A DNA stretch of 64,000 bases from Arcicella rosea (GTDB taxonomy: Bacteria > Bacteroidota > Bacteroidia > Cytophagales > Spirosomataceae). The stretch spans positions 186,001-250,000 of the forward strand of contig NZ_JACHKT010000001.1 in NCBI RefSeq assembly GCF_014204325.1, written 5' to 3'. The notes beneath the pieces were generated by a model. It searched no databases. It worked only from the letters and a program-made list of their open reading frames with translations, and was not told the origin of the DNA. The position numbers and the translations under genes were made by a program. Shown piece after piece: positions 1-64,000 of this stretch (its first letter is position 1; every line of letters starts with the position of its first letter).

Positions 1-11
1 TTAAAAATACA

Positions 12-521
12 ATGCAAAAGCTAAATCTCCAAACGACTTACTTACTTTTAGGGTCAAATTTAGGAAACAGAGTTGAAATGCTGGAAAATGCCATTCAATT
101 AATAGCGAATAAGATTGGATTGATTGCCAAACGTTCAAAATTTTACGAAACAGCTCCTTGGGGTGTGGAAAACCAACCTAATTATTTAAACTTAGCTCTT
201 GCTGTTGAAACAACGCTCAGTTCAAAAGAATTGTTGCTACAAGCACAAATGATTGAAGAAATGTTGGGGAGAGTGCGAATCGAAAAATGGGGTGCAAGGC
301 TCATTGATATTGATATTATTTTTCATGGAAATCAAATTATTGATGAACCTTCGCTGACACTTCCACATCCTTTGATGCAAGATAGAAACTTTGTATTAGT
401 GCCATTAGAAGAAATTGCAGCAGATTTTATTCATCCAGTATTTCAGAAAAGTATTCAAGTATTATACAATGTTTGTCCAGATATTGGCGAAGTAAAACCT
501 TATTTAATCCCCACAGAATAA
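12..521 (+). CDS. folK: 2-amino-4-hydroxy-6-hydroxymethyldihydropteridine pyrophosphokinase
   Basis: Transfers pyrophosphate from ATP to 6-hydroxymethyl-dihydropterin in cytosolic folate synthesis. The 169-aa length is normal for HPPK. The N-terminal GSNLGNR segment, the LIDIDIIFHG metal/substrate segment and the LPHPLMQDRNFVLVPLEEI motif are all present in the family order. The ATG lies only 11 bases into the window, so its promoter and any upstream partner are not visible. Its last 22 bases overlap the end of the convergent histidine kinase gene, so the two transcripts are antisense at their 3' ends. The family assignment is firm. Confidence 0.96.
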   Translation: MQKLNLQTTYLLLGSNLGNRVEMLENAIQLIANKIGLIAKRSKFYETAPWGVENQPNYLNLALAVETTLSSKELLLQAQMIEEMLGRVRIEKWGARLIDIDIIFHGNQIIDEPSLTLPHPLMQDRNFVLVPLEEIAADFIHPVFQKSIQVLYNVCPDIGEVKPYLIPTE

Positions 522-1873
522 GGAAGCAGTAAAGTAAAAAAAGTAGAATTATCAGAACAATGTGCGTTGATATTTCCTCCATGAAGTTTCACAATTCGGT
601 TGACTAAAGATAAACCTACTCCATAACCTTTGATACTTGCCGTATTTTGGCTTCTGTAGAAAGGCTCGAAAACTAAGGCGATTTCTTTTTGTGCCATCGC
701 ACCTTTGTTTTCAAATTGTACTTCAATTTGTTTTTCCAAGAAACGAATACTTACTCTCACCGTATGGTTTTCAGAGAATTTACAGCCATTTTCCATTAAA
801 TTGACAAAAGCTGTTTTCAATAATTGTGCATTGCCTTGAATTACTAATTCTGAATCTTCGTCGATTTCACTGGTAAAGTTTACTTGTACTTGATAATCCT
901 TTTCGGCTTGTAATAGTAAATCGCCAGCTTCCCAGATAATTTCATCGAGGCGAACCTCATCGTACATCAAACTATGGTTCAAATCACTTACTTTGGCTAA
1001 TTCTAACAAAGTATTTGAAAGCTGACCAAGTTCACGAATATCTTGTCTGACAGACTGCAACGTTGCCAAATATTGTTCTTCACTTCTGCTTTTCAATAAA
1101 GTAACATCTATTTGCGAACCGATTTTCATCAAAGGGTTTTTCATTTCATGAGAAACATTCGACACAAATAGATTTTGCAAACGAAATACTTCACTGATTC
1201 TTTCTAAAAGTTCGTTGAAAGTAGCAGTAAGTTGTCCAATTTCATCTTTAGGATTTTGAATCGTAAGCCTTTGATTAACGTTTTGTGGATAAATAGTTTT
1301 TACTTGTTTGATTACTTCAGAAATAGGCGACAAAGCACGAACAGAAAAATACCAACCCGTTACTGCCACGACAGCAATCACAATAAAAAACAAACCAAAC
1401 ATGGTGTTTTGAAGGTTTTTTAAATCTCGTTCCCCTGATAAATCTACTGCACCAGCAATGGTTACAACACGATTGAAACGGTCACGATAGAGGATTCCAA
1501 CAATTTTAAAATCTCCTTGTGTAAACCTTGAAACTCGCTCTTTTCTGACTTGGTTAAGCATTTCCGAAGAAATCTTAAAACCACTTGTATCATTACTTGA
1601 ATATACTTTTAGGTTTTCGTAATCGTAAATAATGAGGTTTTCACGATAAAGTACATCGTTATTAGTTTGGTTGATTTTCTTGAGTAATTTATAATTTACT
1701 TCGTTGATGGTAACCAATAATTTAGCTGAAGTAGAAGCTTTTTGAGTAAGACGATTATAAAATTCTTCTTTGACGTAATTATAACGCAAACCATAAATAA
1801 CGATAAAAATTGCCAAGACAATTACAGACACCAAAAGTGTAAATTGTAAAGTAAGTTTTGCCCGAATTTGCAT
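500..1873 (-). CDS. Two-component sensor histidine kinase (HAMP, HisKA, HATPase)
   Basis: A 457-aa membrane sensor kinase. A first membrane segment lies at about residues 8-30, an extracytoplasmic sensor region at about 31-155, and a second membrane segment at about 157-178, followed by a HAMP linker. The H-box FVSNVSHEMKNPLMKIGSQI carries the phospho-accepting His near residue 242. The N-box (NLMENGCKFSE) and G-boxes (GYGVGLSLVNRIVKLHGG) of the ATPase domain follow. It is transcribed after the response regulator gene, 33 bp downstream of it, so the two form an operon. The stimulus is unknown. The layout resembles CusS/ArlS-type metal or envelope sensors, but the sequence does not decide this. 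The 3' end overlaps convergent folK by 22 bp. Confidence 0.93.
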   Translation of the reverse strand: MQIRAKLTLQFTLLVSVIVLAIFIVIYGLRYNYVKEEFYNRLTQKASTSAKLLVTINEVNYKLLKKINQTNNDVLYRENLIIYDYENLKVYSSNDTSGFKISSEMLNQVRKERVSRFTQGDFKIVGILYRDRFNRVVTIAGAVDLSGERDLKNLQNTMFGLFFIVIAVVAVTGWYFSVRALSPISEVIKQVKTIYPQNVNQRLTIQNPKDEIGQLTATFNELLERISEVFRLQNLFVSNVSHEMKNPLMKIGSQIDVTLLKSRSEEQYLATLQSVRQDIRELGQLSNTLLELAKVSDLNHSLMYDEVRLDEIIWEAGDLLLQAEKDYQVQVNFTSEIDEDSELVIQGNAQLLKTAFVNLMENGCKFSENHTVRVSIRFLEKQIEVQFENKGAMAQKEIALVFEPFYRSQNTASIKGYGVGLSLVNRIVKLHGGNINAHCSDNSTFFTLLLPYSVGIK

Positions 1874-1906
1874 GATTTATCTAGCGTTTTTTGATGTTAC
1901 CTTAAA

Positions 1907-2590
1907 TTACTCTTCAACCTTTAATACATAACCAACACCATATTGAGTATGAATCAATTTAGTATCATAGTTTTTATCGACTTTTTTGCGAAGCATCGTC
2001 ATAAATACTTCGATAACGTTTGTTCCCATTTCAAAACGGCTATCCCATACTTTTTCAGCAATATCAGCTTTTGAAATTACTTTTCCTTGATTACGCAAAA
2101 GGTATTCTAAGAGAGCGAATTCACGGGCAGTTAAATCAATCTTATTGCCTTCTCTGGTTACTAAGTGTGCATCCAGATTCATCTCAAGTGTACTATAGCT
2201 CAGAATATTACTATTGTTTGGAAGAGGAATTAAGTTTCTTTTACTTAATACTTTTATACGAGCCAACAATTCCAAGAAGTCAAAAGGCTTTACCAAGTAA
2301 TCATCCGCACCAGCATCAAAACCCATCAGTTTTTCTTGGATACTTCCCATGGCAGTAAGCATCAAAATTGGGGTAGTGATACCTTCTTCACGCAATTGTT
2401 TACAGAGTTCAAGCCCATTGATACCCGGCATGATGATGTCGGTAACAATGATTTGGTATTGATTTTTTCGAGCAAGATGTTTGCCGATATGTCCGTCATA
2501 AGCTATATCAACTTCAAAACCATTTTCCTCCAATCCTTGTCGAAGCGATTGAAGTGTTTTAGGTTCGTCTTCTATCAGTAATATTTTCAT
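1907..2590 (-). CDS. OmpR/PhoB-family response regulator
   Basis: A 227-aa DNA-binding regulator that is the partner of the adjacent histidine kinase. The receiver domain (about 1-120) has the acidic pair near the N-terminus (EDEP), the phospho-acceptor Asp in VTDIIMPGINGLEL and the conserved Lys in LVKPFDF. The C-terminal winged helix (about 130-225) contains LTAREFALLEYLLRNQGKVIS and ends in HTQYGVGYVLKVEE, typical of OmpR-type transcription factors. It is the first gene of a regulator-kinase operon. A TATCTTTG box sits 26 bp upstream of the start codon. Target genes cannot be inferred from the window. Confidence 0.95.
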   Translation of the reverse strand: MKILLIEDEPKTLQSLRQGLEENGFEVDIAYDGHIGKHLARKNQYQIIVTDIIMPGINGLELCKQLREEGITTPILMLTAMGSIQEKLMGFDAGADDYLVKPFDFLELLARIKVLSKRNLIPLPNNSNILSYSTLEMNLDAHLVTREGNKIDLTAREFALLEYLLRNQGKVISKADIAEKVWDSRFEMGTNVIEVFMTMLRKKVDKNYDTKLIHTQYGVGYVLKVEE

Positions 2591-2615
2591 GGAATTTGGC
2601 GAATAAATTTAGGTT

Positions 2616-2623
2616 CAAAGATA
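2616..2623 (-). promoter_or_regulatory. -7 promoter box of the two-component operon
   Basis: TATCTTTG on the minus strand matches the Bacteroidota TAnnTTTG -7 element and lies 26 bp upstream of the response regulator ATG. No well-placed TTG -33 element is visible. That region coincides with the terminator hairpin of the upstream gene. Confidence 0.5.
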
Positions 2624-2633
2624 AAATAAAAAA

Positions 2634-2662
2634 CTCCGCAAGATACTGTTATTCTTGCGGAG
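2634..2662 (-). terminator. Intrinsic terminator after the hydroxylase gene
   Basis: Perfect 10-bp stem (ctccgcaaga / tcttgcggag) with a 9-nt loop. Read on the minus strand it is followed by a run of six T. It lies 22 bp past the stop codon of the lipid hydroxylase gene. Confidence 0.85.
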
Positions 2663-2683
2663 CTATTGCTAAATAAATATTTC

Positions 2684-3334
2684 TTATAAATTCTCAGAAA
2701 CTTTCGATTTGTCCATCGTTGCCATTGTTCCAAAAACATAATCCCAGATTGGTGAAGAAACACCAAAAACTGCATTTCCATCTTTATAATGATGCACTGC
2801 GTGGTTAATCCACAATTGCTTCATGAAATTCTTTGGTGGTGCATAAGCATGAACAGAATAATGTACCAATAAGTAGGCTGCGTAACCCCAAATAAAACCA
2901 GGGAAAAAAGCATAAGCGGCTTCGCCCATTAATACAAAAAAGATTGAAAACAAAGTAACCGCTACAATGACTGCTACAATCGGCGGCATTGCTAAACGAG
3001 TTTTATCTTTTGGATATTCGTGATGCACACCGTGAGCGATATATTGGAATTTTGCTCTTGCATCAGTAGTTGGTTCGATGTGATATACACTTCTGTGCAC
3101 CCAATACTCAATGAATGTAAAGATAATTGCACCAGTAATAAATAGCATACCAATTGCCCAATTTGCTAATTCGGTATGAGTGAAGGCATAATAACCAAGC
3201 ACAAAACCTGCAATGAAAAACATACTAACAGGGATGGCAATGTGTGTGTGTGATAGTTTCTCTAAAATTGGATTATCAAATAATTGTTTAGAGCCACTAT
3301 TTTTAGGTCTTATTTTTGTGTTTTTCGCTTCCAT
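2684..3334 (-). CDS. Fatty acid hydroxylase / sterol desaturase superfamily membrane protein
   Basis: A 216-aa integral membrane di-iron enzyme. The histidine clusters that ligand the iron are visible: HRSVYH, HGVHHEYP, HYSVHAY and NHAVHHY, interleaved with four or so hydrophobic segments. This pattern and size match fatty acid 2-hydroxylase-like members of the sterol desaturase superfamily. In Bacteroidota such enzymes are thought to hydroxylate acyl chains of sphingolipids or aminolipids; the substrate here is inference. The gene is monocistronic, with its own terminator and a TATCTTTG box about 95 bp upstream. Confidence 0.85.
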   Translation of the reverse strand: MEAKNTKIRPKNSGSKQLFDNPILEKLSHTHIAIPVSMFFIAGFVLGYYAFTHTELANWAIGMLFITGAIIFTFIEYWVHRSVYHIEPTTDARAKFQYIAHGVHHEYPKDKTRLAMPPIVAVIVAVTLFSIFFVLMGEAAYAFFPGFIWGYAAYLLVHYSVHAYAPPKNFMKQLWINHAVHHYKDGNAVFGVSSPIWDYVFGTMATMDKSKVSENL

Positions 3335-3428
3335 AATACTATTTCAGATAAGTAGGAGAGTTAGCGTATAAATTGTACTAATTTTATATAAAGAGCTTAA
3401 TACCTATCAATTTGTTGAATTATATCGA

Positions 3429-3436
3429 CAAAGATA
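3429..3436 (-). promoter_or_regulatory. -7 promoter box for the lipid hydroxylase gene
   Basis: TATCTTTG on the minus strand, about 95 bp upstream of the hydroxylase ATG, which would give a 5' UTR of roughly 90 nt. A TTG lies 15 bp further upstream, closer than the usual spacing. Confidence 0.4.
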
Positions 3437-3515
3437 CTGAACTTTTTTTTACAATAAAATACCGTTTGTCATGTTATTTGATGATAATTTGTTTATGTGA
3501 TTAATAGTTAGTTCG

Positions 3516-4808
3516 CTAAGTTTGATTGTTTTTAGGGGATTTAGCTTTGATGATTAACCGCAATGACTGGTCGTAAGTAATGTAATTCCATAACCAGTTA
3601 ATGAATATTAATACTTTGTTTTTTACACCTACAATTGCAATGAGGTGAACAAACATCCAAGTAAGCCAAGCGAAGAATCCTTGGAAATGCCAAAATGGTA
3701 AATCTACAACGGCTTTGTTTCTACCAATAGTTGCCATAGACCCCAAATCTTTATAATAGAAATCTTCAAGTGGGTTTCCTTTTAGCATTTTTTTAAAATT
3801 ACTAGCCAATAAATTCCCTTGCTGAATAGCAGGTTGTGCTACTTGTGGGTGACCATTTGGAAATTTATCTTCTGTCATGTAAGCAACATCACCTACCGCA
3901 AAAATATTTTCGTATCCTTCTACAAGATTTTGTCTGTTTACTTTTAAACGCCCGCCACGCATCATGATTTCTGGTTTTATACCTTCAATCACATTTGCTT
4001 TAACACCAGCAGCCCAGACTAAATTATTGGTTCTGATGGTAGTGCCATTATTAAAATAAACATGTTTTCCATCAAAATCTGTTACTCTTGTATTTAGGTG
4101 AACTATTACACCTAATTGCTCTAAGTATTCTTTAGATTTAATTTGTGCATTTAATGACATTGGTCCTAATAATTCTCCGCCAGATTCAATGATGTGTACT
4201 TGCATTAAATCAAAATCTAGTTCTGGATAATCTTTAGGCAACACCATTCTTTTCATTTCAGCTAAAGTACCCGATACTTCTACACCAGTTGGTCCACCAC
4301 CTACTACCACTACATTCATCAAACCAATTTTGTCTTCTTCTTGGTCGGCAAGCAAGGCTTTTTCAAAATTCTCAAGTAATCTATTTCTGAGTCCAAGTGC
4401 TTCACCGACAGATTTCATCGGAAGGGCATTGTCTTCAATATTTTTATTGCCAAAAAAGTTGGTATCAGCTCCAATTGCAATTACTAGATAATCAAAAGAG
4501 AGTTCTCCAATATTGGTTTCAATAAGATTTTGTTCAGGAATAATTTTTGTAACAGTCGCTACCCTTACATACACATTTTCATAGTGATGAAAAGCCAATC
4601 GAAGCGGAAAAGAAATCGCCGAAGGTTCAAGTCCTGCGGTGGCTACTTGGTAAAATAGTGGCTGAAATTGATGATAATTGTTTTTGTCAATCAAAACAAC
4701 TTCAAAATCAGCACTTCCAGCTAGTTCTTGTGCAAGTTTTAATCCTCCAAAACCAGCACCAATAATGACAATTCTTTTACGATTACTTACTCGTATATTT
4801 AGGGGCAT
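3516..4808 (-). CDS. ndh: Type II NADH:quinone oxidoreductase
   Basis: A 430-aa FAD flavoprotein that oxidises NADH and reduces the quinone pool without proton pumping. The N-terminal FAD-binding Rossmann motif IIGAGFGGLKLAQEL and the second NAD-binding motif VVVGGGPTGVEVSGTLAEM are clear, as is the FAD-contacting segment FAVGDVAYM. The C-terminal about 70 residues are hydrophobic or amphipathic (FWHFQGFFAWLTWMFVHLIA), as expected for peripheral membrane anchoring. It starts 7 bp after the bshA stop, so the two are probably cotranscribed. This links respiratory electron entry with a thiol gene only by operon proximity. Confidence 0.92.
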   Translation of the reverse strand: MPLNIRVSNRKRIVIIGAGFGGLKLAQELAGSADFEVVLIDKNNYHQFQPLFYQVATAGLEPSAISFPLRLAFHHYENVYVRVATVTKIIPEQNLIETNIGELSFDYLVIAIGADTNFFGNKNIEDNALPMKSVGEALGLRNRLLENFEKALLADQEEDKIGLMNVVVVGGGPTGVEVSGTLAEMKRMVLPKDYPELDFDLMQVHIIESGGELLGPMSLNAQIKSKEYLEQLGVIVHLNTRVTDFDGKHVYFNNGTTIRTNNLVWAAGVKANVIEGIKPEIMMRGGRLKVNRQNLVEGYENIFAVGDVAYMTEDKFPNGHPQVAQPAIQQGNLLASNFKKMLKGNPLEDFYYKDLGSMATIGRNKAVVDLPFWHFQGFFAWLTWMFVHLIAIVGVKNKVLIFINWLWNYITYDQSLRLIIKAKSPKNNQT

Positions 4809-4815
4809 CTTATTG

Positions 4816-5985
4816 TTAGTTTAAACTTTCGACTTTACAAGGTTGTGGTGGAAATTTCCAACTTTTAGCAGTTACTTCTTCGTAATAACGTTCGTAAAGG
4901 GGTAAAATGTTGGCGATGTCAAACTCTTTTGCTCTTTCGTGGGCATTGTGTTTGAATCTGGCTAATACTTCATCATCTTCTAAAATTGAAATCGCATTTT
5001 TTGCCATGTCGTCGGTATCGCCAATTTTCGAAACATAACCTGTAACGCCATGCACATTTACTTCTGGCAATCCGCCAGCGTCTGAGGAAATAATAGGTAC
5101 TTCACAAGCCATTGCTTCTAAAGCTGCCAAACCAAAACTTTCTTTTTCGGAAGTCAGTAAAAATAAATCTGCTAAAGAAAGTACTTCTTCAATCACATCA
5201 AGTTTACCTAAAAATCTTACATCTTGCTGAACGCCCAATTCTCTACAAAGCATTTCTATAGAAGTACGTTCTGGACCATCGCCAACCAAGAGTAATTTTG
5301 AGGGGATTTTTTGATTTACTTTATGAAAAACATGAACAACGTCCTCGATTCTTTTTACTTTTCTAAAGTTAGAAGTATGCATCAATAATTTTTCGCCATT
5401 GGGGCAAATTGCTATTTTGAAATGATCTTTACGAAGTTTTTTGAAACGTTCTAAATCAATAAAATTGGGAATTACTTCTATTTTACTTACAATTTCAAAT
5501 TCATCATAAGTATCATTTTTTAAACTTTCAGAAACTGCTGTAACGCCGTCAGATTCGTTAATCGAGAAAGTAACAACTGGTTCAAAAGATGGGTCTTTGC
5601 CAACTAAAGTAATGTCTGTTCCGTGCAGCGTAGTGATAAATGGAATATGAATACCTTTAGATTTCAGGATTTGCTTCGCTAAATAAGCCGCCGAAGCATG
5701 TGGAATAGCATAATGAACATGTAATAAATCAAGCCTTTCGTTGATAACTACATCAACAATTTTGCTTGCCAAAGCCGATTCGTAAGGTAAGTATTGAAAA
5801 AGAGGATAGCTTGATACGCTTACTTCATGATAATAGATATTTTCGTTAAAAAAGTCTAACCTTGAAGGTTGTGAATAGGTGATAAAATGTACTTCATGAC
5901 CTGCTTTTGCAAGTGCCTTACCCAATTCTGTGGCTACTACACCACTACCTCCGTAAGTAGGATAACAAACAATTCCGATTTTCAT
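4816..5985 (-). CDS. bshA: N-acetyl-alpha-D-glucosaminyl L-malate synthase
   Basis: A GT4-family, GT-B fold glycosyltransferase of 389 aa that joins UDP-GlcNAc to L-malate, the first step of bacillithiol synthesis. The N-terminus MKIGIVCYPTYGGSGVVATE and the segment HEVHFITYSQPSRLD are diagnostic of BshA. The C-terminal E-x7-E donor site is seen in SEKESFGLAALEAMACEVP. Bacillithiol is made by many Bacteroidota, so the assignment fits the host. It is the first gene of a bshA-ndh pair and is divergent from the UbiA-family gene across a 183-bp spacer. bshB and bshC are not in this window. Confidence 0.94.
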   Translation of the reverse strand: MKIGIVCYPTYGGSGVVATELGKALAKAGHEVHFITYSQPSRLDFFNENIYYHEVSVSSYPLFQYLPYESALASKIVDVVINERLDLLHVHYAIPHASAAYLAKQILKSKGIHIPFITTLHGTDITLVGKDPSFEPVVTFSINESDGVTAVSESLKNDTYDEFEIVSKIEVIPNFIDLERFKKLRKDHFKIAICPNGEKLLMHTSNFRKVKRIEDVVHVFHKVNQKIPSKLLLVGDGPERTSIEMLCRELGVQQDVRFLGKLDVIEEVLSLADLFLLTSEKESFGLAALEAMACEVPIISSDAGGLPEVNVHGVTGYVSKIGDTDDMAKNAISILEDDEVLARFKHNAHERAKEFDIANILPLYERYYEEVTAKSWKFPPQPCKVESLN

Positions 5986-6131
5986 TAATCTAATATTGAA
6001 GCGGTTCGCCGCACGTTGTGGATATATAAAGTTAAGTCTTAGCGAATAGACTTATCAAAGGTCTAACACACAAAAACAAAAAAAAATCTCTTCTAATGAC
6101 TAAAAAAATTTTTTAAGGGATGAAAATGGAA

Positions 6132-6139
6132 TAAATTTG
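6132..6139 (+). promoter_or_regulatory. -7 promoter box for the UbiA-family gene
   Basis: TAAATTTG matches TAnnTTTG and lies 29 bp upstream of the ATG. A -33 TTG at the expected distance is not obvious. Confidence 0.4.
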
Positions 6140-6168
6140 GTTGTTATAGTGCATAGCAATCCACTAAT

Positions 6169-7062
6169 ATGATGTTGAGAACCCCTCGGAAAGTTACATA
6201 TCTACAAGTACTTACAGGTTTTAGTCGACTAATTCGTTGGCAAAATTTAGCCATTATCGTATTTACGCAATATTTTACTAGATTCTTTTTGGTTAGAGAT
6301 AAACCACTTTCTTTCAGTCACTTTCTTGATATTTTAGTAGAAAAAAACTTACTCTTAATTGTTATAGCGACAGTTTTAGTGGCTGCTTCTGGCTATATTA
6401 TTAATGATTATTATGACATAAAAATTGATTTAGTGAATAAACCCGAACGAGTAGTTATTGGGCGATACATCAAAAGACGATGGGCTTTATTGATTCATCA
6501 AATTTTTAATGCTTCAGGTATTTTATTGGGTTTATTAGTAGATAGAAAAACAGCATTTGTAAATTTATGTGCCGTTTTTTGTTTGTGGCTTTATGCCAAT
6601 AAATTAAAAAGATTGGCTTTTTGGGGCAATTTGATGGTCGCTATTTTAACGGGTTTTTCTTTGTTGGTTTTAGCCGTTTATTATCCCGGTCATCAGCGAG
6701 AAGTATGGGTTTATGCTACTTTTTCATTTTTCATTACTTTAATTCGTGAGATTATTAAAGATATGGAAGATGTAAAAGGCGATGAACGCCACGGTTGTAG
6801 AACACTTCCAATTATCTGGGGAATTGCCAGAACCAAAAATCTTGTTTATGGATTAATTGCCATTTTTATCAGTATCTTATTCATTCTGGCAAGTCAATTA
6901 CCGAATGAAAGAATTGCATATATCTTTCTATTAATGATGTTTCCAGTGGGTTTTCTGACGTATAAATTAGTTTATGCCGACAAGCCCAATGATTTTGCTT
7001 TTCTGAGTAATGCTTGTAAAATTATTATGTTAATAGGAGTTTTAACGATGATAGCCGTTTAA
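6169..7062 (+). CDS. UbiA-family prenyltransferase (geranylgeranylglycerol-phosphate geranylgeranyltransferase-like)
   Basis: A 297-aa polytopic membrane protein with about eight hydrophobic segments. The two aspartate-rich, Mg-binding motifs of UbiA enzymes are present: NDYYDIKIDLVNKPERV (about residue 83) and KDMEDVKGDERHGCRTLP (about residue 197). The family moves polyprenyl diphosphates onto acceptors. In Bacteroidota this subgroup is usually named after archaeal GGGP geranylgeranyltransferase, but the true acceptor is not established. A second ATG directly follows the first, so the start may be 3 bp later. It is divergent from bshA and convergent with thiL, sharing a bidirectional terminator with it. 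Confidence 0.82.
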   Translation: MMLRTPRKVTYLQVLTGFSRLIRWQNLAIIVFTQYFTRFFLVRDKPLSFSHFLDILVEKNLLLIVIATVLVAASGYIINDYYDIKIDLVNKPERVVIGRYIKRRWALLIHQIFNASGILLGLLVDRKTAFVNLCAVFCLWLYANKLKRLAFWGNLMVAILTGFSLLVLAVYYPGHQREVWVYATFSFFITLIREIIKDMEDVKGDERHGCRTLPIIWGIARTKNLVYGLIAIFISILFILASQLPNERIAYIFLLMMFPVGFLTYKLVYADKPNDFAFLSNACKIIMLIGVLTMIAV

Positions 7063-7080
7063 TTTTAACGATATATACTT

Positions 7081-7120
7081 CAATAAAAATGGCTTCGTTT
7101 TTGCGAAGCCATTTTTATTG
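7081..7120. terminator. Bidirectional terminator between the UbiA-family gene and thiL
   Basis: Perfect 17-bp inverted repeat (arms 7081-7097 and 7104-7120) around a 6-nt loop, with A/T tracts in the outer arms. It lies between two convergent genes and can serve both. Confidence 0.88.
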
Positions 7121-7139
7121 AAAAGTTATTTTAGAAGTA

Positions 7140-8168
7140 TCAAAAATGTTCAAATCCGGGTGAAGTAACATTAATTAACGTACCAGATTTCATCATTAGT
7201 TTTACACCATCCACATCGTTAGTCATGTAACCCAAGAAACTTATATCAGACATGTTTTTGATGGTTTCAAAGTCTTCTTGTTTTACTGTAAAAAGTAATT
7301 CATAGTCTTCACCGCCATTCAGTGCTGCCGTCATCGGACTAAAGTTTAAATCAGTAGCCATCAAATAAGTTTGATCATCGATTGGAATTTTATCTTCAAA
7401 AATCACTGCACCAGTTCCAGAATTTTTACAAAGGTGTAATATTTCAGCAGCCAATCCATCCGAAATATCAATCATAGCAGTAGGAATTACGCCTAAATCA
7501 CGCAATTCATAAATTACATCCATTCTGGCATTCGGTTTTAATTGGCGTTCTATCACATAATCTTTGTCTTTATCCAATTGAGGTTGCATATCAGGATTTG
7601 CCAAGAATACTTGTTTTTCTCTTTCAAGTATTTGTAAACCAATGTAAGCCGCACCCAAATCTCCCGAAACACAAATAATGTCGTTGGTATTCGCTGTATT
7701 TCTTAGAACGATATTTTTCTTTTCAGCAGTACCTAATGCAGTAATTGAAATCACCAAACCCGAGCGAGAAGCCGAAGTATCACCGCCTACTAAATCTACT
7801 TTATATTCATCACAAGCAATCTTGATGCCTTCGTATAATTCTTCAATGGCTTCTACCGAAAAACGATTACTCAAACCTAAACTTACCGTAATCTGCTTTG
7901 GAATGGCATTCATCGCAGCAATATCAGAAACATTTACGGCAACAGCCTTATAACCTAAATGTTTGAGAGGAGTATAAGCTAAATCGAAATGGATTCCTTC
8001 CATCAAAAGGTCGGTAGAAACTACCAATTCTCTACCAGCAGTATCGATGATGGCTGCATCATCACCAATTCCTTTAATAGTTTCTGGATTAATGCTTTGA
8101 AATTTTGAATCGATTAACTTTATCAAGCCAAATTCTCCGATTGTACTTAATTCTGTTCTTGTTTCCAT
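7140..8168 (-). CDS. thiL: Thiamine-monophosphate kinase
   Basis: Phosphorylates thiamine monophosphate to thiamine diphosphate. The 342-aa protein is of usual length. It begins with the E-x-GLIKLI segment and the GIGDDAAIID nucleotide/Mg motif. Further family segments are VSTDLLMEGIHFD, AVNVSDIAAMNAIP, LVGGDTSAS and AMIDISDGLAAEILHLC, followed by LNGGEDYELLFTV. All Mg-binding aspartates seem intact. It is monocistronic, convergent with the UbiA-family gene and has a TAACTTTG box right at the start codon. No thiamine riboswitch is visible upstream. Confidence 0.96.
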   Translation of the reverse strand: METRTELSTIGEFGLIKLIDSKFQSINPETIKGIGDDAAIIDTAGRELVVSTDLLMEGIHFDLAYTPLKHLGYKAVAVNVSDIAAMNAIPKQITVSLGLSNRFSVEAIEELYEGIKIACDEYKVDLVGGDTSASRSGLVISITALGTAEKKNIVLRNTANTNDIICVSGDLGAAYIGLQILEREKQVFLANPDMQPQLDKDKDYVIERQLKPNARMDVIYELRDLGVIPTAMIDISDGLAAEILHLCKNSGTGAVIFEDKIPIDDQTYLMATDLNFSPMTAALNGGEDYELLFTVKQEDFETIKNMSDISFLGYMTNDVDGVKLMMKSGTLINVTSPGFEHF

Positions 8169-8172
8169 AATA

Positions 8173-8180
8173 CAAAGTTA
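8173..8180 (-). promoter_or_regulatory. -7 promoter box for thiL
   Basis: TAACTTTG on the minus strand ends only 4 bp upstream of the thiL ATG, suggesting a leaderless or nearly leaderless mRNA. No -33 TTG is evident. Confidence 0.35.
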
Positions 8181-8234
8181 CGTTTGATTTTGTGATTGAG
8201 AGAATCGAAGGATTGATATTTTATGGAAAAGAAA

Positions 8235-8260
8235 AAAGCCATCCTGTTAGAGATGGCTTT
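8235..8260 (-). terminator. Intrinsic terminator after the lipoprotein gene
   Basis: 9-bp perfect stem (aaagccatc / gatggcttt) with an 8-nt loop, followed on the minus strand by a T-rich tract. It lies 22 bp past the lipoprotein stop codon. Confidence 0.8.
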
Positions 8261-8282
8261 GTGGTAATAATTTATATTTGGT

Positions 8283-8753
8283 TTAAGGATTTACTAATTG
8301 TAAATTAACAATAGAATTACTTGCTTTAATGTCTGGTTGTAAAGACTCAAGTGTTACTGTTGCACCTGTTCCATCAATTGTAACGATTTTGAATTCAATT
8401 GTTCCAGTCGTTCCAGTTGGATTCGCTCCCGCAGAAGTTTTTAGTCCAGTTAAACTTAAAGTTTTGTCCGTATTTGTCAAAGCCCAAGTACCTGTGAATG
8501 TCGTATTATCTTTTGCTGTTAACGTTGCCGACTTGGTACTACTTAAACTTAACTTGTAATTAGCATAACCAGCAGCAATGTTTGTGGCTTTAGTTTTGTT
8601 ATAAACTTCAACACCACCTTCTTTGGCAATGCTAACGGTAAAAGTTTTTGTCAACTTTTCGGTCAAAGTTGGTTCTGGTGCATCTTTCCCACAACTGCTT
8701 AGTATTAAAACAAAGGCAAAGAGAAGAGGAAGGAATAGAATTAGTTTTTTCAT
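8283..8753 (-). CDS. Small secreted lipoprotein of unknown function
   Basis: A 156-aa protein with a type II signal peptide: two Lys, a Leu/Phe-rich core and a lipobox ending in SSCGKD, so Cys at about residue 21 is the lipidated residue. The mature part is Thr/Ser/Lys-rich with alternating beta-strand character (KLSLSSTKSATLTAKDNTTFTGTW), resembling a beta-sandwich or lipocalin-like stress lipoprotein. Assignment to a family is not possible by eye. It is a single gene with its own terminator, divergent from the cytochrome b5-like gene. Confidence 0.8.
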   Translation of the reverse strand: MKKLILFLPLLFAFVLILSSCGKDAPEPTLTEKLTKTFTVSIAKEGGVEVYNKTKATNIAAGYANYKLSLSSTKSATLTAKDNTTFTGTWALTNTDKTLSLTGLKTSAGANPTGTTGTIEFKIVTIDGTGATVTLESLQPDIKASNSIVNLQLVNP

Positions 8754-8839
8754 TATTATGTTAGATTTTATTTTTGAGGGATAAAAATGATAAAATAAAT
8801 TGATTTCAGCAAATTTGATACAATATATATAAAATAATT

Positions 8840-9070
8840 ATGCTAAAAAAATACACTAAATCTCAATTGTCTTTAAGGAACGGTCAAGATCGTGACGAAA
8901 TCTGGGTTGCCTTTAAAGGGTTTATTTATGATGTTAGCGATTCCAGACTTTGGCGTAATGGCAAACATTATGAACATTGGGCTGGTCAGGATTTAACGAG
9001 TGAACTAAAAGACGCTCCGCATACAGATAAAGTTTTTGAAAAATTTTCGGTTGTGGGCGAGTTAGTATGA
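8840..9070 (+). CDS. Small soluble cytochrome b5-like heme-binding protein
   Basis: A 76-aa protein consisting of one cytochrome b5 fold and no signal peptide. The heme-ligand regions are visible: HYEHWAGQDLTSELKDAPH, containing two candidate His ligands in the b5 spacing, and DKVFEKFSVVGEL at the C-terminal helix. Such stand-alone mini-b5 proteins occur in bacteria and archaea. The electron-transfer partner is unknown. The adjoining sugar kinase gene starts 76 bp downstream behind its own candidate promoter, so no functional link is implied. Confidence 0.82.
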   Translation: MLKKYTKSQLSLRNGQDRDEIWVAFKGFIYDVSDSRLWRNGKHYEHWAGQDLTSELKDAPHTDKVFEKFSVVGELV

Positions 9071-9103
9071 GTACTTTTAATGACTGCCTCTCTTAAAAAA
9101 AGG

Positions 9104-9132
9104 TTGCATTGCATATCCAAAAACTATATTTT
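9104..9132 (+). promoter_or_regulatory. Candidate promoter of the BadF-type kinase gene
   Basis: TTG at 9104-9106, an 18-bp spacer and TATATTTT at 9125-9132, which matches TAnnTTTG except for the last base. It lies 15 bp upstream of the ATG. Confidence 0.4.
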
Positions 9133-9146
9133 TAAAATATAAAATA

Positions 9147-10001
9147 ATGATTTTAATCGCAGAAAGTGGCTCAAGTAAAACAGATTGGCGGATGATTTCT
9201 CCAAGAGGAGAAGTTTCCCAAGTCAAAACAATTGGGCTAAATCCATATTATCAAACTACTGATTCAATTATTGAAGAACTACAGAAAAACTTATTGCCGT
9301 CACTTAACAATCAAGTTGTTACAGAAGTTTTTTACTATGGAACGGGTGTTACTAATGAAGAAAAAGCGGAAATTATTCGCTTGGTTTTCAAAACGATTTT
9401 TCCAGCAGTAAAAAAAATAGAAGTACAGAGTGACATGTTGGCGGCGGCTCGTGCTTTGTGTGGTCGTGAGGCTGGAATTGCCTGCATTTTAGGGACAGGC
9501 TCTAATTCGTGTTTTTATGATGGTAACGATATTACTTTTCAAGTACCGCCTTTAGGTTTTTGGTTAGGTGATGAAGGAAGCGGAGGTTACCTTGGTAAAC
9601 AATTAGTGTTAAGTTATTTGCATAAAGAAATGCCAGAAGATATTCGTGAAAAATTTGAAAAGCGTTTTGGTGCGAAAGACCGTCTGGAAATTTTAGATAA
9701 TGCTTATCAAAAGCCTTTTCCTAATCGTTACTTCGCTTCTTTTTCAAAATTTATTTTTGATAATCGCAATCATCCATTTACGTTTGGCTTAGTTAAAGGT
9801 GCATTTGATTTATTTTTTGAAAAATACTTATTAAAGTATCCAGCTTTTCAACTGTACAAAATACATTTTACAGGTTCAGTAGCATTTTATTATTCTGATA
9901 TTCTAAGAAGAGTAGCGATAGAAAAAGGTTTTAGTGTTGGAGTGATTATGGAAAGTCCAATTGCTGGCTTGACTTTGTTTCACAAATCACAATTAGCCTA
10001 A
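9147..10001 (+). CDS. BadF/BadG/BcrA/BcrD-type ATPase, N-acetylglucosamine kinase-like
   Basis: A 284-aa ASKHA-fold kinase. The phosphate-1 motif ILIAESGSSKTDWRMI, the adenosine/phosphate-2 segment GIACILGTGSNSCFYDG and GFWLGDEGSGGYLGKQL match the eukaryotic-type GlcNAc kinase branch of the BadF family. In Bacteroidota such genes are annotated as N-acetylglucosamine kinases acting in amino-sugar or peptidoglycan salvage. The exact sugar is inferred, not shown. It stands alone, with a 195-bp spacer before the next gene. Confidence 0.85.
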   Translation: MILIAESGSSKTDWRMISPRGEVSQVKTIGLNPYYQTTDSIIEELQKNLLPSLNNQVVTEVFYYGTGVTNEEKAEIIRLVFKTIFPAVKKIEVQSDMLAAARALCGREAGIACILGTGSNSCFYDGNDITFQVPPLGFWLGDEGSGGYLGKQLVLSYLHKEMPEDIREKFEKRFGAKDRLEILDNAYQKPFPNRYFASFSKFIFDNRNHPFTFGLVKGAFDLFFEKYLLKYPAFQLYKIHFTGSVAFYYSDILRRVAIEKGFSVGVIMESPIAGLTLFHKSQLA

Positions 10002-10196
10002 ATTTAATGAGCTATATTACGTTTTATTCTTTTACTTGCTTAAACATATTAGGATAACTTGCTAATTAGTGTTTTGTATTAATTTTTGGATAAAGAATTA
10101 TATTTTTGGTAGATTTTTATCAAGCTTTGCCTATTGAATTGTAAATTAGGAAATGCTTTGAGTGATAGGGTACAATTATATAAAGAGAATAATGTC

Positions 10197-11621
10197 ATGG
10201 TAAATTACGATAGAAATTTAGGCACAAAACAGAAGGCTCTTCGCATCAATCTCGACCGCCGAATTTATGGCTCTTTTGCTGAAATCGGTGCTGGGCAAGA
10301 TGTAGCGGCTAATTTTTTTAAGTCTGGCGGAGCATCAGGAACGATTGCAAAAACTATTTCAGCTTATGATATGGCTTTCTCGGATGCCATTTATGGGGAA
10401 GAAGAATCTGGGCGTTATGTTGTGGAAGCCCGTTTGATGAAAATGCTTACTCGTGAGTATAAATTATTAAATGTACGTCTGACCGAAATGGCTTCTGAAC
10501 GTACATTTTTTGCTTTTGCTGATACTGTTGCTGCGCTAAACTATCAAAAAAATAATGACCCGCATGGTTGGATTGGCTTACGTTTTCAACTTGAACCAAA
10601 TGGTGCACCAAACGATGTTGTCATTCACGTAAGAATGAAAGACAATGACAATGTTTTACAACAACAAGCTTTGGGCGTAATTGGTGTAAATTTGATGTAT
10701 GGTTGCTTTTATTATAATGCACAGCCTGAAATTTTACTTCAATCTTTAATGGATGATTTATCTTCTGATAGAATTGAGATTGATATGATTCGTTTTCGTG
10801 GTCCCGACTTTAAAGGTGTAGATGACCGTTTGATGTCGCTTCACTTGGTGAAAAATGGCTTTACCAATGCAGCACTTTTTGGACCAGACGGAAACGTAAT
10901 GCAGCCTTCAGAAGCTTTCTATAAAAAACATATTGTGGCAGTACGTGGGCGTTTCAGACCAGTTACCAATGTGTCGTTAGACATGATTAAAACGGGTTTG
11001 AAACAGTTTGAAGCCGAACCAGATGTTGATGACGATAAAGTAGTTTTATTAGCTGAACTTACTTTGAAAAATTTACAAGCGGGTGGCGAACAAATCAATG
11101 AACGAGATTTCCTCGACCGTGTTGATATTTTATGTTCATTGGGACATACCGTTTTGATTTCAAATTTTCATGAATATTATCGTTTGGTTCAATATTTGGG
11201 AGGTTTTACCAAACTAAGAATGGGCTTGATTTTAGGAATGCCAAATCTTGATTATATCTTTGAAGAAAAGCATTATACTAATATTTCTGGAGGAATTCTT
11301 GCAGCTTTTTCAACTTTGTTTGCACCTAAAATTAAGTTGTATTTACATCCAATGCTCAATGCTGATGGTGAAACAGTAACGACAAAAGAATTTACGCCAC
11401 CAGCACACCTCAAAGGTTTATTTCAGTATTTGCAAGACAACGATAAGTTTGCCGATATTAAAAATTACGATAAAGATTTACTCAAAATTAATACCGATGC
11501 AGTATTGAAACTGATACAATCTGGCGAATCTGGGTGGGAAGAATTAGTGCCACCAATAGTATCCAAATTAGTAAAAGATAATTGCCTATTTGGTTATCCT
11601 TGCGAAGTAACATCAGCTTAG
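10197..11621 (+). CDS. Conserved Bacteroidota protein of unknown function
   Basis: A protein of about 474 aa with no signal peptide and no membrane segment. The N-terminal block RINLDRRIYGSFAEIGAGQD, followed by a Gly/Ala-rich stretch (FFKSGGASGTIAKTISAYD), is strikingly conserved-looking. Similar proteins are widespread in Bacteroidota, where automated names such as TonB-dependent receptor or nicotinate-nucleotide adenylyltransferase have been applied. Neither fits what is visible here: no plug or barrel, and no HxGH motif. I chose the ATG at 10197; an in-frame TTG at 10134 would add 21 low-quality residues. It is convergent with mnmD and shares a terminator with it. Confidence 0.82.
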   Translation: MVNYDRNLGTKQKALRINLDRRIYGSFAEIGAGQDVAANFFKSGGASGTIAKTISAYDMAFSDAIYGEEESGRYVVEARLMKMLTREYKLLNVRLTEMASERTFFAFADTVAALNYQKNNDPHGWIGLRFQLEPNGAPNDVVIHVRMKDNDNVLQQQALGVIGVNLMYGCFYYNAQPEILLQSLMDDLSSDRIEIDMIRFRGPDFKGVDDRLMSLHLVKNGFTNAALFGPDGNVMQPSEAFYKKHIVAVRGRFRPVTNVSLDMIKTGLKQFEAEPDVDDDKVVLLAELTLKNLQAGGEQINERDFLDRVDILCSLGHTVLISNFHEYYRLVQYLGGFTKLRMGLILGMPNLDYIFEEKHYTNISGGILAAFSTLFAPKIKLYLHPMLNADGETVTTKEFTPPAHLKGLFQYLQDNDKFADIKNYDKDLLKINTDAVLKLIQSGESGWEELVPPIVSKLVKDNCLFGYPCEVTSA

Positions 11622-11640
11622 TAAATAATATAAAGTAAAA

Positions 11641-11677
11641 AGGGCTACGAATTTTATGATTCATAGCCCTTTTTTTA
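11641..11677. terminator. Terminator between the unknown gene and mnmD
   Basis: Stem agggcta...tagccct (11641-11647 / 11664-11670), extended inward by gaat/attc after one mismatch, followed by seven T. It terminates the plus-strand gene. Its T-run overlaps the last 3 bases of mnmD on the other strand, and an A-rich left flank allows bidirectional use. Confidence 0.82.
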
Positions 11678-12328
11678 TAGCCTAATAGCTCTCACTACTT
11701 CTCTTTTTCCCCATATTCCTTGGTGTTTTTCTACTTTAAAACCTGCCTGCTCCATTGCTTTTCTCACTACTGTTTTTGAACAATAAGTTGTTAGAAATCC
11801 TCCTTTTTTTACAAAAGAAGCAACATGAGTAAATGTTTCTACCGTCCAGAGTTCTGGTTGTGAAGAAGGAGCGAAGGCATCATAATAAACTACGTCAAAT
11901 AGCTCGTCCGTTTTAAAATCTTGAAGCGTACTCTTTACTTTTTTAAGTGAAAAGTTAGCTGAAATCTCAACGCTTTCTTCCCAGTTTACAGAATGTAGCT
12001 TTTGGAGTAAATCAGTTGCTGCACCCGTTTGATAATTCAATAATTTTACATCTTCTTCGGAAATGGGAAATGGCTCAAGACTGGTATAATGTACTTTTAA
12101 CTGATTTTTTTCAGCTTCTAATGCGGTTATCAAAGTATTTAATCCAGTACCAAAACCCAATTCTAATATGCTAATTTCTTGTGTTTCCTGCATTTTAGCT
12201 AATAAACCCAATTCGATATATACTCTTTGGGTTTCGTCTAAAGCACCACGGACAGAATGATAATATTGGTTAAACTCTGTGCTGAATAAAGTAGTAAAAC
12301 CATCGTCAGTAATTCTTACTCTTTGCAT
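11675..12328 (-). CDS. mnmD: tRNA (5-methylaminomethyl-2-thiouridine)(34)-methyltransferase
   Basis: A 217-aa SAM-dependent methyltransferase matching stand-alone MnmD, the methylating half of E. coli MnmC. It completes the mnm5s2U34 wobble modification. The SAM-binding motif ILELGFGTGLNTLIT and the DUF752 signature DVVYYDAFAPSSQPELW, followed by LTTYCSKTVVRKAMEQAGF and the C-terminal GIWGKREVVRA, are all present. No FAD oxidase domain is attached, so another enzyme must perform the MnmC-oxidase step if it occurs. It is separated from the upstream carA gene by a palindromic 210-bp spacer. Confidence 0.93.
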   Translation of the reverse strand: MQRVRITDDGFTTLFSTEFNQYYHSVRGALDETQRVYIELGLLAKMQETQEISILELGFGTGLNTLITALEAEKNQLKVHYTSLEPFPISEEDVKLLNYQTGAATDLLQKLHSVNWEESVEISANFSLKKVKSTLQDFKTDELFDVVYYDAFAPSSQPELWTVETFTHVASFVKKGGFLTTYCSKTVVRKAMEQAGFKVEKHQGIWGKREVVRAIRL

Positions 12329-12333
12329 TTTTA

Positions 12334-12534
12334 TTGAGGACTTTAGGATTTAGGACTTGAGGACTATAGGATTTTATGATGAGACTGAATAAGAAAAAGA
12401 CTTGAAGATTAGGATGCTAAATCCTTTTATCTCCAAGTCTTTTATCATTATTTTCTCATGTAGTCTTCAAATCCTAAAGCCCAAAGTCGTTATTACTTTT
12501 CTCTTTAAGTCCTAAAGTCCAAAGTCCTAAAGTC
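12334..12534. repeat. Large imperfect palindrome filling the mnmD-carA spacer
   Basis: The spacer is built of short words (gactttaggact, aggacttgaggact) on the left and their reverse complements (agtcctaaagtcc) on the right. An inner hairpin of 14/15 matching bases lies at 12395-12409 / 12429-12443. The whole 200 bp can fold on itself. No gene is contained. Confidence 0.7.
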
Positions 12535-12538
12535 TTGA

Positions 12539-13636
12539 TTACAACATTCCCACAAAATTATCAAACAAATAACGTGAATCGTGTGGACCAGGAGATGCTT
12601 CTGGGTGATGTTGTACCGAGAATGCAGGTTTATCTTTTCTTCTCAAACCTTCAACAGTTTTGTCGTTTAGGTTGATATGTGTTAATTCTACATTTTCGTT
12701 AGCTTCCAATTCCGACATTTTTACGGCAAAACCATGATTCTGAGAAGTAATTTCTGATAAACCAGTAATCAAATTCTTCACAGGATGGTTTAATCCACGG
12801 TGTCCGTTTTTCATTTTATATGTTGAAAGACCAGACGCTTGTGCTAAAATTTGGTGACCTAAACAGATGCCAAAAGTAGGGCTATCGTTTTCTACAATTG
12901 CCTTAACAGTTTCAATGGCATAAGGCATCACTGCTGGGTCGCCAGGGCCATTTGAGATAAAGTATCCATCTGGATTCCAAGCTTGCATTTCAGCATAAGT
13001 TGTTTTTGCAGGAAATACCTTCAAGTAACAATCTCTATCTGTAAGATTACTTAAAATACTTTTCTTTACGCCTAAATCTAAAACAGCGACTTTGTGTTCT
13101 GCTTCTGGATTTCCCAAGAAATATGATTCTTGTGTACAGATTTGAGAAGACAACTCAAGTCCTTCCATTGGCGGTACTTTCGCTAATTCTTTTTTCAATT
13201 CTTCTACATCCAAAATCTCAGAAGAAATGATGCAGTTCATTACACCAACCTCACGAATATGACGTACAATTTGACGAGTATCTACGCCTGAAATGCCAAC
13301 GATACCAGCTTTTTCGAAGTAATTTTGTAAAGAACCATCAGCCGTTTTGCGTGAATGAATCGGTGAGAATTCATTACAAACCATTCCAGAAATGGTTACA
13401 TTGTCAGATTCTTCTTCTAATTCGTTTACTACTCCATAGTTTCCGATATGAGAAGTTGTATTTACAATTACTTGTCCAAAATATGAAGGGTCAGTATAAA
13501 TTTCCTGATAGCCAGTCATACCTGTATTGAAGCAAATTTCTCCGCCACTCGTCCCGATTTTTCCGAGAGCATTCCCTCTAAAAACTGTACCGTCTTCCAA
13601 CAACAAAATAGCTGCTTGGCTTTGTGTTACTTTCAT
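12539..13636 (-). CDS. carA: Carbamoyl-phosphate synthase small (glutaminase) subunit
   Basis: A 365-aa glutamine amidotransferase that releases ammonia from glutamine for the CarB synthetase, feeding pyrimidine and arginine synthesis. The N-terminal CPSase small-chain domain includes FNTGMTGYQEIYTDPSYFGQ. The class I GATase domain has the catalytic Cys in SPTFGICLGHQILA and the His-x-Glu of the triad in FSVQHHPEASPGP. carB is not adjacent. The upstream leader holds a promoter, a 36-codon frame and an intrinsic terminator, with no clear carA-proximal promoter after them. This suggests expression by read-through or attenuation. Confidence 0.96.
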   Translation of the reverse strand: MKVTQSQAAILLLEDGTVFRGNALGKIGTSGGEICFNTGMTGYQEIYTDPSYFGQVIVNTTSHIGNYGVVNELEEESDNVTISGMVCNEFSPIHSRKTADGSLQNYFEKAGIVGISGVDTRQIVRHIREVGVMNCIISSEILDVEELKKELAKVPPMEGLELSSQICTQESYFLGNPEAEHKVAVLDLGVKKSILSNLTDRDCYLKVFPAKTTYAEMQAWNPDGYFISNGPGDPAVMPYAIETVKAIVENDSPTFGICLGHQILAQASGLSTYKMKNGHRGLNHPVKNLITGLSEITSQNHGFAVKMSELEANENVELTHINLNDKTVEGLRRKDKPAFSVQHHPEASPGPHDSRYLFDNFVGML

Positions 13637-13680
13637 TTGATTGTTTCTTGGTTACTGAAAAAAGATTGTACTATAAAAAA

Positions 13681-13703
13681 GGAGGTCAATTAACTTGACC
13701 TCC
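13681..13703 (-). terminator. Intrinsic terminator / possible attenuator upstream of carA
   Basis: Perfect 9-bp stem (ggaggtcaa / ttgacctcc) with a 5-nt loop. Read on the minus strand it is followed by six T. It begins right after the stop codon of the 36-codon frame and lies 45 bp before the carA ATG, so carA transcription from the upstream promoter must pass it. Confidence 0.75.
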
Positions 13704-13813
13704 TAATAAAAATATTTTTTAGAAACGATAACACAGCCTTTTTTTGAAGGTAAATCTTTGGACATTTCCCAAAAGTTACTCGTAAAAACTGCTTGTATCA
13801 TCATTTGTTTCAT
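13703..13813 (-). CDS. 36-codon reading frame in the carA leader (leader peptide or small protein)
   Basis: An ATG-to-TAG frame of 36 codons starts 9 bp after a TATCTTTG promoter box, and its stop codon abuts an intrinsic terminator. The product would begin MKQMMIQAVFTSNFWEMSK and end in a basic, aromatic tail (VSKKYFY). It has one Trp and no run of Arg or other regulatory codons. I do not recognise it. The tight promoter-frame-terminator arrangement argues it is expressed, either as a separate small protein or as a leader controlling carA. Alternative starts at codons 4 and 5 exist. Confidence 0.4.
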   Translation of the reverse strand: MKQMMIQAVFTSNFWEMSKDLPSKKGCVIVSKKYFY

Positions 13814-13821
13814 TTCTGGTA

Positions 13822-13852
13822 CAAAGATAGGGAATAAATGATTTTTGGACAA
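13822..13852 (-). promoter_or_regulatory. Promoter of the carA leader transcript
   Basis: On the minus strand: TTG (13850-13852), a 20-bp spacer and TATCTTTG (13822-13829), a good Bacteroidota sigma-A promoter. Transcription would start near 13815, directly in front of the 36-codon frame. Confidence 0.6.
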
Positions 13853-13911
13853 ATCCAATATTCTGAAAGTTGAAAAAGGATAGGAATTTTATTTATAGAG
13901 CTGCTACTTTC

Positions 13912-13972
13912 CCGTGGCTGGTCTCCCGACCAGTCCACCGATAATGTGGACTGGTCGGGAGACCAGCCACGG
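13912..13972. repeat. 27-bp perfect GC-rich palindrome (REP/MITE-like)
   Basis: Arms 13912-13938 and 13946-13972 are exact reverse complements around a 7-nt loop. Each arm contains a smaller hairpin (ctggtc tccc gaccag). GC content is far above the AT-rich surroundings and there is no T-tract, so it looks like an extragenic palindromic element rather than a terminator. Confidence 0.8.
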
Positions 13973-13996
13973 ATTTAATATTTCGACATGAACAAA

Positions 13997-14028
13997 AAAA
14001 GCACAAACCCCAAAGAGCCTGTGCTTTT
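13997..14028 (-). terminator. Terminator of the atpD-atpC operon
   Basis: 8-bp stem (aaaagcac / gtgctttt) with a 16-nt loop. Read on the minus strand it is followed by a T tract. It lies 40 bp after the atpC stop. Confidence 0.72.
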
Positions 14029-14067
14029 AATATTTTTTGTAATTGGAGGTTAACTATCAATTACGAA

Positions 14068-14298
14068 TTACAATACTGCTTCTGCCAATACCAAGATTTT
14101 GTTGTTCAATACTTCAACAACACCACCGTCGATAGTGAATAATTGTTTGTCAGCCGCTAATGTTCCTTTTCCTAAAGTCGAAACGATAGGAGCGTGGTCT
14201 TTCAAAATTTGGAAAGAACCATCTGTACCCGGTAAAGTAACTACTTCTACTTCGCCAGAGAACACTTTTTTATCGGGAGTAATGATTTGTAAATTCAT
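14068..14298 (-). CDS. atpC: F1 ATP synthase epsilon subunit (short form)
   Basis: A 76-aa protein with only the N-terminal beta-sandwich of epsilon (LQIITPDKKVFSGEVEVVTLPGTDGSFQILKDHAP, in pieces), lacking the C-terminal helical hairpin seen in proteobacteria. Short epsilon subunits of about 80 aa are usual in Bacteroidota, so this is not a truncation. It couples the gamma stalk to the c-ring. It lies downstream of atpD in the same orientation, across a 77-bp spacer that contains a 13-bp hairpin. The remaining ATP synthase genes are elsewhere. Confidence 0.94.
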   Translation of the reverse strand: MNLQIITPDKKVFSGEVEVVTLPGTDGSFQILKDHAPIVSTLGKGTLAADKQLFTIDGGVVEVLNNKILVLAEAVL

Positions 14299-14329
14299 TT
14301 TTTTTCAGTTTATGAGTGTATGAGTTAAA

Positions 14330-14359
14330 AGTTTATGAGTAAGGTTTTACTCATAAACT
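14330..14359. repeat. Hairpin in the atpD-atpC intercistronic spacer
   Basis: 13-bp perfect inverted repeat (agtttatgagtaa / ttactcataaact) with a 4-nt loop, preceded by another copy of the word tttatgagt. It has no T-tract on the minus strand. It might affect mRNA stability or the atpD:atpC ratio. Confidence 0.6.
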
Positions 14360-14375
14360 CATTTACTCCTAAACT

Positions 14376-15920
<1,545 letters not shown>

Positions 15921-15966
15921 TCAAGTGATTACGTTTTTTATGTACTTAACGTAGTATTTCAGACTG

Positions 15967-15997
15967 CAAAACTACTTGGTAAAATTCAGATTAACAA
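15967..15997 (-). promoter_or_regulatory. Promoter of the atpD-atpC operon
   Basis: On the minus strand: TTG at 15995-15997, a 20-bp spacer and TAGTTTTG followed by C at 15967-15974. This is close to the Bacteroidota consensus and sits about 75 bp before the atpD ATG. Confidence 0.6.
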
Positions 15998-16370
15998 TTC
16001 TGTTTTTGGATTTTTACCATATTTTTTGCTTAAAAAGTATCGTTTTGTTGGATTGCTTTAAGAGAGAACCAAAAAAATACTTAGATTTTTGAGATTTTGG
16101 GGCAATTTCCCAAAAATCAAAATTAGAAAATATTTTTTTGCCTCAACACGATAAAATTTTAGTATCCTATTGCTTTTAGGGCTTTAAATTGAATCAAATA
16201 TTTTATACAAGATTCAAGATACTTTTATAAATACTCCTATGCTTTGTAGAAGACGATAGACAATATTGTCAAATTTATCAATGATACAATTAGTGATAAA
16301 ATGACTTCCTCTCAAAACCGCAATTTTCCGCAAAAATATAGAAATGTTGGTATTTGAAATAGCAAATTCT

Positions 16371-16442
16371 CTACTAAAAGAGACAAATTTCCCTCTTTTA
16401 GTAGGAAAGTTGATGTAAAAAGGGTAAAATTTTATCCTTTTT
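16371..16442. repeat. Two tandem hairpins in the 800-bp atpD / TPR-gene spacer
   Basis: The 15894-16700 spacer has no credible gene. Apart from the atpD promoter it holds two adjacent palindromes: a 12-bp stem at 16371-16382 / 16393-16404, and a nearly loopless palindrome at 16417-16442. Each is followed by a related word (gtaggaaagttga, gtaggaagcttga), as if a unit of about 45 bp had been duplicated. The rest is AT-rich and featureless to me. Confidence 0.5.
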
Positions 16443-16700
16443 GTAGGAAGCTTGAGATTCCTCTTTTCATAATATTAATAAAGAGTTGGTTTCGGGAAAG
16501 CGATAGCTTGGGCTATCTATACTTTGTTCGCTAAGAAATAAGTTGATAGATTTCCAATCAAGTATAATAATTGCGAATTTTGTCTGTTGTACAAAAGCTA
16601 AATGCTTTATCAATCTTTCCAAAAGGCTTGTACTTTATACTAATTGCTTTTTTAATAACCATTATTTTACGCTCCCAAAGGCTTAATTTATCATATCAAT

Positions 16701-19154
16701 ATGAATTCAATACAATTCTGGAAAAACTGGCAAAAAGCTTCTCGTCTGCTATATTTTTTCTCAATCAGTATTTTGTTGTTTACTGTGTTTGCATTTACAT
16801 TTTTTTATTTCAAAGGATTAGAAAATGTGGTGCATTGGAATATTTTAGCTGAATTAGGCGAAGTCCCTTTTGTGTTGGATTACTTTGATGTTGGGCAGGA
16901 AACGCTTTCTTTTCCAAGTAAAACTTTCACAGTAACAGAACAATTCTTGGCTTCACCGATGGAAATAAACCTTATCGGGAATTATATTTTTCTATCACTC
17001 TTTGTCTTTGCCTTTGTTTTAATCTTAACGGCACTTTCTTCGCTGGCTCGTTTCTGGTATTTGTTATCGATGGGGCTTGTCATTTTACTCTTGGTCACTT
17101 TCAACTTTGAATTATTGTATAATGCCAGTAACAGATATTTCACGATGGCATTGATTGTACTCTATGCAGGTCTCAGTTATTTCTTCCACGCTTTTCGTCC
17201 TGATATTAATATTTTCAAAAGGTTTGTATCTTTCTTTTTGATAAGTATTTTACTCATTTTGGCGATTCTTTACAGTACAAAAGTGAATTCGCCTTTTTTG
17301 TTATTAGCGAGTTACAGAACAGCGGGTGCGATGATATTGAGTGTCGCTTTCATTTTTATGATTGCTTATGAAATCGTTCAAGGTTTTTTAGTGCTGACAA
17401 CTTCTTCAAAAAGTCCACAAGCATTGAAGAATTTCTTATTGATTTCTTTGATTTACTTAGCCAATGTCTTACTCGTTTTTTTGCATAACAACAAAGTAAT
17501 AGATTGGGAAATGATTTACATTAGCCCGTTTGTCTTATTAATTACTTCTACATTTTTAGGCATTTGGGGTTTCAAAAAGCGATTGGAAGGCAATAGGCAA
17601 ATCATCGATTTTGAAGATGCTGGTTCGTTTATCTATTTAGGTTTAGCCATCATTACTGTTGCCACTTGCGGGCAAGCCTTTGCCACTGGCAACGACCCTA
17701 TGATAGAAGTATTAGAAGATGCAATTACTTACACGCATTTGGCGATGGGATTAGTGTTTTTAATTTATGTTTTGGTGAATTTCTTGCCACTTTTCAAGCA
17801 AGGATTTGAAGTACACAAAGTAGTTTTTAAACCCATAAACCTGCCGATTTGGACAGCCAGAGTATTATCAATTATTATCATTGCCGCTTTATTAGTGTTG
17901 AAAAACTTCTTTACTTTTCAGCAAGCAAATGCCGCATTTTATAATGCTTTGGGCGATTATTACGCTTTTGATAAACAATATAGAGTGGCGGAATCGGAGT
18001 ACCAAATGGCTTTGGCTTACGAATATCGCAACCATAAAAGTAATTATGCTTTGGCTTCTTTGGCATTATGGCAAAACGACAATGAACGAGCAGCATTGTA
18101 CTTCAAAAAAGCCTTGGCGAAAAATCCATCAGTCTTTGCTTATGAAGGACTGAGCCGTTCGTTTTATGATGGAGAACATTTTTTTGATGCCATGTTTACC
18201 TTGAAAGAAGGATTAGCGAAATTCCCGACAAGTGGAGAATTGCAAAATAATTTGGCTTACTTATTCAACAAATCGAATGTGGTAGATTCAACCGTTTTGT
18301 ATTATGAAATGGCAGTGAAAAATGCCCGAAAGTCAGAAGTGCCCGCTAGTAATTTGTTAGCATTTTGGGCAATGAATGGAAAGGAGCAAACTATTCAGGA
18401 ATTGTTAGAAAAGCCAGAGAATATTGAACACAGTTCTTATCAAGCCAACGTACTTGCTTTGAAAAATGTATTGAAAAACAAAAAAGTAATTGCTTCGGAA
18501 GAAATCACAGAATTAGATTTACCCAAAGATTCTGTACTCAGTAACATCGCTGATTTTGCAAGAGTGTATAACCAAGCACTTTATCAGAAAGCAAAAGGCG
18601 AAAATTTGCCATTGAGAAGATTGTCGGAGCTAGATGAAAATCAAGCTGATATTGAAGATTTACTTTTTGCAGATATTGTACAAGAATATTACAAAGGAGA
18701 TAAAATAATAACTTTTCAAACGCTACAAGCTTGGTCGCTCGGCGATTCTACCGATAAAAAAGGGAAGTATTATCAATTGTTATTGAATACTTTATTAAAG
18801 AAAGAAGCAACCGAAAAAGTAGATATTTCAAGCATCAAAAATATTGCTACAGATGGTTTGAAACAACATCCTGTTAATGAACAAGTACTGACGAAAGCCA
18901 TTGAAATACTCAACCAACAAAAGCAAGAAAATAAAGCTTATGAAGCTATTTTAAATGCTGTTGCTTGGCGAAAAGATTCTCCAGTGTTATATCAATTATA
19001 CATCCTTCAAGCTTTAAAAGTTGGAATGAAAGATTATGCTACAGATGGATTGAAGATACTTCAAAAATTATCCCCAACCGACTATCAGCGTTTTCTACCA
19101 ACCTATCAAGCTAAATTAGCTTCTATCGAAAAGGCAAGTGCTGGTTTTCAGTAA
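16701..19154 (+). CDS. Polytopic membrane protein with C-terminal TPR region, unknown function
   Basis: An 817-aa protein. Residues 1 to about 405 hold about ten hydrophobic segments in a pattern not assignable by eye. After the last one (IWTARVLSIIIIAALLVLKNFF) comes a soluble helical part of about 400 residues with TPR-like units (NALGDYYAFDKQYRVAESEY, ALASLALWQNDNERAALYFK, AYEGLSRSFYDGEHFFDAMF, ELQNNLAYLFNKSNVVDSTV). It may act as a membrane scaffold, with the TPR region probably extracytoplasmic or cytoplasmic depending on segment parity. No enzymatic motif was found. The upstream spacer of 800 bp shows no clear promoter. Confidence 0.78.
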   Translation: MNSIQFWKNWQKASRLLYFFSISILLFTVFAFTFFYFKGLENVVHWNILAELGEVPFVLDYFDVGQETLSFPSKTFTVTEQFLASPMEINLIGNYIFLSLFVFAFVLILTALSSLARFWYLLSMGLVILLLVTFNFELLYNASNRYFTMALIVLYAGLSYFFHAFRPDINIFKRFVSFFLISILLILAILYSTKVNSPFLLLASYRTAGAMILSVAFIFMIAYEIVQGFLVLTTSSKSPQALKNFLLISLIYLANVLLVFLHNNKVIDWEMIYISPFVLLITSTFLGIWGFKKRLEGNRQIIDFEDAGSFIYLGLAIITVATCGQAFATGNDPMIEVLEDAITYTHLAMGLVFLIYVLVNFLPLFKQGFEVHKVVFKPINLPIWTARVLSIIIIAALLVLKNFFTFQQANAAFYNALGDYYAFDKQYRVAESEYQMALAYEYRNHKSNYALASLALWQNDNERAALYFKKALAKNPSVFAYEGLSRSFYDGEHFFDAMFTLKEGLAKFPTSGELQNNLAYLFNKSNVVDSTVLYYEMAVKNARKSEVPASNLLAFWAMNGKEQTIQELLEKPENIEHSSYQANVLALKNVLKNKKVIASEEITELDLPKDSVLSNIADFARVYNQALYQKAKGENLPLRRLSELDENQADIEDLLFADIVQEYYKGDKIITFQTLQAWSLGDSTDKKGKYYQLLLNTLLKKEATEKVDISSIKNIATDGLKQHPVNEQVLTKAIEILNQQKQENKAYEAILNAVAWRKDSPVLYQLYILQALKVGMKDYATDGLKILQKLSPTDYQRFLPTYQAKLASIEKASAGFQ

Positions 19155-19194
19155 ATTATTAAGTTTGTTTTATGTAATATTCAAATGAATCTAC

Positions 19195-19656
19195 ATGAAG
19201 AAGTTTCAATCAAATATCAAGAAAAGTATCATTGGAGGTATAAGCGTACTTTCACTTATAGTTTTGGGATTTAGCTTTTTTTCAATGTATGCCCATAAAA
19301 TAGATTTTATTGACGCATTTGTTGATGTTCTTTTGAATAAACCAACGAAATATTTTTTTATACTTCAATTTTTGTTCTATACTATTTCATTATATGACAC
19401 TTATCTTATTAGTGACAATCGTGTTATCATCAAATTTGGTGATTTTTTCCCACTTAAAAAACTTGAAATTAATAACATCACAAAGATATTTGAGCGAAAA
19501 CAATATTTGATAATAGAGACCTCTATAAGTAAATATCCTACAAGCCTAAGCCCCAAAGATAAATTTGGATTTGTCCAAAGCTTGAAAGAACTAAACACAA
19601 ATATTGAAATAGACTCAACGATATTATTACAAACAGAAATTCAACCAGCAATATAA
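19195..19656 (+). CDS. Small membrane protein with PH-like domain
   Basis: A 153-aa protein: two hydrophobic segments (about residues 11-32 and 49-68), then a beta-rich region of about 80 residues. That region ([20 protein letters not shown] ... ISPKDK-like [17 protein letters not shown]) has the look of bacterial PH-domain proteins of the DUF1200 type. Function is unknown. It lies 40 bp after the TPR protein and 40 bp before the ABC ATPase on the same strand, so the three may be cotranscribed. Confidence 0.65.
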
Positions 19657-19696
19657 AAAAAGAACGGATACGCTCTTAACCGATAAAAAAAATAGT

Positions 19697-20425
19697 ATGA
19701 AAATCATCGAAACCAGCCACATCTCCAGACGTTACGTAATGGGTGAAGAAGTAATTCAAGCCTTAAAAGATGTAAGTATATCAGTCAGCAAAGGTGAATA
19801 TGTCGCTTTTATGGGGCCATCGGGTTCTGGGAAATCAACATTAATGAACATCATTGGCTGTTTGGATACTCCATCTACAGGGAAATACATTCTGAACAAT
19901 CAAGATGTAAGTGAAATGTCTGAAAATGAATTGGCAACGGTTCGTAACAAAGAAATCGGATTTGTATTCCAAACCTTCAACTTATTGCCCCGTCAATCTT
20001 CTTTAGAAAACGTAGCCTTACCATTGATTTATGCAGGTTACAACAAAGCCGACCGAATAGAGAAAGCAATGTTAGCTTTAAAAGGAGTAGGTTTAGAAAA
20101 CCGTGCAGGACATAAACCCAATGAACTTTCAGGTGGTCAGCGTCAGCGTGTGGCAATTGCCAGAGCATTAGTGAATGACCCTTCGATACTTTTAGCCGAT
20201 GAACCTACTGGTAACTTAGATTCTAAGACATCTTATGAAATTATGGATTTGTTCGACCAGCTTTATTCTAAAGGAAACACCATCGTAATGGTAACACACG
20301 AAGATGATATTGCCCAGTATGCCCACAGAATTGTAAGATTACGTGATGGTTTGGTAGAATCTGATAAGGTAAATTTGAATGTGAAGAAGGCAAAAGATTT
20401 AATGACTGGTCTTGAAGGACATTAA
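19697..20425 (+). CDS. ABC transporter ATP-binding protein, MacB/LolD type
   Basis: A 242-aa ATPase subunit with Walker [17 protein letters not shown]-loop [11 protein letters not shown], signature [15 protein letters not shown], Walker [14 protein letters not shown] and the H-switch VMVTHEDD. The sequence belongs to the MacB/LolD/FtsE-like group that works with FtsX-type permeases in lipoprotein release, peptide or antibiotic export. No permease gene is next to it. The downstream neighbour is a tRNA gene, so the partner must be encoded elsewhere. Confidence 0.9.
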
Positions 20426-20535
20426 TGTAAATTTATTTGAAAATATTTTTATTGGTTAACGGTTTGATTGTGAGTTAGTTAAGTATTTTTTGGGAATTTA
20501 TTTATAATATTTTTCATTTTTATTTCAGTAAACGC

Positions 20536-20566
20536 TTGCATTGAAAAAAAACTGTCGTACCTTTGC
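20536..20566 (+). promoter_or_regulatory. Promoter of the split initiator tRNA gene
   Basis: TTG at 20536-20538, a 19-bp spacer and TACCTTTGC at 20558-20566, an excellent match to the Bacteroidota consensus. It lies 24 bp upstream of the first tRNA base. Confidence 0.75.
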
Positions 20567-20590
20567 AGTCCAATCAAATGGAAACAACAC

Positions 20591-20925
20591 CGCAGGATGG
20601 AGCAGTAGGTAGCTCGTTGGGCTCAAGTTATTGTTAATTGAGAATTTTGAAAATTACTTTATCAAAGTTTGTACAATCAATTTGCATGAGGGCTGCGTAG
20701 AAAGAAATTTTTACGTGAAAGTTTGTCAAATTCGGGGAACCCTTTAAGTATGGCAATCCCGAGCCAAGCCTTAGAAATAAGGAAGGTGTAGAGACTGAAT
20801 GGCAGATACCTTAACGACTTAGGTCGAAGGTAAAGAGACAGTCCAGACCACAAACCAGTAGGGTAGCGAAAGCTATAGTGGTAAGCATAACCCAAAGGTC
20901 ACAGGTTCGAGTCCTGTTCCTGCTA
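20591..20925 (+). tRNA. Initiator tRNA-fMet(CAU), interrupted by a group I intron
   Basis: Exon 1 (20591-20623) gives the 5' acceptor strand CGCAGGA, D-arm (GAGC / GCTC) and anticodon 5' stem to U33. Exon 2 (20886-20925) gives CAU, the 3' stem, variable loop, T-arm (ACAGG TTCGAGT CCTGT) and TCCTGCT plus discriminator A. Joined, they make an exact 73-nt cloverleaf. Initiator hallmarks are present: no Watson-Crick pair at 1-72 (C and U) and three consecutive G-C pairs in the anticodon stem. CCA is not encoded. Splicing is required for function. The intron lies between U33 and the first anticodon base. Promoter and terminator flank it. Confidence 0.93.
20624..20885 (+). ncRNA. Group I self-splicing intron in tRNA-fMet
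   Basis: 262 nt without an internal gene. Core pairings are visible: P4 TCGGG/CCCGA (20732-20736 / 20758-20762), P6 CCTTA-GAAA-TAAGG (20769-20782), P7 GACTG/CAGTC (20793-20797 / 20839-20843), P8 TACCTT/AAGGTA with an inner CGAC/GTCG (20807-20832), and P9 ACCAC/GTGGT closing a TAGC-GAAA-GCTA hairpin (20847-20882). The segment AATCCCGAGCCAAGCC resembles chloroplast and cyanobacterial tRNA introns. The exon ends in U and the intron in G, as the class requires. A candidate guide GGCT at 20691-20694 pairs with exon GGCU through a U-G wobble. By host and core I infer subclass IC3. Confidence 0.93.
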
Positions 20926-20933
20926 CACAGAGT

Positions 20934-20970
20934 AAAGCCAATTATTTGATATTCAAGTAATTGGCTTTTT
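20934..20970 (+). terminator. Intrinsic terminator after the tRNA-fMet gene
   Basis: 11-bp perfect stem (aaagccaatta / taattggcttt) with a 13-nt loop and a following T tract. It lies 9 bp after the tRNA and only 14 bp before the endonuclease ATG. Confidence 0.88.
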
Positions 20971-20984
20971 TGTTTTTATTTTAG

Positions 20985-21440
20985 ATGAGAGAAATGTTAA
21001 ACACTGACACAAAACTCAAAGGGGATATTGCTGAACAGGCAGTTATCCTTCAAGCTTTAAAAAAAGGTTGGAATATTTTGAAGCCGATTGGAGATAGACT
21101 CCCTTATGATTTAGTTTTTGAAATCGAAGGCAGCTTTATCAAAATTCAAGTAAAAAGTGCTTGGTTTGATACAAAACGACAAAACTTTGTTGTTGATACT
21201 CGAAGAACTAAGACGAACAGAAGAGAAATGTTGAGGGAAAAATATAGTGAATCAGATTTTGATTTTGCCATTATTTATCTCGAAGAAATACAAATTTTTT
21301 ATATTATTCCTGTCGGAGTATTTATTAGTTATAGCTCTGAAATTCATTTAGTTGAATCAGAGAAGAGACAAAGAAAACCTAAATCTGCTGATTATCGTGA
21401 AGCATGGCATTTATTGAATTCTGATTCGGTAAATCAATAA
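20985..21440 (+). CDS. PD-(D/E)XK endonuclease, I-Ssp6803I-like; candidate homing endonuclease for the tRNA-fMet intron
   Basis: A 151-aa protein. GDIAEQAV (E17), RLPYDLVFEIEG (D42) and IKIQVKSAW (Q55, K57) give an E-x24-D-x12-QxK active site of the PD-(D/E)XK nuclease fold. Size and spacing agree with I-Ssp6803I, the homing nuclease encoded inside the Synechocystis tRNA-fMet intron, whose target is the intronless tRNA-fMet anticodon region. Here the gene lies outside the intron, 60 bp after the tRNA and behind its terminator, and 28 bp before era. No own promoter is seen, so expression may be read-through. A second ATG three codons in is possible. The family assignment is by memory of motifs; a role in restriction or repair is the alternative. 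Confidence 0.75.
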   Translation: MREMLNTDTKLKGDIAEQAVILQALKKGWNILKPIGDRLPYDLVFEIEGSFIKIQVKSAWFDTKRQNFVVDTRRTKTNRREMLREKYSESDFDFAIIYLEEIQIFYIIPVGVFISYSSEIHLVESEKRQRKPKSADYREAWHLLNSDSVNQ

Positions 21441-21468
21441 CGAAGAGCAGATATCGACTTCTAATAGC

Positions 21469-22374
21469 ATGGAACAACTTAATCATAAAGCAGGCTTTGT
21501 CAGTATTGTCGGAAAACCAAACGTTGGGAAATCTACTTTGATGAACGTTTTGGTGGGCGAACGCCTTTCAATTATTACTTCAAAAGCTCAGACTACCCGT
21601 CACCGTATCATGGGAATTTTGAACGGAACGCATAACGGAACTGATTTTCAATTGGTTTACTCTGATACGCCCGGAATTATTCTTCCAAAATACGAGTTAC
21701 ATAAATCAATGATGACTTTCGTGCATAGTTCTTTGGAAGATGCCGATGTTATTTTGTTTGTAACCGATATTTTTGAAAAGTACGACGAAGACGATGTTAT
21801 CAATAAATTAGCAAGAATCGACCACGTGCCAGTTTTGTTATTGATTAATAAAATTGACTTGGCTACAGAAGAACAAGTACAAGAAAAAATTGCTCATTGG
21901 CGTGAACGTTTCCCAACACAAGCCATTATTCCAATTTCTGCTTTGAAAGAAGAAAACATTGGGCAAATTTTTGATTCCATTGTCAATCAATTACCAATTC
22001 ATCCACCGTATTTTGATAAAGAAGAATTGACCGACAAACCTGAACGCTTTTTTGCATCAGAGATTTTAAGAGAAAAAATCTTCTTGAATTATAAAAAAGA
22101 AATTCCTTACTCTTGTGAAGTAGTGATTACTTCTTTCAAAGAAGAGGATAATCTTATCAGAATTGCCGCAGAAATTTATGTGGAAAGAGTAACGCAAAGA
22201 GCTATTTTGATTGGTCATAAAGGAGAATCTATTAAAAAAGTAGGTACGCAAGCCCGTGAAGCAATGGAGAAATTCTTTGGAAAAAAAGTATTCTTAGAAC
22301 AATTTATCAAAGTTGAACCAGATTGGCGTTCAAAAGCACAAAAAGTAAAATCATTTGGTTATAGTCAAGACTAA
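21469..22374 (+). CDS. era: GTPase Era
   Basis: A 301-aa essential GTPase that binds 16S rRNA and acts in 30S subunit maturation. The G-domain motifs are GKPNVGKSTLMN (G1), the T of SKAQTTRHR (G2), DTPG (G3), NKID (G4) and SALK (G5). The C-terminal KH domain carries the RNA-binding loop GHKGESIKKVG. It sits upstream of der in the same direction, with a 219-bp spacer that contains no obvious gene, so it forms a GTPase cluster. The start ATG is 28 bp after the endonuclease gene, so they may share a transcript. Confidence 0.97.
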   Translation: MEQLNHKAGFVSIVGKPNVGKSTLMNVLVGERLSIITSKAQTTRHRIMGILNGTHNGTDFQLVYSDTPGIILPKYELHKSMMTFVHSSLEDADVILFVTDIFEKYDEDDVINKLARIDHVPVLLLINKIDLATEEQVQEKIAHWRERFPTQAIIPISALKEENIGQIFDSIVNQLPIHPPYFDKEELTDKPERFFASEILREKIFLNYKKEIPYSCEVVITSFKEEDNLIRIAAEIYVERVTQRAILIGHKGESIKKVGTQAREAMEKFFGKKVFLEQFIKVEPDWRSKAQKVKSFGYSQD

Positions 22375-22593
22375 TGAATTTGAAAATTTGAAAGTGTGCT
22401 AATTTGAAAATTAATACATAATAACTAAAAGCTGAAATCTCAATGCTTATAGCAGACAGCTTTTCTACCCCTAATTTTTAACAGTATATTATAATCTTTA
22501 ACGTTGAGGTGCTTGTTATGCCAAAGATTGAGCAACTGATTTTCAGGAAACTCATCAAAAAAGGTACGCAGGGAACAGCTCAAAAATCAAAAA

Positions 22594-23916
22594 ATGTCAA
22601 ACATTGTTGCAATTGTAGGTCGCCCAAACGTGGGTAAATCTACGCTTTTTAATCGCCTTATCGAACAGAAAAAGGCAATTATGGATAACGTTTCAGGCGT
22701 TACTCGTGACCGTCACTATGGTTATGGTGAATGGATTGGTAAATATTTTACCGTTATTGATACGGGTGGATATGTACATGGTTCAGATGATACTTTTGAA
22801 GGAGCGATTCGTGAACAAGTAGAAATGGCCATTGAAGAAGCTGCCGTTTGTTTGTTTGTCGTGGATTGTTCTACAGGAGTAACTGATTTAGATAAAGATT
22901 TTGCTAAAGTACTTCGTCGCTCGAAAAAACCTGTTTATATCGTAGCCAACAAAGCTGATACTTATGAAAAAGGTATGGAAGCGGTTGAATTTTACGAATT
23001 AGGCATGGGCGAACCTTTCCCAATTGCTGCTGAAAGTGGTTCGGGAACTGGAGATTTATTAGATGCAGTTGTTAGTCATTTTCCAGAAGAAGGTATTGAA
23101 AATCCTAACGCTGGTATTCCAAAAATTGCTATTTTAGGAAAACCAAACGTTGGTAAATCATCTTTCTTAAATGCACTTTTAGGAAAAGAAAGAAGTATTG
23201 TTACTGATATTGCAGGAACGACTCGTGATGCGATTGATAATCACTATACTTTATTTGGAAAAGATTTTATCATTACCGATACCGCAGGAATTCGTAGAAA
23301 AGCTAGAATTGATGATAACATTGAATATTATTCGATATTACGTTCAATTAAAGCAATGGAGGAATGTGATGTTGCTGTAATCATCATTGATGCCACCACA
23401 ATCGACGTACAAACTGGTTTGCAAGCACAAGATATGAACATAGTATCAATGGCAGATAAAGCAAAAAAAGGTATTATACTGATGATTAATAAATGGGATT
23501 TGGTAGAAAAAGATTCAATGACAGCCAAACGCATTGAAGATGCTATTCGTCAGAGAATGGCACCAATTAATTATATGCCAATTATTTTTACTTCGGTAAA
23601 GGATAAACAGCGTATTTTCCAAGCGGTAGAGAAAGTATTAGAAGTTTATGAAAACAAAACTCGTAAAATTCCTACTTCTAAATTGAATGATGTAATGTTA
23701 AAAGTGATTGAAAACTATCCTCCTCCAGCTTGGAAAGGAAAGTATATCAAAATCAAATACATGACTCAATTACCAACAAAAGCACCATCTTTTGTAATGT
23801 TCTGTAACTTACCGCAGTATATTCGTGAGTCTTATGAACGTTATTTAGAAAATCAGATGCGTGATCATTTTGACTTCACAGGCGTACCAATTCAGATTTT
23901 CTTTAGAAAAAAATAA
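22594..23916 (+). CDS. der: GTPase Der (EngA)
   Basis: A 440-aa tandem GTPase needed for 50S ribosome assembly. Both G-domains are complete: GRPNVGKSTLFN/DTGGY/NKAD in the first and GKPNVGKSSFLN/DTAGI/NKWD in the second. The C-terminal KH-like domain runs to VPIQIFFRKK. Length is standard. It is followed after 95 bp by an intrinsic terminator. Together with era it forms a ribosome-biogenesis pair. Confidence 0.98.
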   Translation: MSNIVAIVGRPNVGKSTLFNRLIEQKKAIMDNVSGVTRDRHYGYGEWIGKYFTVIDTGGYVHGSDDTFEGAIREQVEMAIEEAAVCLFVVDCSTGVTDLDKDFAKVLRRSKKPVYIVANKADTYEKGMEAVEFYELGMGEPFPIAAESGSGTGDLLDAVVSHFPEEGIENPNAGIPKIAILGKPNVGKSSFLNALLGKERSIVTDIAGTTRDAIDNHYTLFGKDFIITDTAGIRRKARIDDNIEYYSILRSIKAMEECDVAVIIIDATTIDVQTGLQAQDMNIVSMADKAKKGIILMINKWDLVEKDSMTAKRIEDAIRQRMAPINYMPIIFTSVKDKQRIFQAVEKVLEVYENKTRKIPTSKLNDVMLKVIENYPPPAWKGKYIKIKYMTQLPTKAPSFVMFCNLPQYIRESYERYLENQMRDHFDFTGVPIQIFFRKK

Positions 23917-24010
23917 TTATCAAATGAATATGATTTCAGCATATTGGTTACTTCTCGCAATCAGCCCACAAGGCATGAGATAAGTAGCTATTTGATAAAA
24001 TATATTATTA

Positions 24011-24050
24011 AAAAGACCTTTCTCAGCAATGTGGAAGGTCTTTTGTTTTT
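24011..24050 (+). terminator. Terminator after der
   Basis: 10-bp perfect stem (aaaagacctt / aaggtctttt), extendable by two wobble or GC pairs, followed by a T-rich tract. It lies just before the EamA transporter gene. Confidence 0.85.
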
Positions 24051-24070
24051 TACCTCAATTTTAATAAACC

Positions 24071-24982
24071 ATGAAAGAGATAAGTAAATCGAAGTATTTT
24101 GTTGGAGTGATTTTAGTGTTGACTGGAGCAGTTTTATTTGCTGGAAAAGCCGTTTTGGTAAAGTATAATTATATACATTACCATGTGGATACCGTTTCAT
24201 TGTTAGCTTTAAGGATGCTGTTTTCAGCACCTTTTTACCTGATAATTTTATTTTTTCAAAATAAAAAAGAGGAACAAGTAAAGCTAACTACTCGACAATG
24301 GTTCTGGATGTTTGCTATTGGTTTGGTCGGTTATTATTTAGCTTCGCTTTTTGATTTCTGGGGCTTAAATTATATCACTGCCAGTGTAGAAAGGTTGATA
24401 CTTTTTATTTATCCAACTATTGTGGTAGTGGTTTCAGCGATTTTCTTAAAAAAGACAATTCATAAAATTCAATATGTTGCTTTGGTAATTACCTATTTGG
24501 GAGTGGCTTTAGCTTTTATTCCAGATTTAAAATTGGGCTTACAGAAAGATTTATTAATTGGTTGTTTCTTGATTTTTTTGAGTGCCTTTACTTACGCACT
24601 TTTTTTGGTAGGAAGTGGCGAAATGATTCAAAAAGTTGGAGCTTTACGTTTTACTTGTTACTCAATGCTGATTTCTACTGGCATGGTAATTATTCATTAT
24701 TTATTTTCAGTAGGGAAAGGATTACTTTCCTACGAAGTTGGAGCATATTGGTTGAGTCTTTCAATGGCAGTTTTTTCTACGGTAATTCCTTCTTTTATGA
24801 TTTCGGAAGGGATTAGAAGAATTGGTTCGGGTAATGCTTCTATTATTGGAAGTATTGGCCCAGTCGCTACCATTATTATGGCGAATGTTTTTTTGGGAGA
24901 ACAAATTTCAGCTTGGCAATTGGTAGGAACTTTTGTGGTTTTGTGTGGAGTATTGATGATTTCTTGGAAAGGGAAAAAGTAA
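24071..24982 (+). CDS. EamA/DMT-family transporter
   Basis: A 303-aa protein of about ten membrane segments forming two EamA repeats. The first half contains FAGKAVLVKYNYIHYHVDTVSLLALRM (in parts). The second ends in IIGSIGPVATIIMANVFLGEQISAWQLVGTFVVLCGVL, the characteristic tail of drug/metabolite exporters. The substrate is unknown; the family exports amino acids, nucleosides and other metabolites. It is a single gene with a terminator directly upstream. Confidence 0.88.
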   Translation: MKEISKSKYFVGVILVLTGAVLFAGKAVLVKYNYIHYHVDTVSLLALRMLFSAPFYLIILFFQNKKEEQVKLTTRQWFWMFAIGLVGYYLASLFDFWGLNYITASVERLILFIYPTIVVVVSAIFLKKTIHKIQYVALVITYLGVALAFIPDLKLGLQKDLLIGCFLIFLSAFTYALFLVGSGEMIQKVGALRFTCYSMLISTGMVIIHYLFSVGKGLLSYEVGAYWLSLSMAVFSTVIPSFMISEGIRRIGSGNASIIGSIGPVATIIMANVFLGEQISAWQLVGTFVVLCGVLMISWKGKK

Positions 24983-25099
24983 TAGAAGTTATGAATTTTG
25001 AATTATGAGTTTTTATTGTAAGGTGTTGATATTTTACATTTTATTGAAGTGTTGACTTTTTTAAGGGTATAAATTTTAGTCTATACCCTGAAAATTTTA

Positions 25100-26143
25100 T
25101 CATTCTTTTCCGAAAAATGTAGTGTCTAATTTAGCAATATTTCCTTTGCCACCAACTGCCCAAATACCGTTCCCAAAAATACTAATGGCATGAAAAGGAG
25201 TGGAGTCTATAACTTGCCACGATTTCCCAAAATCTTTAGAATAACTACTTCCAGATGGGCCAACTGCTATCAGGATTTTTTTCTTGTAAATTGCTACTCC
25301 CTCTTTTAATCCAGCTGGATTTGTCTGTGGAGCATCAGTCCAAGTTTTACCGGCATCATTTGTTAATAAAACATTCGGAATGGCTTTATTGACTTCTAAA
25401 TAATCGCCACCCACGGCAATGCCATGAAGTTCGTCCCAAAATCTTAAACCAAATAGACCATTGGTTTTTCCAGCTGCCATTGAGGTACTGATTACTTCCC
25501 AATTTTCACCTTGGTTGGTACTTTTGAATATTCGTGCATTTGAAGCACCGCCAGTACAGATATAGGCATCATTTTTACCTGAAACAATCAAACTTGTGCC
25601 ACTGGCTGCAAAAGCAGCTTCATTTTCTTGTGTAGCAGGAATATTATCGGGATTTACTTTCGACCAAGTTTTTCCGCCGTCTTTTGTTTTAATAATATAA
25701 AAATGTCCATTAATTGGGTCGCTGAAAGCAATACCATTTTGTTTATCCCAGAAATCTATTCCGTCGAAAAATATACCTTTTTCAGAAGTTTGATAAACTA
25801 TTTTCCAAGTATTGCCACCGTCTTCGGTTCTGTAGATTTTGGCTTGACCTTGTTCAGCTTCTCCTGCACTCATCAAAATAGCTGTTTTTTCATCGAAGGC
25901 ATGAACGTCTCTAAAATCTAATTTTTCTGCTTCAGGTACTTGTTTTACTTGCCAAGTTTTTCCGCTATCAGTTGTTTTAATGAATGTTCCTTTTGAACCT
26001 CCAATCCAAACTGTTTTTTCAGAAATGGCATGTACTGCTCTAAAACTAGCATCAGTAGCAACGGTTTGTTTTAGCCATTGAGCATAACTATTTTGATGCA
26101 ATAATAAGACGAATAAGTAAGTAATGTATTTTAGGCTTGTCAT
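25100..26143 (-). CDS. Secreted YCF48/BNR-type beta-propeller protein
   Basis: A 347-aa protein with an N-terminal signal peptide (about 1-21, ending SYAQW). Repeated blades follow with Asp-box-like turns: TTDSGKTWQVKQ, TEDGGNTWKIV, TKDGGKTWSKV, STNQGENWEVI, TNDAGKTWTDA and SKDFGKSWQVI. This is the YCF48 / sortilin-like fold often mislabelled oxidoreductase in Bacteroidota. It is likely periplasmic or surface-exposed, and function is unknown. It lies downstream of the T9SS protein gene on the same strand but after its terminator. Confidence 0.85.
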   Translation of the reverse strand: MTSLKYITYLFVLLLHQNSYAQWLKQTVATDASFRAVHAISEKTVWIGGSKGTFIKTTDSGKTWQVKQVPEAEKLDFRDVHAFDEKTAILMSAGEAEQGQAKIYRTEDGGNTWKIVYQTSEKGIFFDGIDFWDKQNGIAFSDPINGHFYIIKTKDGGKTWSKVNPDNIPATQENEAAFAASGTSLIVSGKNDAYICTGGASNARIFKSTNQGENWEVISTSMAAGKTNGLFGLRFWDELHGIAVGGDYLEVNKAIPNVLLTNDAGKTWTDAPQTNPAGLKEGVAIYKKKILIAVGPSGSSYSKDFGKSWQVIDSTPFHAISIFGNGIWAVGGKGNIAKLDTTFFGKE

Positions 26144-26190
26144 TGAAGAAATGATTTATGAATGAAATACTAATGTACAAAAAGTAGCAT

Positions 26191-26226
26191 AAAAAAAGCC
26201 TTCCCAAATAATTTGAGAAGGCTTTT
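26191..26226 (-). terminator. Terminator of the T9SS repeat-protein gene
   Basis: 10-bp perfect stem (aaaagccttc / gaaggctttt) with a 13-nt loop. On the minus strand it is followed by a T run. It lies 16 bp after the stop codon. Confidence 0.85.
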
Positions 26227-26241
26227 CTTTATTTTTTATGA

Positions 26242-29200
26242 TTATCTATTTACGATAATACGTTTAGTTAAATCAAAATCTCCAGCTTTAAAGCGAAGCA
26301 TGTATTCACCTTCATTATTATTTCTTAAATCAATGATTACTTTTCCTTTGATAGTTGGTAAAGTACTAGCGTAGATTTGTCTTCCAAGAAGGTCGTAAAT
26401 CAAAATCTGAGGATTATCGTAGTCTGCTAAAGTTTCGATAGTTAATAGACCATTGCTTGGGTTTGGATAGATAGATAAACCTTTGAAAATTGCTTCTTCG
26501 CTAAATGCAAATGCTTTAGAGAAATTTGAGAAGCAACCTAATTGACCACCCGGTGCTGAAGCAATAACAAATACCGTTTTAACTCTAGCACTGTAATCAC
26601 CATATCTATTTGCTTTAATTACCCCTTCTTTGAATGCTAATACTTCTGAACCATATTTCCATTCATATTCATTTCCGCTAGGGAAATTAACGGCTTTTAA
26701 TGTATATGTACCATCTTTTTCAATACTTGCTGCCGAAGCATCAGGGTTATTTCTAACAATGATGTTAATTGGTGCTGATTTCGCTGAAATGCAACCTGTT
26801 GTAGTGTTTTTAGCAGTTGCTGTATATTCTCTTGAAATATCAACGAAAGTACCTTGGCTATTGATAGAAGTTAGATTAAGTGTTTTTCCTACTAAACCTG
26901 TACTCCAAGTTACTTCGAAAGTACTGGTAGCTAATAGATTTACAGAATTGATTTTACTGTAATCAGCATTGTCTCTTGAACAGAAAGTAGTAAGTCCATC
27001 AGCTGCGATAGTTGGTGCATCAGGTACAGGTAAAGCAACAGTTGAAACTAAATCAGAAGATGGAGATACACATCCACGAGGGTCAATTACTTTTACTGAG
27101 AATGTCCCCGTTGTTTTTACTGTGATTGATTTAGTAATATCGTTACTACTCCAAAGGTATTTAGTTACTTCACCATTTGGTAAATCTGAAGAAGTAATGA
27201 TTACGCTTTTATCTGCACAAAACGAAAGACTACTACTTGAAGTAACTGTTGGTTTTGCTGGTAAAGCATAAACGGTCACTTTCACTAAATCTGAAGATGA
27301 AGACTTACAATTATTCGCATCAATTACTGCTACTGTTAAATCCTGTGAAGTCTTAATCGTGATAGCTTGAGTAGTTTCATTATTACTCCAAACATATTTA
27401 ACATTTGGTGTTGATGTCAAAGTAACTGTACCCCCATCACAAAACGCTAATACACCACTTGCTGTAATTGCTGGTTTGGCAGGGAGTGGATTAACGATTA
27501 CAGTTGTAGTATCAGATGCTTTTGAGATACAACCTTTTTCATCAGTAACTTTTAAAGCATACTTGCCAGAAGTTTTGATATTATCAATGCTTCTAGTGGT
27601 AGCTCCTGTATTCCAAGTATAACTAAAACCAGAAGTTGAAGTAAGCATCACAATGTCATCTGCACAAATTGTTGAATTCGCTCTTGAAGAAGTAATAACT
27701 GGTTTGGCAGGTAATGCAAGAGCAGTTAGATTAACAGCATCAGAAATAGGAGATAAACAGCCTAAAACGCTTTCAACACCAATAATTTGGATTGATGCAG
27801 TTTTATTGAATGACTTTACTGTATTTGTGGTACCTAAAGAATCTTGTTTTGTACCATTGATATACCATTGGAATGAGGTAGCAATAGCACTACTTGAAGC
27901 GTTTAAAGAAATCGCTTTATCTTCACAGAATTCTAAAGCACTTGCTGAGATTACAGGCTTAGTTGGTACTGTAACTGCTTTAAGTGAAACAGCTTCAGAA
28001 ATAGGAGAGAGGCAGTTTAGAACACCTTCTACAGCAATTACTTGAACTAAACCAGTTTGATAGAATTTGTCGATATGACTAATTGAGCCTAAGTTATCAT
28101 TTTTAACACCATTCAAAAACCATTGATAATTTTTGATGATTGATGAGCTATCAGTTTTGAGAGAAATACCTTTGTCTTCACAGAAGTCTAAAGCACTTGC
28201 TGTGATCACAGGTTTTGCTGGAACTGGGACAGCTTTAAGTGAAACTGCATCAGAAATTGGTGAAGGACAACTTAAAATACCCTCAATAGCAATTACTTGC
28301 ACAGAACCACTTTGATAGAATTTATCAATATGACTAATCGTACCTAAACTAGCTTGTTTAACTCCATTTAAATACCAATCATAACTTTTCGTCACTTGAA
28401 CGCTGTCAGCTTTTAGGGATATACCTTTATCCACACAAAAATCTAAAGCACTTGCTGTAATGACAGGTTTAGTTGGTACAGTAATAGCTTGTAAAGCAAC
28501 TGGATCAGAAATTGGAGATAAACAGCCAATTCTAGCTTCAACAGAAACAACTTGAACTGAACCAGTTTTTTTGAATTTTTCAATCTGACTGATGGTTCCC
28601 ATATCTGCTTGTCTAACGCCATTCAAATACCATTGATAATTCTTGATAAATTGAATACTATCAGTTTTCAACGTTACACCTTTATCTTCACAGAAAGTAG
28701 TTGCTGTCGCAGTAATTACAGGTTTTGGCAGAGAAAAAAACTCAGCAAAAACCACTCCACTTGCGTAAGCAGGAGCTTGAGGACAATCAGGAGAAACGAC
28801 AGAAAGGTAGTAATAACCTGACACAGTAGTTTTTAGTGTAGGAGTTCCAAAACCTTCGGTACTATGGTCAATTATGTTTGGCGAAGATGGTTCATAACCT
28901 GCTGCACGTTGCCATCTGTATTCGTAATTAGGATTAGTTACACTCGATTTTAGCGTAATCTTATCTCCATCACATGCAATGCTTTTATCAAGTGTAATAG
29001 TCGGAATGGTTGATGGAGCTGCTTGATATTGAACATTCACGCTATTAGAAGGGTCTCCAAAACCAAGTCCGTCGTAACATTTAGCATAAACCGTAATGTT
29101 AGCAGTAATTTCTAAAAACTTTAAATCACGTCCAGGTGAATCTAAGCCTAAATCGTTGTTGTTGGAATCATACCAATGTGTTTGGCTAGAACCACATCCT

Positions 29201-29424
29201 GTAGCTCGTACAATAGCTACACTAACAGGATCACCTATAGATTGATAGCCACACCTTTCCACACCAACGTATTCAACGACTGGTCTTGCAGGGATTGCAG
29301 ATTTTCCTGAAGTGTTTGTGGTGCTTGTGTTCCCCTCTGAAGTTGAACCATTTGCCCAGACAACACCTAAAGACGCTATCACAAACAAAATGACTAAGAG
29401 TGTTCTTTGAGTAAGGTTGTTCAT
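26242..29424 (-). CDS. Large secreted repeat protein with type IX sorting domain
   Basis: A 1060-aa protein. The signal peptide is about 1-24 (VVWA|NG). After an N-terminal region of about 210 residues come four repeats of about 85 aa from about residue 234 (KPVITASALDFCEDKGISL ... CLSPISDAVSLKAV). Three or four shorter Ig-like repeats follow (YTWNTGATT, YVWSNNETT, YLWSSNDIT), each with a conserved pair of Cys. The C-terminal about 80 residues (LSIYPNPSNGLLTIE ... GEYMLRFKAG, KRIIVN) are a T9SS type A sorting domain, so the protein should be exported through PorU and attached or released at the cell surface. Probable adhesin or matrix protein; no enzyme domain was found. Confidence 0.88.
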   Translation of the reverse strand: MNNLTQRTLLVILFVIASLGVVWANGSTSEGNTSTTNTSGKSAIPARPVVEYVGVERCGYQSIGDPVSVAIVRATGCGSSQTHWYDSNNNDLGLDSPGRDLKFLEITANITVYAKCYDGLGFGDPSNSVNVQYQAAPSTIPTITLDKSIACDGDKITLKSSVTNPNYEYRWQRAAGYEPSSPNIIDHSTEGFGTPTLKTTVSGYYYLSVVSPDCPQAPAYASGVVFAEFFSLPKPVITATATTFCEDKGVTLKTDSIQFIKNYQWYLNGVRQADMGTISQIEKFKKTGSVQVVSVEARIGCLSPISDPVALQAITVPTKPVITASALDFCVDKGISLKADSVQVTKSYDWYLNGVKQASLGTISHIDKFYQSGSVQVIAIEGILSCPSPISDAVSLKAVPVPAKPVITASALDFCEDKGISLKTDSSSIIKNYQWFLNGVKNDNLGSISHIDKFYQTGLVQVIAVEGVLNCLSPISEAVSLKAVTVPTKPVISASALEFCEDKAISLNASSSAIATSFQWYINGTKQDSLGTTNTVKSFNKTASIQIIGVESVLGCLSPISDAVNLTALALPAKPVITSSRANSTICADDIVMLTSTSGFSYTWNTGATTRSIDNIKTSGKYALKVTDEKGCISKASDTTTVIVNPLPAKPAITASGVLAFCDGGTVTLTSTPNVKYVWSNNETTQAITIKTSQDLTVAVIDANNCKSSSSDLVKVTVYALPAKPTVTSSSSLSFCADKSVIITSSDLPNGEVTKYLWSSNDITKSITVKTTGTFSVKVIDPRGCVSPSSDLVSTVALPVPDAPTIAADGLTTFCSRDNADYSKINSVNLLATSTFEVTWSTGLVGKTLNLTSINSQGTFVDISREYTATAKNTTTGCISAKSAPINIIVRNNPDASAASIEKDGTYTLKAVNFPSGNEYEWKYGSEVLAFKEGVIKANRYGDYSARVKTVFVIASAPGGQLGCFSNFSKAFAFSEEAIFKGLSIYPNPSNGLLTIETLADYDNPQILIYDLLGRQIYASTLPTIKGKVIIDLRNNNEGEYMLRFKAGDFDLTKRIIVNR

Positions 29425-29795
29425 AATTAAAATATTTTGTTGGTAAAATTTTTAGGTTGAGATTTCAGAAATTTTAAAGATTGTTAGTGGTTTTGTACAT
29501 GGCAATTTACCTAATATATTCTAAATAAATGCTATGCACTGTAAAGTATGAAGTAAAAATAAGACAGTACTTGCTTAAAACCATGAAAAAATCATTAAAC
29601 TTTTCAATTTTGAGATTTTTAATTTCGTATAAATATTTTTAAATCTTGTTTATCGGAGGTTAACTAGCCTGATAGTTAACGACATTCTCTTTTATTAAAG
29701 AATGAAAACAATCATAAAAGAGCCTTTTATTCGTTATGCTACTAGTTTTTCCAAATAAAAAATAAGATTTAGTTACTTTAATTTATCAAAACACC

Positions 29796-30075
29796 TACCT
29801 TTGTTATATTATTAATAATTTTATATTTTTTATAATAAAACATTGATTTTTTCGATGTTTTCAATGGATATTAGCCAATTATCATTGGCATGACAAGCTT
29901 TTAATAAATATTGATTTACTCATCGGAATAGTTATTTGTTGTTTTGACTTGGTTGATAAGTGGATAAATTAAGAGCTTCGTTGCTTAACTTAGAAGAGAA
30001 AAGTCTTTCATAACGATTTTTATATAAATGCTTGATTACTGAAACCTTGCTCGGATTCCGAGCAAGGTTTTTTGT
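29796..30075 (+). ncRNA. Possible small RNA in the 717-bp spacer upstream of the siroheme gene
   Basis: A TACCTTTG box at 29796-29803 and a strong terminator at 30042-30075 bracket about 260 bp with no convincing reading frame. Inside is a 10-bp hairpin (29837-29846 / 29852-29861). Upstream in the same spacer are two more inverted repeats: gttaacta/tagttaac at 29659-29680 and ctcttttat/ataaaagag at 29687-29722. No family such as 6S was recognised. A -33 element is weak, so this is a candidate only. Confidence 0.3.
30042..30075 (+). terminator. Orphan intrinsic terminator
   Basis: 13-bp perfect stem (aaaccttgctcgg / ccgagcaaggttt) with a 3-nt loop and a run of T. It lies 67 bp upstream of the siroheme gene with no annotated plus-strand gene before it, so it must end an unannotated transcript or act in a leader. 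Confidence 0.8.
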
Positions 30076-30141
30076 TTGTATCTTCGCTTTTCAAAATAGT
30101 CAGCCTTGTTTTATTAGTCAATCTCAATTAATCAAAAGACG

Positions 30142-30747
30142 ATGCAAAATACATCCATAAAAAACCGATTATTTCCTGTTTTTCTTAAGTTAGAAGAACT
30201 AAATGTTTTACTTGTTGGCGGTGGAAATGTTGGTTTAGAAAAACTATCGGCAATGCTCAACAATAGTCCAGATGCTAAAGTAACAGTTGTGGGGTCTTTT
30301 ATAAGACCTGAATTAAGAGAGTATGCCAAAGATTTTTCTCAAGTAATTTTACAAGAAAGGAATTTCGAAAATAGTGATTTGAACGAAAGAGATTTAGTGA
30401 TTTTAGCGACCGATAATCCAGATTTGCACGCAAGTATTAAACGTATGACCGCAGAGTTACATATACTTTGCAATGTTGCCGATACTCCTGCTCTTTGTGA
30501 TTTTTATTTAGGGTCAATCGTACAAAAAGGAGATTTGAAAATTGGGATTTCGACCAATGGGAAATCGCCTACGATGGCTAAAAGGATGCGAGAGTTTTTG
30601 GATGATATTATTCCAGACGATATTCAGAATTTATTAGAAAATTTACGAGAAATAAGAAAATCAATTAAAGGTGATTTTCAGGAAAAAATCAGAGTATTGA
30701 ATGAGGTTACGGAAAGTATGATTAATAATAATAACCAAAGCCGATGA
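30142..30747 (+). CDS. Precorrin-2 dehydrogenase / sirohydrochlorin ferrochelatase (CysG N-terminal type)
   Basis: A 201-aa homologue of Met8 / SirC and the CysG N-terminal half, making siroheme from precorrin-2 for sulfite or nitrite reductase. The NAD-binding start NVLLVGGGNVGLEKLSAML, the segment LVILATDNPDLHASI, NVADTPALCDFYLGSIVQKG and GISTNGKSPTMAKRMREF match the family. It lacks the methyltransferase half, so a separate CobA is needed. Its stop codon overlaps the start of nnr by 4 bp (ATGA), implying translational coupling. Confidence 0.92.
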   Translation: MQNTSIKNRLFPVFLKLEELNVLLVGGGNVGLEKLSAMLNNSPDAKVTVVGSFIRPELREYAKDFSQVILQERNFENSDLNERDLVILATDNPDLHASIKRMTAELHILCNVADTPALCDFYLGSIVQKGDLKIGISTNGKSPTMAKRMREFLDDIIPDDIQNLLENLREIRKSIKGDFQEKIRVLNEVTESMINNNNQSR

Positions 30748-32261
30748 AAACGCTGAAAATTTTGAAAGCAAATCAGATAAAGGCATTGGATGCTTTTACG
30801 ATTCCAAAAGAAGGAATATCTTCTGCTGATTTAATGGAAAGAGCTTCTACAGCTTTTGTCAATTGGTTTGTTCAAAAGTACTTTCTCAGTTCAAAATTAA
30901 CGATTAATATCTTTTGTGGTTTGGGAAATAATGGAGGAGATGGTTTAGCAATTGCTCGTTTATTGCTTCAAAAAGGCTTTTTCGTTAATATTTTTGTTGT
31001 TCAATACGCTGAAAAAACAAGTACTGATTTTGCCATTAATCTTCAACGGCTACAAGATTTCAAAAAAGTCAGTTTTATTAAAAGCGAAGTGGATTTTAAG
31101 GCTTTTCAGCAAATTTCATCAAATGATATTATCATAGATGCAATGCTTGGTGCTGGAATAAATCGAGCAATCGATGGATTATTAAAAGCTTTGATTATTC
31201 AATTGAACAGATTGAAAGTGGAAAAAATATCTGTAGATATTGCTTCTGGTTTGTTTATGGATGAACCCAATACGAAAGAAGATATTATCTTTAAACCAAA
31301 TTTTACCATCACTTTTCAGTTGCCGAAATTAGCTTTTATGCTTCCTCAAAACTATGAATATGTTGGCGATTGGGAAGTATTAGACATTGGGTTGAATCAA
31401 GAGATGATTTCAGAGTTACCTTCCTATTATTTCTATACCCAAGATATTCAGCCAATAGCTCGCCCGAAGTTTTCTCATAAAGGTACTTTTGGGCATACTT
31501 TATTGCTTGCTGGTTCAAAAGGAATGATGGGTGCAGCCATTTTATCTGCCAAAGCTTGTTTGCGTTCAGGCGTTGGGAAACTTACTTGTCACGTTCCGAA
31601 TATTGCATTTGAAATCATGCAAATTGCCGTTCCTGAAGCGATGACTTGGACAAGTGACGATGATTTTGACTTTATCTCAATCAACTTTACGGAAAATGAT
31701 TTGAGTATTTATCAATCTATTGGAATTGGACCTGGTATTAGTACAAATCCAGATGTTTTTAAAATGTTGGAAAGTGTAATTTTGTCGGCTCAAGATAAAA
31801 AACTGGTGATTGATGCGGATGCTTTGAATCTTTTGGCAACTGAAGAAGGAAAGAAATTATTGAATAAATTACCCAGAAATACGATTCTTACTCCTCATCC
31901 AAAAGAGTTTCAAAAACTATTGGGAAAAATATGGAAAGATGATTATGAAAAGTTAGGATTACTTCAAAATTTTGCTCAAAAATATCAAGTATTTGTAGTA
32001 TTGAAAGGCTATCAGTCTGCCATTGCTACGCCAGAAGGCGACATTTACTTTAACGCAACAGGTAATGCAGGAATGGCTACGGGTGGGAGTGGAGATGTAT
32101 TAACTGGCATAATTGTGGCTTTGCTGGCTCAAGGTTATTCTGCCAAAGAAGCCGCTATTTTAGGTGTATTTAAACATGGAGAAGCAGGAGATTTAGCCGC
32201 TGAAACTCGTGGACAAATGGCAATGATTGCCAGTGACATTATCGAAAATTTGAAATGGTAA
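30744..32261 (+). CDS. nnr: Bifunctional NAD(P)H-hydrate epimerase / ADP-dependent dehydratase
   Basis: A 505-aa metabolite-repair enzyme that restores damaged NAD(P)HX. The N-terminal YjeF epimerase domain (about 1-215) carries IFCGLGNNGGDGLAIARLL and DAMLGAGINRAIDG. The C-terminal ribokinase-like dehydratase domain (about 225-500) has HKGTFGHTLLLAGSKGMMGA, LTPHPKEFQKLLG and NAGMATGGSGDVLTGII with its catalytic Asp. Length is standard. It overlaps the siroheme gene by 4 bp. The next gene is convergent, 1 bp away. Confidence 0.95.
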   Translation: MKTLKILKANQIKALDAFTIPKEGISSADLMERASTAFVNWFVQKYFLSSKLTINIFCGLGNNGGDGLAIARLLLQKGFFVNIFVVQYAEKTSTDFAINLQRLQDFKKVSFIKSEVDFKAFQQISSNDIIIDAMLGAGINRAIDGLLKALIIQLNRLKVEKISVDIASGLFMDEPNTKEDIIFKPNFTITFQLPKLAFMLPQNYEYVGDWEVLDIGLNQEMISELPSYYFYTQDIQPIARPKFSHKGTFGHTLLLAGSKGMMGAAILSAKACLRSGVGKLTCHVPNIAFEIMQIAVPEAMTWTSDDDFDFISINFTENDLSIYQSIGIGPGISTNPDVFKMLESVILSAQDKKLVIDADALNLLATEEGKKLLNKLPRNTILTPHPKEFQKLLGKIWKDDYEKLGLLQNFAQKYQVFVVLKGYQSAIATPEGDIYFNATGNAGMATGGSGDVLTGIIVALLAQGYSAKEAAILGVFKHGEAGDLAAETRGQMAMIASDIIENLKW

Positions 32262-32262
32262 T

Positions 32263-32907
32263 TTATTGATTCAATTCATTTTTTGTCAGAATCCCTTTCT
32301 GAATAAGTAATTGCTCAAACGCTGGGCTAAAATCATGAATGGTATCAGTATCAGTCAAATAGGGAAGTAAATAATAGGAAATCTTAGAAGCCAGAAGTTC
32401 ATCACAAGTATCTCTTAAAACGCTAACGCTACTCCAAGTTTTGTTTTGAAAAATTGTCGGATACGGTTTTCGCATACCTAGTAAATAATAACCGCCATCG
32501 TTTGCTGGACCAATTACTACTTCATGTGTATCAAGTGCATAAAATGATTTGGTAAGATGCCATAAGCTCAAGTCGGGGCAATCGCTTCCAATGATACTTG
32601 CCTTTTTTATATTGTCTTTGCCTAAAGTATAAATAAAAGCATTGAGCATTCTTTCCCCTAAATCATTGCCAATTTGCAATTGCTTGTCGTACAAAGTATT
32701 ATCCCAAGCGTCATTGTAGTCTATAAAATCTGAATAGAATAATACCTTTTTGCCAGTTAACTGATCAGTAATTGAACGAGTGATTTCAGTAAGCATTTCA
32801 TAAATTTTCAACGCTTTTTCATCTCCTAAATCTTGAGCAATTCTAGTTTTTACTTTTCCTAATACAGGATTTTTAATAAAAATAATGAGGGCACTTTGTT
32901 GAGGCAT
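32263..32907 (-). CDS. TIGR04282-type glycosyltransferase (DUF2064, GT-A fold)
   Basis: A 214-aa cytosolic GT-A-like protein. The start LIIFIKNPVLGKVKTRIAQDLG, the DxD-like SIIGSDCPDL, and VVIGPANDGGYYLLGM followed by WSSVSVLRDT are the signatures of the DUF2064 family. Some members are annotated for arsenosugar biosynthesis, but most occur without arsenic genes, and none are seen here. The true substrate is unknown. It is convergent with nnr with almost no spacer. Confidence 0.88.
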   Translation of the reverse strand: MPQQSALIIFIKNPVLGKVKTRIAQDLGDEKALKIYEMLTEITRSITDQLTGKKVLFYSDFIDYNDAWDNTLYDKQLQIGNDLGERMLNAFIYTLGKDNIKKASIIGSDCPDLSLWHLTKSFYALDTHEVVIGPANDGGYYLLGMRKPYPTIFQNKTWSSVSVLRDTCDELLASKISYYLLPYLTDTDTIHDFSPAFEQLLIQKGILTKNELNQ

Positions 32908-33036
32908 TGTTTATTGTAGTGGAAAATAAGATTTATCTCTGTAATTAATTTCTTTAAATATATAGGACGAGGAGTAAACTACCAAGATTTTTTTGCTGGG
33001 CTTTGTTAAGAATAATGAATGCTTCGATTTGTATGA

Positions 33037-33417
33037 ACGGAATCTGTAATTTGGAACTTGTATTTTACTCGCATTTATCGTGTATTTTTTATTGGGAGCT
33101 TTATGGTTTACCTTTTTTTCAATAAACCCTACAAAATTTCATTAGGGCGTGAAAACGAGACATTACCCAGCAAAAGTGTTTTTATCGTCGGGCTAGCTCT
33201 TTATTAATTGGTGATTACCTTGGCAAGTGCCATTTTGATTGAAGCCCTAAACGTACAATCTTTTGAAACAGCCTTAGAATTTACTTTACTTGTTGGCATT
33301 GGCTATTTGGTTGCCAACACGGTTAATATTGCCATTAACCCAAATATTCCTCGACCAATTCTCTATGGAATAATAAGCGGAGCTTATCATCGTTTCAATG
33401 AAATAGTGAAAATGTAG
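33037..33417 (+). pseudogene. DUF1761-like membrane protein, broken by an in-frame stop
   Basis: An open frame from 33037 reads VFFIGSFMVYLFFNKPYKIS, then SKSVFIVGLALY, a TAA at 33205-33207, and continues in the same frame as LVITLASAILIEALNVQSFE and IPRPILYGIISGAYHRFNEI. The two halves together look like one small four-helix DUF1761-type membrane protein. No good start codon remains at the 5' end, since a TGA lies at 33034. A short functional remnant starting at TTG 33208 is possible but unlikely. A nearby 23-bp hairpin terminates the convergent rny gene. Confidence 0.55.
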
Positions 33418-33443
33418 ATAAAATAATAGATACCAAAACAGTT

Positions 33444-33494
33444 TTAATCAAAAGAGGGATTCAAAAACTAATTTTGAATCCCTCTTTTGATTAA
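33444..33494 (-). terminator. Long hairpin terminator after rny
   Basis: 23-bp perfect inverted repeat (33444-33466 / 33472-33494) with a 5-nt loop, A-rich on the left and T-rich on the right. It lies 10 bp after the rny stop. It may also end transcription from the opposite side. Confidence 0.88.
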
Positions 33495-33503
33495 ATTGAT
33501 AAA

Positions 33504-35081
33504 TTACTTTGCATAATTCACAGCTCTCATTTCACGAATTACCGTTACTTTGATTTGCCCTGGATACTGCATTTCTTTTTCTATTTTTTGAGAAATATCG
33601 TAAGATAACATACTCGCTTTTTCGTCAGTAACGTTTTCAGCATCTACCAATACTCTTAATTCTCTACCTGCTTGGATGGCATAGCATTTCTGAACACCAC
33701 TGAAACTTACAGCCAATTCTTCTAATTCTTTCAAACGACGCATGTAAGATTCCATCATTTCACGTCTTGCACCTGGACGAGAACCTGAGATAGCATCACA
33801 AACTTGAATGATTGGAGAAATCATAGAAGTCATTTCAATTTCATCATGGTGAGCACCAATAGCATTACAAACTTCTACATTTTCTTTGTACTTTTCAGCC
33901 AATTGCATTCCCAAAATAGCGTGAGGTAATTCAGCTTCTTCATGCCAAACTTTACCAATATCGTGTAATAAACCAGCACGTTTAGCCAACTTTGCATTCA
34001 AACCTAATTCAGCCGCCATAGTAGCACAAAGCTTCGCTACTTCACGTGAGTGTTGTAAAAGGTTTTGTCCATAAGATGAACGGAAACGCATTCTTCCAAC
34101 CATTTTAATTAATTCTGGATGCAAACCGTGAATACCTAAATCAATCACGGTACGTTCACCAATTTCGATGATTTCTTCATCAATATTCTTCTTCGTTTTT
34201 GCTACTACTTCTTCAATACGAGCTGGGTGAATACGTCCATCTTGTACTAAACGGTGTAATGACAAACGAGCAATTTCACGACGAACTGGGTCGAAACCAG
34301 AAATGATAATCGCTTCTGGCGTATCATCAACAATAAATTCTACACCTGTTGCGGCTTCTAAAGCACGGATATTTCTACCTTCACGACCAATGATTTTACC
34401 TTTCACATCGTCTGATTCAATGTTGAAAACAGATACACAGTTTTCAATTGCATTTTCAGCAGCCGTTCTTTGAATAGTTTCAATGACTACTTTTTTAGCT
34501 TCTTTCGTTGCCGTTAATTTGGCTTCTTCAATCGTATTTTTAATGATAGATGAAGCCTTCGTTTCAGCTTCAGCACGTAAAGCGTCAATCAATTGTTTAC
34601 GAGCTTCTTCGGCTGTTAAGCTTGCAATTTTTTCTAATTGCGTTACTTGCGAAGCCAACATTTCTTCTGCTTGGATACGTTTTTTATCAGCCTCTTCTGT
34701 CTTCTTTCTAAGGTTTTCTTCTTTGGAAGTCAACGATTGTTTTTGTGAATTTAAGTCAGATTCCAATTTCTTGGTTTGTTCCATAGAAATCTGAATGGTA
34801 CGCTCACGCTCCTTTAGCTTTTGCTCGTTTTGGACTAAAATCTGTTTTTTCTTATTTGAATCATCTTCAAATTCTGAACGAAGTTTTAGAAACTTCTCTT
34901 TGGCTTCTAAGATTCTATCTTTCTTGATGTTTTCTGCTTGTAATTCAGCATTTTTGACAATATCTGCAGCTTTGGAAGTTGCTTCTTCTTCAATTCTTTG
35001 GGTATTCTTTGCAAAAGCAAGTTTACCGACAAATATTCCCGCTATCAGCGAAGCAACTGCGGCAATGATGGGAGTTAGCAT
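33504..35081 (-). CDS. rny: Ribonuclease Y
   Basis: A 525-aa membrane-anchored endoribonuclease that starts mRNA decay. Visible are an N-terminal membrane helix (about 3-22), a long charged coiled coil (about 30-190), and a KH domain with the loop [15 protein letters not shown]. The HD catalytic domain contains [17 protein letters not shown] and [14 protein letters not shown], with HHDEIE further on. Length and order are typical. It lies downstream of zapA across a 355-bp spacer that may hold its own promoter and a long leader. Confidence 0.96.
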
Positions 35082-35436
35082 TATTTATATCGTTTTAGTT
35101 AATAGTTTTCGTGCATTTTGTGATGCAATCCGACCAACTATTTGAGTGAAAAAAAGGAACTAAAACAGACAGATGCCTTGAATATGAAAAGAAAAATAAA
35201 CGTTAGAATTATCTTATTTAAAATTGAGAATGTTATTTCAAAAAATAAATCAAACAAGTAAACTAGAAATTTGTATGGCGTTGTTTGTGGAAACGAATCC
35301 AGTCAAAATCATGTCTTTAGAATGTATAAGGTTTAATTTACGGAATTCAGTTACTTGTATTGTTTTTATCAAAGATGATTTTATTCGCTCAATTTTGTAC
35401 AAAACGTTTAAACAAATAATAAAGAAATATATTAAT
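35082..35436. other. 355-bp gene-free spacer between rny and zapA
   Basis: AT-rich with no convincing coding frame. On the minus strand CATCTTTG (35370-35377) deviates from the -7 consensus by one base, with a TTG 22 bp further up. This would give rny a leader of roughly 280 nt. Because 6S RNA genes are often next to zapA in other bacteria, this is a place to search for one, but I could not recognise its structure. Confidence 0.35.
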
Positions 35437-35727
35437 TCATTCTGTAACAGAACTTAATAATTTGTCCAATTCAGAAACCTTCCCCATCACTGATTTTTGA
35501 AGATCACTATGTTTGGCACCAAATTTAAGGTTACTCATTACAAAATCTAAAGCAACAATTGCTAACAGACGTTGATGAGAATCTACCTTTTTAGTTTCTC
35601 GATAAGAATCCATTTTTTCATTAATCAACTTAGCAGCCTTGCGAACGAATTCCTCTTCTTCCTTGCCTACTGATAGGCTGAAAGGTTCGTGAGCAACGAC
35701 TATATTACAAGGGACTTTATCGGCCAT
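35437..35727 (-). CDS. zapA: Cell division protein ZapA
   Basis: A 96-aa FtsZ-ring-associated protein. The N-terminal beta region (VPCNIVVAHEPFSLSVGKEEEEFVRKAAKLIN, in parts) and the C-terminal coiled coil (ALDFVMSNLKFGAKHSDLQK) follow the ZapA plan. I chose the ATG at 35727; an in-frame TTG three codons upstream is less likely. It lies 84 bp after a small coiled-coil gene on the same strand, a pairing usual in Bacteroidota. Confidence 0.88.
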   Translation of the reverse strand: MADKVPCNIVVAHEPFSLSVGKEEEEFVRKAAKLINEKMDSYRETKKVDSHQRLLAIVALDFVMSNLKFGAKHSDLQKSVMGKVSELDKLLSSVTE

Positions 35728-35811
35728 TATATTCAAGTTTTAAATTAAAAGTTTTAAGTTGTTTAGTTAATGAGACTATGAACTAAGAAACAATTGATTT
35801 TTGAAACTTTG

Positions 35812-36144
35812 TTATTTACTAAGTTGACTAATACACTTGTCTATTTCTAAGATATATTGGTCAAGTTTTTCTTTCAATTCGGCATTATTGCCTGTACTAT
35901 TTAGATTGTTTACTGCAATCTTAGTGATTTTATCTGATTTTTTAAAGTTTTTTATCCTTTGGTTTAATTTTTTATTTAATTCTTGGTTCTCTTTTAACGC
36001 TTCTGCTAAGTTATTTTTTAGCAATTCATTTTCTTTGTACGCTAGTTCTAGCTTGCTTTTTAGTTCTTTATATCTCAAGACAACATTCCTTAGCTTTACT
36101 TCTAAGGCCTCAAATTGATTCCGAATTTGATTGTCAGTTATCAT
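35812..36144 (-). CDS. Small coiled-coil protein upstream of zapA
   Basis: About 110 aa, almost entirely heptad-repeat helix (LEVKLRNVVLRYKELKSKLE, ELLKNNLAEALKENQELNKK) with a Lys-rich middle and a short C-terminal helix ending YILEIDKCISQLSK. No signal peptide. Its position next to zapA suggests a divisome role, as with ZapB-like proteins, but that is inference from context. I chose the ATG at 36144; a TTG at 36174 would add ten residues. Confidence 0.72.
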   Translation of the reverse strand: MITDNQIRNQFEALEVKLRNVVLRYKELKSKLELAYKENELLKNNLAEALKENQELNKKLNQRIKNFKKSDKITKIAVNNLNSTGNNAELKEKLDQYILEIDKCISQLSK

Positions 36145-36293
36145 GCCGTCTGTTTGTGATTTTGTCTGAAACAATTTAGATACTAAAAAATCTAAAGAAA
36201 AAGCAGTACATTATTGAAAACCTTTATTAATTATGGATGACTTCAATATTACTAATCACAAAGTTCTGTAATTTACGTGAAAAGTTCATGTTT

Positions 36294-37811
36294 TTATCTT
36301 AAAAAAGCATATTTATCTCTGACTTTCAGTGGAATAATTGTCTTTCGCTCAACCAAAATAACACCTGCTGTGTATAAACCCAATAATATGAAATGATATG
36401 GCACAGAAATCCATAGATTTTCTATGTGAATTTGCATGGTACAATATATTAATACGCCCGCAGAAATGATATAACCAAAGCCTGAGAAAATTTTATATGG
36501 CACAGGATAATACTTCTGGCCGAAGTAATAACAAAGGGCGGTCATTGAAAAACAAGAAATCAAAAAGGCTACGGCACAACCCATGTATCCCATTTTTGGA
36601 ATGAGAATAAAGTTAAAAAGAATCGTAATTCCTAAGCCAGCAAAAGTAATTCTAGTGCCAAAATAAGTTTTTTTGTTCAGTTTGAACCAAACAGAAATAT
36701 TGTAATAAATACCCAAGAAAAGATTTGCCAAAAGTAAAATCGGTACTACTTTCATTCCTTCCCAATAAATTGGTTTTCTAAGAAAAAGAACTTTCAGAAT
36801 ATCAAGATTCAAGCATACTCCAAGCCAAATAAATACACAAGTAATTAAAAACCATTTTGTAACATCTGCTAAAGTTTCTGGCGAATTTTTATCTTCAGCT
36901 TTTGCTAAGAAAAATGGTTCGGCGGCATAACGAAAAGCCTGAGTAGCCAAAGCCATAAAAATGGAAAGTTTATAGACATTCCCATAAATACCAAGTGCTT
37001 CTTGAGAAGTACGATTAGGGTAAAAACCTTCGGGGAGTAATCTTTCTAATAAAATTCTATCAAACATTAAATTGAATGTGCTTGCCAAACCCATTACCAT
37101 AATTGGATAAGCGTAAATCAATAAATTTTTAAAAACTGCTTTATCAAATTGAAATTTGAAGTCTTTGAATTCTGCTCTTAAAAAATAAAAGAAGCAAGCA
37201 TTAGCAAGTAGGTTTGCTAAGAAAATATAACCAGCCCCAACACTTGGTAAATATAGTTTTTGTGCTAAAGGTTGCAAGAAAAGCAAATAATCTCCTTCGG
37301 CTATTTTTTTGAAACCTAACAAGAAAACGACATTTAGAAATACGTTGACCAGAATATTGAAGATTTTGGCTTTCACAAACTTTTTGGTTTGTTTTTCTAA
37401 TCTAAGTCTTGCAAAAGGAATGGCAGTAATGGCATCAATCGCAACGATAAGTGAAATCCAAATCAAGAAAATTTCTTTACCTGGAAAACCTAAAGCGGTA
37501 ATAATTGGTGTTGAAAAAACAATGAGTATCCCAGAAAAAATACAGCTACTAACAATAATGGCAGATTGAATGATGTTGTAATACTTGGCTTTATCGTCAG
37601 CAGCAAAACGGAAAAAAGCCGTTTCCATGCCATAAGTATAGATTATATTGGCAATAGCAACATAGGCATAAAGCTTTACATTTACATTAAGCTCTTTGGG
37701 TAAAAAGGCTGCTGTATGAACAATTACTAAAAGAAAATTTAGTGATCTGCCCAAAATGGTACTTATGCCATACGATGCTGTTTCGCTTGCTAGTTTTTTT
37801 AAAACACTCAT
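36294..37811 (-). CDS. Polysaccharide flippase, MATE/Wzx-like (oligosaccharide flippase family)
   Basis: A 505-aa membrane protein with about 12-14 hydrophobic segments. It starts LKKLASETASYGISTILGRSLNFLLV, the typical N-terminus of PST-type exporters, followed by ETAFFRFAAD. It probably flips lipid-linked glycans across the inner membrane. No glycosyltransferase cluster is next to it, so its substrate (O-antigen, teichoic-like or exopolysaccharide unit) cannot be told. It is a single gene followed by a 119-bp spacer before the coiled-coil gene. Confidence 0.88.
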   Translation of the reverse strand: MSVLKKLASETASYGISTILGRSLNFLLVIVHTAAFLPKELNVNVKLYAYVAIANIIYTYGMETAFFRFAADDKAKYYNIIQSAIIVSSCIFSGILIVFSTPIITALGFPGKEIFLIWISLIVAIDAITAIPFARLRLEKQTKKFVKAKIFNILVNVFLNVVFLLGFKKIAEGDYLLFLQPLAQKLYLPSVGAGYIFLANLLANACFFYFLRAEFKDFKFQFDKAVFKNLLIYAYPIMVMGLASTFNLMFDRILLERLLPEGFYPNRTSQEALGIYGNVYKLSIFMALATQAFRYAAEPFFLAKAEDKNSPETLADVTKWFLITCVFIWLGVCLNLDILKVLFLRKPIYWEGMKVVPILLLANLFLGIYYNISVWFKLNKKTYFGTRITFAGLGITILFNFILIPKMGYMGCAVAFLISCFSMTALCYYFGQKYYPVPYKIFSGFGYIISAGVLIYCTMQIHIENLWISVPYHFILLGLYTAGVILVERKTIIPLKVRDKYAFLR

Positions 37812-37943
37812 ATTAATTGATAATCATTTAGCTTCTGTTATGAATTCAAAGCGAGTGCAATTTACAAGTACTTGTGTGTTATTACAATTTCAGGGTAAAA
37901 TCATCATTCAAAAATATTTTCCTAAAATAAGTATAAACGCTTA

Positions 37944-38058
37944 TTGAAACGTGAGTATTTATACTAAATTTGCGATATAATAATCAATTCGTGGTTGAAT
38001 TGTGCTTTTAACAGAATTGAGTGATTAAACGCCCCAAATACGTTTAATCACTTTTTTT
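37944..38058 (+). ncRNA. Candidate small RNA of about 80 nt
   Basis: A good promoter (TTG 37944-37946, 18 bp, TAAATTTGC 37965-37973) is followed by about 80 nt with a 6-bp hairpin (caattc/gaattg, 37985-38102 region at 37985-38002) and a 12-bp intrinsic terminator (agtgattaaacg / cgtttaatcact, 38020-38052) plus seven T. No plus-strand gene exists here. The neighbours on both sides are on the minus strand. This spacer (37812-38133) otherwise shows nothing. The predicted RNA runs from about 37979 to 38058. Confidence 0.5.
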
Positions 38059-38133
38059 ATACCTTTTTTAAACAAAAAAGCGAACAATTCTTTGGTGTCC
38101 GCTTTCTTGTTTTATACTATTCTCAAAACTGAT

Positions 38134-39522
38134 TCAAAGTTGGTATCTTTTTAATTCTATTAAGTTTTCTGCCAAAGCTTGACTGTTCCAATGTTTATGT
38201 ATTGCCAAAGCTGCACCCAAAGAAGTGGCTTGTGCCACAGAAGCGGCATATACTTCTAAAGTAGGGAAAGCGGCGGCTAACAGCTTCATAAAAATTTCAT
38301 TCTTCCCAAAACCTCCATCCACAAATAGTTTTTTAACTGGTGAATTATTCAAAACCAATTCAGTGGCAATTAATTGTTGCGAAACGATGTCGATAATTAA
38401 TTGATGATAGGCTTCTTCGTAATTGTTGAAAACCGTTAAATCTCTACTTCCAAAAAGCGATTCTTGCAATGGCGGACGTTTGGCTTCTCGCAGATGGTCG
38501 TCGTCGCCATGCAATTGACTTTCTCTTAATCTGTGTAAAAGTTCGTCGTCGCATTTTACTGTTTTGTAATAATCATTTACCACATTGAAATACGATGCCA
38601 AACGCTTGGTTTGTTGTTCATGTTCATAGCCAGCAAACAATCTTGACGCTTTTACGGGCTTACCTTCGTAGTGCATGTACGACAGACAATCGTACTGCAA
38701 TTCTTCGGCACTTAGTGGAATGTGATTGAAAGGATTCAAACTTATGCACCAAGTACCTGTTGAAAGTAAAATAAAAGGTTCTGTAAAACTTGCCAAGTAA
38801 GGAATCAAAGCAGCCGAACTATCGTGTAAGCCTACGCCTACTTGTAATTGACACTCGGCAATATTTTTAGTTTGTACTTGATTAGATGGAAAAATCGGAG
38901 CTAATTTTTCGTCCACTCCTTCTTCTTTCACCCATCGGTGGTAAGTATTTTTGGTAAAATCCCAAAGATTTGTATGACAACCAATACTTGTAATATCTGA
39001 ATAAAAATTTCCTGTAAACAAGAAGTTCAAATACTGTGGCAAGTGAAGTGAATATTTGATTTTAGCATACAATTCAGGTTTTTCGTATTTCAAACGATAC
39101 AAAACCATTCCAGAATTCAAATTCCCTAATACTGGGGAAGCCGAAATTTGTGAGAATTTCTGTTCGCCATCATAAGTATCGTAAAACTGCTTTTTTAGAT
39201 TTTCTGGATACGTTTTTAAATAATTATACAAAGGTGCAATGGCTTCGCCATCAGTATTAAGATGTACAAAGCTTGCTCCATAAGTTGAAAAATTTAATGC
39301 TTTTACAGCAAATTCAGGAAGGCTTAGTACCTCCTCAAAAGTCTTGGTTACCCAGGTGTTGAGGAGGTCTAAATCTTCACAGTTATCACCGTCTTCGTCT
39401 TGGGTTTCGTCGAATTGGGTCGATTTTTCTAAAACAATTTTATACTGTTCGTCAAAGAGAAACAGTTTTTTATTGGTTTTGCCAATATCAAAAATAGCAA
39501 TAACAGAAGTTTGGTTTGCCAT
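38134..39522 (-). CDS. FGGY-family carbohydrate kinase (L-rhamnulose kinase role by context)
   Basis: A 462-aa ASKHA sugar kinase. The phosphate-1 motif IAIFDIGKTNKKLFLFDE, the central LLSTGTWCISLNPF and the adenosine motif KKLFVDGGFGKNEIFMKLL are present. It differs from classic RhaB in sequence but is the last gene of an isomerase-kinase cassette with the aldolase fusion, so it most likely phosphorylates L-rhamnulose. It starts 6 bp after the isomerase stop. Fuculokinase or xylulokinase activity is an alternative that context disfavours. Confidence 0.85.
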   Translation of the reverse strand: MANQTSVIAIFDIGKTNKKLFLFDEQYKIVLEKSTQFDETQDEDGDNCEDLDLLNTWVTKTFEEVLSLPEFAVKALNFSTYGASFVHLNTDGEAIAPLYNYLKTYPENLKKQFYDTYDGEQKFSQISASPVLGNLNSGMVLYRLKYEKPELYAKIKYSLHLPQYLNFLFTGNFYSDITSIGCHTNLWDFTKNTYHRWVKEEGVDEKLAPIFPSNQVQTKNIAECQLQVGVGLHDSSAALIPYLASFTEPFILLSTGTWCISLNPFNHIPLSAEELQYDCLSYMHYEGKPVKASRLFAGYEHEQQTKRLASYFNVVNDYYKTVKCDDELLHRLRESQLHGDDDHLREAKRPPLQESLFGSRDLTVFNNYEEAYHQLIIDIVSQQLIATELVLNNSPVKKLFVDGGFGKNEIFMKLLAAAFPTLEVYAASVAQATSLGAALAIHKHWNSQALAENLIELKRYQL

Positions 39523-39528
39523 ACAATA

Positions 39529-40803
39529 TTAAAGCCCAGTAGAAACGGCTTTTAAGCCTCTTTCTTGAATCAAATTTTCTCTAACTTTCAAGTTGCGGTA
39601 CAAGGCAATCGGATTTAATGCACCACCTGCACGAAGGCGAGCTTCGGCAACTAAAGCACGAACATCTGTACGGAAAGCATTTTGCAAAATTTCCTGACAA
39701 CGTACTACGTCGTTTTCTTCTTGAGCAATTTCTAAAGCTTTTTTATCCACAAACAATGCCTGAGCGTAAGCCGTCATGATGGCTTCAACCGATTGTAATA
39801 AATCTTCTAATGGGTCTTTTACGTTGTGCGAAGCATCAATCATCCAACCTAAATCTGTGGCGTGATTCATTCCTCTGGCATCCATACCTTCTACCAATTC
39901 GTTGAAGATTAAGAATAATTGATATGGTTTTAAAGCACCAGCCGTTAAATCGTCATCGCCATATTTAGAATCGTTGAAGTGGAAACCACCCAATTTACCT
40001 TCCATTAATAATAATGAAACGATTTGCTCGATGTTAGCATTCGGCAAATGGTGACCTAAATCAACCAAAGTAAAGGCTTTGTCACCTAATTTTTTTACGT
40101 AAGAATACGACTGTCCCCAATCACCAACTGTAGTTGAATAAAAATTAGGTTCAGCACATTTATATTCTAAGAACAATTTCCAGTTATCAGGCAAAGCTGC
40201 GTAGATTTCCTCCAAACTTTCCAAAGTATTTTGGTAAGCTTTACGGAAATTTAATTGACCCGGAAAACAAGAACCATCAGATAACCAAACCGTTAAAGAT
40301 TCAGAACCTAATTCAATTCCTTGTTTGATTACTTCAATATTATGGTCAATCGCTTGTTTACGAATGGCTTTATTTACATTTTGAAGTGAACCAAATTTAT
40401 AAGAATGTGTTTGGTTGGGTTGGTCTTGGAAAGTATTTGAGTTTACTGCATCGAATTTCAAACCATGCTGTGCCGCCAATACTTTGATAGCCTGAGCATT
40501 CTGAGGAATGTCCCAAGGAATATGTAATGAAATAGCACCACTTGCTTGGTTTAATGAATGAAGTAAACCTACGTCTTCAATTTTTTCTTCCAAACTTCTT
40601 GGCTCTCCGCCGCCCGAAAAACGACCGAAACGAGTTCCGCCTGTACCTAAAGCCCAAGAAGGAATTGCGATTTGGAAATCAACTAATTTTTGAATGATAC
40701 TTTCAGCATTTTCTACTTCCGAAAGTGTGTATGCTAATTTACGTTGATGCCCCGCAAGTACATCTTCGTTATGTGATTGGATTTTATATTTTTCGAGTTG
40801 CAT
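39529..40803 (-). CDS. rhaI: L-rhamnose isomerase, RhaI type (TIM barrel)
   Basis: A 424-aa sugar isomerase converting L-rhamnose to L-rhamnulose, of the Pseudomonas/Rhizobium-like RhaI kind rather than E. coli RhaA. Metal-ligand regions of the xylose isomerase-like barrel are seen: LFLEYKCAEPNFYSTTVGDW, LVDLGHHLPNANIEQ, GGFHFNDSKYGDDD and HATDLGWMIDASHNVKDP. It is the middle gene of the rhamnose operon, 115 bp after the aldolase fusion gene and 6 bp before the kinase. The spacer upstream carries a weak inverted repeat of taattaat words. Confidence 0.88.
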   Translation of the reverse strand: MQLEKYKIQSHNEDVLAGHQRKLAYTLSEVENAESIIQKLVDFQIAIPSWALGTGGTRFGRFSGGGEPRSLEEKIEDVGLLHSLNQASGAISLHIPWDIPQNAQAIKVLAAQHGLKFDAVNSNTFQDQPNQTHSYKFGSLQNVNKAIRKQAIDHNIEVIKQGIELGSESLTVWLSDGSCFPGQLNFRKAYQNTLESLEEIYAALPDNWKLFLEYKCAEPNFYSTTVGDWGQSYSYVKKLGDKAFTLVDLGHHLPNANIEQIVSLLLMEGKLGGFHFNDSKYGDDDLTAGALKPYQLFLIFNELVEGMDARGMNHATDLGWMIDASHNVKDPLEDLLQSVEAIMTAYAQALFVDKKALEIAQEENDVVRCQEILQNAFRTDVRALVAEARLRAGGALNPIALYRNLKVRENLIQERGLKAVSTGL

Positions 40804-40917
40804 TGGAGAGAAAGGAAAAAGATGAAGTATGAATTATTAATTATGAAATGTTTCAAGTTTCCTTTTTCATCCGCATAATTAATAACTCATATTTAAATTA
40901 CTAACTCATAATTTGAA

Positions 40918-43044
40918 TTAACGATAAAAGCCCATTGCTACACCGCCATCTACGTTCAAGGCATTTCCAGTTGATTTATTCAATAAACCACCTACAAAAG
41001 CAAAGCAAGCATTAGCAATATCGTCTGGAAGAATGATTTCGTTCAATAAAGTACGTTTTGCATAATAAGCTGGTAATTCAGCCACCGTGATTCCGTAAGC
41101 TTTCGCACGACCTTCAGCCCATCCGCCTGCCCAGATATTTGAATCTGAAATTACTGCATCTGGATTTACAGTGTTTACTCTGATTTTGTCGCCGCCTAAT
41201 TCAGCCGCCATCAAACGAGTTAAATGTGCTTGAGCCGCTTTTGCAGAACCATATCCTGGATTGTTCGGGCCAGCCACTACGGCATTTTTAGAAACAATAT
41301 TTACGATGTCGCCACCTAAATTTTGTTTACGCATCATCGCCACTCCTACTTGTGAAACCAAGAATTGACCTTTTACTAAAATATCATATAATCTATCCCA
41401 TTCTTCGATAGAATGTTCTGCGATAGATTTTGAAATACTGATACCAGCGTTGTTTACTACAATGTCAACACCACCGAAAGCTAAAGCAGCGTCATCAAAA
41501 GCTAAAGCAATTGAAGCAGCGTCTGTCACATTCAATAAAGTAGAAGAAACAGCATCTTTTCCGAATTTACCGATAAATTCAGCTTTTGCTCCGTCCAAAC
41601 GTTCTTGGTTGATGTCGTTGATTACTACGCAAGCACCTTCTTCTGCAAATTTCTTAGCGATTGCCTTACCAATTCCACCAGCCGAACCAGTGATTAAAGC
41701 GATTCTACCAGAAAGTGCTTTTGGCTTTGGCATACGTTGCAATTTTGCTTCTTCCAACAACCAATATTCAATATCAAATGCTTCCTGACGTGGCAATGAA
41801 GTATATTCTGAAACTGCTTCTGCACCTTTCATTACATTTACGGCATTGATATAATATTCAGATGCCAAACGTGCGGTCGTTTTATCTTTCGAGAAAGTAA
41901 ACATACCTACACCTGGGTAAAGAATTACCACTGGGTTAGGGTCACGCATGGCTGGCGAATTGTCTCTTTTGCAAGTATTGTAGTACTCGGTGTACATGGC
42001 ACGATAAGCTTCAAAAGCAGGTGCTAATGTTGCTTTGATAGCTGCAACGTCTGTCAAATCTTCGTTTGGTGCTAATTCAAGAACCAAAGGAGAGATTTTT
42101 GTACGCAAGAAGTGATCTGGACAAGAAGTACCAAGTGGGGCTAATTTTGCTAAATCGTTTGAATTGGTAAATTCTAACACACGAGCATCGTCAGTGAAAT
42201 GTCCAATCATATTACGATATGAAGAACAGAAACCACGCAAGATTGGAGCAATAGAAGCCGCTTGTTTATTACGGTCAGCTTCTGGAAGACTTTCAATTTT
42301 TTGTCCGCCGAAAACTGGAGCTTTTTTACCATAATTTGCTTCTAAGTATTCAGCACATTTTTCGATTACTTCTAAAGTATTCATATAAGAATCGAAAGAA
42401 GTATCGCCCCAAGTAAACAAACCATGAGAACCCAACATGATACCTTTTAATTTGATACCACGAGCAGCCGCTTCTTCTAAACATTCACGTAATTGAAGAC
42501 CCAAGTCGAAGCCCGGACGTTGCCAGCCTACCCAACCGATTTCACCGTTGAATAATTCTTCTGTGATTTGCTTGCCGTCTTTTGCCGCTGCGATGGCAAT
42601 CGCTGCGTCAGGGTGCAAGTGGTCGATATGAGCGAAAGGTAAAAATCCATGAAGAGGAGTATCAATAGAAGGAGCTTTAGAAGCCAAATCGAAGATACAG
42701 TGGTTGAATAACTCAACCATTTCATCTTCAAATTCAATTCCACGATATACATTTTCTAAAGCACGAAGTCTGTCAACATACAAAGCTGCACAACCAGATT
42801 TTTTCAAAGTACCGATGTCACCACCAGAACCTTTAATCCACATTACATCAGTTTGATTTCCCGTTAATGGGTCTTTATCTACGATTTTAACAGAAGTGTT
42901 TCCACCGCCATAATTTGTTAAACGGAGATCCGCTCCTAAGAGGTTTGAGCGATAAATGAATAAAGCTACTTCGTCGCCTGCTAGTTCGGCAGCTTTGGCT
43001 TCGTCCCAAAGATAGCTTACGTATTTGAATGTCTTGGTTGCCAT
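40918..43044 (-). CDS. Bifunctional rhamnulose-1-phosphate aldolase / short-chain dehydrogenase
   Basis: A 708-aa fusion. The N-terminal class II aldolase (about residues 20-400) has GGGNTSVKI, the Zn-binding HGFLPFAHIDHLHPDA and GSHGLFTWG. The C-terminal SDR domain (about 430-705) has GRIALITGSAGGIGKAIAKK, NNAGIS and the catalytic Y-x3-K in PGYGSAKAAQAHL. It splits rhamnulose-1-P to DHAP and lactaldehyde, then oxidises the lactaldehyde (RhaEW type). It is the first gene of the rhamnose operon, behind a TAGTTTTGC box. I chose the ATG at 43044; an upstream in-frame ATG at 43149 would add 35 non-conserved residues that overlap the promoter. Confidence 0.9.
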   Translation of the reverse strand: MATKTFKYVSYLWDEAKAAELAGDEVALFIYRSNLLGADLRLTNYGGGNTSVKIVDKDPLTGNQTDVMWIKGSGGDIGTLKKSGCAALYVDRLRALENVYRGIEFEDEMVELFNHCIFDLASKAPSIDTPLHGFLPFAHIDHLHPDAAIAIAAAKDGKQITEELFNGEIGWVGWQRPGFDLGLQLRECLEEAAARGIKLKGIMLGSHGLFTWGDTSFDSYMNTLEVIEKCAEYLEANYGKKAPVFGGQKIESLPEADRNKQAASIAPILRGFCSSYRNMIGHFTDDARVLEFTNSNDLAKLAPLGTSCPDHFLRTKISPLVLELAPNEDLTDVAAIKATLAPAFEAYRAMYTEYYNTCKRDNSPAMRDPNPVVILYPGVGMFTFSKDKTTARLASEYYINAVNVMKGAEAVSEYTSLPRQEAFDIEYWLLEEAKLQRMPKPKALSGRIALITGSAGGIGKAIAKKFAEEGACVVINDINQERLDGAKAEFIGKFGKDAVSSTLLNVTDAASIALAFDDAALAFGGVDIVVNNAGISISKSIAEHSIEEWDRLYDILVKGQFLVSQVGVAMMRKQNLGGDIVNIVSKNAVVAGPNNPGYGSAKAAQAHLTRLMAAELGGDKIRVNTVNPDAVISDSNIWAGGWAEGRAKAYGITVAELPAYYAKRTLLNEIILPDDIANACFAFVGGLLNKSTGNALNVDGGVAMGFYR

Positions 43045-43077
43045 TTTTTTATAAAAAATATAATAATTAATGTTTAG

Positions 43078-43085
43078 CAAAACTA
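43078..43085 (-). promoter_or_regulatory. -7 promoter box of the rhamnose operon
   Basis: TAGTTTTG followed by C on the minus strand, 33 bp upstream of the chosen ATG of the aldolase fusion. It falls inside the longer reading frame, supporting the shorter start. No clear -33 TTG. Confidence 0.45.
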
Positions 43086-43370
43086 GAATTCTCCGTATCT
43101 TAAACCGTCCTGTACTATCATGCGGAAAAATGGTGAGTAAATAATGCAATCTATTGTTAATACTTTTAGTATTTGAAATAGTAACTTTTTTGCCTGTTTT
43201 TTGATATTACAGTATGCTAATTTTGGTATGAATATTCAGTAATTTAATTATTTGATGATGATTGATTCCCTATTTTTAAGTATAATTACGCTAAAACTTG
43301 CATTTTAATCTATTTAGATAGGCTACTATGATAAAGGTTTGGGTGTTTTTTTTTAATTTGACAATATTAT

Positions 43371-43418
43371 TGCACATAAGTGCACAAGATTAAATTAAGA
43401 TTGCATTTGTTTGCAAAT
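43371..43418. promoter_or_regulatory. Two inverted repeats in the rhamnose operon / glucosidase divergent spacer
   Basis: In the 456-bp divergent spacer (43045-43500), TGCAC-ATAA-GTGCA (43371-43384) and ATTTG-TTTG-CAAAT (43405-43418) lie with centres about 34 bp apart. They could be operator sites for a sugar-responsive regulator, though none is encoded nearby. The remainder of the spacer is AT-rich with no gene. Confidence 0.35.
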
Positions 43419-43500
43419 ACTAGTATTATAAAAATAAAAATTATAAATAAAAGCAGTGTAAATTTTAGAAATTTATTGATAACCATTTATATAAAAAGGT

Positions 43501-46173
43501 ATGAGTAAAAGTATAAGTGCGGAGAAGTTGCGATTGAATACTCGCAAAGATAATAAGGGATGGAAAAAGTGGGGACCTTATCTCTCTGAGCGGCAATGGG
43601 GTACAGTTAGAGAAGATTACTCAGCCAATCAGGATGCTTGGAATTCAGTGACACATGACATGGCTCGCTCTATTGCTTATCGTTGGGGCGAAGAAGGTAT
43701 TGCTGGTATTTCAGACAACAAATCTCATATTTGTTTTGGCTTGGCTTTTTGGAATCATAACGACCATATTTTAAAAGAACGTCTTTTTGGGCTAACAGGT
43801 AGTGAATCAAATCATGGTGAAGATGTAAAGGAATTATATTATTACCTTGATTCTACTCCGACGCACTCCTACATGAAAATGCTCTATAAATATCCAATTA
43901 ATTCATATCCTTATGATCAATTGGTTTCAGAAAGTAGAAAGCGTTCTCGTTTAGAGCCTGAATATGAAATACTTGATACAGGAGTTTTTGATAACAATGA
44001 GTACTTCGATATTTTTATAGAGTATTCTAAAGCAGATGAACAAGATATTCTCATCAAAATAACGGCTCACAACAGAAGTAAAAAAGCAGCACCACTTACA
44101 ATTTTACCAACAGTTTGGTTTAGAAATACTTGGAGTTGGGGTTACGAAAACTACAAGTATAAACCGATGATGACTGGGGTGGCGAAGAAAGCCATTGATA
44201 TTGACAATAAAAATATTGGTCATTATAAATTGTACTGCGAAAATGCTCAGGAATTACTCTTCTGTGAAAACGAAACTAATTTTGAAAGGCTCTATAAAGT
44301 AGGAAATGCTTCACCATATTGTAAAGATGGAATCAATGACTATATCGTCAATGATATAAAAACGGCAGTAAACCCTAATAATATTGGTACCAAAGCTGCA
44401 GCACGCTATACTAAAACTGTAAAAGCTGGTGATAGTTATACGGTGAGATTACGTTTGGTTGACCATTCTATTCTTGAGCCATTTGGTGGTTTTGAGGATA
44501 CGATGGATAAACGTATTCGTGAAGGGAATCAGTTTTATGAAGAAGTACAGCAAGGTGTAGAAAATCCAGAACTATTAAAAATCCAAAGACAAGCCTATGC
44601 AGGAATGCTTTGGACGAAACAGTGGTATTATTACAATATCAACGAATGGATAAAAGGTGATCCTGCTATGCCAAAGCCTTCGGAATATAGAAAGTATGGA
44701 AGAAATGCAGGCTGGCGACACATGTATTCTGCCAATATTTTATCAATGCCCGATAAATGGGAATATCCGTGGTTCGCAGCTTGGGATTTAGCTTTTCATA
44801 CTTTACCATTAGCTCGGGTTGACCCAGATTTTGCAAAACGTCAATTAGCGGTAGTACTCCGTGAGTATTACATGCATCCGAACGGACAAATTCCTGCTTA
44901 TGAATGGTCGTTTTCGGATGTAAACCCACCTGTACATGCGTGGGCAACTTGGAGGGTGTATGAAATAGACAAAGAAATGAACGGCAAAGGTGATATTGCC
45001 TTTCTTGAAAAAATCTTTCATAAATTATTACTAAACTTTACTTGGTGGGTAAACCTAAAAGACGAAGGAGGAAATAATATTTTTGGCGGAGGTTTCCTCG
45101 GAATGGATAATATCGGAGTATTCGACCGTTCGGCTACTTTACCAACAGGCGGACGTTTAGAACAAGCTGACGGTACTGGTTGGATGGCGATGTATAGCTT
45201 GAATATGTTACGAATTGCCGTAGAAATTGCTTTGGAACGTCCTGTTTATCAAGATATGGCCTCAAAATTCTTCGAGCACTTTCTGCATATTGCAGGAGCG
45301 ATGCAATCGCTTGGAGGTGATGAAATCAGTCTTTGGGATGAAGAAGATCAGTTCTATTATGATATGCTTCATTTGCCAAATAATAATAGTATGTTATTGA
45401 AAATCAGGTCGATGGTTGGTTTGATTCCTCTTTTTGCAGTGGAAGTATTAACGCCTGAAATGCTTGAAAAATTACCAGATTTTCGTAGAAGAGTAGAGTG
45501 GGTTTTAGCGAATAGACCCGACTTAGCAAGTTTGATTTCTCGTTGGTATGAATCTGGAAAAGGCGAAAGTAGATTACTTGCTATTCTGAGAGGACACCGT
45601 ATGAAAATGATTATGAAAAGGATGTTTGATGAAACAGAATTCCTTTCTGATTTTGGTATTCGTTCACTTTCAAAATATCATTTAGAAAATCCTTATCAGT
45701 TCAGAGTAAATGGAGATGTGCTAAGAGTAGATTATACTCCAGCCGAATCAACTGGAAGTATGTTTGGTGGAAACTCAAACTGGCGTGGACCAATTTGGTT
45801 CCCGATGAATTTCTTATTGATTGATTCGCTGATGAAATTCCAAGAATATTATGGAAACGATTATGAAGTAGAGTATCCAACCAATTCTGGAAATATGGTA
45901 AGTATCAAAGAAGCAGCTTTAAGTATATCTGAGCGTTTGATAAATCTTTTTACTGAAAACAGTGAAGGAAGACGCCCAATGTATGAGAAATATGAAAAAA
46001 TGCAAAGTGACCCTCATTTTAAAGATTTAATACTTTTCAATGAATACTTTGATGGCGATACTGGTAAAGGACTTGGTGCTGCTCACCAAACTGGCTGGAC
46101 AGGTCTTGTGGCTGAATTGATTTTAAGTGTTTCTAAAGCTGAAAAAGGTAGGTTTAAAGAAGCTAAGGTTTAA
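43501..46173 (+). CDS. GH63-like glucosidase (MGH1-type glycoside hydrolase)
   Basis: An 890-aa protein of the (alpha/alpha)6-barrel clan with mannosyl-oligosaccharide glucosidase / mannosylglycerate hydrolase. Family-like segments are EDYSANQDAWNSVTHDMARS, WNHNDHILKERLFGLTG, WYYYNINEWIKGDP, EYPWFAAWDLAFHTLPLARVD, GQIPAYEWSFSDVNPPVHAW, GSMFGGNSNWRGPIWFPMNF and the C-terminal GAAHQTGWTGLVA. No signal peptide, so probably cytosolic, acting on an intracellular alpha-glucoside. It is divergent from the rhamnose operon. Its relation to rhamnose use is open. Confidence 0.88.
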   Translation: MSKSISAEKLRLNTRKDNKGWKKWGPYLSERQWGTVREDYSANQDAWNSVTHDMARSIAYRWGEEGIAGISDNKSHICFGLAFWNHNDHILKERLFGLTGSESNHGEDVKELYYYLDSTPTHSYMKMLYKYPINSYPYDQLVSESRKRSRLEPEYEILDTGVFDNNEYFDIFIEYSKADEQDILIKITAHNRSKKAAPLTILPTVWFRNTWSWGYENYKYKPMMTGVAKKAIDIDNKNIGHYKLYCENAQELLFCENETNFERLYKVGNASPYCKDGINDYIVNDIKTAVNPNNIGTKAAARYTKTVKAGDSYTVRLRLVDHSILEPFGGFEDTMDKRIREGNQFYEEVQQGVENPELLKIQRQAYAGMLWTKQWYYYNINEWIKGDPAMPKPSEYRKYGRNAGWRHMYSANILSMPDKWEYPWFAAWDLAFHTLPLARVDPDFAKRQLAVVLREYYMHPNGQIPAYEWSFSDVNPPVHAWATWRVYEIDKEMNGKGDIAFLEKIFHKLLLNFTWWVNLKDEGGNNIFGGGFLGMDNIGVFDRSATLPTGGRLEQADGTGWMAMYSLNMLRIAVEIALERPVYQDMASKFFEHFLHIAGAMQSLGGDEISLWDEEDQFYYDMLHLPNNNSMLLKIRSMVGLIPLFAVEVLTPEMLEKLPDFRRRVEWVLANRPDLASLISRWYESGKGESRLLAILRGHRMKMIMKRMFDETEFLSDFGIRSLSKYHLENPYQFRVNGDVLRVDYTPAESTGSMFGGNSNWRGPIWFPMNFLLIDSLMKFQEYYGNDYEVEYPTNSGNMVSIKEAALSISERLINLFTENSEGRRPMYEKYEKMQSDPHFKDLILFNEYFDGDTGKGLGAAHQTGWTGLVAELILSVSKAEKGRFKEAKV

Positions 46174-46191
46174 CTATTTTTGACTTAAAGT

Positions 46192-46224
46192 AAAAAGGTA
46201 TCAGTGTTGGCTGATACCTTTTTT
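46192..46224. terminator. Terminator between the glucosidase and ilvA
   Basis: 13-bp stem (aaaaaggtatcag / ctgatacctttt) with a 6-nt loop and flanking A and T tracts. It lies between convergent genes, 2 bp beyond the ilvA stop, and can serve both. Confidence 0.87.
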
Positions 46225-46225
46225 A

Positions 46226-47503
46226 TTACACCAACACCGAAAATAAATCAGGTTGTTCGTTCAATTTTTGATAGACTATGTTTTGTTCGACCATTCTTGC
46301 TAGTAATGGCTCATAGTCCTCTTTGTGTTTCAGTTCAATGCCTAGCAATACTGGACCAGATTCCCTGTTTGTCTTTTTCTGATATTCAAATAAAGTAATA
46401 TCATCTTCTTCGCCCAACACATTATTTAAAAAATTCTTCAAAGCACCCGCTCTTTGTGGAAAACGAATGATGAAGTAATGTTTCAGCCCTTCATAGAGTA
46501 AAGAACGCTCTTTGATTTCTTCGGTACGAGTAATGTCATTATTTCCACCAGAAACCAAACAAACAACATTTTTTCCTTTGATTTCATCTTTCATGAAATC
46601 TAAAGCTGCAATAGTTAATGCACCAGCAGGCTCTGCTACAATCGCCGATTCATTATATAATTCCAGAATTGTTGTACATACTTTACCTTCTGGAACGAGG
46701 ATAATATTGTCCAGTGTTTCTTTACAAATATTGAAAGTTTTTTCACCAACACGTTTCACGGCTGCACCATCTACAAATTTATCAATGGTTTCCAATTCAA
46801 TTACATGACCAGCTTCAAAACTAGCTTTCATTGATGCTGCCCCAGCAGGTTCAACTCCTATGATTTTGGTATGGGGAGAAAGTTGCTTGAAAACGGTAGA
46901 AACACCAGCCGAAACGCCACCACCACCAATCGCCAAAATGATATAATCAATTTTAAAATCTGAATCTTTAAAAATTTCAAGTCCGACAGTCGCCTGACCA
47001 GTAATTACGTCCATATCATCAAAAGGATGCACATAAGTAGCGTTGTGTTCATCACAATATTGCTTGGCAGCGTTTGAGGCATCGTCGTAAGTATCGCCTA
47101 CCAGCATTACTTCAATATCATCTTTTCCAAACATTTTTACTTGTTTGATTTTCTGATTTGGCGTAGTAGTTGGCATAAAAATCGTGCCTTTTACTTTCAT
47201 TTTATGGCAAGCATAAGCCATGCCTTGGGCATGATTTCCCGCAGAGGCACAAACGACTCCTTTTGCCAATTCTTCCGCAGAAAGCCTAGCCATTTTATTG
47301 TATGCTCCTCTAATTTTGTAAGAACGAACGATTTGTAAATCTTCTCTCTTTAAAAAAATATTAGCCTCATAACGTTCGGAAAGAACAATATTTTCGGTAA
47401 GTGGAGTATGAACTGCTACGCCACGAAGGCGTTCAGCCGCTTCGTAGATGCTTTCAAGTGTTGGGAATATAGAATCGTTTTTTTGATCTGTTTTATTAGC
47501 CAT
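46226..47503 (-). CDS. ilvA: Threonine ammonia-lyase (threonine deaminase), short form
   Basis: A 425-aa PLP enzyme making 2-oxobutanoate, the entry to isoleucine synthesis. The PLP lysine lies in IVRSYKIRGAYNKM, the phosphate-binding loop in AIGGGGVSAGVS, and a second Gly-rich loop in CLVSGGNND. A single C-terminal ACT-like regulatory domain (HYFIIRFPQRAGALKNFLNN) is present instead of two, as in short Bacteroidota/Gram-positive forms. It is separate from ilvC by an AraC regulator gene. A TATATTTG box lies 33 bp upstream. Confidence 0.95.
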   Translation of the reverse strand: MANKTDQKNDSIFPTLESIYEAAERLRGVAVHTPLTENIVLSERYEANIFLKREDLQIVRSYKIRGAYNKMARLSAEELAKGVVCASAGNHAQGMAYACHKMKVKGTIFMPTTTPNQKIKQVKMFGKDDIEVMLVGDTYDDASNAAKQYCDEHNATYVHPFDDMDVITGQATVGLEIFKDSDFKIDYIILAIGGGGVSAGVSTVFKQLSPHTKIIGVEPAGAASMKASFEAGHVIELETIDKFVDGAAVKRVGEKTFNICKETLDNIILVPEGKVCTTILELYNESAIVAEPAGALTIAALDFMKDEIKGKNVVCLVSGGNNDITRTEEIKERSLLYEGLKHYFIIRFPQRAGALKNFLNNVLGEEDDITLFEYQKKTNRESGPVLLGIELKHKEDYEPLLARMVEQNIVYQKLNEQPDLFSVLV

Positions 47504-47535
47504 GTTGATGAAATAAAGCCTTTAATTTTATTTTA

Positions 47536-47543
47536 CAAATATA
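47536..47543 (-). promoter_or_regulatory. -7 promoter box of ilvA
   Basis: TATATTTG on the minus strand, 32 bp upstream of the ilvA ATG, fitting TAnnTTTG. No -33 TTG at normal spacing. Confidence 0.4.
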
Positions 47544-47573
47544 TGATAGTTTGTAAGGAATAAATGCCTTTCC

Positions 47574-48458
47574 TTATTTTGAAAGTGAATTTCTGAATTC
47601 CAAAGGTGATTGATTCGTCAATTTTTTAAAATACTTCGAAAAATACGATTGGTCTGAAAAGTTTAATTGATAGGCAATTTCAGAAATTCCTAAATCGGTA
47701 TGCGTTAGAAATCTTTTAATTTCCATAATCATTCTATCATTAATTAAATCAGTTGACGTTCTACCTGTTACACTTTTTACCGTTTCGCTGAGGTAGTTTG
47801 GCGTAATAGAAAGTAAACTGGCGTAGTCTTTCACCGATAAATTTTCTTGACTTTTTTCTTCAATCAATTGTTTGAAACGTTTTACTAAAATTTTGCCTTT
47901 GTTGGTTTTATCGTCATAATTACTGAGTGGATAAATTCTTTTGCATTGAATCAAAATTAAATCTAACAAAGCCCGAATGGCTTCTTCTGAATCTGTCAGA
48001 TTTTGTTGATTTTCATAAATCGCATTTTTGAAAAGTTCTGTAAGTACTTGTTTTTCGGTTTCATTTTCCAAATAAAGCGGTGGTGTTTCTTGATTCAAAT
48101 TATAGAAAAACGGTAGCTCAAACAGTTTATAAGGGTCGGTTTTATTAAAGTGATAAAACGATGAAGTAAACAAAAAGATATAACCTTTTACGTCTTCGGA
48201 AAGATACAATTCATGGATTTGTCCGGGAGAAAGGAAAAAAATTGTATTAGGTTTTACGGGATAGTTCTGAAAATCAATGGTATGAATACCTTCTCCTTGT
48301 GTGAGAAAGAGAATTTCATAAAAATCATCGTGGCGATGTGGATAAGTTACTTTAAAATTTCGGTTGATGTCATAATGCTCAATCTGAAACTGAATTGTTT
48401 TCTCAGATTTATTATTAAATCTATCAATGCTATAAACAGGTATTTCAAGTTGTTTCAT
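47574..48458 (-). CDS. AraC-family transcriptional regulator with cupin-type sensor domain
   Basis: A 294-aa protein. The N-terminal cupin-like effector domain (about 25-110) contains YPHRHDDFYEILFLTQGEGIHTIDF and IFFLSPGQIHELYLSE. The C-terminal double helix-turn-helix (about 195-292) has LSVKDYASLLSITPNYLSETVK and LGISEIAYQLNFSDQSYFSKYFKKLTNQSPLEFR, typical of AraC. It probably senses a small carboxylate or sugar. It lies between ilvA and the divergent ilvC, so it may share the 223-bp ilvC spacer, but a regulatory link is not shown. Confidence 0.92.
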   Translation of the reverse strand: MKQLEIPVYSIDRFNNKSEKTIQFQIEHYDINRNFKVTYPHRHDDFYEILFLTQGEGIHTIDFQNYPVKPNTIFFLSPGQIHELYLSEDVKGYIFLFTSSFYHFNKTDPYKLFELPFFYNLNQETPPLYLENETEKQVLTELFKNAIYENQQNLTDSEEAIRALLDLILIQCKRIYPLSNYDDKTNKGKILVKRFKQLIEEKSQENLSVKDYASLLSITPNYLSETVKSVTGRTSTDLINDRMIMEIKRFLTHTDLGISEIAYQLNFSDQSYFSKYFKKLTNQSPLEFRNSLSK

Positions 48459-48591
48459 TTGATAAAATTACACAATTGATTTTTTCTGTAAAAGTTTTAA
48501 AATCATCTGTTTAAAATAAAAAGGATTTGGTTAAATATAAAGTAACCATGAAAAGTACCTAAATTAAACATGAATTTACCAATCATTAATT

Positions 48592-48660
48592 AATGATTTT
48601 TATCAACTTTGTGCATATTTCAGCAATGCTGTCTCATTCTAAAAGTTAGACAGCGTTTTT
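48592..48660 (+). promoter_or_regulatory. ilvC leader with a terminator-like hairpin
   Basis: CAACTTTG (48605-48612), one base off the -7 consensus, precedes a leader of about 70 nt. The leader contains a 7-bp stem (gctgtct / agacagc, 48628-48634 / 48648-48654) followed by gttttt, 22 bp before the ilvC ATG. A seven-codon frame, ATG at 48627, spans the left arm and stops in the loop. This could be an attenuator, but the short frame has one Leu and no Ile or Val. Confidence 0.35.
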
Positions 48661-48681
48661 AAAATCAAAAACATTCAAAAA

Positions 48682-50166
48682 ATGGCAAATTATTTCAATA
48701 CTCTTTCATTAAGAGAAAAATTAAATCAGTTAGGTGTTTGCGAATTCATGGATAACACTGAATTCACAGACGGAGTAAGTGCATTAATCGGAAAGAAAAT
48801 CGTAGTAGTAGGTTGTGGTGCACAAGGATTGAACCAAGGTTTAAACTTGAGAGATTCAGGTTTAGATGTTTCTTACGCTTTACGTCAAGAAGCAATTGAT
48901 GGCAAGAGACAATCTTGGAAAAGTGCTACTGAAAATAATTTCACAGTAGGAACTTATGAGCAATTGATTCCTTCGGCTGATTTAGTAATCAACCTTACGC
49001 CAGATAAACAACATACTTCAGTTGTAACTGCTGTAATGCCTTTGATGAAAGAAGGTGCTACACTTTCTTATTCACATGGTTTCAACATCGTTGAAGAAGG
49101 AATGCAAATCCGTAAAGATATTACTGTAATCATGGTTGCTCCAAAATGTCCAGGTTCAGAAGTACGTGCTGAATACGTTCGTGGTTTTGGTGTGCCTACT
49201 TTGATTGCTGTTCACCCAGAAAACGACCCAGAAGGAAAAGGTTGGGCTTATGCAAAAGCTTATTGCGTTGGTACAGGTGGACACCGTGCGGGTGTGTTGA
49301 AATCATCTTTTGTAGCAGAAGTAAAATCTGACTTAATGGGTGAGCAAACTATCCTTTGTGGTTTATTACAAACAGGTTCTATCCTTTGCTTCGACAAAAT
49401 GGTTGAAAAAGGAATCGACGCTGGCTATGCTTCAAAATTAATCCAATACGGATGGGAAGTAATCACGGAAGCTTTGAAACAAGGTGGTATAACTGCGATG
49501 TTCGACAGACTTTCAAACCCTGCGAAAATTCAAGCATTTGAAATTTCTGAAGAATTGAAAGACATCATGCGTCCCTTGTTCCAAAAACACCAAGACGACA
49601 TCATGAGCGGAGAATTCTCTTCAACAATGATGGCTGACTGGGCTAACAACGACAAAAACTTATTGACTTGGAGAGCTGCCACTGGCGAAACTGCTTTTGA
49701 AAAAACGCCAGCAGGTGATGTTAAAATTGCAGAGCAAGAATATTTCGATAACGGTTTATTGATGGTTGCTATGGTTCGTGCAGGTGTTGAATTAGCATTT
49801 GAAACAATGGTTGAAGCAGGTATCAAAGAAGAATCAGCTTATTACGAATCATTACACGAAACGCCACTTATCGCAAACACGATTGCTCGTAGAAAATTAT
49901 TTGAAATGAACTCTGTCATTTCAGATACTGCTGAGTACGGTTGTTACTTATTCGACCACGCTTGTAAGCCTTTATTAGCTGATTTCATGAAAACTGTTGA
50001 AACAGATATTATCGGTACAAACTTCAATGCAGGTAAAGATAATGGCGTAGATAACAGAACTATCATCGCAGTAAACGAAGCACTTCGTTCACACGATATT
50101 GAATTTGTTGGTGCTGAGTTGCGTCAAGCAATGACAGATATGAAAGCGATTTCTACTGTTGCTTAA
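48682..50166 (+). CDS. ilvC: Ketol-acid reductoisomerase, class II
   Basis: A 494-aa NADPH- and Mg-dependent enzyme of valine, leucine and isoleucine synthesis. The N-terminal Rossmann domain carries [20 protein letters not shown]. Two knotted C-terminal domains follow, giving the long class II form also seen in E. coli and plants. Segments include [35 protein letters not shown] and SDTAEYG. It is a single gene here; ilvB, ilvN and ilvD are not in the window. A terminator follows. Confidence 0.97.
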
Positions 50167-50193
50167 TTATGATTTTGTAATATTTTTTAATGG

Positions 50194-50225
50194 AAAAACT
50201 CCTGAGGAAACTTAGGAGCTTTTTC
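50194..50225 (+). terminator. Terminator after ilvC
   Basis: Stem ctcct/aggag (50199-50203 / 50214-50218), extended by AAAA/TTTT past a bulge, followed by a T-rich tract, 28 bp after the stop codon. Confidence 0.72.
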
Positions 50226-50367
50226 GTTTTATAGGAAAACAAAAGGAATTTAGAGAAATAAAATTGTTTGAAGAAGATAGATAGAAAGTAACGTGGCTTA
50301 ATTTGTGAAATTCTTTGTATTTTTATAGCTATTTGCTCGTTTAAAAATAAAATAGACCGATTTAAGG

Positions 50368-51375
50368 ATGTCAGTAAGAAACTTTTATAAAATAATGATT
50401 GCTCTATGCCTGTGTTTTCAGGCATTTTCACAAAAAAAGCTATTTGAAAAACATTCTGATATTGCTTTTGGAATAGGAACAGCAAATTATTATGGAGATA
50501 TTGTTCCTATTAATCGACCTATACAATCTACTTTACAAAATATACGTTGGAATGTCTCTTTTGATTTAACTAGACATTTTACGCCTAGATTTTCGGGAAA
50601 TGTTGCACTTACTTGGGTAAGAATTGCTGGGGATGATAATAAGCTAGAAGGAGTTGCTATTCAGCAAAATGCCTTTATGAGAAATGCACATTTCAGAAAC
50701 GATATACAAGAATTGTCTTTCAAAGGTATTTTTAATATTGTCAAAGGAAATAGGAATTTCCCCAAAAGAGCAACTTTATCGCCGTATCTATTTTTAGGAT
50801 TTGCCTTTATACATCATAACCCAGTCGCTAGAGTTCCTCTTAACTATAGTGGTACTGACGCTGTTCCAGGTGAATGGGTTAGCCTTCAGCCACTTCATAC
50901 AGAAGGACAAGGACTACCAAGTAACCCAAAATCAAAATATGAGCAATTTGCATTGAATTTCCCACTTGGCTTTGGATTAAATTACAAAATAAACAGAAAG
51001 TTTGATTTAGGAGTTGAAATAGGGATTCGTTACAATTTAACGGATTATCTTGATGATATTGGAGGTAATTTTGCTAGTTACAATGAATTACTTACAATAA
51101 GTCCACTGGCTGCAGCTATGGGGCATCGAGAATACGAGTTGATTGCTGCTAATTCAGGCAAAAATAGAGAAGCCGCTATTCGTCAATATTTAGCTACAAA
51201 TGTAAATCCTGCTTATGCTAACCCTGCATTGACTCCCACAAGTACTTTTCCTGAAATTTTTGGAAAAGGCTCAACCAGAAATGGTGCAAGTAGGCTAGAT
51301 GATATTTATCTATTAACCACTTTCAGATTAATTTACCATATAGCTCCCCAAATCAAATGTCCAGTAGTTCAATAA
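50368..51375 (+). CDS. Outer-membrane beta-barrel protein, DUF6089-like
   Basis: A 335-aa protein with an N-terminal signal peptide (about 1-21, ending QAFSQ). Amphipathic beta strands with aromatic ends follow: IAFGIGTANYYGDIVP, NVSFDLTRHFTPRFSGNVAL, FPLGFGLNYKINRKFDLGVE. This is the pattern of the DUF6089 family found in Bacteroidota, often tied to envelope or secretion functions. The C-terminus has two extra Cys-containing residues rather than the terminal Phe of classic porins. Precise function is unknown. It lies between ilvC and relA with no operon link evident. Confidence 0.8.
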   Translation: MSVRNFYKIMIALCLCFQAFSQKKLFEKHSDIAFGIGTANYYGDIVPINRPIQSTLQNIRWNVSFDLTRHFTPRFSGNVALTWVRIAGDDNKLEGVAIQQNAFMRNAHFRNDIQELSFKGIFNIVKGNRNFPKRATLSPYLFLGFAFIHHNPVARVPLNYSGTDAVPGEWVSLQPLHTEGQGLPSNPKSKYEQFALNFPLGFGLNYKINRKFDLGVEIGIRYNLTDYLDDIGGNFASYNELLTISPLAAAMGHREYELIAANSGKNREAAIRQYLATNVNPAYANPALTPTSTFPEIFGKGSTRNGASRLDDIYLLTTFRLIYHIAPQIKCPVVQ

Positions 51376-51531
51376 CATTATTGTGACTAATTATCAATCA
51401 GGACTTTACTTTAATTTCTGAAAAAAGCATTTACAAGTCTATAAAATTAAATAGACTTCCATTTGTCGTTTCCCTTAAAATTCGCTAATTTAGATTAAAC
51501 ACTAATTTACAGTCTTTCAAAAAATACTCAT

Positions 51532-53796
51532 TTGTCCTTGAATAACACCGTGGAAGTAAAAGAAATAGATTTAGAGCAAGAACGAAAAGAGATCCTAAAG
51601 CGATACCGAAAATTACTCAATATTGCCCGTCCTTATTTGCAAGATGACGATGCTAAACTGATTAAAAAGGCTTTTATGCTATCCGCCGAAGCTCATAAAG
51701 AGATGAGGAGGAAATCTGGTGAGCCTTATATTTATCATCCGATTGCAGTAGCTCAGATTTGTGTTGAGGAAATTGGTTTAGGTGCTACTTCTATCATGTG
51801 TGCTTTATTACATGATGTAGTAGAAGATACAGAAATTGAGTTGACAGAAATTGAGGCCATTTTTGGGAAAAATGTGGCTAAAATCATTGATGGGCTTACA
51901 AAAATTACGGGTGTTTTTGAATACGGAAGTTCGCAACAAGCAGAAAATTTCCGTAAAATGTTGCTTACGCTTTCTGAAGATATACGTGTAATTCTTATCA
52001 AACTTGCCGACCGTTTACATAATATGCGAACGCTGGGAAGTATGCCACGGGATAAACAGCTGAAAATCAGTTCTGAAACTTTTTATTTGTATGCACCATT
52101 GGCACATCGTTTGGGGCTTCATGCTATCAAATCTGAATTAGAGGATTTATGTTTGAAATATACTGAGCCAGAAGCCTATAAAGACATTGCCAAAAAGTTA
52201 AAAGAAACGAAAACTTCCAGAGAGAGTTTTATCCAAAATTTTATTCGACCGATTGAGAAAGATCTTAATTTGATGGGTTATAAACACATCATAAAAGGTC
52301 GTCCGAAATCAATTTATTCGATTTATCATAAACTGAAAAAGAATAATACTCCTTTTGAGGAAATTTATGACCTTTTTGCGGTTAGAGTAATCTTAGATGT
52401 GCCAACTGAACAAGAGAAATCTGCTTGTTGGGCGGTTTATTCAATGGTTACTGACCATTATAAGCCTAATCCAGAACGTTTGAAAGATTGGATTTCTAAC
52501 CCAAAATCAAATGGTTATGAATCATTACATACTACAGTAATGAGTTCTGGGCGACGTGGGCGTTGGGTAGAAGTACAAGTTAGAACCACCAGAATGGACG
52601 AAATTGCTGAAAAAGGTTTTGCCGCTCACTGGAAATATAAAGGAAACGATACTCGTACAAACAAGGCTTTTGAATCTTGGTTAAGCCAAATCCGTGAAGC
52701 CTTAGATACTTCTGATAAAACGCAATCGGCTGTTGATTTAGTTGACGATATAAGAAGTAGTTTATACAATGATGAAATTTTTGTTTATACACCAAAAGGT
52801 AAACTCATAGTGCTAAAAGATGGTGCAACAGCATTGGATTTTGCATTTGAGATTCACTCAGAAGTAGGAGCGAGGTGCATTGGTGCGAAAGTAAATAATA
52901 AGCTAGTCCCTTTGAGTCATAAGCTCAAAACTGGCGATATTATTGAGTGTATGACTTCTGCCAAACAAAAACCATCAGAAGATTGGTTGGCTTTTGTGGC
53001 GACTACGAAGGCGAAAGCTCGCATCAAAGATTATATTAAAGAAGCCAACAAACAGCACGTCATCATGGGGCGTGATATGATTGAACATCGCCTGAAAGTA
53101 TTGGGTATAAATACCTTAACGCTTGAAATTACCAATCAGCTTCGTGCGTATTTTAATGCAAAAGATTCTAATGATTTATTTTATCGTTTCGGAAAAGCTT
53201 ACATTAGTTTAGATGAAATCAAAAAATGGAAATCAGACCGTGAAGCTCATGAAAGAAAGCAAGCCACCAAAACCATTCAGGAACCGTTAACGAATACTAA
53301 AAATATCGTTAAAGAACTTAAAAAGTTGCATGGTGATGTGAAAAATTCCGATGCAATTTTGATTGGAGAAGACATGGACAGAGTAGATTATACACTCGCA
53401 AAATGTTGTAATCCTATTGCTGGGGATACAGTTTTTGGTTTTGTTACGATTAATGAAGGCATTAAAATTCACAGAACGTCTTGTCCGAATGCAACCGAAT
53501 TATTATCTCGTCATGGCGATAGAGTAATCAAAGCTTTGTGGACTAGCCAAATAAAAATGTCGTTCGTAGCTCATTTAATCATCCGAGGAACTGACAGAAT
53601 GGGATTAATGAACGATGTGACAAGAGTAATTTCGCAAGAATTAAAAGTAAATATTCAAAATTTATCCATTGGAGTAAAAGAAGGAATTTTTGAGGGAAAA
53701 ATCGCATTAATGGTTCAAGATACGCAACATCTTGAAACACTTGTTCAATCTTTAGAGCAAGTAGATGGTGTAATTCAGATTGAAAGAGGAGAGTAG
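51532..53796 (+). CDS. Bifunctional (p)ppGpp synthetase / hydrolase
   Basis: A 754-aa long RelA/SpoT homologue. Domain order: HD hydrolase (about 45-200, with HPIAVAQICVEE, ALLHDVVEDTEI and KLADRLHNMRTL), synthetase (about 240-370, with KGRPKSIYSIYHKLKKNN and YESLHTTVM), TGS (FVYTPKGKLIVLKDGATALDFA), helical and zinc-finger regions (KCCNPIAGDTVFGFVT) and a C-terminal ACT domain. The intact HD ligands suggest hydrolase activity is kept. No ATG is available near the start. The frame begins with TTG at 51532; a second TTG and a GTG lie within 18 bp, so the exact start is unsure. Confidence 0.95.
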   Translation: MSLNNTVEVKEIDLEQERKEILKRYRKLLNIARPYLQDDDAKLIKKAFMLSAEAHKEMRRKSGEPYIYHPIAVAQICVEEIGLGATSIMCALLHDVVEDTEIELTEIEAIFGKNVAKIIDGLTKITGVFEYGSSQQAENFRKMLLTLSEDIRVILIKLADRLHNMRTLGSMPRDKQLKISSETFYLYAPLAHRLGLHAIKSELEDLCLKYTEPEAYKDIAKKLKETKTSRESFIQNFIRPIEKDLNLMGYKHIIKGRPKSIYSIYHKLKKNNTPFEEIYDLFAVRVILDVPTEQEKSACWAVYSMVTDHYKPNPERLKDWISNPKSNGYESLHTTVMSSGRRGRWVEVQVRTTRMDEIAEKGFAAHWKYKGNDTRTNKAFESWLSQIREALDTSDKTQSAVDLVDDIRSSLYNDEIFVYTPKGKLIVLKDGATALDFAFEIHSEVGARCIGAKVNNKLVPLSHKLKTGDIIECMTSAKQKPSEDWLAFVATTKAKARIKDYIKEANKQHVIMGRDMIEHRLKVLGINTLTLEITNQLRAYFNAKDSNDLFYRFGKAYISLDEIKKWKSDREAHERKQATKTIQEPLTNTKNIVKELKKLHGDVKNSDAILIGEDMDRVDYTLAKCCNPIAGDTVFGFVTINEGIKIHRTSCPNATELLSRHGDRVIKALWTSQIKMSFVAHLIIRGTDRMGLMNDVTRVISQELKVNIQNLSIGVKEGIFEGKIALMVQDTQHLETLVQSLEQVDGVIQIERGE

Positions 53797-53903
53797 AATT
53801 TCGTTTTCTCTTAAAAATTGATTTATTTTACTTTCCAAAATTGATTTAGTCTAAGTATTAAATCAATTAATTTTATTTTTTGTTTTTCTGAAAACAGTCA
53901 GTA

Positions 53904-54404
53904 ATGCCATCAAACGCCACATTAGAGGCAGTAAAGAAGATTTTTACTGCTTATCTTGAAAATAAAAGTCTTCGAAAAACTCCAGAACGATTTGCCATTT
54001 TGGAGGAAATATATACAAGAGATGACCATTTCGATGTTGAAGAATTGTATATTTCGATGAAAAATAAGAAATATCAGGTCTCACGTGCAACAGTTTATAA
54101 CACATTAGATGTACTTGTGGAATGTGATTTAGTTTCAAAGCATCAATTTGGTCGAAATCAGGCTCAGTATGAGAAATCATACGGACGCCGCCAACACGAC
54201 CATTTGATTTGTACCGAATGTCATCATGTTACAGAATTTTGTGACCCAAGAGTGCAAACGATACAATCAATGGTTGGAGAAATGTTACAGTTTAATGTAA
54301 TGCACCACTCTTTGATTTTTTATGGAGCTTGTACAAAAACTGAATGCGAACATAAAAAAGCCATGTTAGCTGAAAGAGAAATGTCTAATAGAGATCATAA
54401 TTAG
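53904..54404 (+). CDS. fur: Fur-family metal-responsive repressor
   Basis: A 166-aa protein with the Fur winged helix (LRKTPERFAILEEIYTRDDHFDVEELY, in pieces, and YQVSRATVYNTLDVLVEC) and a dimerisation/metal domain. The regulatory site includes GRRQHDHLICTECHHVTEF, with two Cys of the structural zinc site completed by CTKTECEHKK. Iron is the likely ligand; a Zur or PerR role cannot be excluded by eye. It is located 107 bp after the relA/spoT gene and may be transcribed with it. Confidence 0.9.
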   Translation: MPSNATLEAVKKIFTAYLENKSLRKTPERFAILEEIYTRDDHFDVEELYISMKNKKYQVSRATVYNTLDVLVECDLVSKHQFGRNQAQYEKSYGRRQHDHLICTECHHVTEFCDPRVQTIQSMVGEMLQFNVMHHSLIFYGACTKTECEHKKAMLAEREMSNRDHN

Positions 54405-54607
54405 CACAATTTATCAACAATATAAAATCTGCCATATTATTCGAGTTATGAATGATTTGGCAGATTTCTGTTTTTCAGAGGTTTTTTTTTGAATACTCAG
54501 CACTAAAACCACAGCATTATTGAAATTCTTGTGAGGTTTTATTTTTAGTTTGTTTATCTTTGCGACTTTGATTAGGTGGTTTATTATTTTTTGATTTTTC
54601 TGTTTCC

Positions 54608-54672
54608 TGTCATCTTAACGTCAGGAGGGAGCTGGTCTGCCACCGCCAGATGCTTTCGATGTGAGAATGACA
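54608..54672. repeat. Relic of a GTCAT-type extragenic palindromic repeat
   Basis: Ends TGTCAT and ATGACA with an imperfectly palindromic, GC-richer middle between fur and purA. This resembles the dispersed GTCATCCTGA-type repeat seen in many bacteria. A second fragment, gtcatcctga, lies at 62286-62295. Confidence 0.5.
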
Positions 54673-54688
54673 ACCAAAAAACAAAAAA

Positions 54689-55969
54689 ATGGCAGTAGAT
54701 GTATTGTTGGGTTTGCAGTGGGGTGATGAAGGAAAGGGTAAAATTGTTGACGTTTTAGCCCCTAAATATCAAGTAGTTGCACGTTTTCAAGGTGGGCCAA
54801 ATGCTGGACATACCCTTGAATTCGATGGGTTTAAACACGTTTTGCATCAAATTCCTTCTGGAATTTTCCGCCAAGATGTTCAAAACATTATTGGTAATGG
54901 CGTTGTACTCGATCCAATTATTTTCAAAAAAGAAATAGATGGACTTGCTAAGTATAATTTGAATGTATTAGCCAATTTAGAAGTTTCTAAAAAAGCTTCT
55001 ATTATTCTTCCTACACACCGTTTATTAGATGCTGCCTACGAAAAAGCGAAAGGTGACGCTAAAATTGGTTCGACTTTAAAAGGAATTGGGCCAACTTATA
55101 CAGATAAAATTTCTCGTCAAGGTTTAAGAGTTGGTGATATGATTTCACCAAATTTCAAAGCAAAATATGATGCTTTGGTGGCTCGTCACAAAGCGGTTTT
55201 AGATGTTTATCATTTTGAATACGACCTTACTGCGGCAGAAGCTGATTTCTTTGAAGCCGTAGAGTTTATGAAACAATTCCGTTTGGTGGACTCTGAGTAT
55301 TCAGTAAATCATGCACTAACGGCTGGAAAAACAATCTTGGCAGAAGGCGCACAAGGAAGTTTATTAGATGTTGACTTTGGTTCGTATCCATTTGTTACTT
55401 CTTCAAATACCATTACAGCGGGTGCTTGTACAGGTTTGGGGGTTGCTCCAAAAAATATTGGTGAAGTTTACGGTATCTTCAAAGCTTACGCTACACGTGT
55501 AGGTTCTGGACCATTCCCAACTGAATTGATGGATGAAGTTGGTGAAAGAATGCGTCAAGAAGGTCGTGAATTTGGTTCAACGACTGGTCGTCCTCGTCGT
55601 TGTGGTTGGATAGATTTACCAGCCTTGAAATACGCTATGATGATTAATGGCGTTACGCAATTGGTAATGATGAAAGCTGACGTATTGAATATTTTTGAAG
55701 AAATTGAAGTATGCGTTGCGTATAAATTGCCAGACGGAACAATCACTGAGCAATTGCCTTACGATATGACGGATACGATTGTAGAACCAGTTTACCAAAC
55801 TTTGAAAGGTTGGAACTGTTCGTTAGAAGGTTTAAGAACTTTTGAAAGCCTTCCAGCAGAATTGACTGGCTACATTAATTTCTTAGAAGAAAAATTAGGT
55901 TTGCCAATCAATTTCATTTCAACAGGGCCAGACCGTGACGAATGTGTATTGAAAGGTGCATTGGCTTAA
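54689..55969 (+). CDS. purA: Adenylosuccinate synthetase
   Basis: A 426-aa enzyme that joins IMP and aspartate with GTP, the first step from IMP to AMP. The N-terminal GLQWGDEGKGKIVDVLAPKY, FQGGPNAGHTLEFDG, GIGPTYTDK, EGAQGSLLDVDFGSYPFVT and GRPRRCGWIDL segments are all present. Length is normal. The following ATPase gene begins 76 bp after its stop. Confidence 0.97.
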   Translation: MAVDVLLGLQWGDEGKGKIVDVLAPKYQVVARFQGGPNAGHTLEFDGFKHVLHQIPSGIFRQDVQNIIGNGVVLDPIIFKKEIDGLAKYNLNVLANLEVSKKASIILPTHRLLDAAYEKAKGDAKIGSTLKGIGPTYTDKISRQGLRVGDMISPNFKAKYDALVARHKAVLDVYHFEYDLTAAEADFFEAVEFMKQFRLVDSEYSVNHALTAGKTILAEGAQGSLLDVDFGSYPFVTSSNTITAGACTGLGVAPKNIGEVYGIFKAYATRVGSGPFPTELMDEVGERMRQEGREFGSTTGRPRRCGWIDLPALKYAMMINGVTQLVMMKADVLNIFEEIEVCVAYKLPDGTITEQLPYDMTDTIVEPVYQTLKGWNCSLEGLRTFESLPAELTGYINFLEEKLGLPINFISTGPDRDECVLKGALA

Positions 55970-56045
55970 TCTCCAATATAATATTTCCAAAAGGTTCGAC
56001 AGTTTTTTTGTAAATTGTCGAACCTTTTTATTTAATAATAGCAAG

Positions 56046-57272
56046 ATGGTCAAAGAAGTAAGGATACAGAATTATAAATCGGTTCAAGATTTAACGCTTG
56101 AATTAGGACGTGTCAATATTTTGATAGGGGCAAATGGTTGTGGAAAAAGTAATATCTTGGAAGCAATCGCTTTTGGCTCGGCTGCGGCTGAAAATAAGTT
56201 AGGGAAAGAATTTTTAAGTGCAAGAGGGATTAGAGTTACTGAGCCTGTTTTAATGAGAAGTGGATTTATAAAAGATACATTACAAGATAAAATAATTATT
56301 GAGTTAAGTTTAAATGATAAGGTTATTGTATTTCATCTAACCAATGAAAATCAAGTTTTCAGCGAATGGGCTTCTCATATTCTAACTCGTGACAGGATTG
56401 TAAAAGATATGTCATACTCTGAAGTAACAATTTTAGAAAAAGAAATAGAAGCACAATTTAAGATTATTAATACACTTGAAGGTTTATTAAAAAAGGGGGA
56501 GATTGACGAACTTTGGGGAAAACAAGAAATCGCTTCTTATAAAATGAGAATCCATAAGTTGACAAATGATTTTGTAAAGGAGAAAATAAAACTAAAAGAA
56601 AAAGTAGTTGATTTTGAATCCTTCCTAATCTACGCCCCAGAAAATACTTTTCTAAGAAAATTTGAGGAAGAATCTCAAATAGAACCTTTAGGTATTAGAG
56701 GCGAAGGCTTATTCAAATTACTTTCTGTGATGAGTCAGGAAACACCAGAAGAGTTTCAAGAAATTATTGAAAATTTGGAATTAATCGATTGGTTTGAAGG
56801 CTTTGAAATTCCTAAAGATTTGGTATTTACTGAAAGAAGAATCAGAATAAAAGACCGTTTTTTGGAAGAGGGACTCCAATACTTCGACCAACGAAGTGCT
56901 AATGAAGGCTTTCTGTTTTTGATGTTTTATTTTGCTTTATTTATTTCAAAATACACGCCCAAGTTTTTTGCTATTGATAATATTGATACTTCGCTGAATC
57001 CAAAATTATGTAGCGAATTAATCAAAATACTAAGCAAATTGGCTAAAAAGCACGATAAGCAAGTAATTTTTACAACCCATAATCCTGCTGTTTTGGATGG
57101 ACTCAATTTGAATGATGATGAACAACGTTTGTTAGTTGTGTCAAGAAATAAAGATGGACATACCAAAACAAAAAGAGTTCTACCAATTGCTACTCCCGAA
57201 GGAGAAATCCCAGTTCGACTTTCAGAACAATTTATGAGAGGCTACATTGGTGGTTTACCAAAAAACTTCTAA
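56046..57272 (+). CDS. AAA family ATPase (SMC/OLD-like ABC ATPase), partner of a TOPRIM-like protein
   Basis: A protein of about 408 aa. The N-terminal segment VRIQNYKSVQDLTLELGRVNILIG (in part) leads into Walker A GANGCGKSNILEAIAFGS. A charged helical insertion (about 120-190) follows, then FFAIDNIDTSLNPKLCSEL (Walker B/D-loop region) and QVIFTTHNPAVLDGLNL (H-switch). This is the AAA_21-like ATPase class found in OLD nucleases and in many two-gene phage defences. The TOPRIM-like gene follows after 4 bp. I chose the ATG at 56046; the longer frame from 55956 overlaps purA and lacks family sequence. Confidence 0.85.
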   Translation: MVKEVRIQNYKSVQDLTLELGRVNILIGANGCGKSNILEAIAFGSAAAENKLGKEFLSARGIRVTEPVLMRSGFIKDTLQDKIIIELSLNDKVIVFHLTNENQVFSEWASHILTRDRIVKDMSYSEVTILEKEIEAQFKIINTLEGLLKKGEIDELWGKQEIASYKMRIHKLTNDFVKEKIKLKEKVVDFESFLIYAPENTFLRKFEEESQIEPLGIRGEGLFKLLSVMSQETPEEFQEIIENLELIDWFEGFEIPKDLVFTERRIRIKDRFLEEGLQYFDQRSANEGFLFLMFYFALFISKYTPKFFAIDNIDTSLNPKLCSELIKILSKLAKKHDKQVIFTTHNPAVLDGLNLNDDEQRLLVVSRNKDGHTKTKRVLPIATPEGEIPVRLSEQFMRGYIGGLPKNF

Positions 57273-57276
57273 AACC

Positions 57277-57936
57277 ATGACACTATTTGGACTTGTAGCA
57301 GAAGGTCCTTCAGACCATGCCGTATTGGAAAATATTTTAATAGGTATGTTCGAGGATGACATTTCTGATGAGATAACTCCTTTACAACCTATTCGTGATG
57401 CCACAAATGAAGATGAAATCAAGAAATTTGGTGGCTGGTATAAAGTGTTTGAATATTGTCGTTCCCAAGATTTTAGAGATGCCTTTCAAAGTATTCAGTA
57501 TTTGGTCATTCAAATTGACACTGATGTTTCTGAGCAAACTCACTTTGACGTAAAGAAAACAGATAAAGAAGGCAAAAAGCTATCACCAGAAGAATTGATA
57601 GAAAAAGTAATAGATAAATTTAAGCTAAGTATTTCGGAAGCTTTTGGAAAAGAGTTTTTTGACAAAGTAATTCATAGAATCATTTTTGCCATTTCAGTTG
57701 ATGAAATTGAATGTTGGCTATTACCAATTTATTACACCGATAAAATTAAAGAATCCATCAACAATTGTGATTACAAACTTCATCAAAAAGCTGGAAAGTT
57801 TGAGAAGAATTACAAAGATTACGATAAAGTTTCAAAAGAATATCGTAAAGGTAGAGTACTGAAAAAACTTTATCCTTTAAATCCCAGCCTAAAGATTTTT
57901 ATAGAATCCGTTTTAGAGAAAAATATTACCCCATGA
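57277..57936 (+). CDS. TOPRIM-like / DUF4276-type protein, paired with the AAA ATPase
   Basis: About 219 aa. The start LFGLVAEGPSDHAVLENIL has the acidic first strand of a TOPRIM fold, and YLVIQIDTDVSEQTHF supplies the D-x-D motif. VDEIECWLLPIYY is the third conserved block seen in DUF4276-like and related defence proteins. The C-terminus is Lys-rich. It follows the ATPase gene by 4 bp and its stop codon overlaps the ykgJ-like start by 4 bp. ATPase plus TOPRIM modules such as PARIS (AriA/AriB) and AbiL-like pairs act in phage defence; that role here is inference. Confidence 0.65.
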   Translation: MTLFGLVAEGPSDHAVLENILIGMFEDDISDEITPLQPIRDATNEDEIKKFGGWYKVFEYCRSQDFRDAFQSIQYLVIQIDTDVSEQTHFDVKKTDKEGKKLSPEELIEKVIDKFKLSISEAFGKEFFDKVIHRIIFAISVDEIECWLLPIYYTDKIKESINNCDYKLHQKAGKFEKNYKDYDKVSKEYRKGRVLKKLYPLNPSLKIFIESVLEKNITP

Positions 57937-58457
57937 TATACACAGAAGAAAATATAGAAGCTTTCAACGAGCAAGCTCGCTTGAAGTTTCCTGAAAATAA
58001 AAAGTTTTTTGATAGACTTAAAAATAAAAAAATCAAGAAATTGGACGAAGCTTTTCATCCTGTTCATGAGGAAGTTTTTGATGAAGTAGATTGCCTAAAA
58101 TGTGGAAATTGTTGTAAAACGACTAGTCCGATTTTTACGGATATAGACATCGACCGCATTGCAAAACATTTACGTATTCGTCCTGCACAATTGGTAAAAG
58201 AGCATTTGCATTTGGATAGCGATCATGATTATGTACTCAACGTTACGCCTTGTACTTTCTTGGGTTCGGATAATTATTGTTCAATTTATGATGTCAGACC
58301 AAAGGCTTGTAGAGAGTATCCGCATACGGATAGAAAGAATATTGCAGGAATATTGCCGCTTACTTTAGAGAATACTAAAGTTTGTCCTGCGGTTTTTGAA
58401 ATTGTTGAACAATTGAAAAAAGCGGGTTTAGGGAATAAGGGAGGGATAGTAGAATAG
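57933..58457 (+). CDS. YkgJ-family Cys-cluster (Fe/Zn-chelating) protein
   Basis: A 174-aa cytosolic protein. The metal-binding cluster is C-x2-C-x2-CC (CLKCGNCCK) near residue 55, followed by CTFLGSDNYCSIYDVRPKACREYP and a later Cys (KVCPAV), the pattern of the CxxCxxCC family. Its function is unknown in general. The ATGA overlap with the TOPRIM gene suggests translational coupling, and so perhaps that the ATPase/TOPRIM pair sits in a preexisting operon. Confidence 0.88.
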   Translation: MIYTEENIEAFNEQARLKFPENKKFFDRLKNKKIKKLDEAFHPVHEEVFDEVDCLKCGNCCKTTSPIFTDIDIDRIAKHLRIRPAQLVKEHLHLDSDHDYVLNVTPCTFLGSDNYCSIYDVRPKACREYPHTDRKNIAGILPLTLENTKVCPAVFEIVEQLKKAGLGNKGGIVE

Positions 58458-58620
58458 ATTTGGTGACATAAAATGCTAAAAAAGTACAAATAGTTCCCAT
58501 CAATAATACAGGATAGTGCATAAAAAGACGTAATTCGTTTTTAGTTTGTATTATCCACTGATAAAAATTCCGTATTTTTGAGACCACAAAACTTTTACTA
58601 TCACTATACAATACAAAATA

Positions 58621-59532
58621 ATGGCGGCAGTCGAGTACTTAGGCATAGACATTGGCGGAACGAATGTCAAAATGGGCATCGTAAATTCAGAAACGGGTCA
58701 GATAACTAACTTTTATAGTCACGATACTGTGAGCTGGCGAAAATCGGGACATTTTGAAGATCGTCTTGGAGAAGCAATCGGATTACAATTAATCGATAAT
58801 AAAAATATCACAAAAGTAGGTATCGGTTTGCCAGGAATGATTAATTCAGCTAGAGTAACACCTATCGAGATTACTGCAATTCCTGAGTTGAACAATGTTC
58901 CTTTGGTTGAGATATTAAAAAAACGTTTTCCTACAGTTGATTTTTTCCTTGAAAATGATGCAAATGCTGCGGCTTTGGGTGAGTTTTATTTTGGAGAAGA
59001 GCGTATTGACGAAAGCTATATATTTATTACTTTAGGTACTGGAGTAGGCGGAGCAGCCATTATCGGTAAAAAAGTATTTACTGGAGGTAGAGGTAATGCT
59101 ATGGAGCCTGGTCATACTCCTTCGGTAAACGGTAAAGTTTTAGAAAGAAATATTGGTAAAAATGAGCTTTTAGACCTTGCAAATTCTATGAGAAAAGAGT
59201 TTAGAGGTATTACGCTTTTACCAGATGATGGTACGATTTCTACGACTGGCTTAGTAGCTTCGGCCTCTGAGGGCGATGTACTAGCATTACAAGTATTCGC
59301 TAAAGTAGGAGAGTTGCTTGGAGAGAATTTATGTCATTTAGTGGCGATTCTTGATATTAATTTAATCTTAATTGGCGGAGGTTTATCGGCTTCATTTGAT
59401 TACATTTTACCATCTATGACAACTAAGATGGAGTACTGGTTGACTAAATATCATGCTGATGGTTTGACCATCAAACGTGCTACTTTAGGCAACGATGCAG
59501 GTCTTTTAGGAGCTGCTTCACTATGTTTTTAA
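58621..59532 (+). CDS. ROK-family sugar kinase (glucokinase-like)
   Basis: A 303-aa ASKHA kinase of the ROK type. The N-terminal phosphate motif YLGIDIGGTNVKMGIV, the catalytic Asp in FLENDANAAALGEFYFG, TLGTGVGGAAIIG and the ROK-specific GNAMEPGHTPSVNGK region are visible. The usual Cys-rich zinc motif is not complete (no CxCGxxGC), which is the polyphosphate/ATP glucokinase-like variation. It probably phosphorylates glucose or a related hexose. It is a single gene, 163 bp after the ykgJ-like gene. Confidence 0.85.
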   Translation: MAAVEYLGIDIGGTNVKMGIVNSETGQITNFYSHDTVSWRKSGHFEDRLGEAIGLQLIDNKNITKVGIGLPGMINSARVTPIEITAIPELNNVPLVEILKKRFPTVDFFLENDANAAALGEFYFGEERIDESYIFITLGTGVGGAAIIGKKVFTGGRGNAMEPGHTPSVNGKVLERNIGKNELLDLANSMRKEFRGITLLPDDGTISTTGLVASASEGDVLALQVFAKVGELLGENLCHLVAILDINLILIGGGLSASFDYILPSMTTKMEYWLTKYHADGLTIKRATLGNDAGLLGAASLCF

Positions 59533-59591
59533 TAATATTCTTTAAATAATTATAGTAAATCTTTTCATAGTAATGCGGTATTAAAAAAATG

Positions 59592-59622
59592 TTTGATAAT
59601 CTAATTTTTATCATCATCTTTG
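59592..59622 (+). promoter_or_regulatory. Promoter of acpP
   Basis: TTTG at 59592-59595, a 19-bp spacer and CATCTTTGC at 59615-59623, matching the consensus except for the first base of the -7 box. It lies 32 bp upstream of the acpP ATG. Confidence 0.55.
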
Positions 59623-59654
59623 CACCGTTTTTCTAACCAAAATTCGTTCTAAAA

Positions 59655-59891
59655 ATGGCAGACATTGCAGAAAAAGTAAAAGGCATTATCGTCGAGAAGT
59701 TGGGCGTTGACGCAGCAGAAGTTACTCCAGAGGCTTCATTCACAAATGATTTGGGTGCAGACTCATTGGATACAGTAGAATTAATCATGGAATTTGAAAA
59801 GGAATTTAACGTTTCTATTCCAGATGATCAAGCTGAAAATATCCAAACAGTTGGTCAGGCAATCACATATCTTGAAGAAAACGCCAAGTAA
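59655..59891 (+). CDS. acpP: Acyl carrier protein
   Basis: A 78-aa acidic protein carrying fatty-acyl intermediates on a phosphopantetheine arm. The attachment Ser lies in [18 protein letters not shown], preceded by FTNDLG. It is upstream of fabF on the same strand, the common acpP-fabF-rnc order, though a 267-bp spacer with an inverted repeat separates them. Confidence 0.98.
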
Positions 59892-59904
59892 TCTGAACTT
59901 CTTT

Positions 59905-59972
59905 ATGTGCTAATTTGAAAGTAAAATTATTGATTCTTCCTGAACCATAGTTTTATAGACAGATTAGCACAT
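59905..59972 (+). repeat. Inverted repeat / weak terminator after acpP
   Basis: 10-bp arms (atgtgctaat / attagcacat) at 59905-59914 and 59963-59972 with a long 48-nt loop, followed by TTTTTA. The word tgtgctaatttgaaa (59906-59920) also occurs at 22395-22409, upstream of der. Confidence 0.45.
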
Positions 59973-60158
59973 TTTTATTGATTTTCAGTTTAATTATGCT
60001 CAAATTTGAGTATTAATTATATGCTTAGATAGAAGCCCAAGAAGGTAAAATCAAGAAATTTTAAATAACAAGATGAGTTTGCTGACAATTTTTTCAAATA
60101 TCATCTTTTGTCTTTCGTCTTTTATCTAATATAAAATTAGTTAAATTTTATTTTCCTC

Positions 60159-61409
60159 ATGAAGAGTTTTAAAAGAGTAGTTGTAACGGGAATAGGTGCG
60201 TTGACTCCTATCGGAAATACTGTACCAGAATTTTGGGATGGACTAAAAAATGGAGTCAGTGGTTGTGATCATATCACAAAATTTGATGCTTCAAAATTCC
60301 GTACTCGCTTTGCTTGCGAATTGAAGAATTTTGATGTTACAAAGTTTATTCCCCGCCAAGATGCTCGTCGGATGGATCAATTTACGCAATACGCTGTTGT
60401 TGCTGCTGATGAAGCCATTGTGGATTCAGGTCTTGATCTTGAAAATATAGATAAAAATAAAGTAGGTGTAATTTGGGGTTCTGGTATCGGAGGCTTAAAA
60501 ACTTTTGAAGATGAAATGATATACTTCGGAAAAGGCGATGGTACTCCTAAAATCAATCCTTTCTTTATTCCGAAAATGATTGCCGATTCAGCTTCTGGCA
60601 ATATTTCAATTCGCCACGGTTTCCGTGGACCAAACTACGTAACGGTTTCGGCTTGTTCTTCTGCCAATAATGCGATTATTGATGCTTTTAATTATATCAG
60701 ATTAGGACGTATCAATATTTGTGTAACGGGTGGTTCGGAAGCGGCTGTAACGATTGCAAGTGTGGGTGGTTTTACGGCTATGCGTGCGATGTCTGAACGC
60801 AATGATGACCCTAAAACGGCTTCTCGTCCTTATGACAAAGACCGTGACGGTTTTGTTGTAGGTGAAGGTGCTGGTGCATTAATCCTTGAAGATTATGACC
60901 ATGCGATTGCTCGTGGGGCAAAAATCTATGCTGAGTTAATCGGTGGAGGTTTTTCTTCAGATGCTTATCACATCACAGCTCCACATCCAGACGGTTATGG
61001 TGCATTACTTTCAATGAAAGATGCCCTTGACGATGCTGGAATTCAACCAGAAGAAATAGATTATATCAATACTCATGGTACTTCAACACCACTTGGTGAC
61101 CCTCAAGAATTAAAAGCTATTGTAGATTTATTTGGTGAGCATGCTTACAAAATGAACATTAGCTCTACAAAATCTATGACTGGACACTTATTGGGTGGAG
61201 CTGGAGCGATTGAAGCTGTTGCTTCAATTTTAGCTTTACAACATCAAATGGTTCCACCAACGATTAACCACTTCACGGAAGATCCAGAAGTTGATAATCG
61301 TTTGAACTTGACTTTGAACAAGGCTCAAGAAAGAAAAATTGATGTTGTTTTAAGCAATGGTTTTGGCTTCGGAGGTCATAATGCTACAGTTATTTTCAAA
61401 AAAATATAG
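60159..61409 (+). CDS. fabF: 3-oxoacyl-[acyl-carrier-protein] synthase II
   Basis: A 416-aa condensing enzyme of fatty acid elongation. The thiolase-fold active site has the Cys in VTVSACSSANNAIIDAF, the first His in INTHGTSTPLGD and the second in KSMTGHLLGGAGAIE. The start KRVVVTGIGALTPIG is characteristic. It lies between acpP and rnc on the same strand, a conserved neighbourhood. Confidence 0.97.
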   Translation: MKSFKRVVVTGIGALTPIGNTVPEFWDGLKNGVSGCDHITKFDASKFRTRFACELKNFDVTKFIPRQDARRMDQFTQYAVVAADEAIVDSGLDLENIDKNKVGVIWGSGIGGLKTFEDEMIYFGKGDGTPKINPFFIPKMIADSASGNISIRHGFRGPNYVTVSACSSANNAIIDAFNYIRLGRINICVTGGSEAAVTIASVGGFTAMRAMSERNDDPKTASRPYDKDRDGFVVGEGAGALILEDYDHAIARGAKIYAELIGGGFSSDAYHITAPHPDGYGALLSMKDALDDAGIQPEEIDYINTHGTSTPLGDPQELKAIVDLFGEHAYKMNISSTKSMTGHLLGGAGAIEAVASILALQHQMVPPTINHFTEDPEVDNRLNLTLNKAQERKIDVVLSNGFGFGGHNATVIFKKI

Positions 61410-61434
61410 CTTTATCGTTGATAGTGTAATAGGG

Positions 61435-61531
61435 GATAATTGATAGTAGTTAAGGCGAAGTCAAATTTTTTTATTAATGTTGCAATCTCATTCAATCAGC
61501 TTTAGCTATTAGGTTTTAACTATCAATTATC
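61435..61531. repeat. Inverted repeat in the fabF-rnc spacer
   Basis: 13-bp arms gataattgatagt (61435-61447) and actatcaattatc (61519-61531) bracket a 71-nt loop. The related word taactatcaatta occurs near 14051. It resembles the paired inverted words in other spacers of this window. Confidence 0.5.
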
Positions 61532-61542
61532 ATTTTAAAAAT

Positions 61543-62274
61543 ATGCTATCACCAATTATTGATTTTTTTTCAAGTGATCCTAAAGACAAAAAGTTAAAAA
61601 ATGCAGTAGAACATATTATCGGAGAGAATCCCTCGAATTTAATGTTGTATCGTTTAGCTTTTATGCACTCTTCGGTATCAAAAGAAACTATAGCTAAAGG
61701 TTACAAGGATTCTAACGAACGCCTTGAATTTTTAGGAGACTCAGTATTAGGGATGATTACAGCTGAATATTTGTTTAAAAAATTCCCTTTTAAAGACGAA
61801 GGTTTCCTGACTGAAATTCGTTCAAGAATGGTTAGTCGTGAGTCTTTGAATGTTGTGGCTAGAAAAATTGGGTTGGATAGACTTGTTGAATATGATGGAA
61901 ATCGTAAAACAGTTTTGACTAGAACATCAATGTATGGCGATGCACTCGAAGCTTTAATCGGTGCGATTTACTTAGACAAAGGGTTTCGATTTACAAGGTC
62001 GTTTATCATTAAAAAAATACTTACTCAGCATTTTGATATTGAGACGGTTGTTCAGAATAATCCTAATTTTAAATCAATTGTCATAGAATGGGCTCAACGA
62101 GAAGGAAAACCGATTAGGTTTGAAATCATCGAAGAAGGCTCAAAACATAATAAAGAGTTTACAGCAACGATTTTTGTGAATGAAGAAGCCTTCTCTATTG
62201 GACAAGGCTATTCCAAAAAGAAAGCTGAGCAAACAGCAGCCATGAAAGCCTGCGAAAAGCTAGAAATTAGTTAA
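61543..62274 (+). CDS. rnc: Ribonuclease III
   Basis: A 243-aa double-strand-specific endoribonuclease for rRNA and mRNA processing. The RNase III signature NERLEFLGDSVLGMITAEYL, the second catalytic box YGDALEALIGAIYLDKG and the C-terminal dsRNA-binding domain (about 170-240, GQGYSKKKAEQTAAMKACEKL) are clear. Length is usual for Bacteroidota. It is last in the acpP-fabF-rnc series and followed after 180 bp by a strong terminator. Confidence 0.97.
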   Translation: MLSPIIDFFSSDPKDKKLKNAVEHIIGENPSNLMLYRLAFMHSSVSKETIAKGYKDSNERLEFLGDSVLGMITAEYLFKKFPFKDEGFLTEIRSRMVSRESLNVVARKIGLDRLVEYDGNRKTVLTRTSMYGDALEALIGAIYLDKGFRFTRSFIIKKILTQHFDIETVVQNNPNFKSIVIEWAQREGKPIRFEIIEEGSKHNKEFTATIFVNEEAFSIGQGYSKKKAEQTAAMKACEKLEIS

Positions 62275-62360
62275 CATAAACATGAGTCATCCTGAATTTT
62301 TCTTAGAATAGTGATGTTTCAGACAGTTTGAAAGGTTTCCTATTTATTATTGTCTAGTCC

Positions 62361-62444
62361 TTACTTTTCTTGTCTTGAAACAAGAAAAGTAACAAAAGAA
62401 ATTCAAGAATTCCTAAACTCGCTTCGCTCAAACAGTAGGAATTC
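62361..62444. repeat. Composite extragenic palindromic repeat
   Basis: Two hairpins side by side: ttacttttcttgt / acaagaaaagtaa (62361-62373 / 62380-62392) and gaattccta / taggaattc (62407-62415 / 62436-62444). A word of the type aactcgcttcgctcaaac lies in the second loop. Similar sequences are, to my knowledge, dispersed in Bacteroidota spacers. No gene lies in the 62275-62777 spacer. Confidence 0.6.
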
Positions 62445-62454
62445 ATTACTCATC

Positions 62455-62503
62455 AATCACAAAAAAGCGGTCAAATATTAATTTTGACCGCTTTTTTGTG
62501 ATT
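62455..62503 (+). terminator. Strong terminator in the rnc downstream spacer
   Basis: 21-bp perfect stem (62455-62475 / 62483-62503) with a 7-nt loop, containing A and T tracts in the arms, so it may work in both directions. Confidence 0.85.
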
Positions 62504-62777
62504 TTAAAATTAGGGATAACTCATATTTGTGGATTTTAACTTAACCCTTTGGTTCAAAAATGCCAAAAAAGGACTTCTTTCTGAGGGATTTATTGGTTAG
62601 TGTTTTTTTATTGAATAATCTTTGGTTCAATTTTTGCGTTTAATCTATTACTTGTTGCTTGGTTATTCTATTGATTGAATAAACTCTCTTCTTTCAGACT
62701 GATTAAAGCACTAACTTTGTTAATAAGTACTAATCATTACGTTATTTCAAATAGTTTAAAAGACCCTCTAAGAAATC

Positions 62778-63908
62778 ATGAAGTTAGATTTTTCGGTAAT
62801 CGAAAATTACGGACAACAATATGCCGCCCAAGTTTGTGATGAATTCTTCAATAGAACTGCTACAATCAATGGTCAACAAATCTTAAAACTCAGTAACGTT
62901 GCACAAGTAAATATGTTTGTGGTAAACGATTTGTTCGAGAAATGGAAAGCTGACACAGAAGCATTTAAAAGCCCTTACTTTAATTTTGATAATGACGACG
63001 TAAAAGCTGCTTTGAAAGCTTTTATGAATACGGCTTCACAACATATTATGGTGAAACGAGAGCATTTTGAACCAATGCTATCGAAAGCAGTTGTTAAAAC
63101 CATTATTCTTTTACTAGACCCAAGTAAATATTTCGACGACTTCGTCAGAGATTCTCCAGAGTTTACACTTACCAAAGAGCGTTTGGCACAACTTGTAAAA
63201 TATACAAAAATCAACAACCATATTGCCAAGTCGATGGTGGAGAAAATGGGAAGTGAAGATAAAGTATATGTAACGGTTGCTTTGAATTGGCTCAAGGAAA
63301 TCAGCGATAAAGTAGAATTTGAAAATGCGGATAAATTTTTTGAAATATTATCAGCAAAAGTACCTTTCAGAAAAGAATCTTTTATCAAAGCTAGTCCGAA
63401 AGTCATTGAAGAAATTCCAGTGAAGAAAGCTGCTAAATCTTTTTTTGACATTGAACCAGAAGAAGATTTAGATGATGAAAATGTGCCTTTGCCAACAGTT
63501 GATAAAATTCAAGCGGAAATTGATAGAAAAGGAACGCCAGCAGAAATCAAATTACCTGGAATTGACCGCCTCAATGATACTTTCACAGGCGATTTACCAA
63601 CGGTAAACGATTTATTGAAAAGAGATGCTATTGTTGGCGGTACTCCATTGGCTGATTTGGCCTTTAATCGTCCCATCAAGAGTATTGCAGATGGCGTGAG
63701 TTTAAATCAGAAATTTGTGTTTATTGGTAAATTATTTGATGGCGACATCAATGCTTACAGCAATGCCATTGATAAGATAGATGCTTGCGACAATTTATCA
63801 GACGCAAAAAATTATATGAATAAGTTTTTAGCACCAAAATATAATTGGATTTCTGTCGCTGAAGAAGCCAACGATTTTTTAGAAGTAGTTGCTAGAAAAT
63901 TTCAGTAA
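62778..63908 (+). CDS. Conserved protein of unknown function
   Basis: A 376-aa soluble protein with no signal peptide, membrane segment or recognised motif. The N-terminal half is helical (YGQQYAAQVCDEFFNRTA, LTKERLAQLVKYTKINNHIA). An acidic linker (EPEEDLDDENVPLPTVDKIQ) follows at about 225-245, and a C-terminal helical domain with FVFIGKLFDGDINAYSNAID, which may be an interaction module. It is a single gene flanked by terminators. I suspect a lineage-specific Cytophagales protein. Confidence 0.8.
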   Translation: MKLDFSVIENYGQQYAAQVCDEFFNRTATINGQQILKLSNVAQVNMFVVNDLFEKWKADTEAFKSPYFNFDNDDVKAALKAFMNTASQHIMVKREHFEPMLSKAVVKTIILLLDPSKYFDDFVRDSPEFTLTKERLAQLVKYTKINNHIAKSMVEKMGSEDKVYVTVALNWLKEISDKVEFENADKFFEILSAKVPFRKESFIKASPKVIEEIPVKKAAKSFFDIEPEEDLDDENVPLPTVDKIQAEIDRKGTPAEIKLPGIDRLNDTFTGDLPTVNDLLKRDAIVGGTPLADLAFNRPIKSIADGVSLNQKFVFIGKLFDGDINAYSNAIDKIDACDNLSDAKNYMNKFLAPKYNWISVAEEANDFLEVVARKFQ

Positions 63909-63924
63909 AAATATTTAACTTGTT

Positions 63925-63987
63925 AGTACAAAGCGATTTAGATGATGCTTTTGGTTTAAACACTCAAAGCATCATTTTTTTTGTACT
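63925..63987 (+). terminator. Terminator after the last gene
   Basis: Inner stem atgatgcttt / aaagcatcat (63942-63951 / 63966-63975) followed by a T run, with an outer pairing agtacaaa / tttgtact (63925-63932 / 63980-63987). Confidence 0.82.
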
Positions 63988-64000
63988 GCACATTAAATAT

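Follow-up and report, generated by a model that had tools for sequence, protein, structure and literature searches.

The endonuclease associated with tRNA-fMet in Synechocystis PCC 6803 is listed as a PD-(D/E)XK enzyme (PMC1995217) and is placed in P1 by the table of a review (PMC3073962). In cyanophage S-PM2, psbA contains a group I intron, the gene of the free-standing endonuclease F-CphI adjoins it, and the intron blocks self-cleavage (PMC6083498). PMC3984707 reviews collaborative homing as a pathway by which mobile introns arise, and names two phage systems.

The locus described here belongs to a window of 64,000 nucleotides (i.e., the whole stretch of DNA analysed) from Arcicella rosea. 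The host gene is the same as that of the cyanobacterial fMet intron with I-Ssp6803I. The cyanobacterial introns examined (in a comparison data set without Synechocystis itself) share the U33|C34 site and the GGGC guide element; L093, L097, L101, L116 and others have a related core, placed on one core tree with that of the window. The locus differs from the Synechocystis PCC 6803 intron in that: (i) the endonuclease is encoded outside the intron and after a terminator; (ii) the host is a member of Bacteroidota. As in the F-CphI/psbA system, a group I intron is present in a gene and a free-standing endonuclease gene adjoins it. Unlike in that system, bacterial chromosomes are concerned, the host gene is a tRNA gene, the enzyme is of the PD-(D/E)XK type with homologues also inside the same intron, and protection and cleavage are here presumed. 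Judged from sequence comparison, the locus is probably a two-part mobile element, i.e., a chromosomal collaborative homing pair of intron and flanking endonuclease.

Exons, intron and initiator tRNA

The 5' exon (20591..20623, + strand, 33 nt) runs through U33 and was delimited from the sequence and by exon comparison with other fMet genes. The 3' exon (20886..20925, + strand, 40 nt) runs from C34 to the discriminator A73 and was read from the sequence; it gives a 3'-half match to RF00005 (27 bits, below cut-off). Both exons are free of damage. The joined exons, read from the sequence, form a tRNA of 73 nt in which C1 and U72 are mismatched, the anticodon stem is GGG/CCC and the anticodon is CAU; this is exactly the initiator tRNA claimed by an earlier, sequence-only reading. 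The same reading expected standard tRNA finders to miss the gene. For ARAGORN this is right, since no tRNA (0) is reported over the whole window by default; with introns allowed, the split gene is reported but misnamed tRNA-Leu(CAA).

The intron (20624..20885, + strand, 262 nt) ends with a G. The covariance model RF00028 matches 20650-20861 with 75.7 bits (gathering score 50, E 2e-17) over its full length (1-253/253, Rfam), and this is the single match at E<=0.001 in the whole assembly. A plain MFE fold (z −4.8) was discarded as proof of structure, because it cannot draw a pseudoknot; the helices were therefore tested by comparison. The pairings of the window intron were followed over 73 distinct fMet introns among the matches listed, and three values were recorded for each helix, i.e., the percentage of cells paired, the number of cells changed on both sides, and the percentage paired when the pairing is slid by 1-3.

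The region from P3 to P3' (20722..20806, + strand) contains P4, P6 and the 5' strand of P7, and the following region (20807..20882, + strand) contains P8, the 3' strand of P7, and P9 with P9.1. The values are: P2, 92.5% paired, 210 cells changed on both sides, 23-56% when slid; P3, 100%, 49 and 25-69%; P4 (20731-20763), 96.8%, 9 and 14-75%; P6 (20764-20786), 100%, 1 and 2-50%; P6a, 95.2%, 98 and 40-64%; P7 (5' strand 20793-20797, 3' strand 20839-20843), 100%, 41 and 8-47%; P8 (20807-20832), 89.5%, 99 and 40-48%; P9 (20847-20882), 84.7%, 17 and 15-76%; the GAAA-capped P9.1 within P9 (20864-20875), 99.7%, 37 and 5-72%. P3 and P7, i.e., the catalytic core, are thus fully paired with changes on both sides, while P6 is fully paired but almost invariant. 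The slid controls are below the real pairings, yet they reach 69-76% for P3, P4, P9 and P9.1. P5 as drawn is paired in 53.4% of cells with no change on both sides, and reaches 97% when slid by one; the drawn P5 is off by about one base. The insert thus has a conserved P3-P9 core with a P7/P3 pseudoknot, and the group I intron proposed from the sequence, with P4, P6, P7, P8 and P9 pairings, is supported both by RF00028 and by the comparison of the 73 introns.

The U before the 5' splice site and the terminal G, both proposed by the same reading, are in place (U33 and G20885), and U33 pairs with a guide G (U33.G20691); U and guide are partly fixed by the search pattern. The proposed internal guide sequence GGGCU (P1; 20690..20694, + strand) pairs with exon GGCU 20620-20623, including the U33.G wobble, and with intron C20624. 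A first P1 candidate, a CUCAA/UUGAG hairpin, gives no U.G pair and was replaced by this guide. GGGC(U/G/A) is found 36-38 nt before the P3/P4 motif in 73/73 distinct introns among the matches listed, an invariance that is, like that of the exon letters, partly due to construction, because cores were picked by GGGC shortly before the P3/P4 motif, first exons were sought as GGGCU-ending (exon GGGCT being in the search pattern) and 3' exons as CAUAACC-starting. G is the last intron base in 77/77 usable loci among the matches listed, loci with GGGCT immediately before CATAACCC having been put aside as tandem copies. The comparison of exons and the terminal G thus place the insertion between U33 and C34. 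From these features, the intron is predicted to be self-splicing.

RF00005 gives 39 matches at E<=1 in the whole assembly, i.e., the 3' half of the split gene, a 20-bit partial match and 37 matches above cut-off. ARAGORN readings of all 37 contain no initiator. Two genes with a CAT anticodon (L010 and L021) were rejected as second initiator, having neither the 1-72 mismatch nor the GGG/CCC stem. The intact initiator pattern, with <=2 mismatches, is also absent from the assembly. The split gene had been suspected to be the sole initiator tRNA, and a search for an intronless copy had been proposed; RF00005 and the pattern search agree that the draft assembly has none. It should be noted that this draft has 77 contigs and that tRNA-Ile(GAU) and tRNA-Ala(UGC) are missing from the RF00005 matches; the claim is therefore limited to the only one found, and a further copy may be located in unassembled repeats.

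The same draft state and missing tRNAs would suit an artefact of assembly, or a tRNA gene that is dead while the true initiator tRNA is encoded elsewhere. Such an explanation is hardly credible, since the exons are undamaged and the same arrangement is found in independent genomes, including Spirosoma sordidisoli and S. fluviale (L156, L202). Moreover, in a sample of 150 genomes of the host's family (Spirosomataceae), the intact initiator pattern (<=2 mismatches) is found in 134/150 genomes and in 0/10 of those with the intron (p 6.8e-12). Six of the 150 have neither the intact pattern nor the fMet intron.

Distribution of the intron

RF00028 matches are present in 36/150 family genomes. Reading of the exons gives four host genes: fMet (10/150 genomes), tRNA-Leu(UAA), tRNA-Ile(CAU) and tRNA-Arg(UCU). 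The introns of the last three are like the fMet intron in being group I introns of the anticodon loop in the same bacterial family. They differ from it by their sites (U34|A35, U36|A37 and U34|C35, respectively), and several have internal ORFs with HNH-like motifs (L034, L036, L047, L049, L057-L061, L065, L072 and L075). Of three such ORFs run against Pfam, one gave a weak HNH_3 match, below cut-off. The tRNA introns of a single family are thus of four kinds, with different enzymes. PDDEXK_5 ORFs of distant relationship (24-29% identity) were also seen within tRNA-Arg(UCU) or tRNA-Leu(UAA) introns (L257, L259 and L260, read by ARAGORN with introns; Pfam was run on the L257 ORF only).

At least 115 stretches were obtained when public genomes were scanned for split fMet genes. 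Adding the 10 family loci to those listed gives 125, of which 77 are usable with both exons. Four repeats were dropped (L157, L163, L171 and L184, equal to L073, L037, L069 and L050, respectively), leaving the 73 distinct introns. The other 48/125 loci are interrupted by the end of a contig or locus, are variant or truncated tRNA copies, or are tandem copies.

According to record titles, same-site introns among the matches listed belong to Bacteroidota or its subgroups, Cyanobacteria, Nitrospirae, Omnitrophota, Methylomirabilota, Actinomycetota, Chloroflexi, Desulfococcaceae, Armatimonadetes, Chlamydiae and Melainabacteria, plus one further Deltaproteobacteria record. Single phylum labels may be wrong, because many records are metagenome bins. 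The rarity implied by the sequence-only reading is thus contradicted: the same intron is present at the same site in 10/150 family genomes and in records labelled as ten phyla besides Bacteroidota, Cyanobacteria and Melainabacteria being counted among the ten. No account of fMet introns in Bacteroidota was found in the open-access literature. This type of fMet intron is not new, and the intron alone adds a member to a known kind.

Some fMet-like 5' halves read GGGCTCATAA and then depart from the tRNA (L096, L103, L107, L110, L148, L174, L180 and L198); their hosts are Chitinophagaceae, Aureispira and other Bacteroidota records. Each may be a truncated copy or an attachment site, or may mark a different point of insertion.

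The flanking endonuclease gene and its position

An ORF overlooked by the earlier reading (20985..21440, + strand) is located 59 nt downstream of the tRNA, on the same strand; its first codon may be the ATG at 20994. It matches PF11645 (PDDEXK_5) with 168.8 bits and is homologous to PDB 2OST over residues 8-145 (E 4.2e-61). We take 2OST, whose entry name is putative endonuclease, to be the structure of I-Ssp6803I, the homing endonuclease that belongs to the tRNA-fMet intron of Synechocystis, and E17, D42, Q55 and K57 to be its catalytic residues. E17, D42 and K57 are invariant in 39/39 sequences and Q55 in 38/38. Homology and active-site residues, with this assignment assumed, thus give an enzyme of the I-Ssp6803I type. 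Its gene is outside the 262-nt intron and not in the P1 loop, the place expected for that type. Pairwise dN/dS values of the endonuclease are 0.05-0.19 where computable, many dS values being saturated. The flanking endonuclease thus looks to be under purifying selection and appears functional.

Between tRNA and endonuclease gene, an intrinsic terminator is predicted (20934..20968, + strand; 16 pairs and a T tail). The region contains 2 terminator-like sites vs. 0.5 in shuffles, and comparable hairpins with T-rich tails were seen by eye in other flanking loci. A sigma-70 promoter scan found 2 sites vs. 3.8 in shuffles.

Among the matches listed, the endonuclease is downstream of the tRNA for 25 of the 73 distinct introns and inside the P1 loop for 12; inside remnants are present in 5. 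For the other 31/73 it was found at neither place, although 5 of these 31 have <600 nt available after the tRNA. The intron thus persists without endonuclease, as in Fibrella (G056, L073), where the endonuclease is absent from the whole genome.

The 25 flanking copies among the matches listed are all on the strand of the tRNA and belong to Bacteroidota (14), Cyanobacteriota (8: Nostoc, Calothrix, Tolypothrix and another Nostocales record) and Omnitrophota (3). The frame is uninterrupted in 19/25 and broken or partial in 6/25. The distance is 62-108 nt in 23/25, and 191 and 274 nt in the remaining two. An endonuclease homologue was also seen upstream of a split fMet gene of Omnitrophota, on the opposite strand (L139:2438-2863).

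On the protein tree (39 rows, a sample from the matches listed), 7 switches between the inside and the outside position are required; with well-supported branches only, at least 5 changes are needed for the outside label and at least 4 for the inside label. On this tree L104 and L133, cut by contig ends, were scored inside and L211 (G029) outside; L206 (G052) and L139 were kept apart; L201, L151 and L160 were entered with X at stops; the partial copies L090, L037, L114, L099, L119, L132, L152 and L188 were left out. The intron tree (73 rows, among the matches listed) needs 8 changes, with L043 (G052) scored as having none though its endonuclease is elsewhere, and likewise L139, whose homologue is on the opposite strand. 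Compared with shuffles, both labels are clustered on the protein tree, and on the intron tree the outside label only, not the inside one. The Nostocales outside copies form one clade in a group that is otherwise inside. A near relative of the Spirosoma outside copies is L152, an intron of Hymenobacter that has a remnant inside.

A wider sampling of endonucleases gave 7/390 genomes of the order and 5/395 of the phylum, with four weak rows (24-29%) in three genomes. It added G391 and G738, where the endonuclease gene is inside the split fMet gene (the 5' exon of G738 deviates from the search pattern); G252 is the same DNA as L197.

The same endonuclease gene being found in the P1 loop of related introns, it has changed sides several times. 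Since the trees are unrooted, the direction of the moves is not settled, and repeated acquisition from other sources would resemble a move. On balance, the evidence leans toward a natural series of mobile-intron formation on chromosomes, with at least 4-5 moves between the P1 loop and the place behind the terminator in different phyla, selection keeping both as classical or collaborative homing. No account of such a pair, chromosomal, in a tRNA gene and with homologous endonucleases in both positions, was found among the open-access papers listed. The combination of the fMet intron with an I-Ssp6803I homologue that is encoded outside it and has repeatedly shifted position represents a new variant.

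Co-occurrence, transfer and homing

In the family sample, the endonuclease is present in 10/150 genomes, i.e., in 9/10 intron genomes vs. 1/140 others (Fisher p 1.2e-12); this association could be due in part to shared descent within the family. In the intron genome G066 the endonuclease is broken, in two frames with stops. The sole carrier of the endonuclease without intron (G029) has an intact tRNA with the endonuclease, containing an in-frame TAG, 72 nt downstream. None of the 150 family genomes has an uninterrupted endonuclease together with an intact fMet gene.

These counts bear on a rival reading, in which the flanking gene homes independently from its intergenic place (intronless homing) and shares the tRNA target by chance, the intron being a benefiting bystander. 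The terminator that parts the endonuclease gene from the tRNA, the G029 arrangement and the free-standing relative of L271 (see below) are in its favour. It is nevertheless very unlikely: an active enzyme beside an intact target is expected to cut its own chromosome, and the family sample contains no genome with such a pair. This reading departs from the collaborative homing pair mainly in emphasis.

The locus ABC transporter - fMet - Era allows comparison of sister species. Both insertions are present in G000, G036 and G066, while G065, G088, G001, G037 and G078 have an intact fMet gene followed by Era, without endonuclease. G077 and G053 have an intact fMet gene after the ABC gene, with no Era next within the stretch; the loci of G097 and G105 are at contig ends on one side. 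Such orthologous loci with neither intron nor endonuclease, the coupled presence of the two parts and the purifying selection on the endonuclease all argue against a vertically inherited, immobile group I intron with a passenger gene next door that has no role in intron spread. That reading, which is unlikely, gains from the 31/73 introns mentioned above and from the intron tree, where introns group largely by phylum (among the matches listed). It gains also from genus g1, where G000-G052 identities are 88.5% for the intron, 79.8% for Era and 87.3% for AtpD, i.e., with no clear intron excess over AtpD.

G028 and G052 give a different picture from that expected of an immobile intron. The two are from separate genera, and the genes beside their tRNA differ. 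Their nucleotide identity is 98.5% for the intron, 87.2% for the endonuclease and 95.5% for the tRNA-endonuclease spacer, and 48/48 aligned bases just upstream of the tRNA are identical; the housekeeping genes Era and Der reach 77.4% and 80.4% (AtpD could not be compared, G028 having no true match). The likeness of intron and endonuclease thus exceeds that of housekeeping genes. Contamination was rejected as its source, the gene beside the G028 tRNA having 80% protein identity to the G052, G065, G000 and G036 copies. Intergenus transfer rests on this one pair, which appears as one clear case. Similarity continues beyond the endonuclease (83-93% over 300 nt; L229:3394-3820, L225:2300-2621), so that the transferred piece may exceed the pair. 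G036-G028 show an excess for the intron (95.4%) and none for the endonuclease (81.1% vs. 81.7% for Der and 78.2% for Era).

The endonuclease of G052 is on another contig, behind a short tRNA 3'-end copy and beside a gene of the phage integrase family (PF00589, 34.5 bits). An integrative element would have entered the 3' end of the intron-bearing tRNA-fMet and parted the tRNA from the endonuclease gene. The apparent element is located at L225:3042-4694 and L226:3724-4598.

As to vehicles, plasmids gave no match, and the phage collection gave 7 records, all <37% identity. A contig of a viral collection has a free-standing I-Ssp6803I-like ORF in a tRNA array (L271:2998-3572, 56% identity over the best segment). 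Its 3' end overlaps a tRNA-Met(CAT) gene with an anticodon stem unlike the usual GGG/CCC. A viral contig of this type is a possible vehicle for transfer.

The collaborative homing pair would work as follows. The group I intron, whose core is conserved, interrupts the fMet transcript after U33. It would most likely excise itself by guanosine attack at the U33.G of P1 and ligation of the exons at the terminal G, and its excision would restore the one initiator tRNA that was found in this genome. The I-Ssp6803I-type endonuclease, by its homology, most likely cuts intron-free tRNA-fMet across the anticodon region. The intron splits this target in its own host, which would thus be protected, and repair of a cut allele would copy the intron and the adjoining endonuclease gene jointly. 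The free-standing gene is indeed located beside the intron-containing gene that homology designates as its target. The intron may protect its host; as to co-occurrence, no uninterrupted enzyme accompanies an intact target in the family sample, the G029 enzyme containing a stop.

These results suggest that translation initiation in these species depends on a ribozyme, carried by a gene that default tRNA annotation (ARAGORN) overlooks. The joining of intron and endonuclease into one mobile element has so far been argued from few phage cases (PMC3984707). In the loci compared here, which belong to several phyla, homologous endonuclease genes are found both within and beside homologous introns of the same tRNA gene, and remnants as well as empty sister loci were seen. 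Cultured bacteria therefore offer a direct test of the sequence of events and of protection by the intron.
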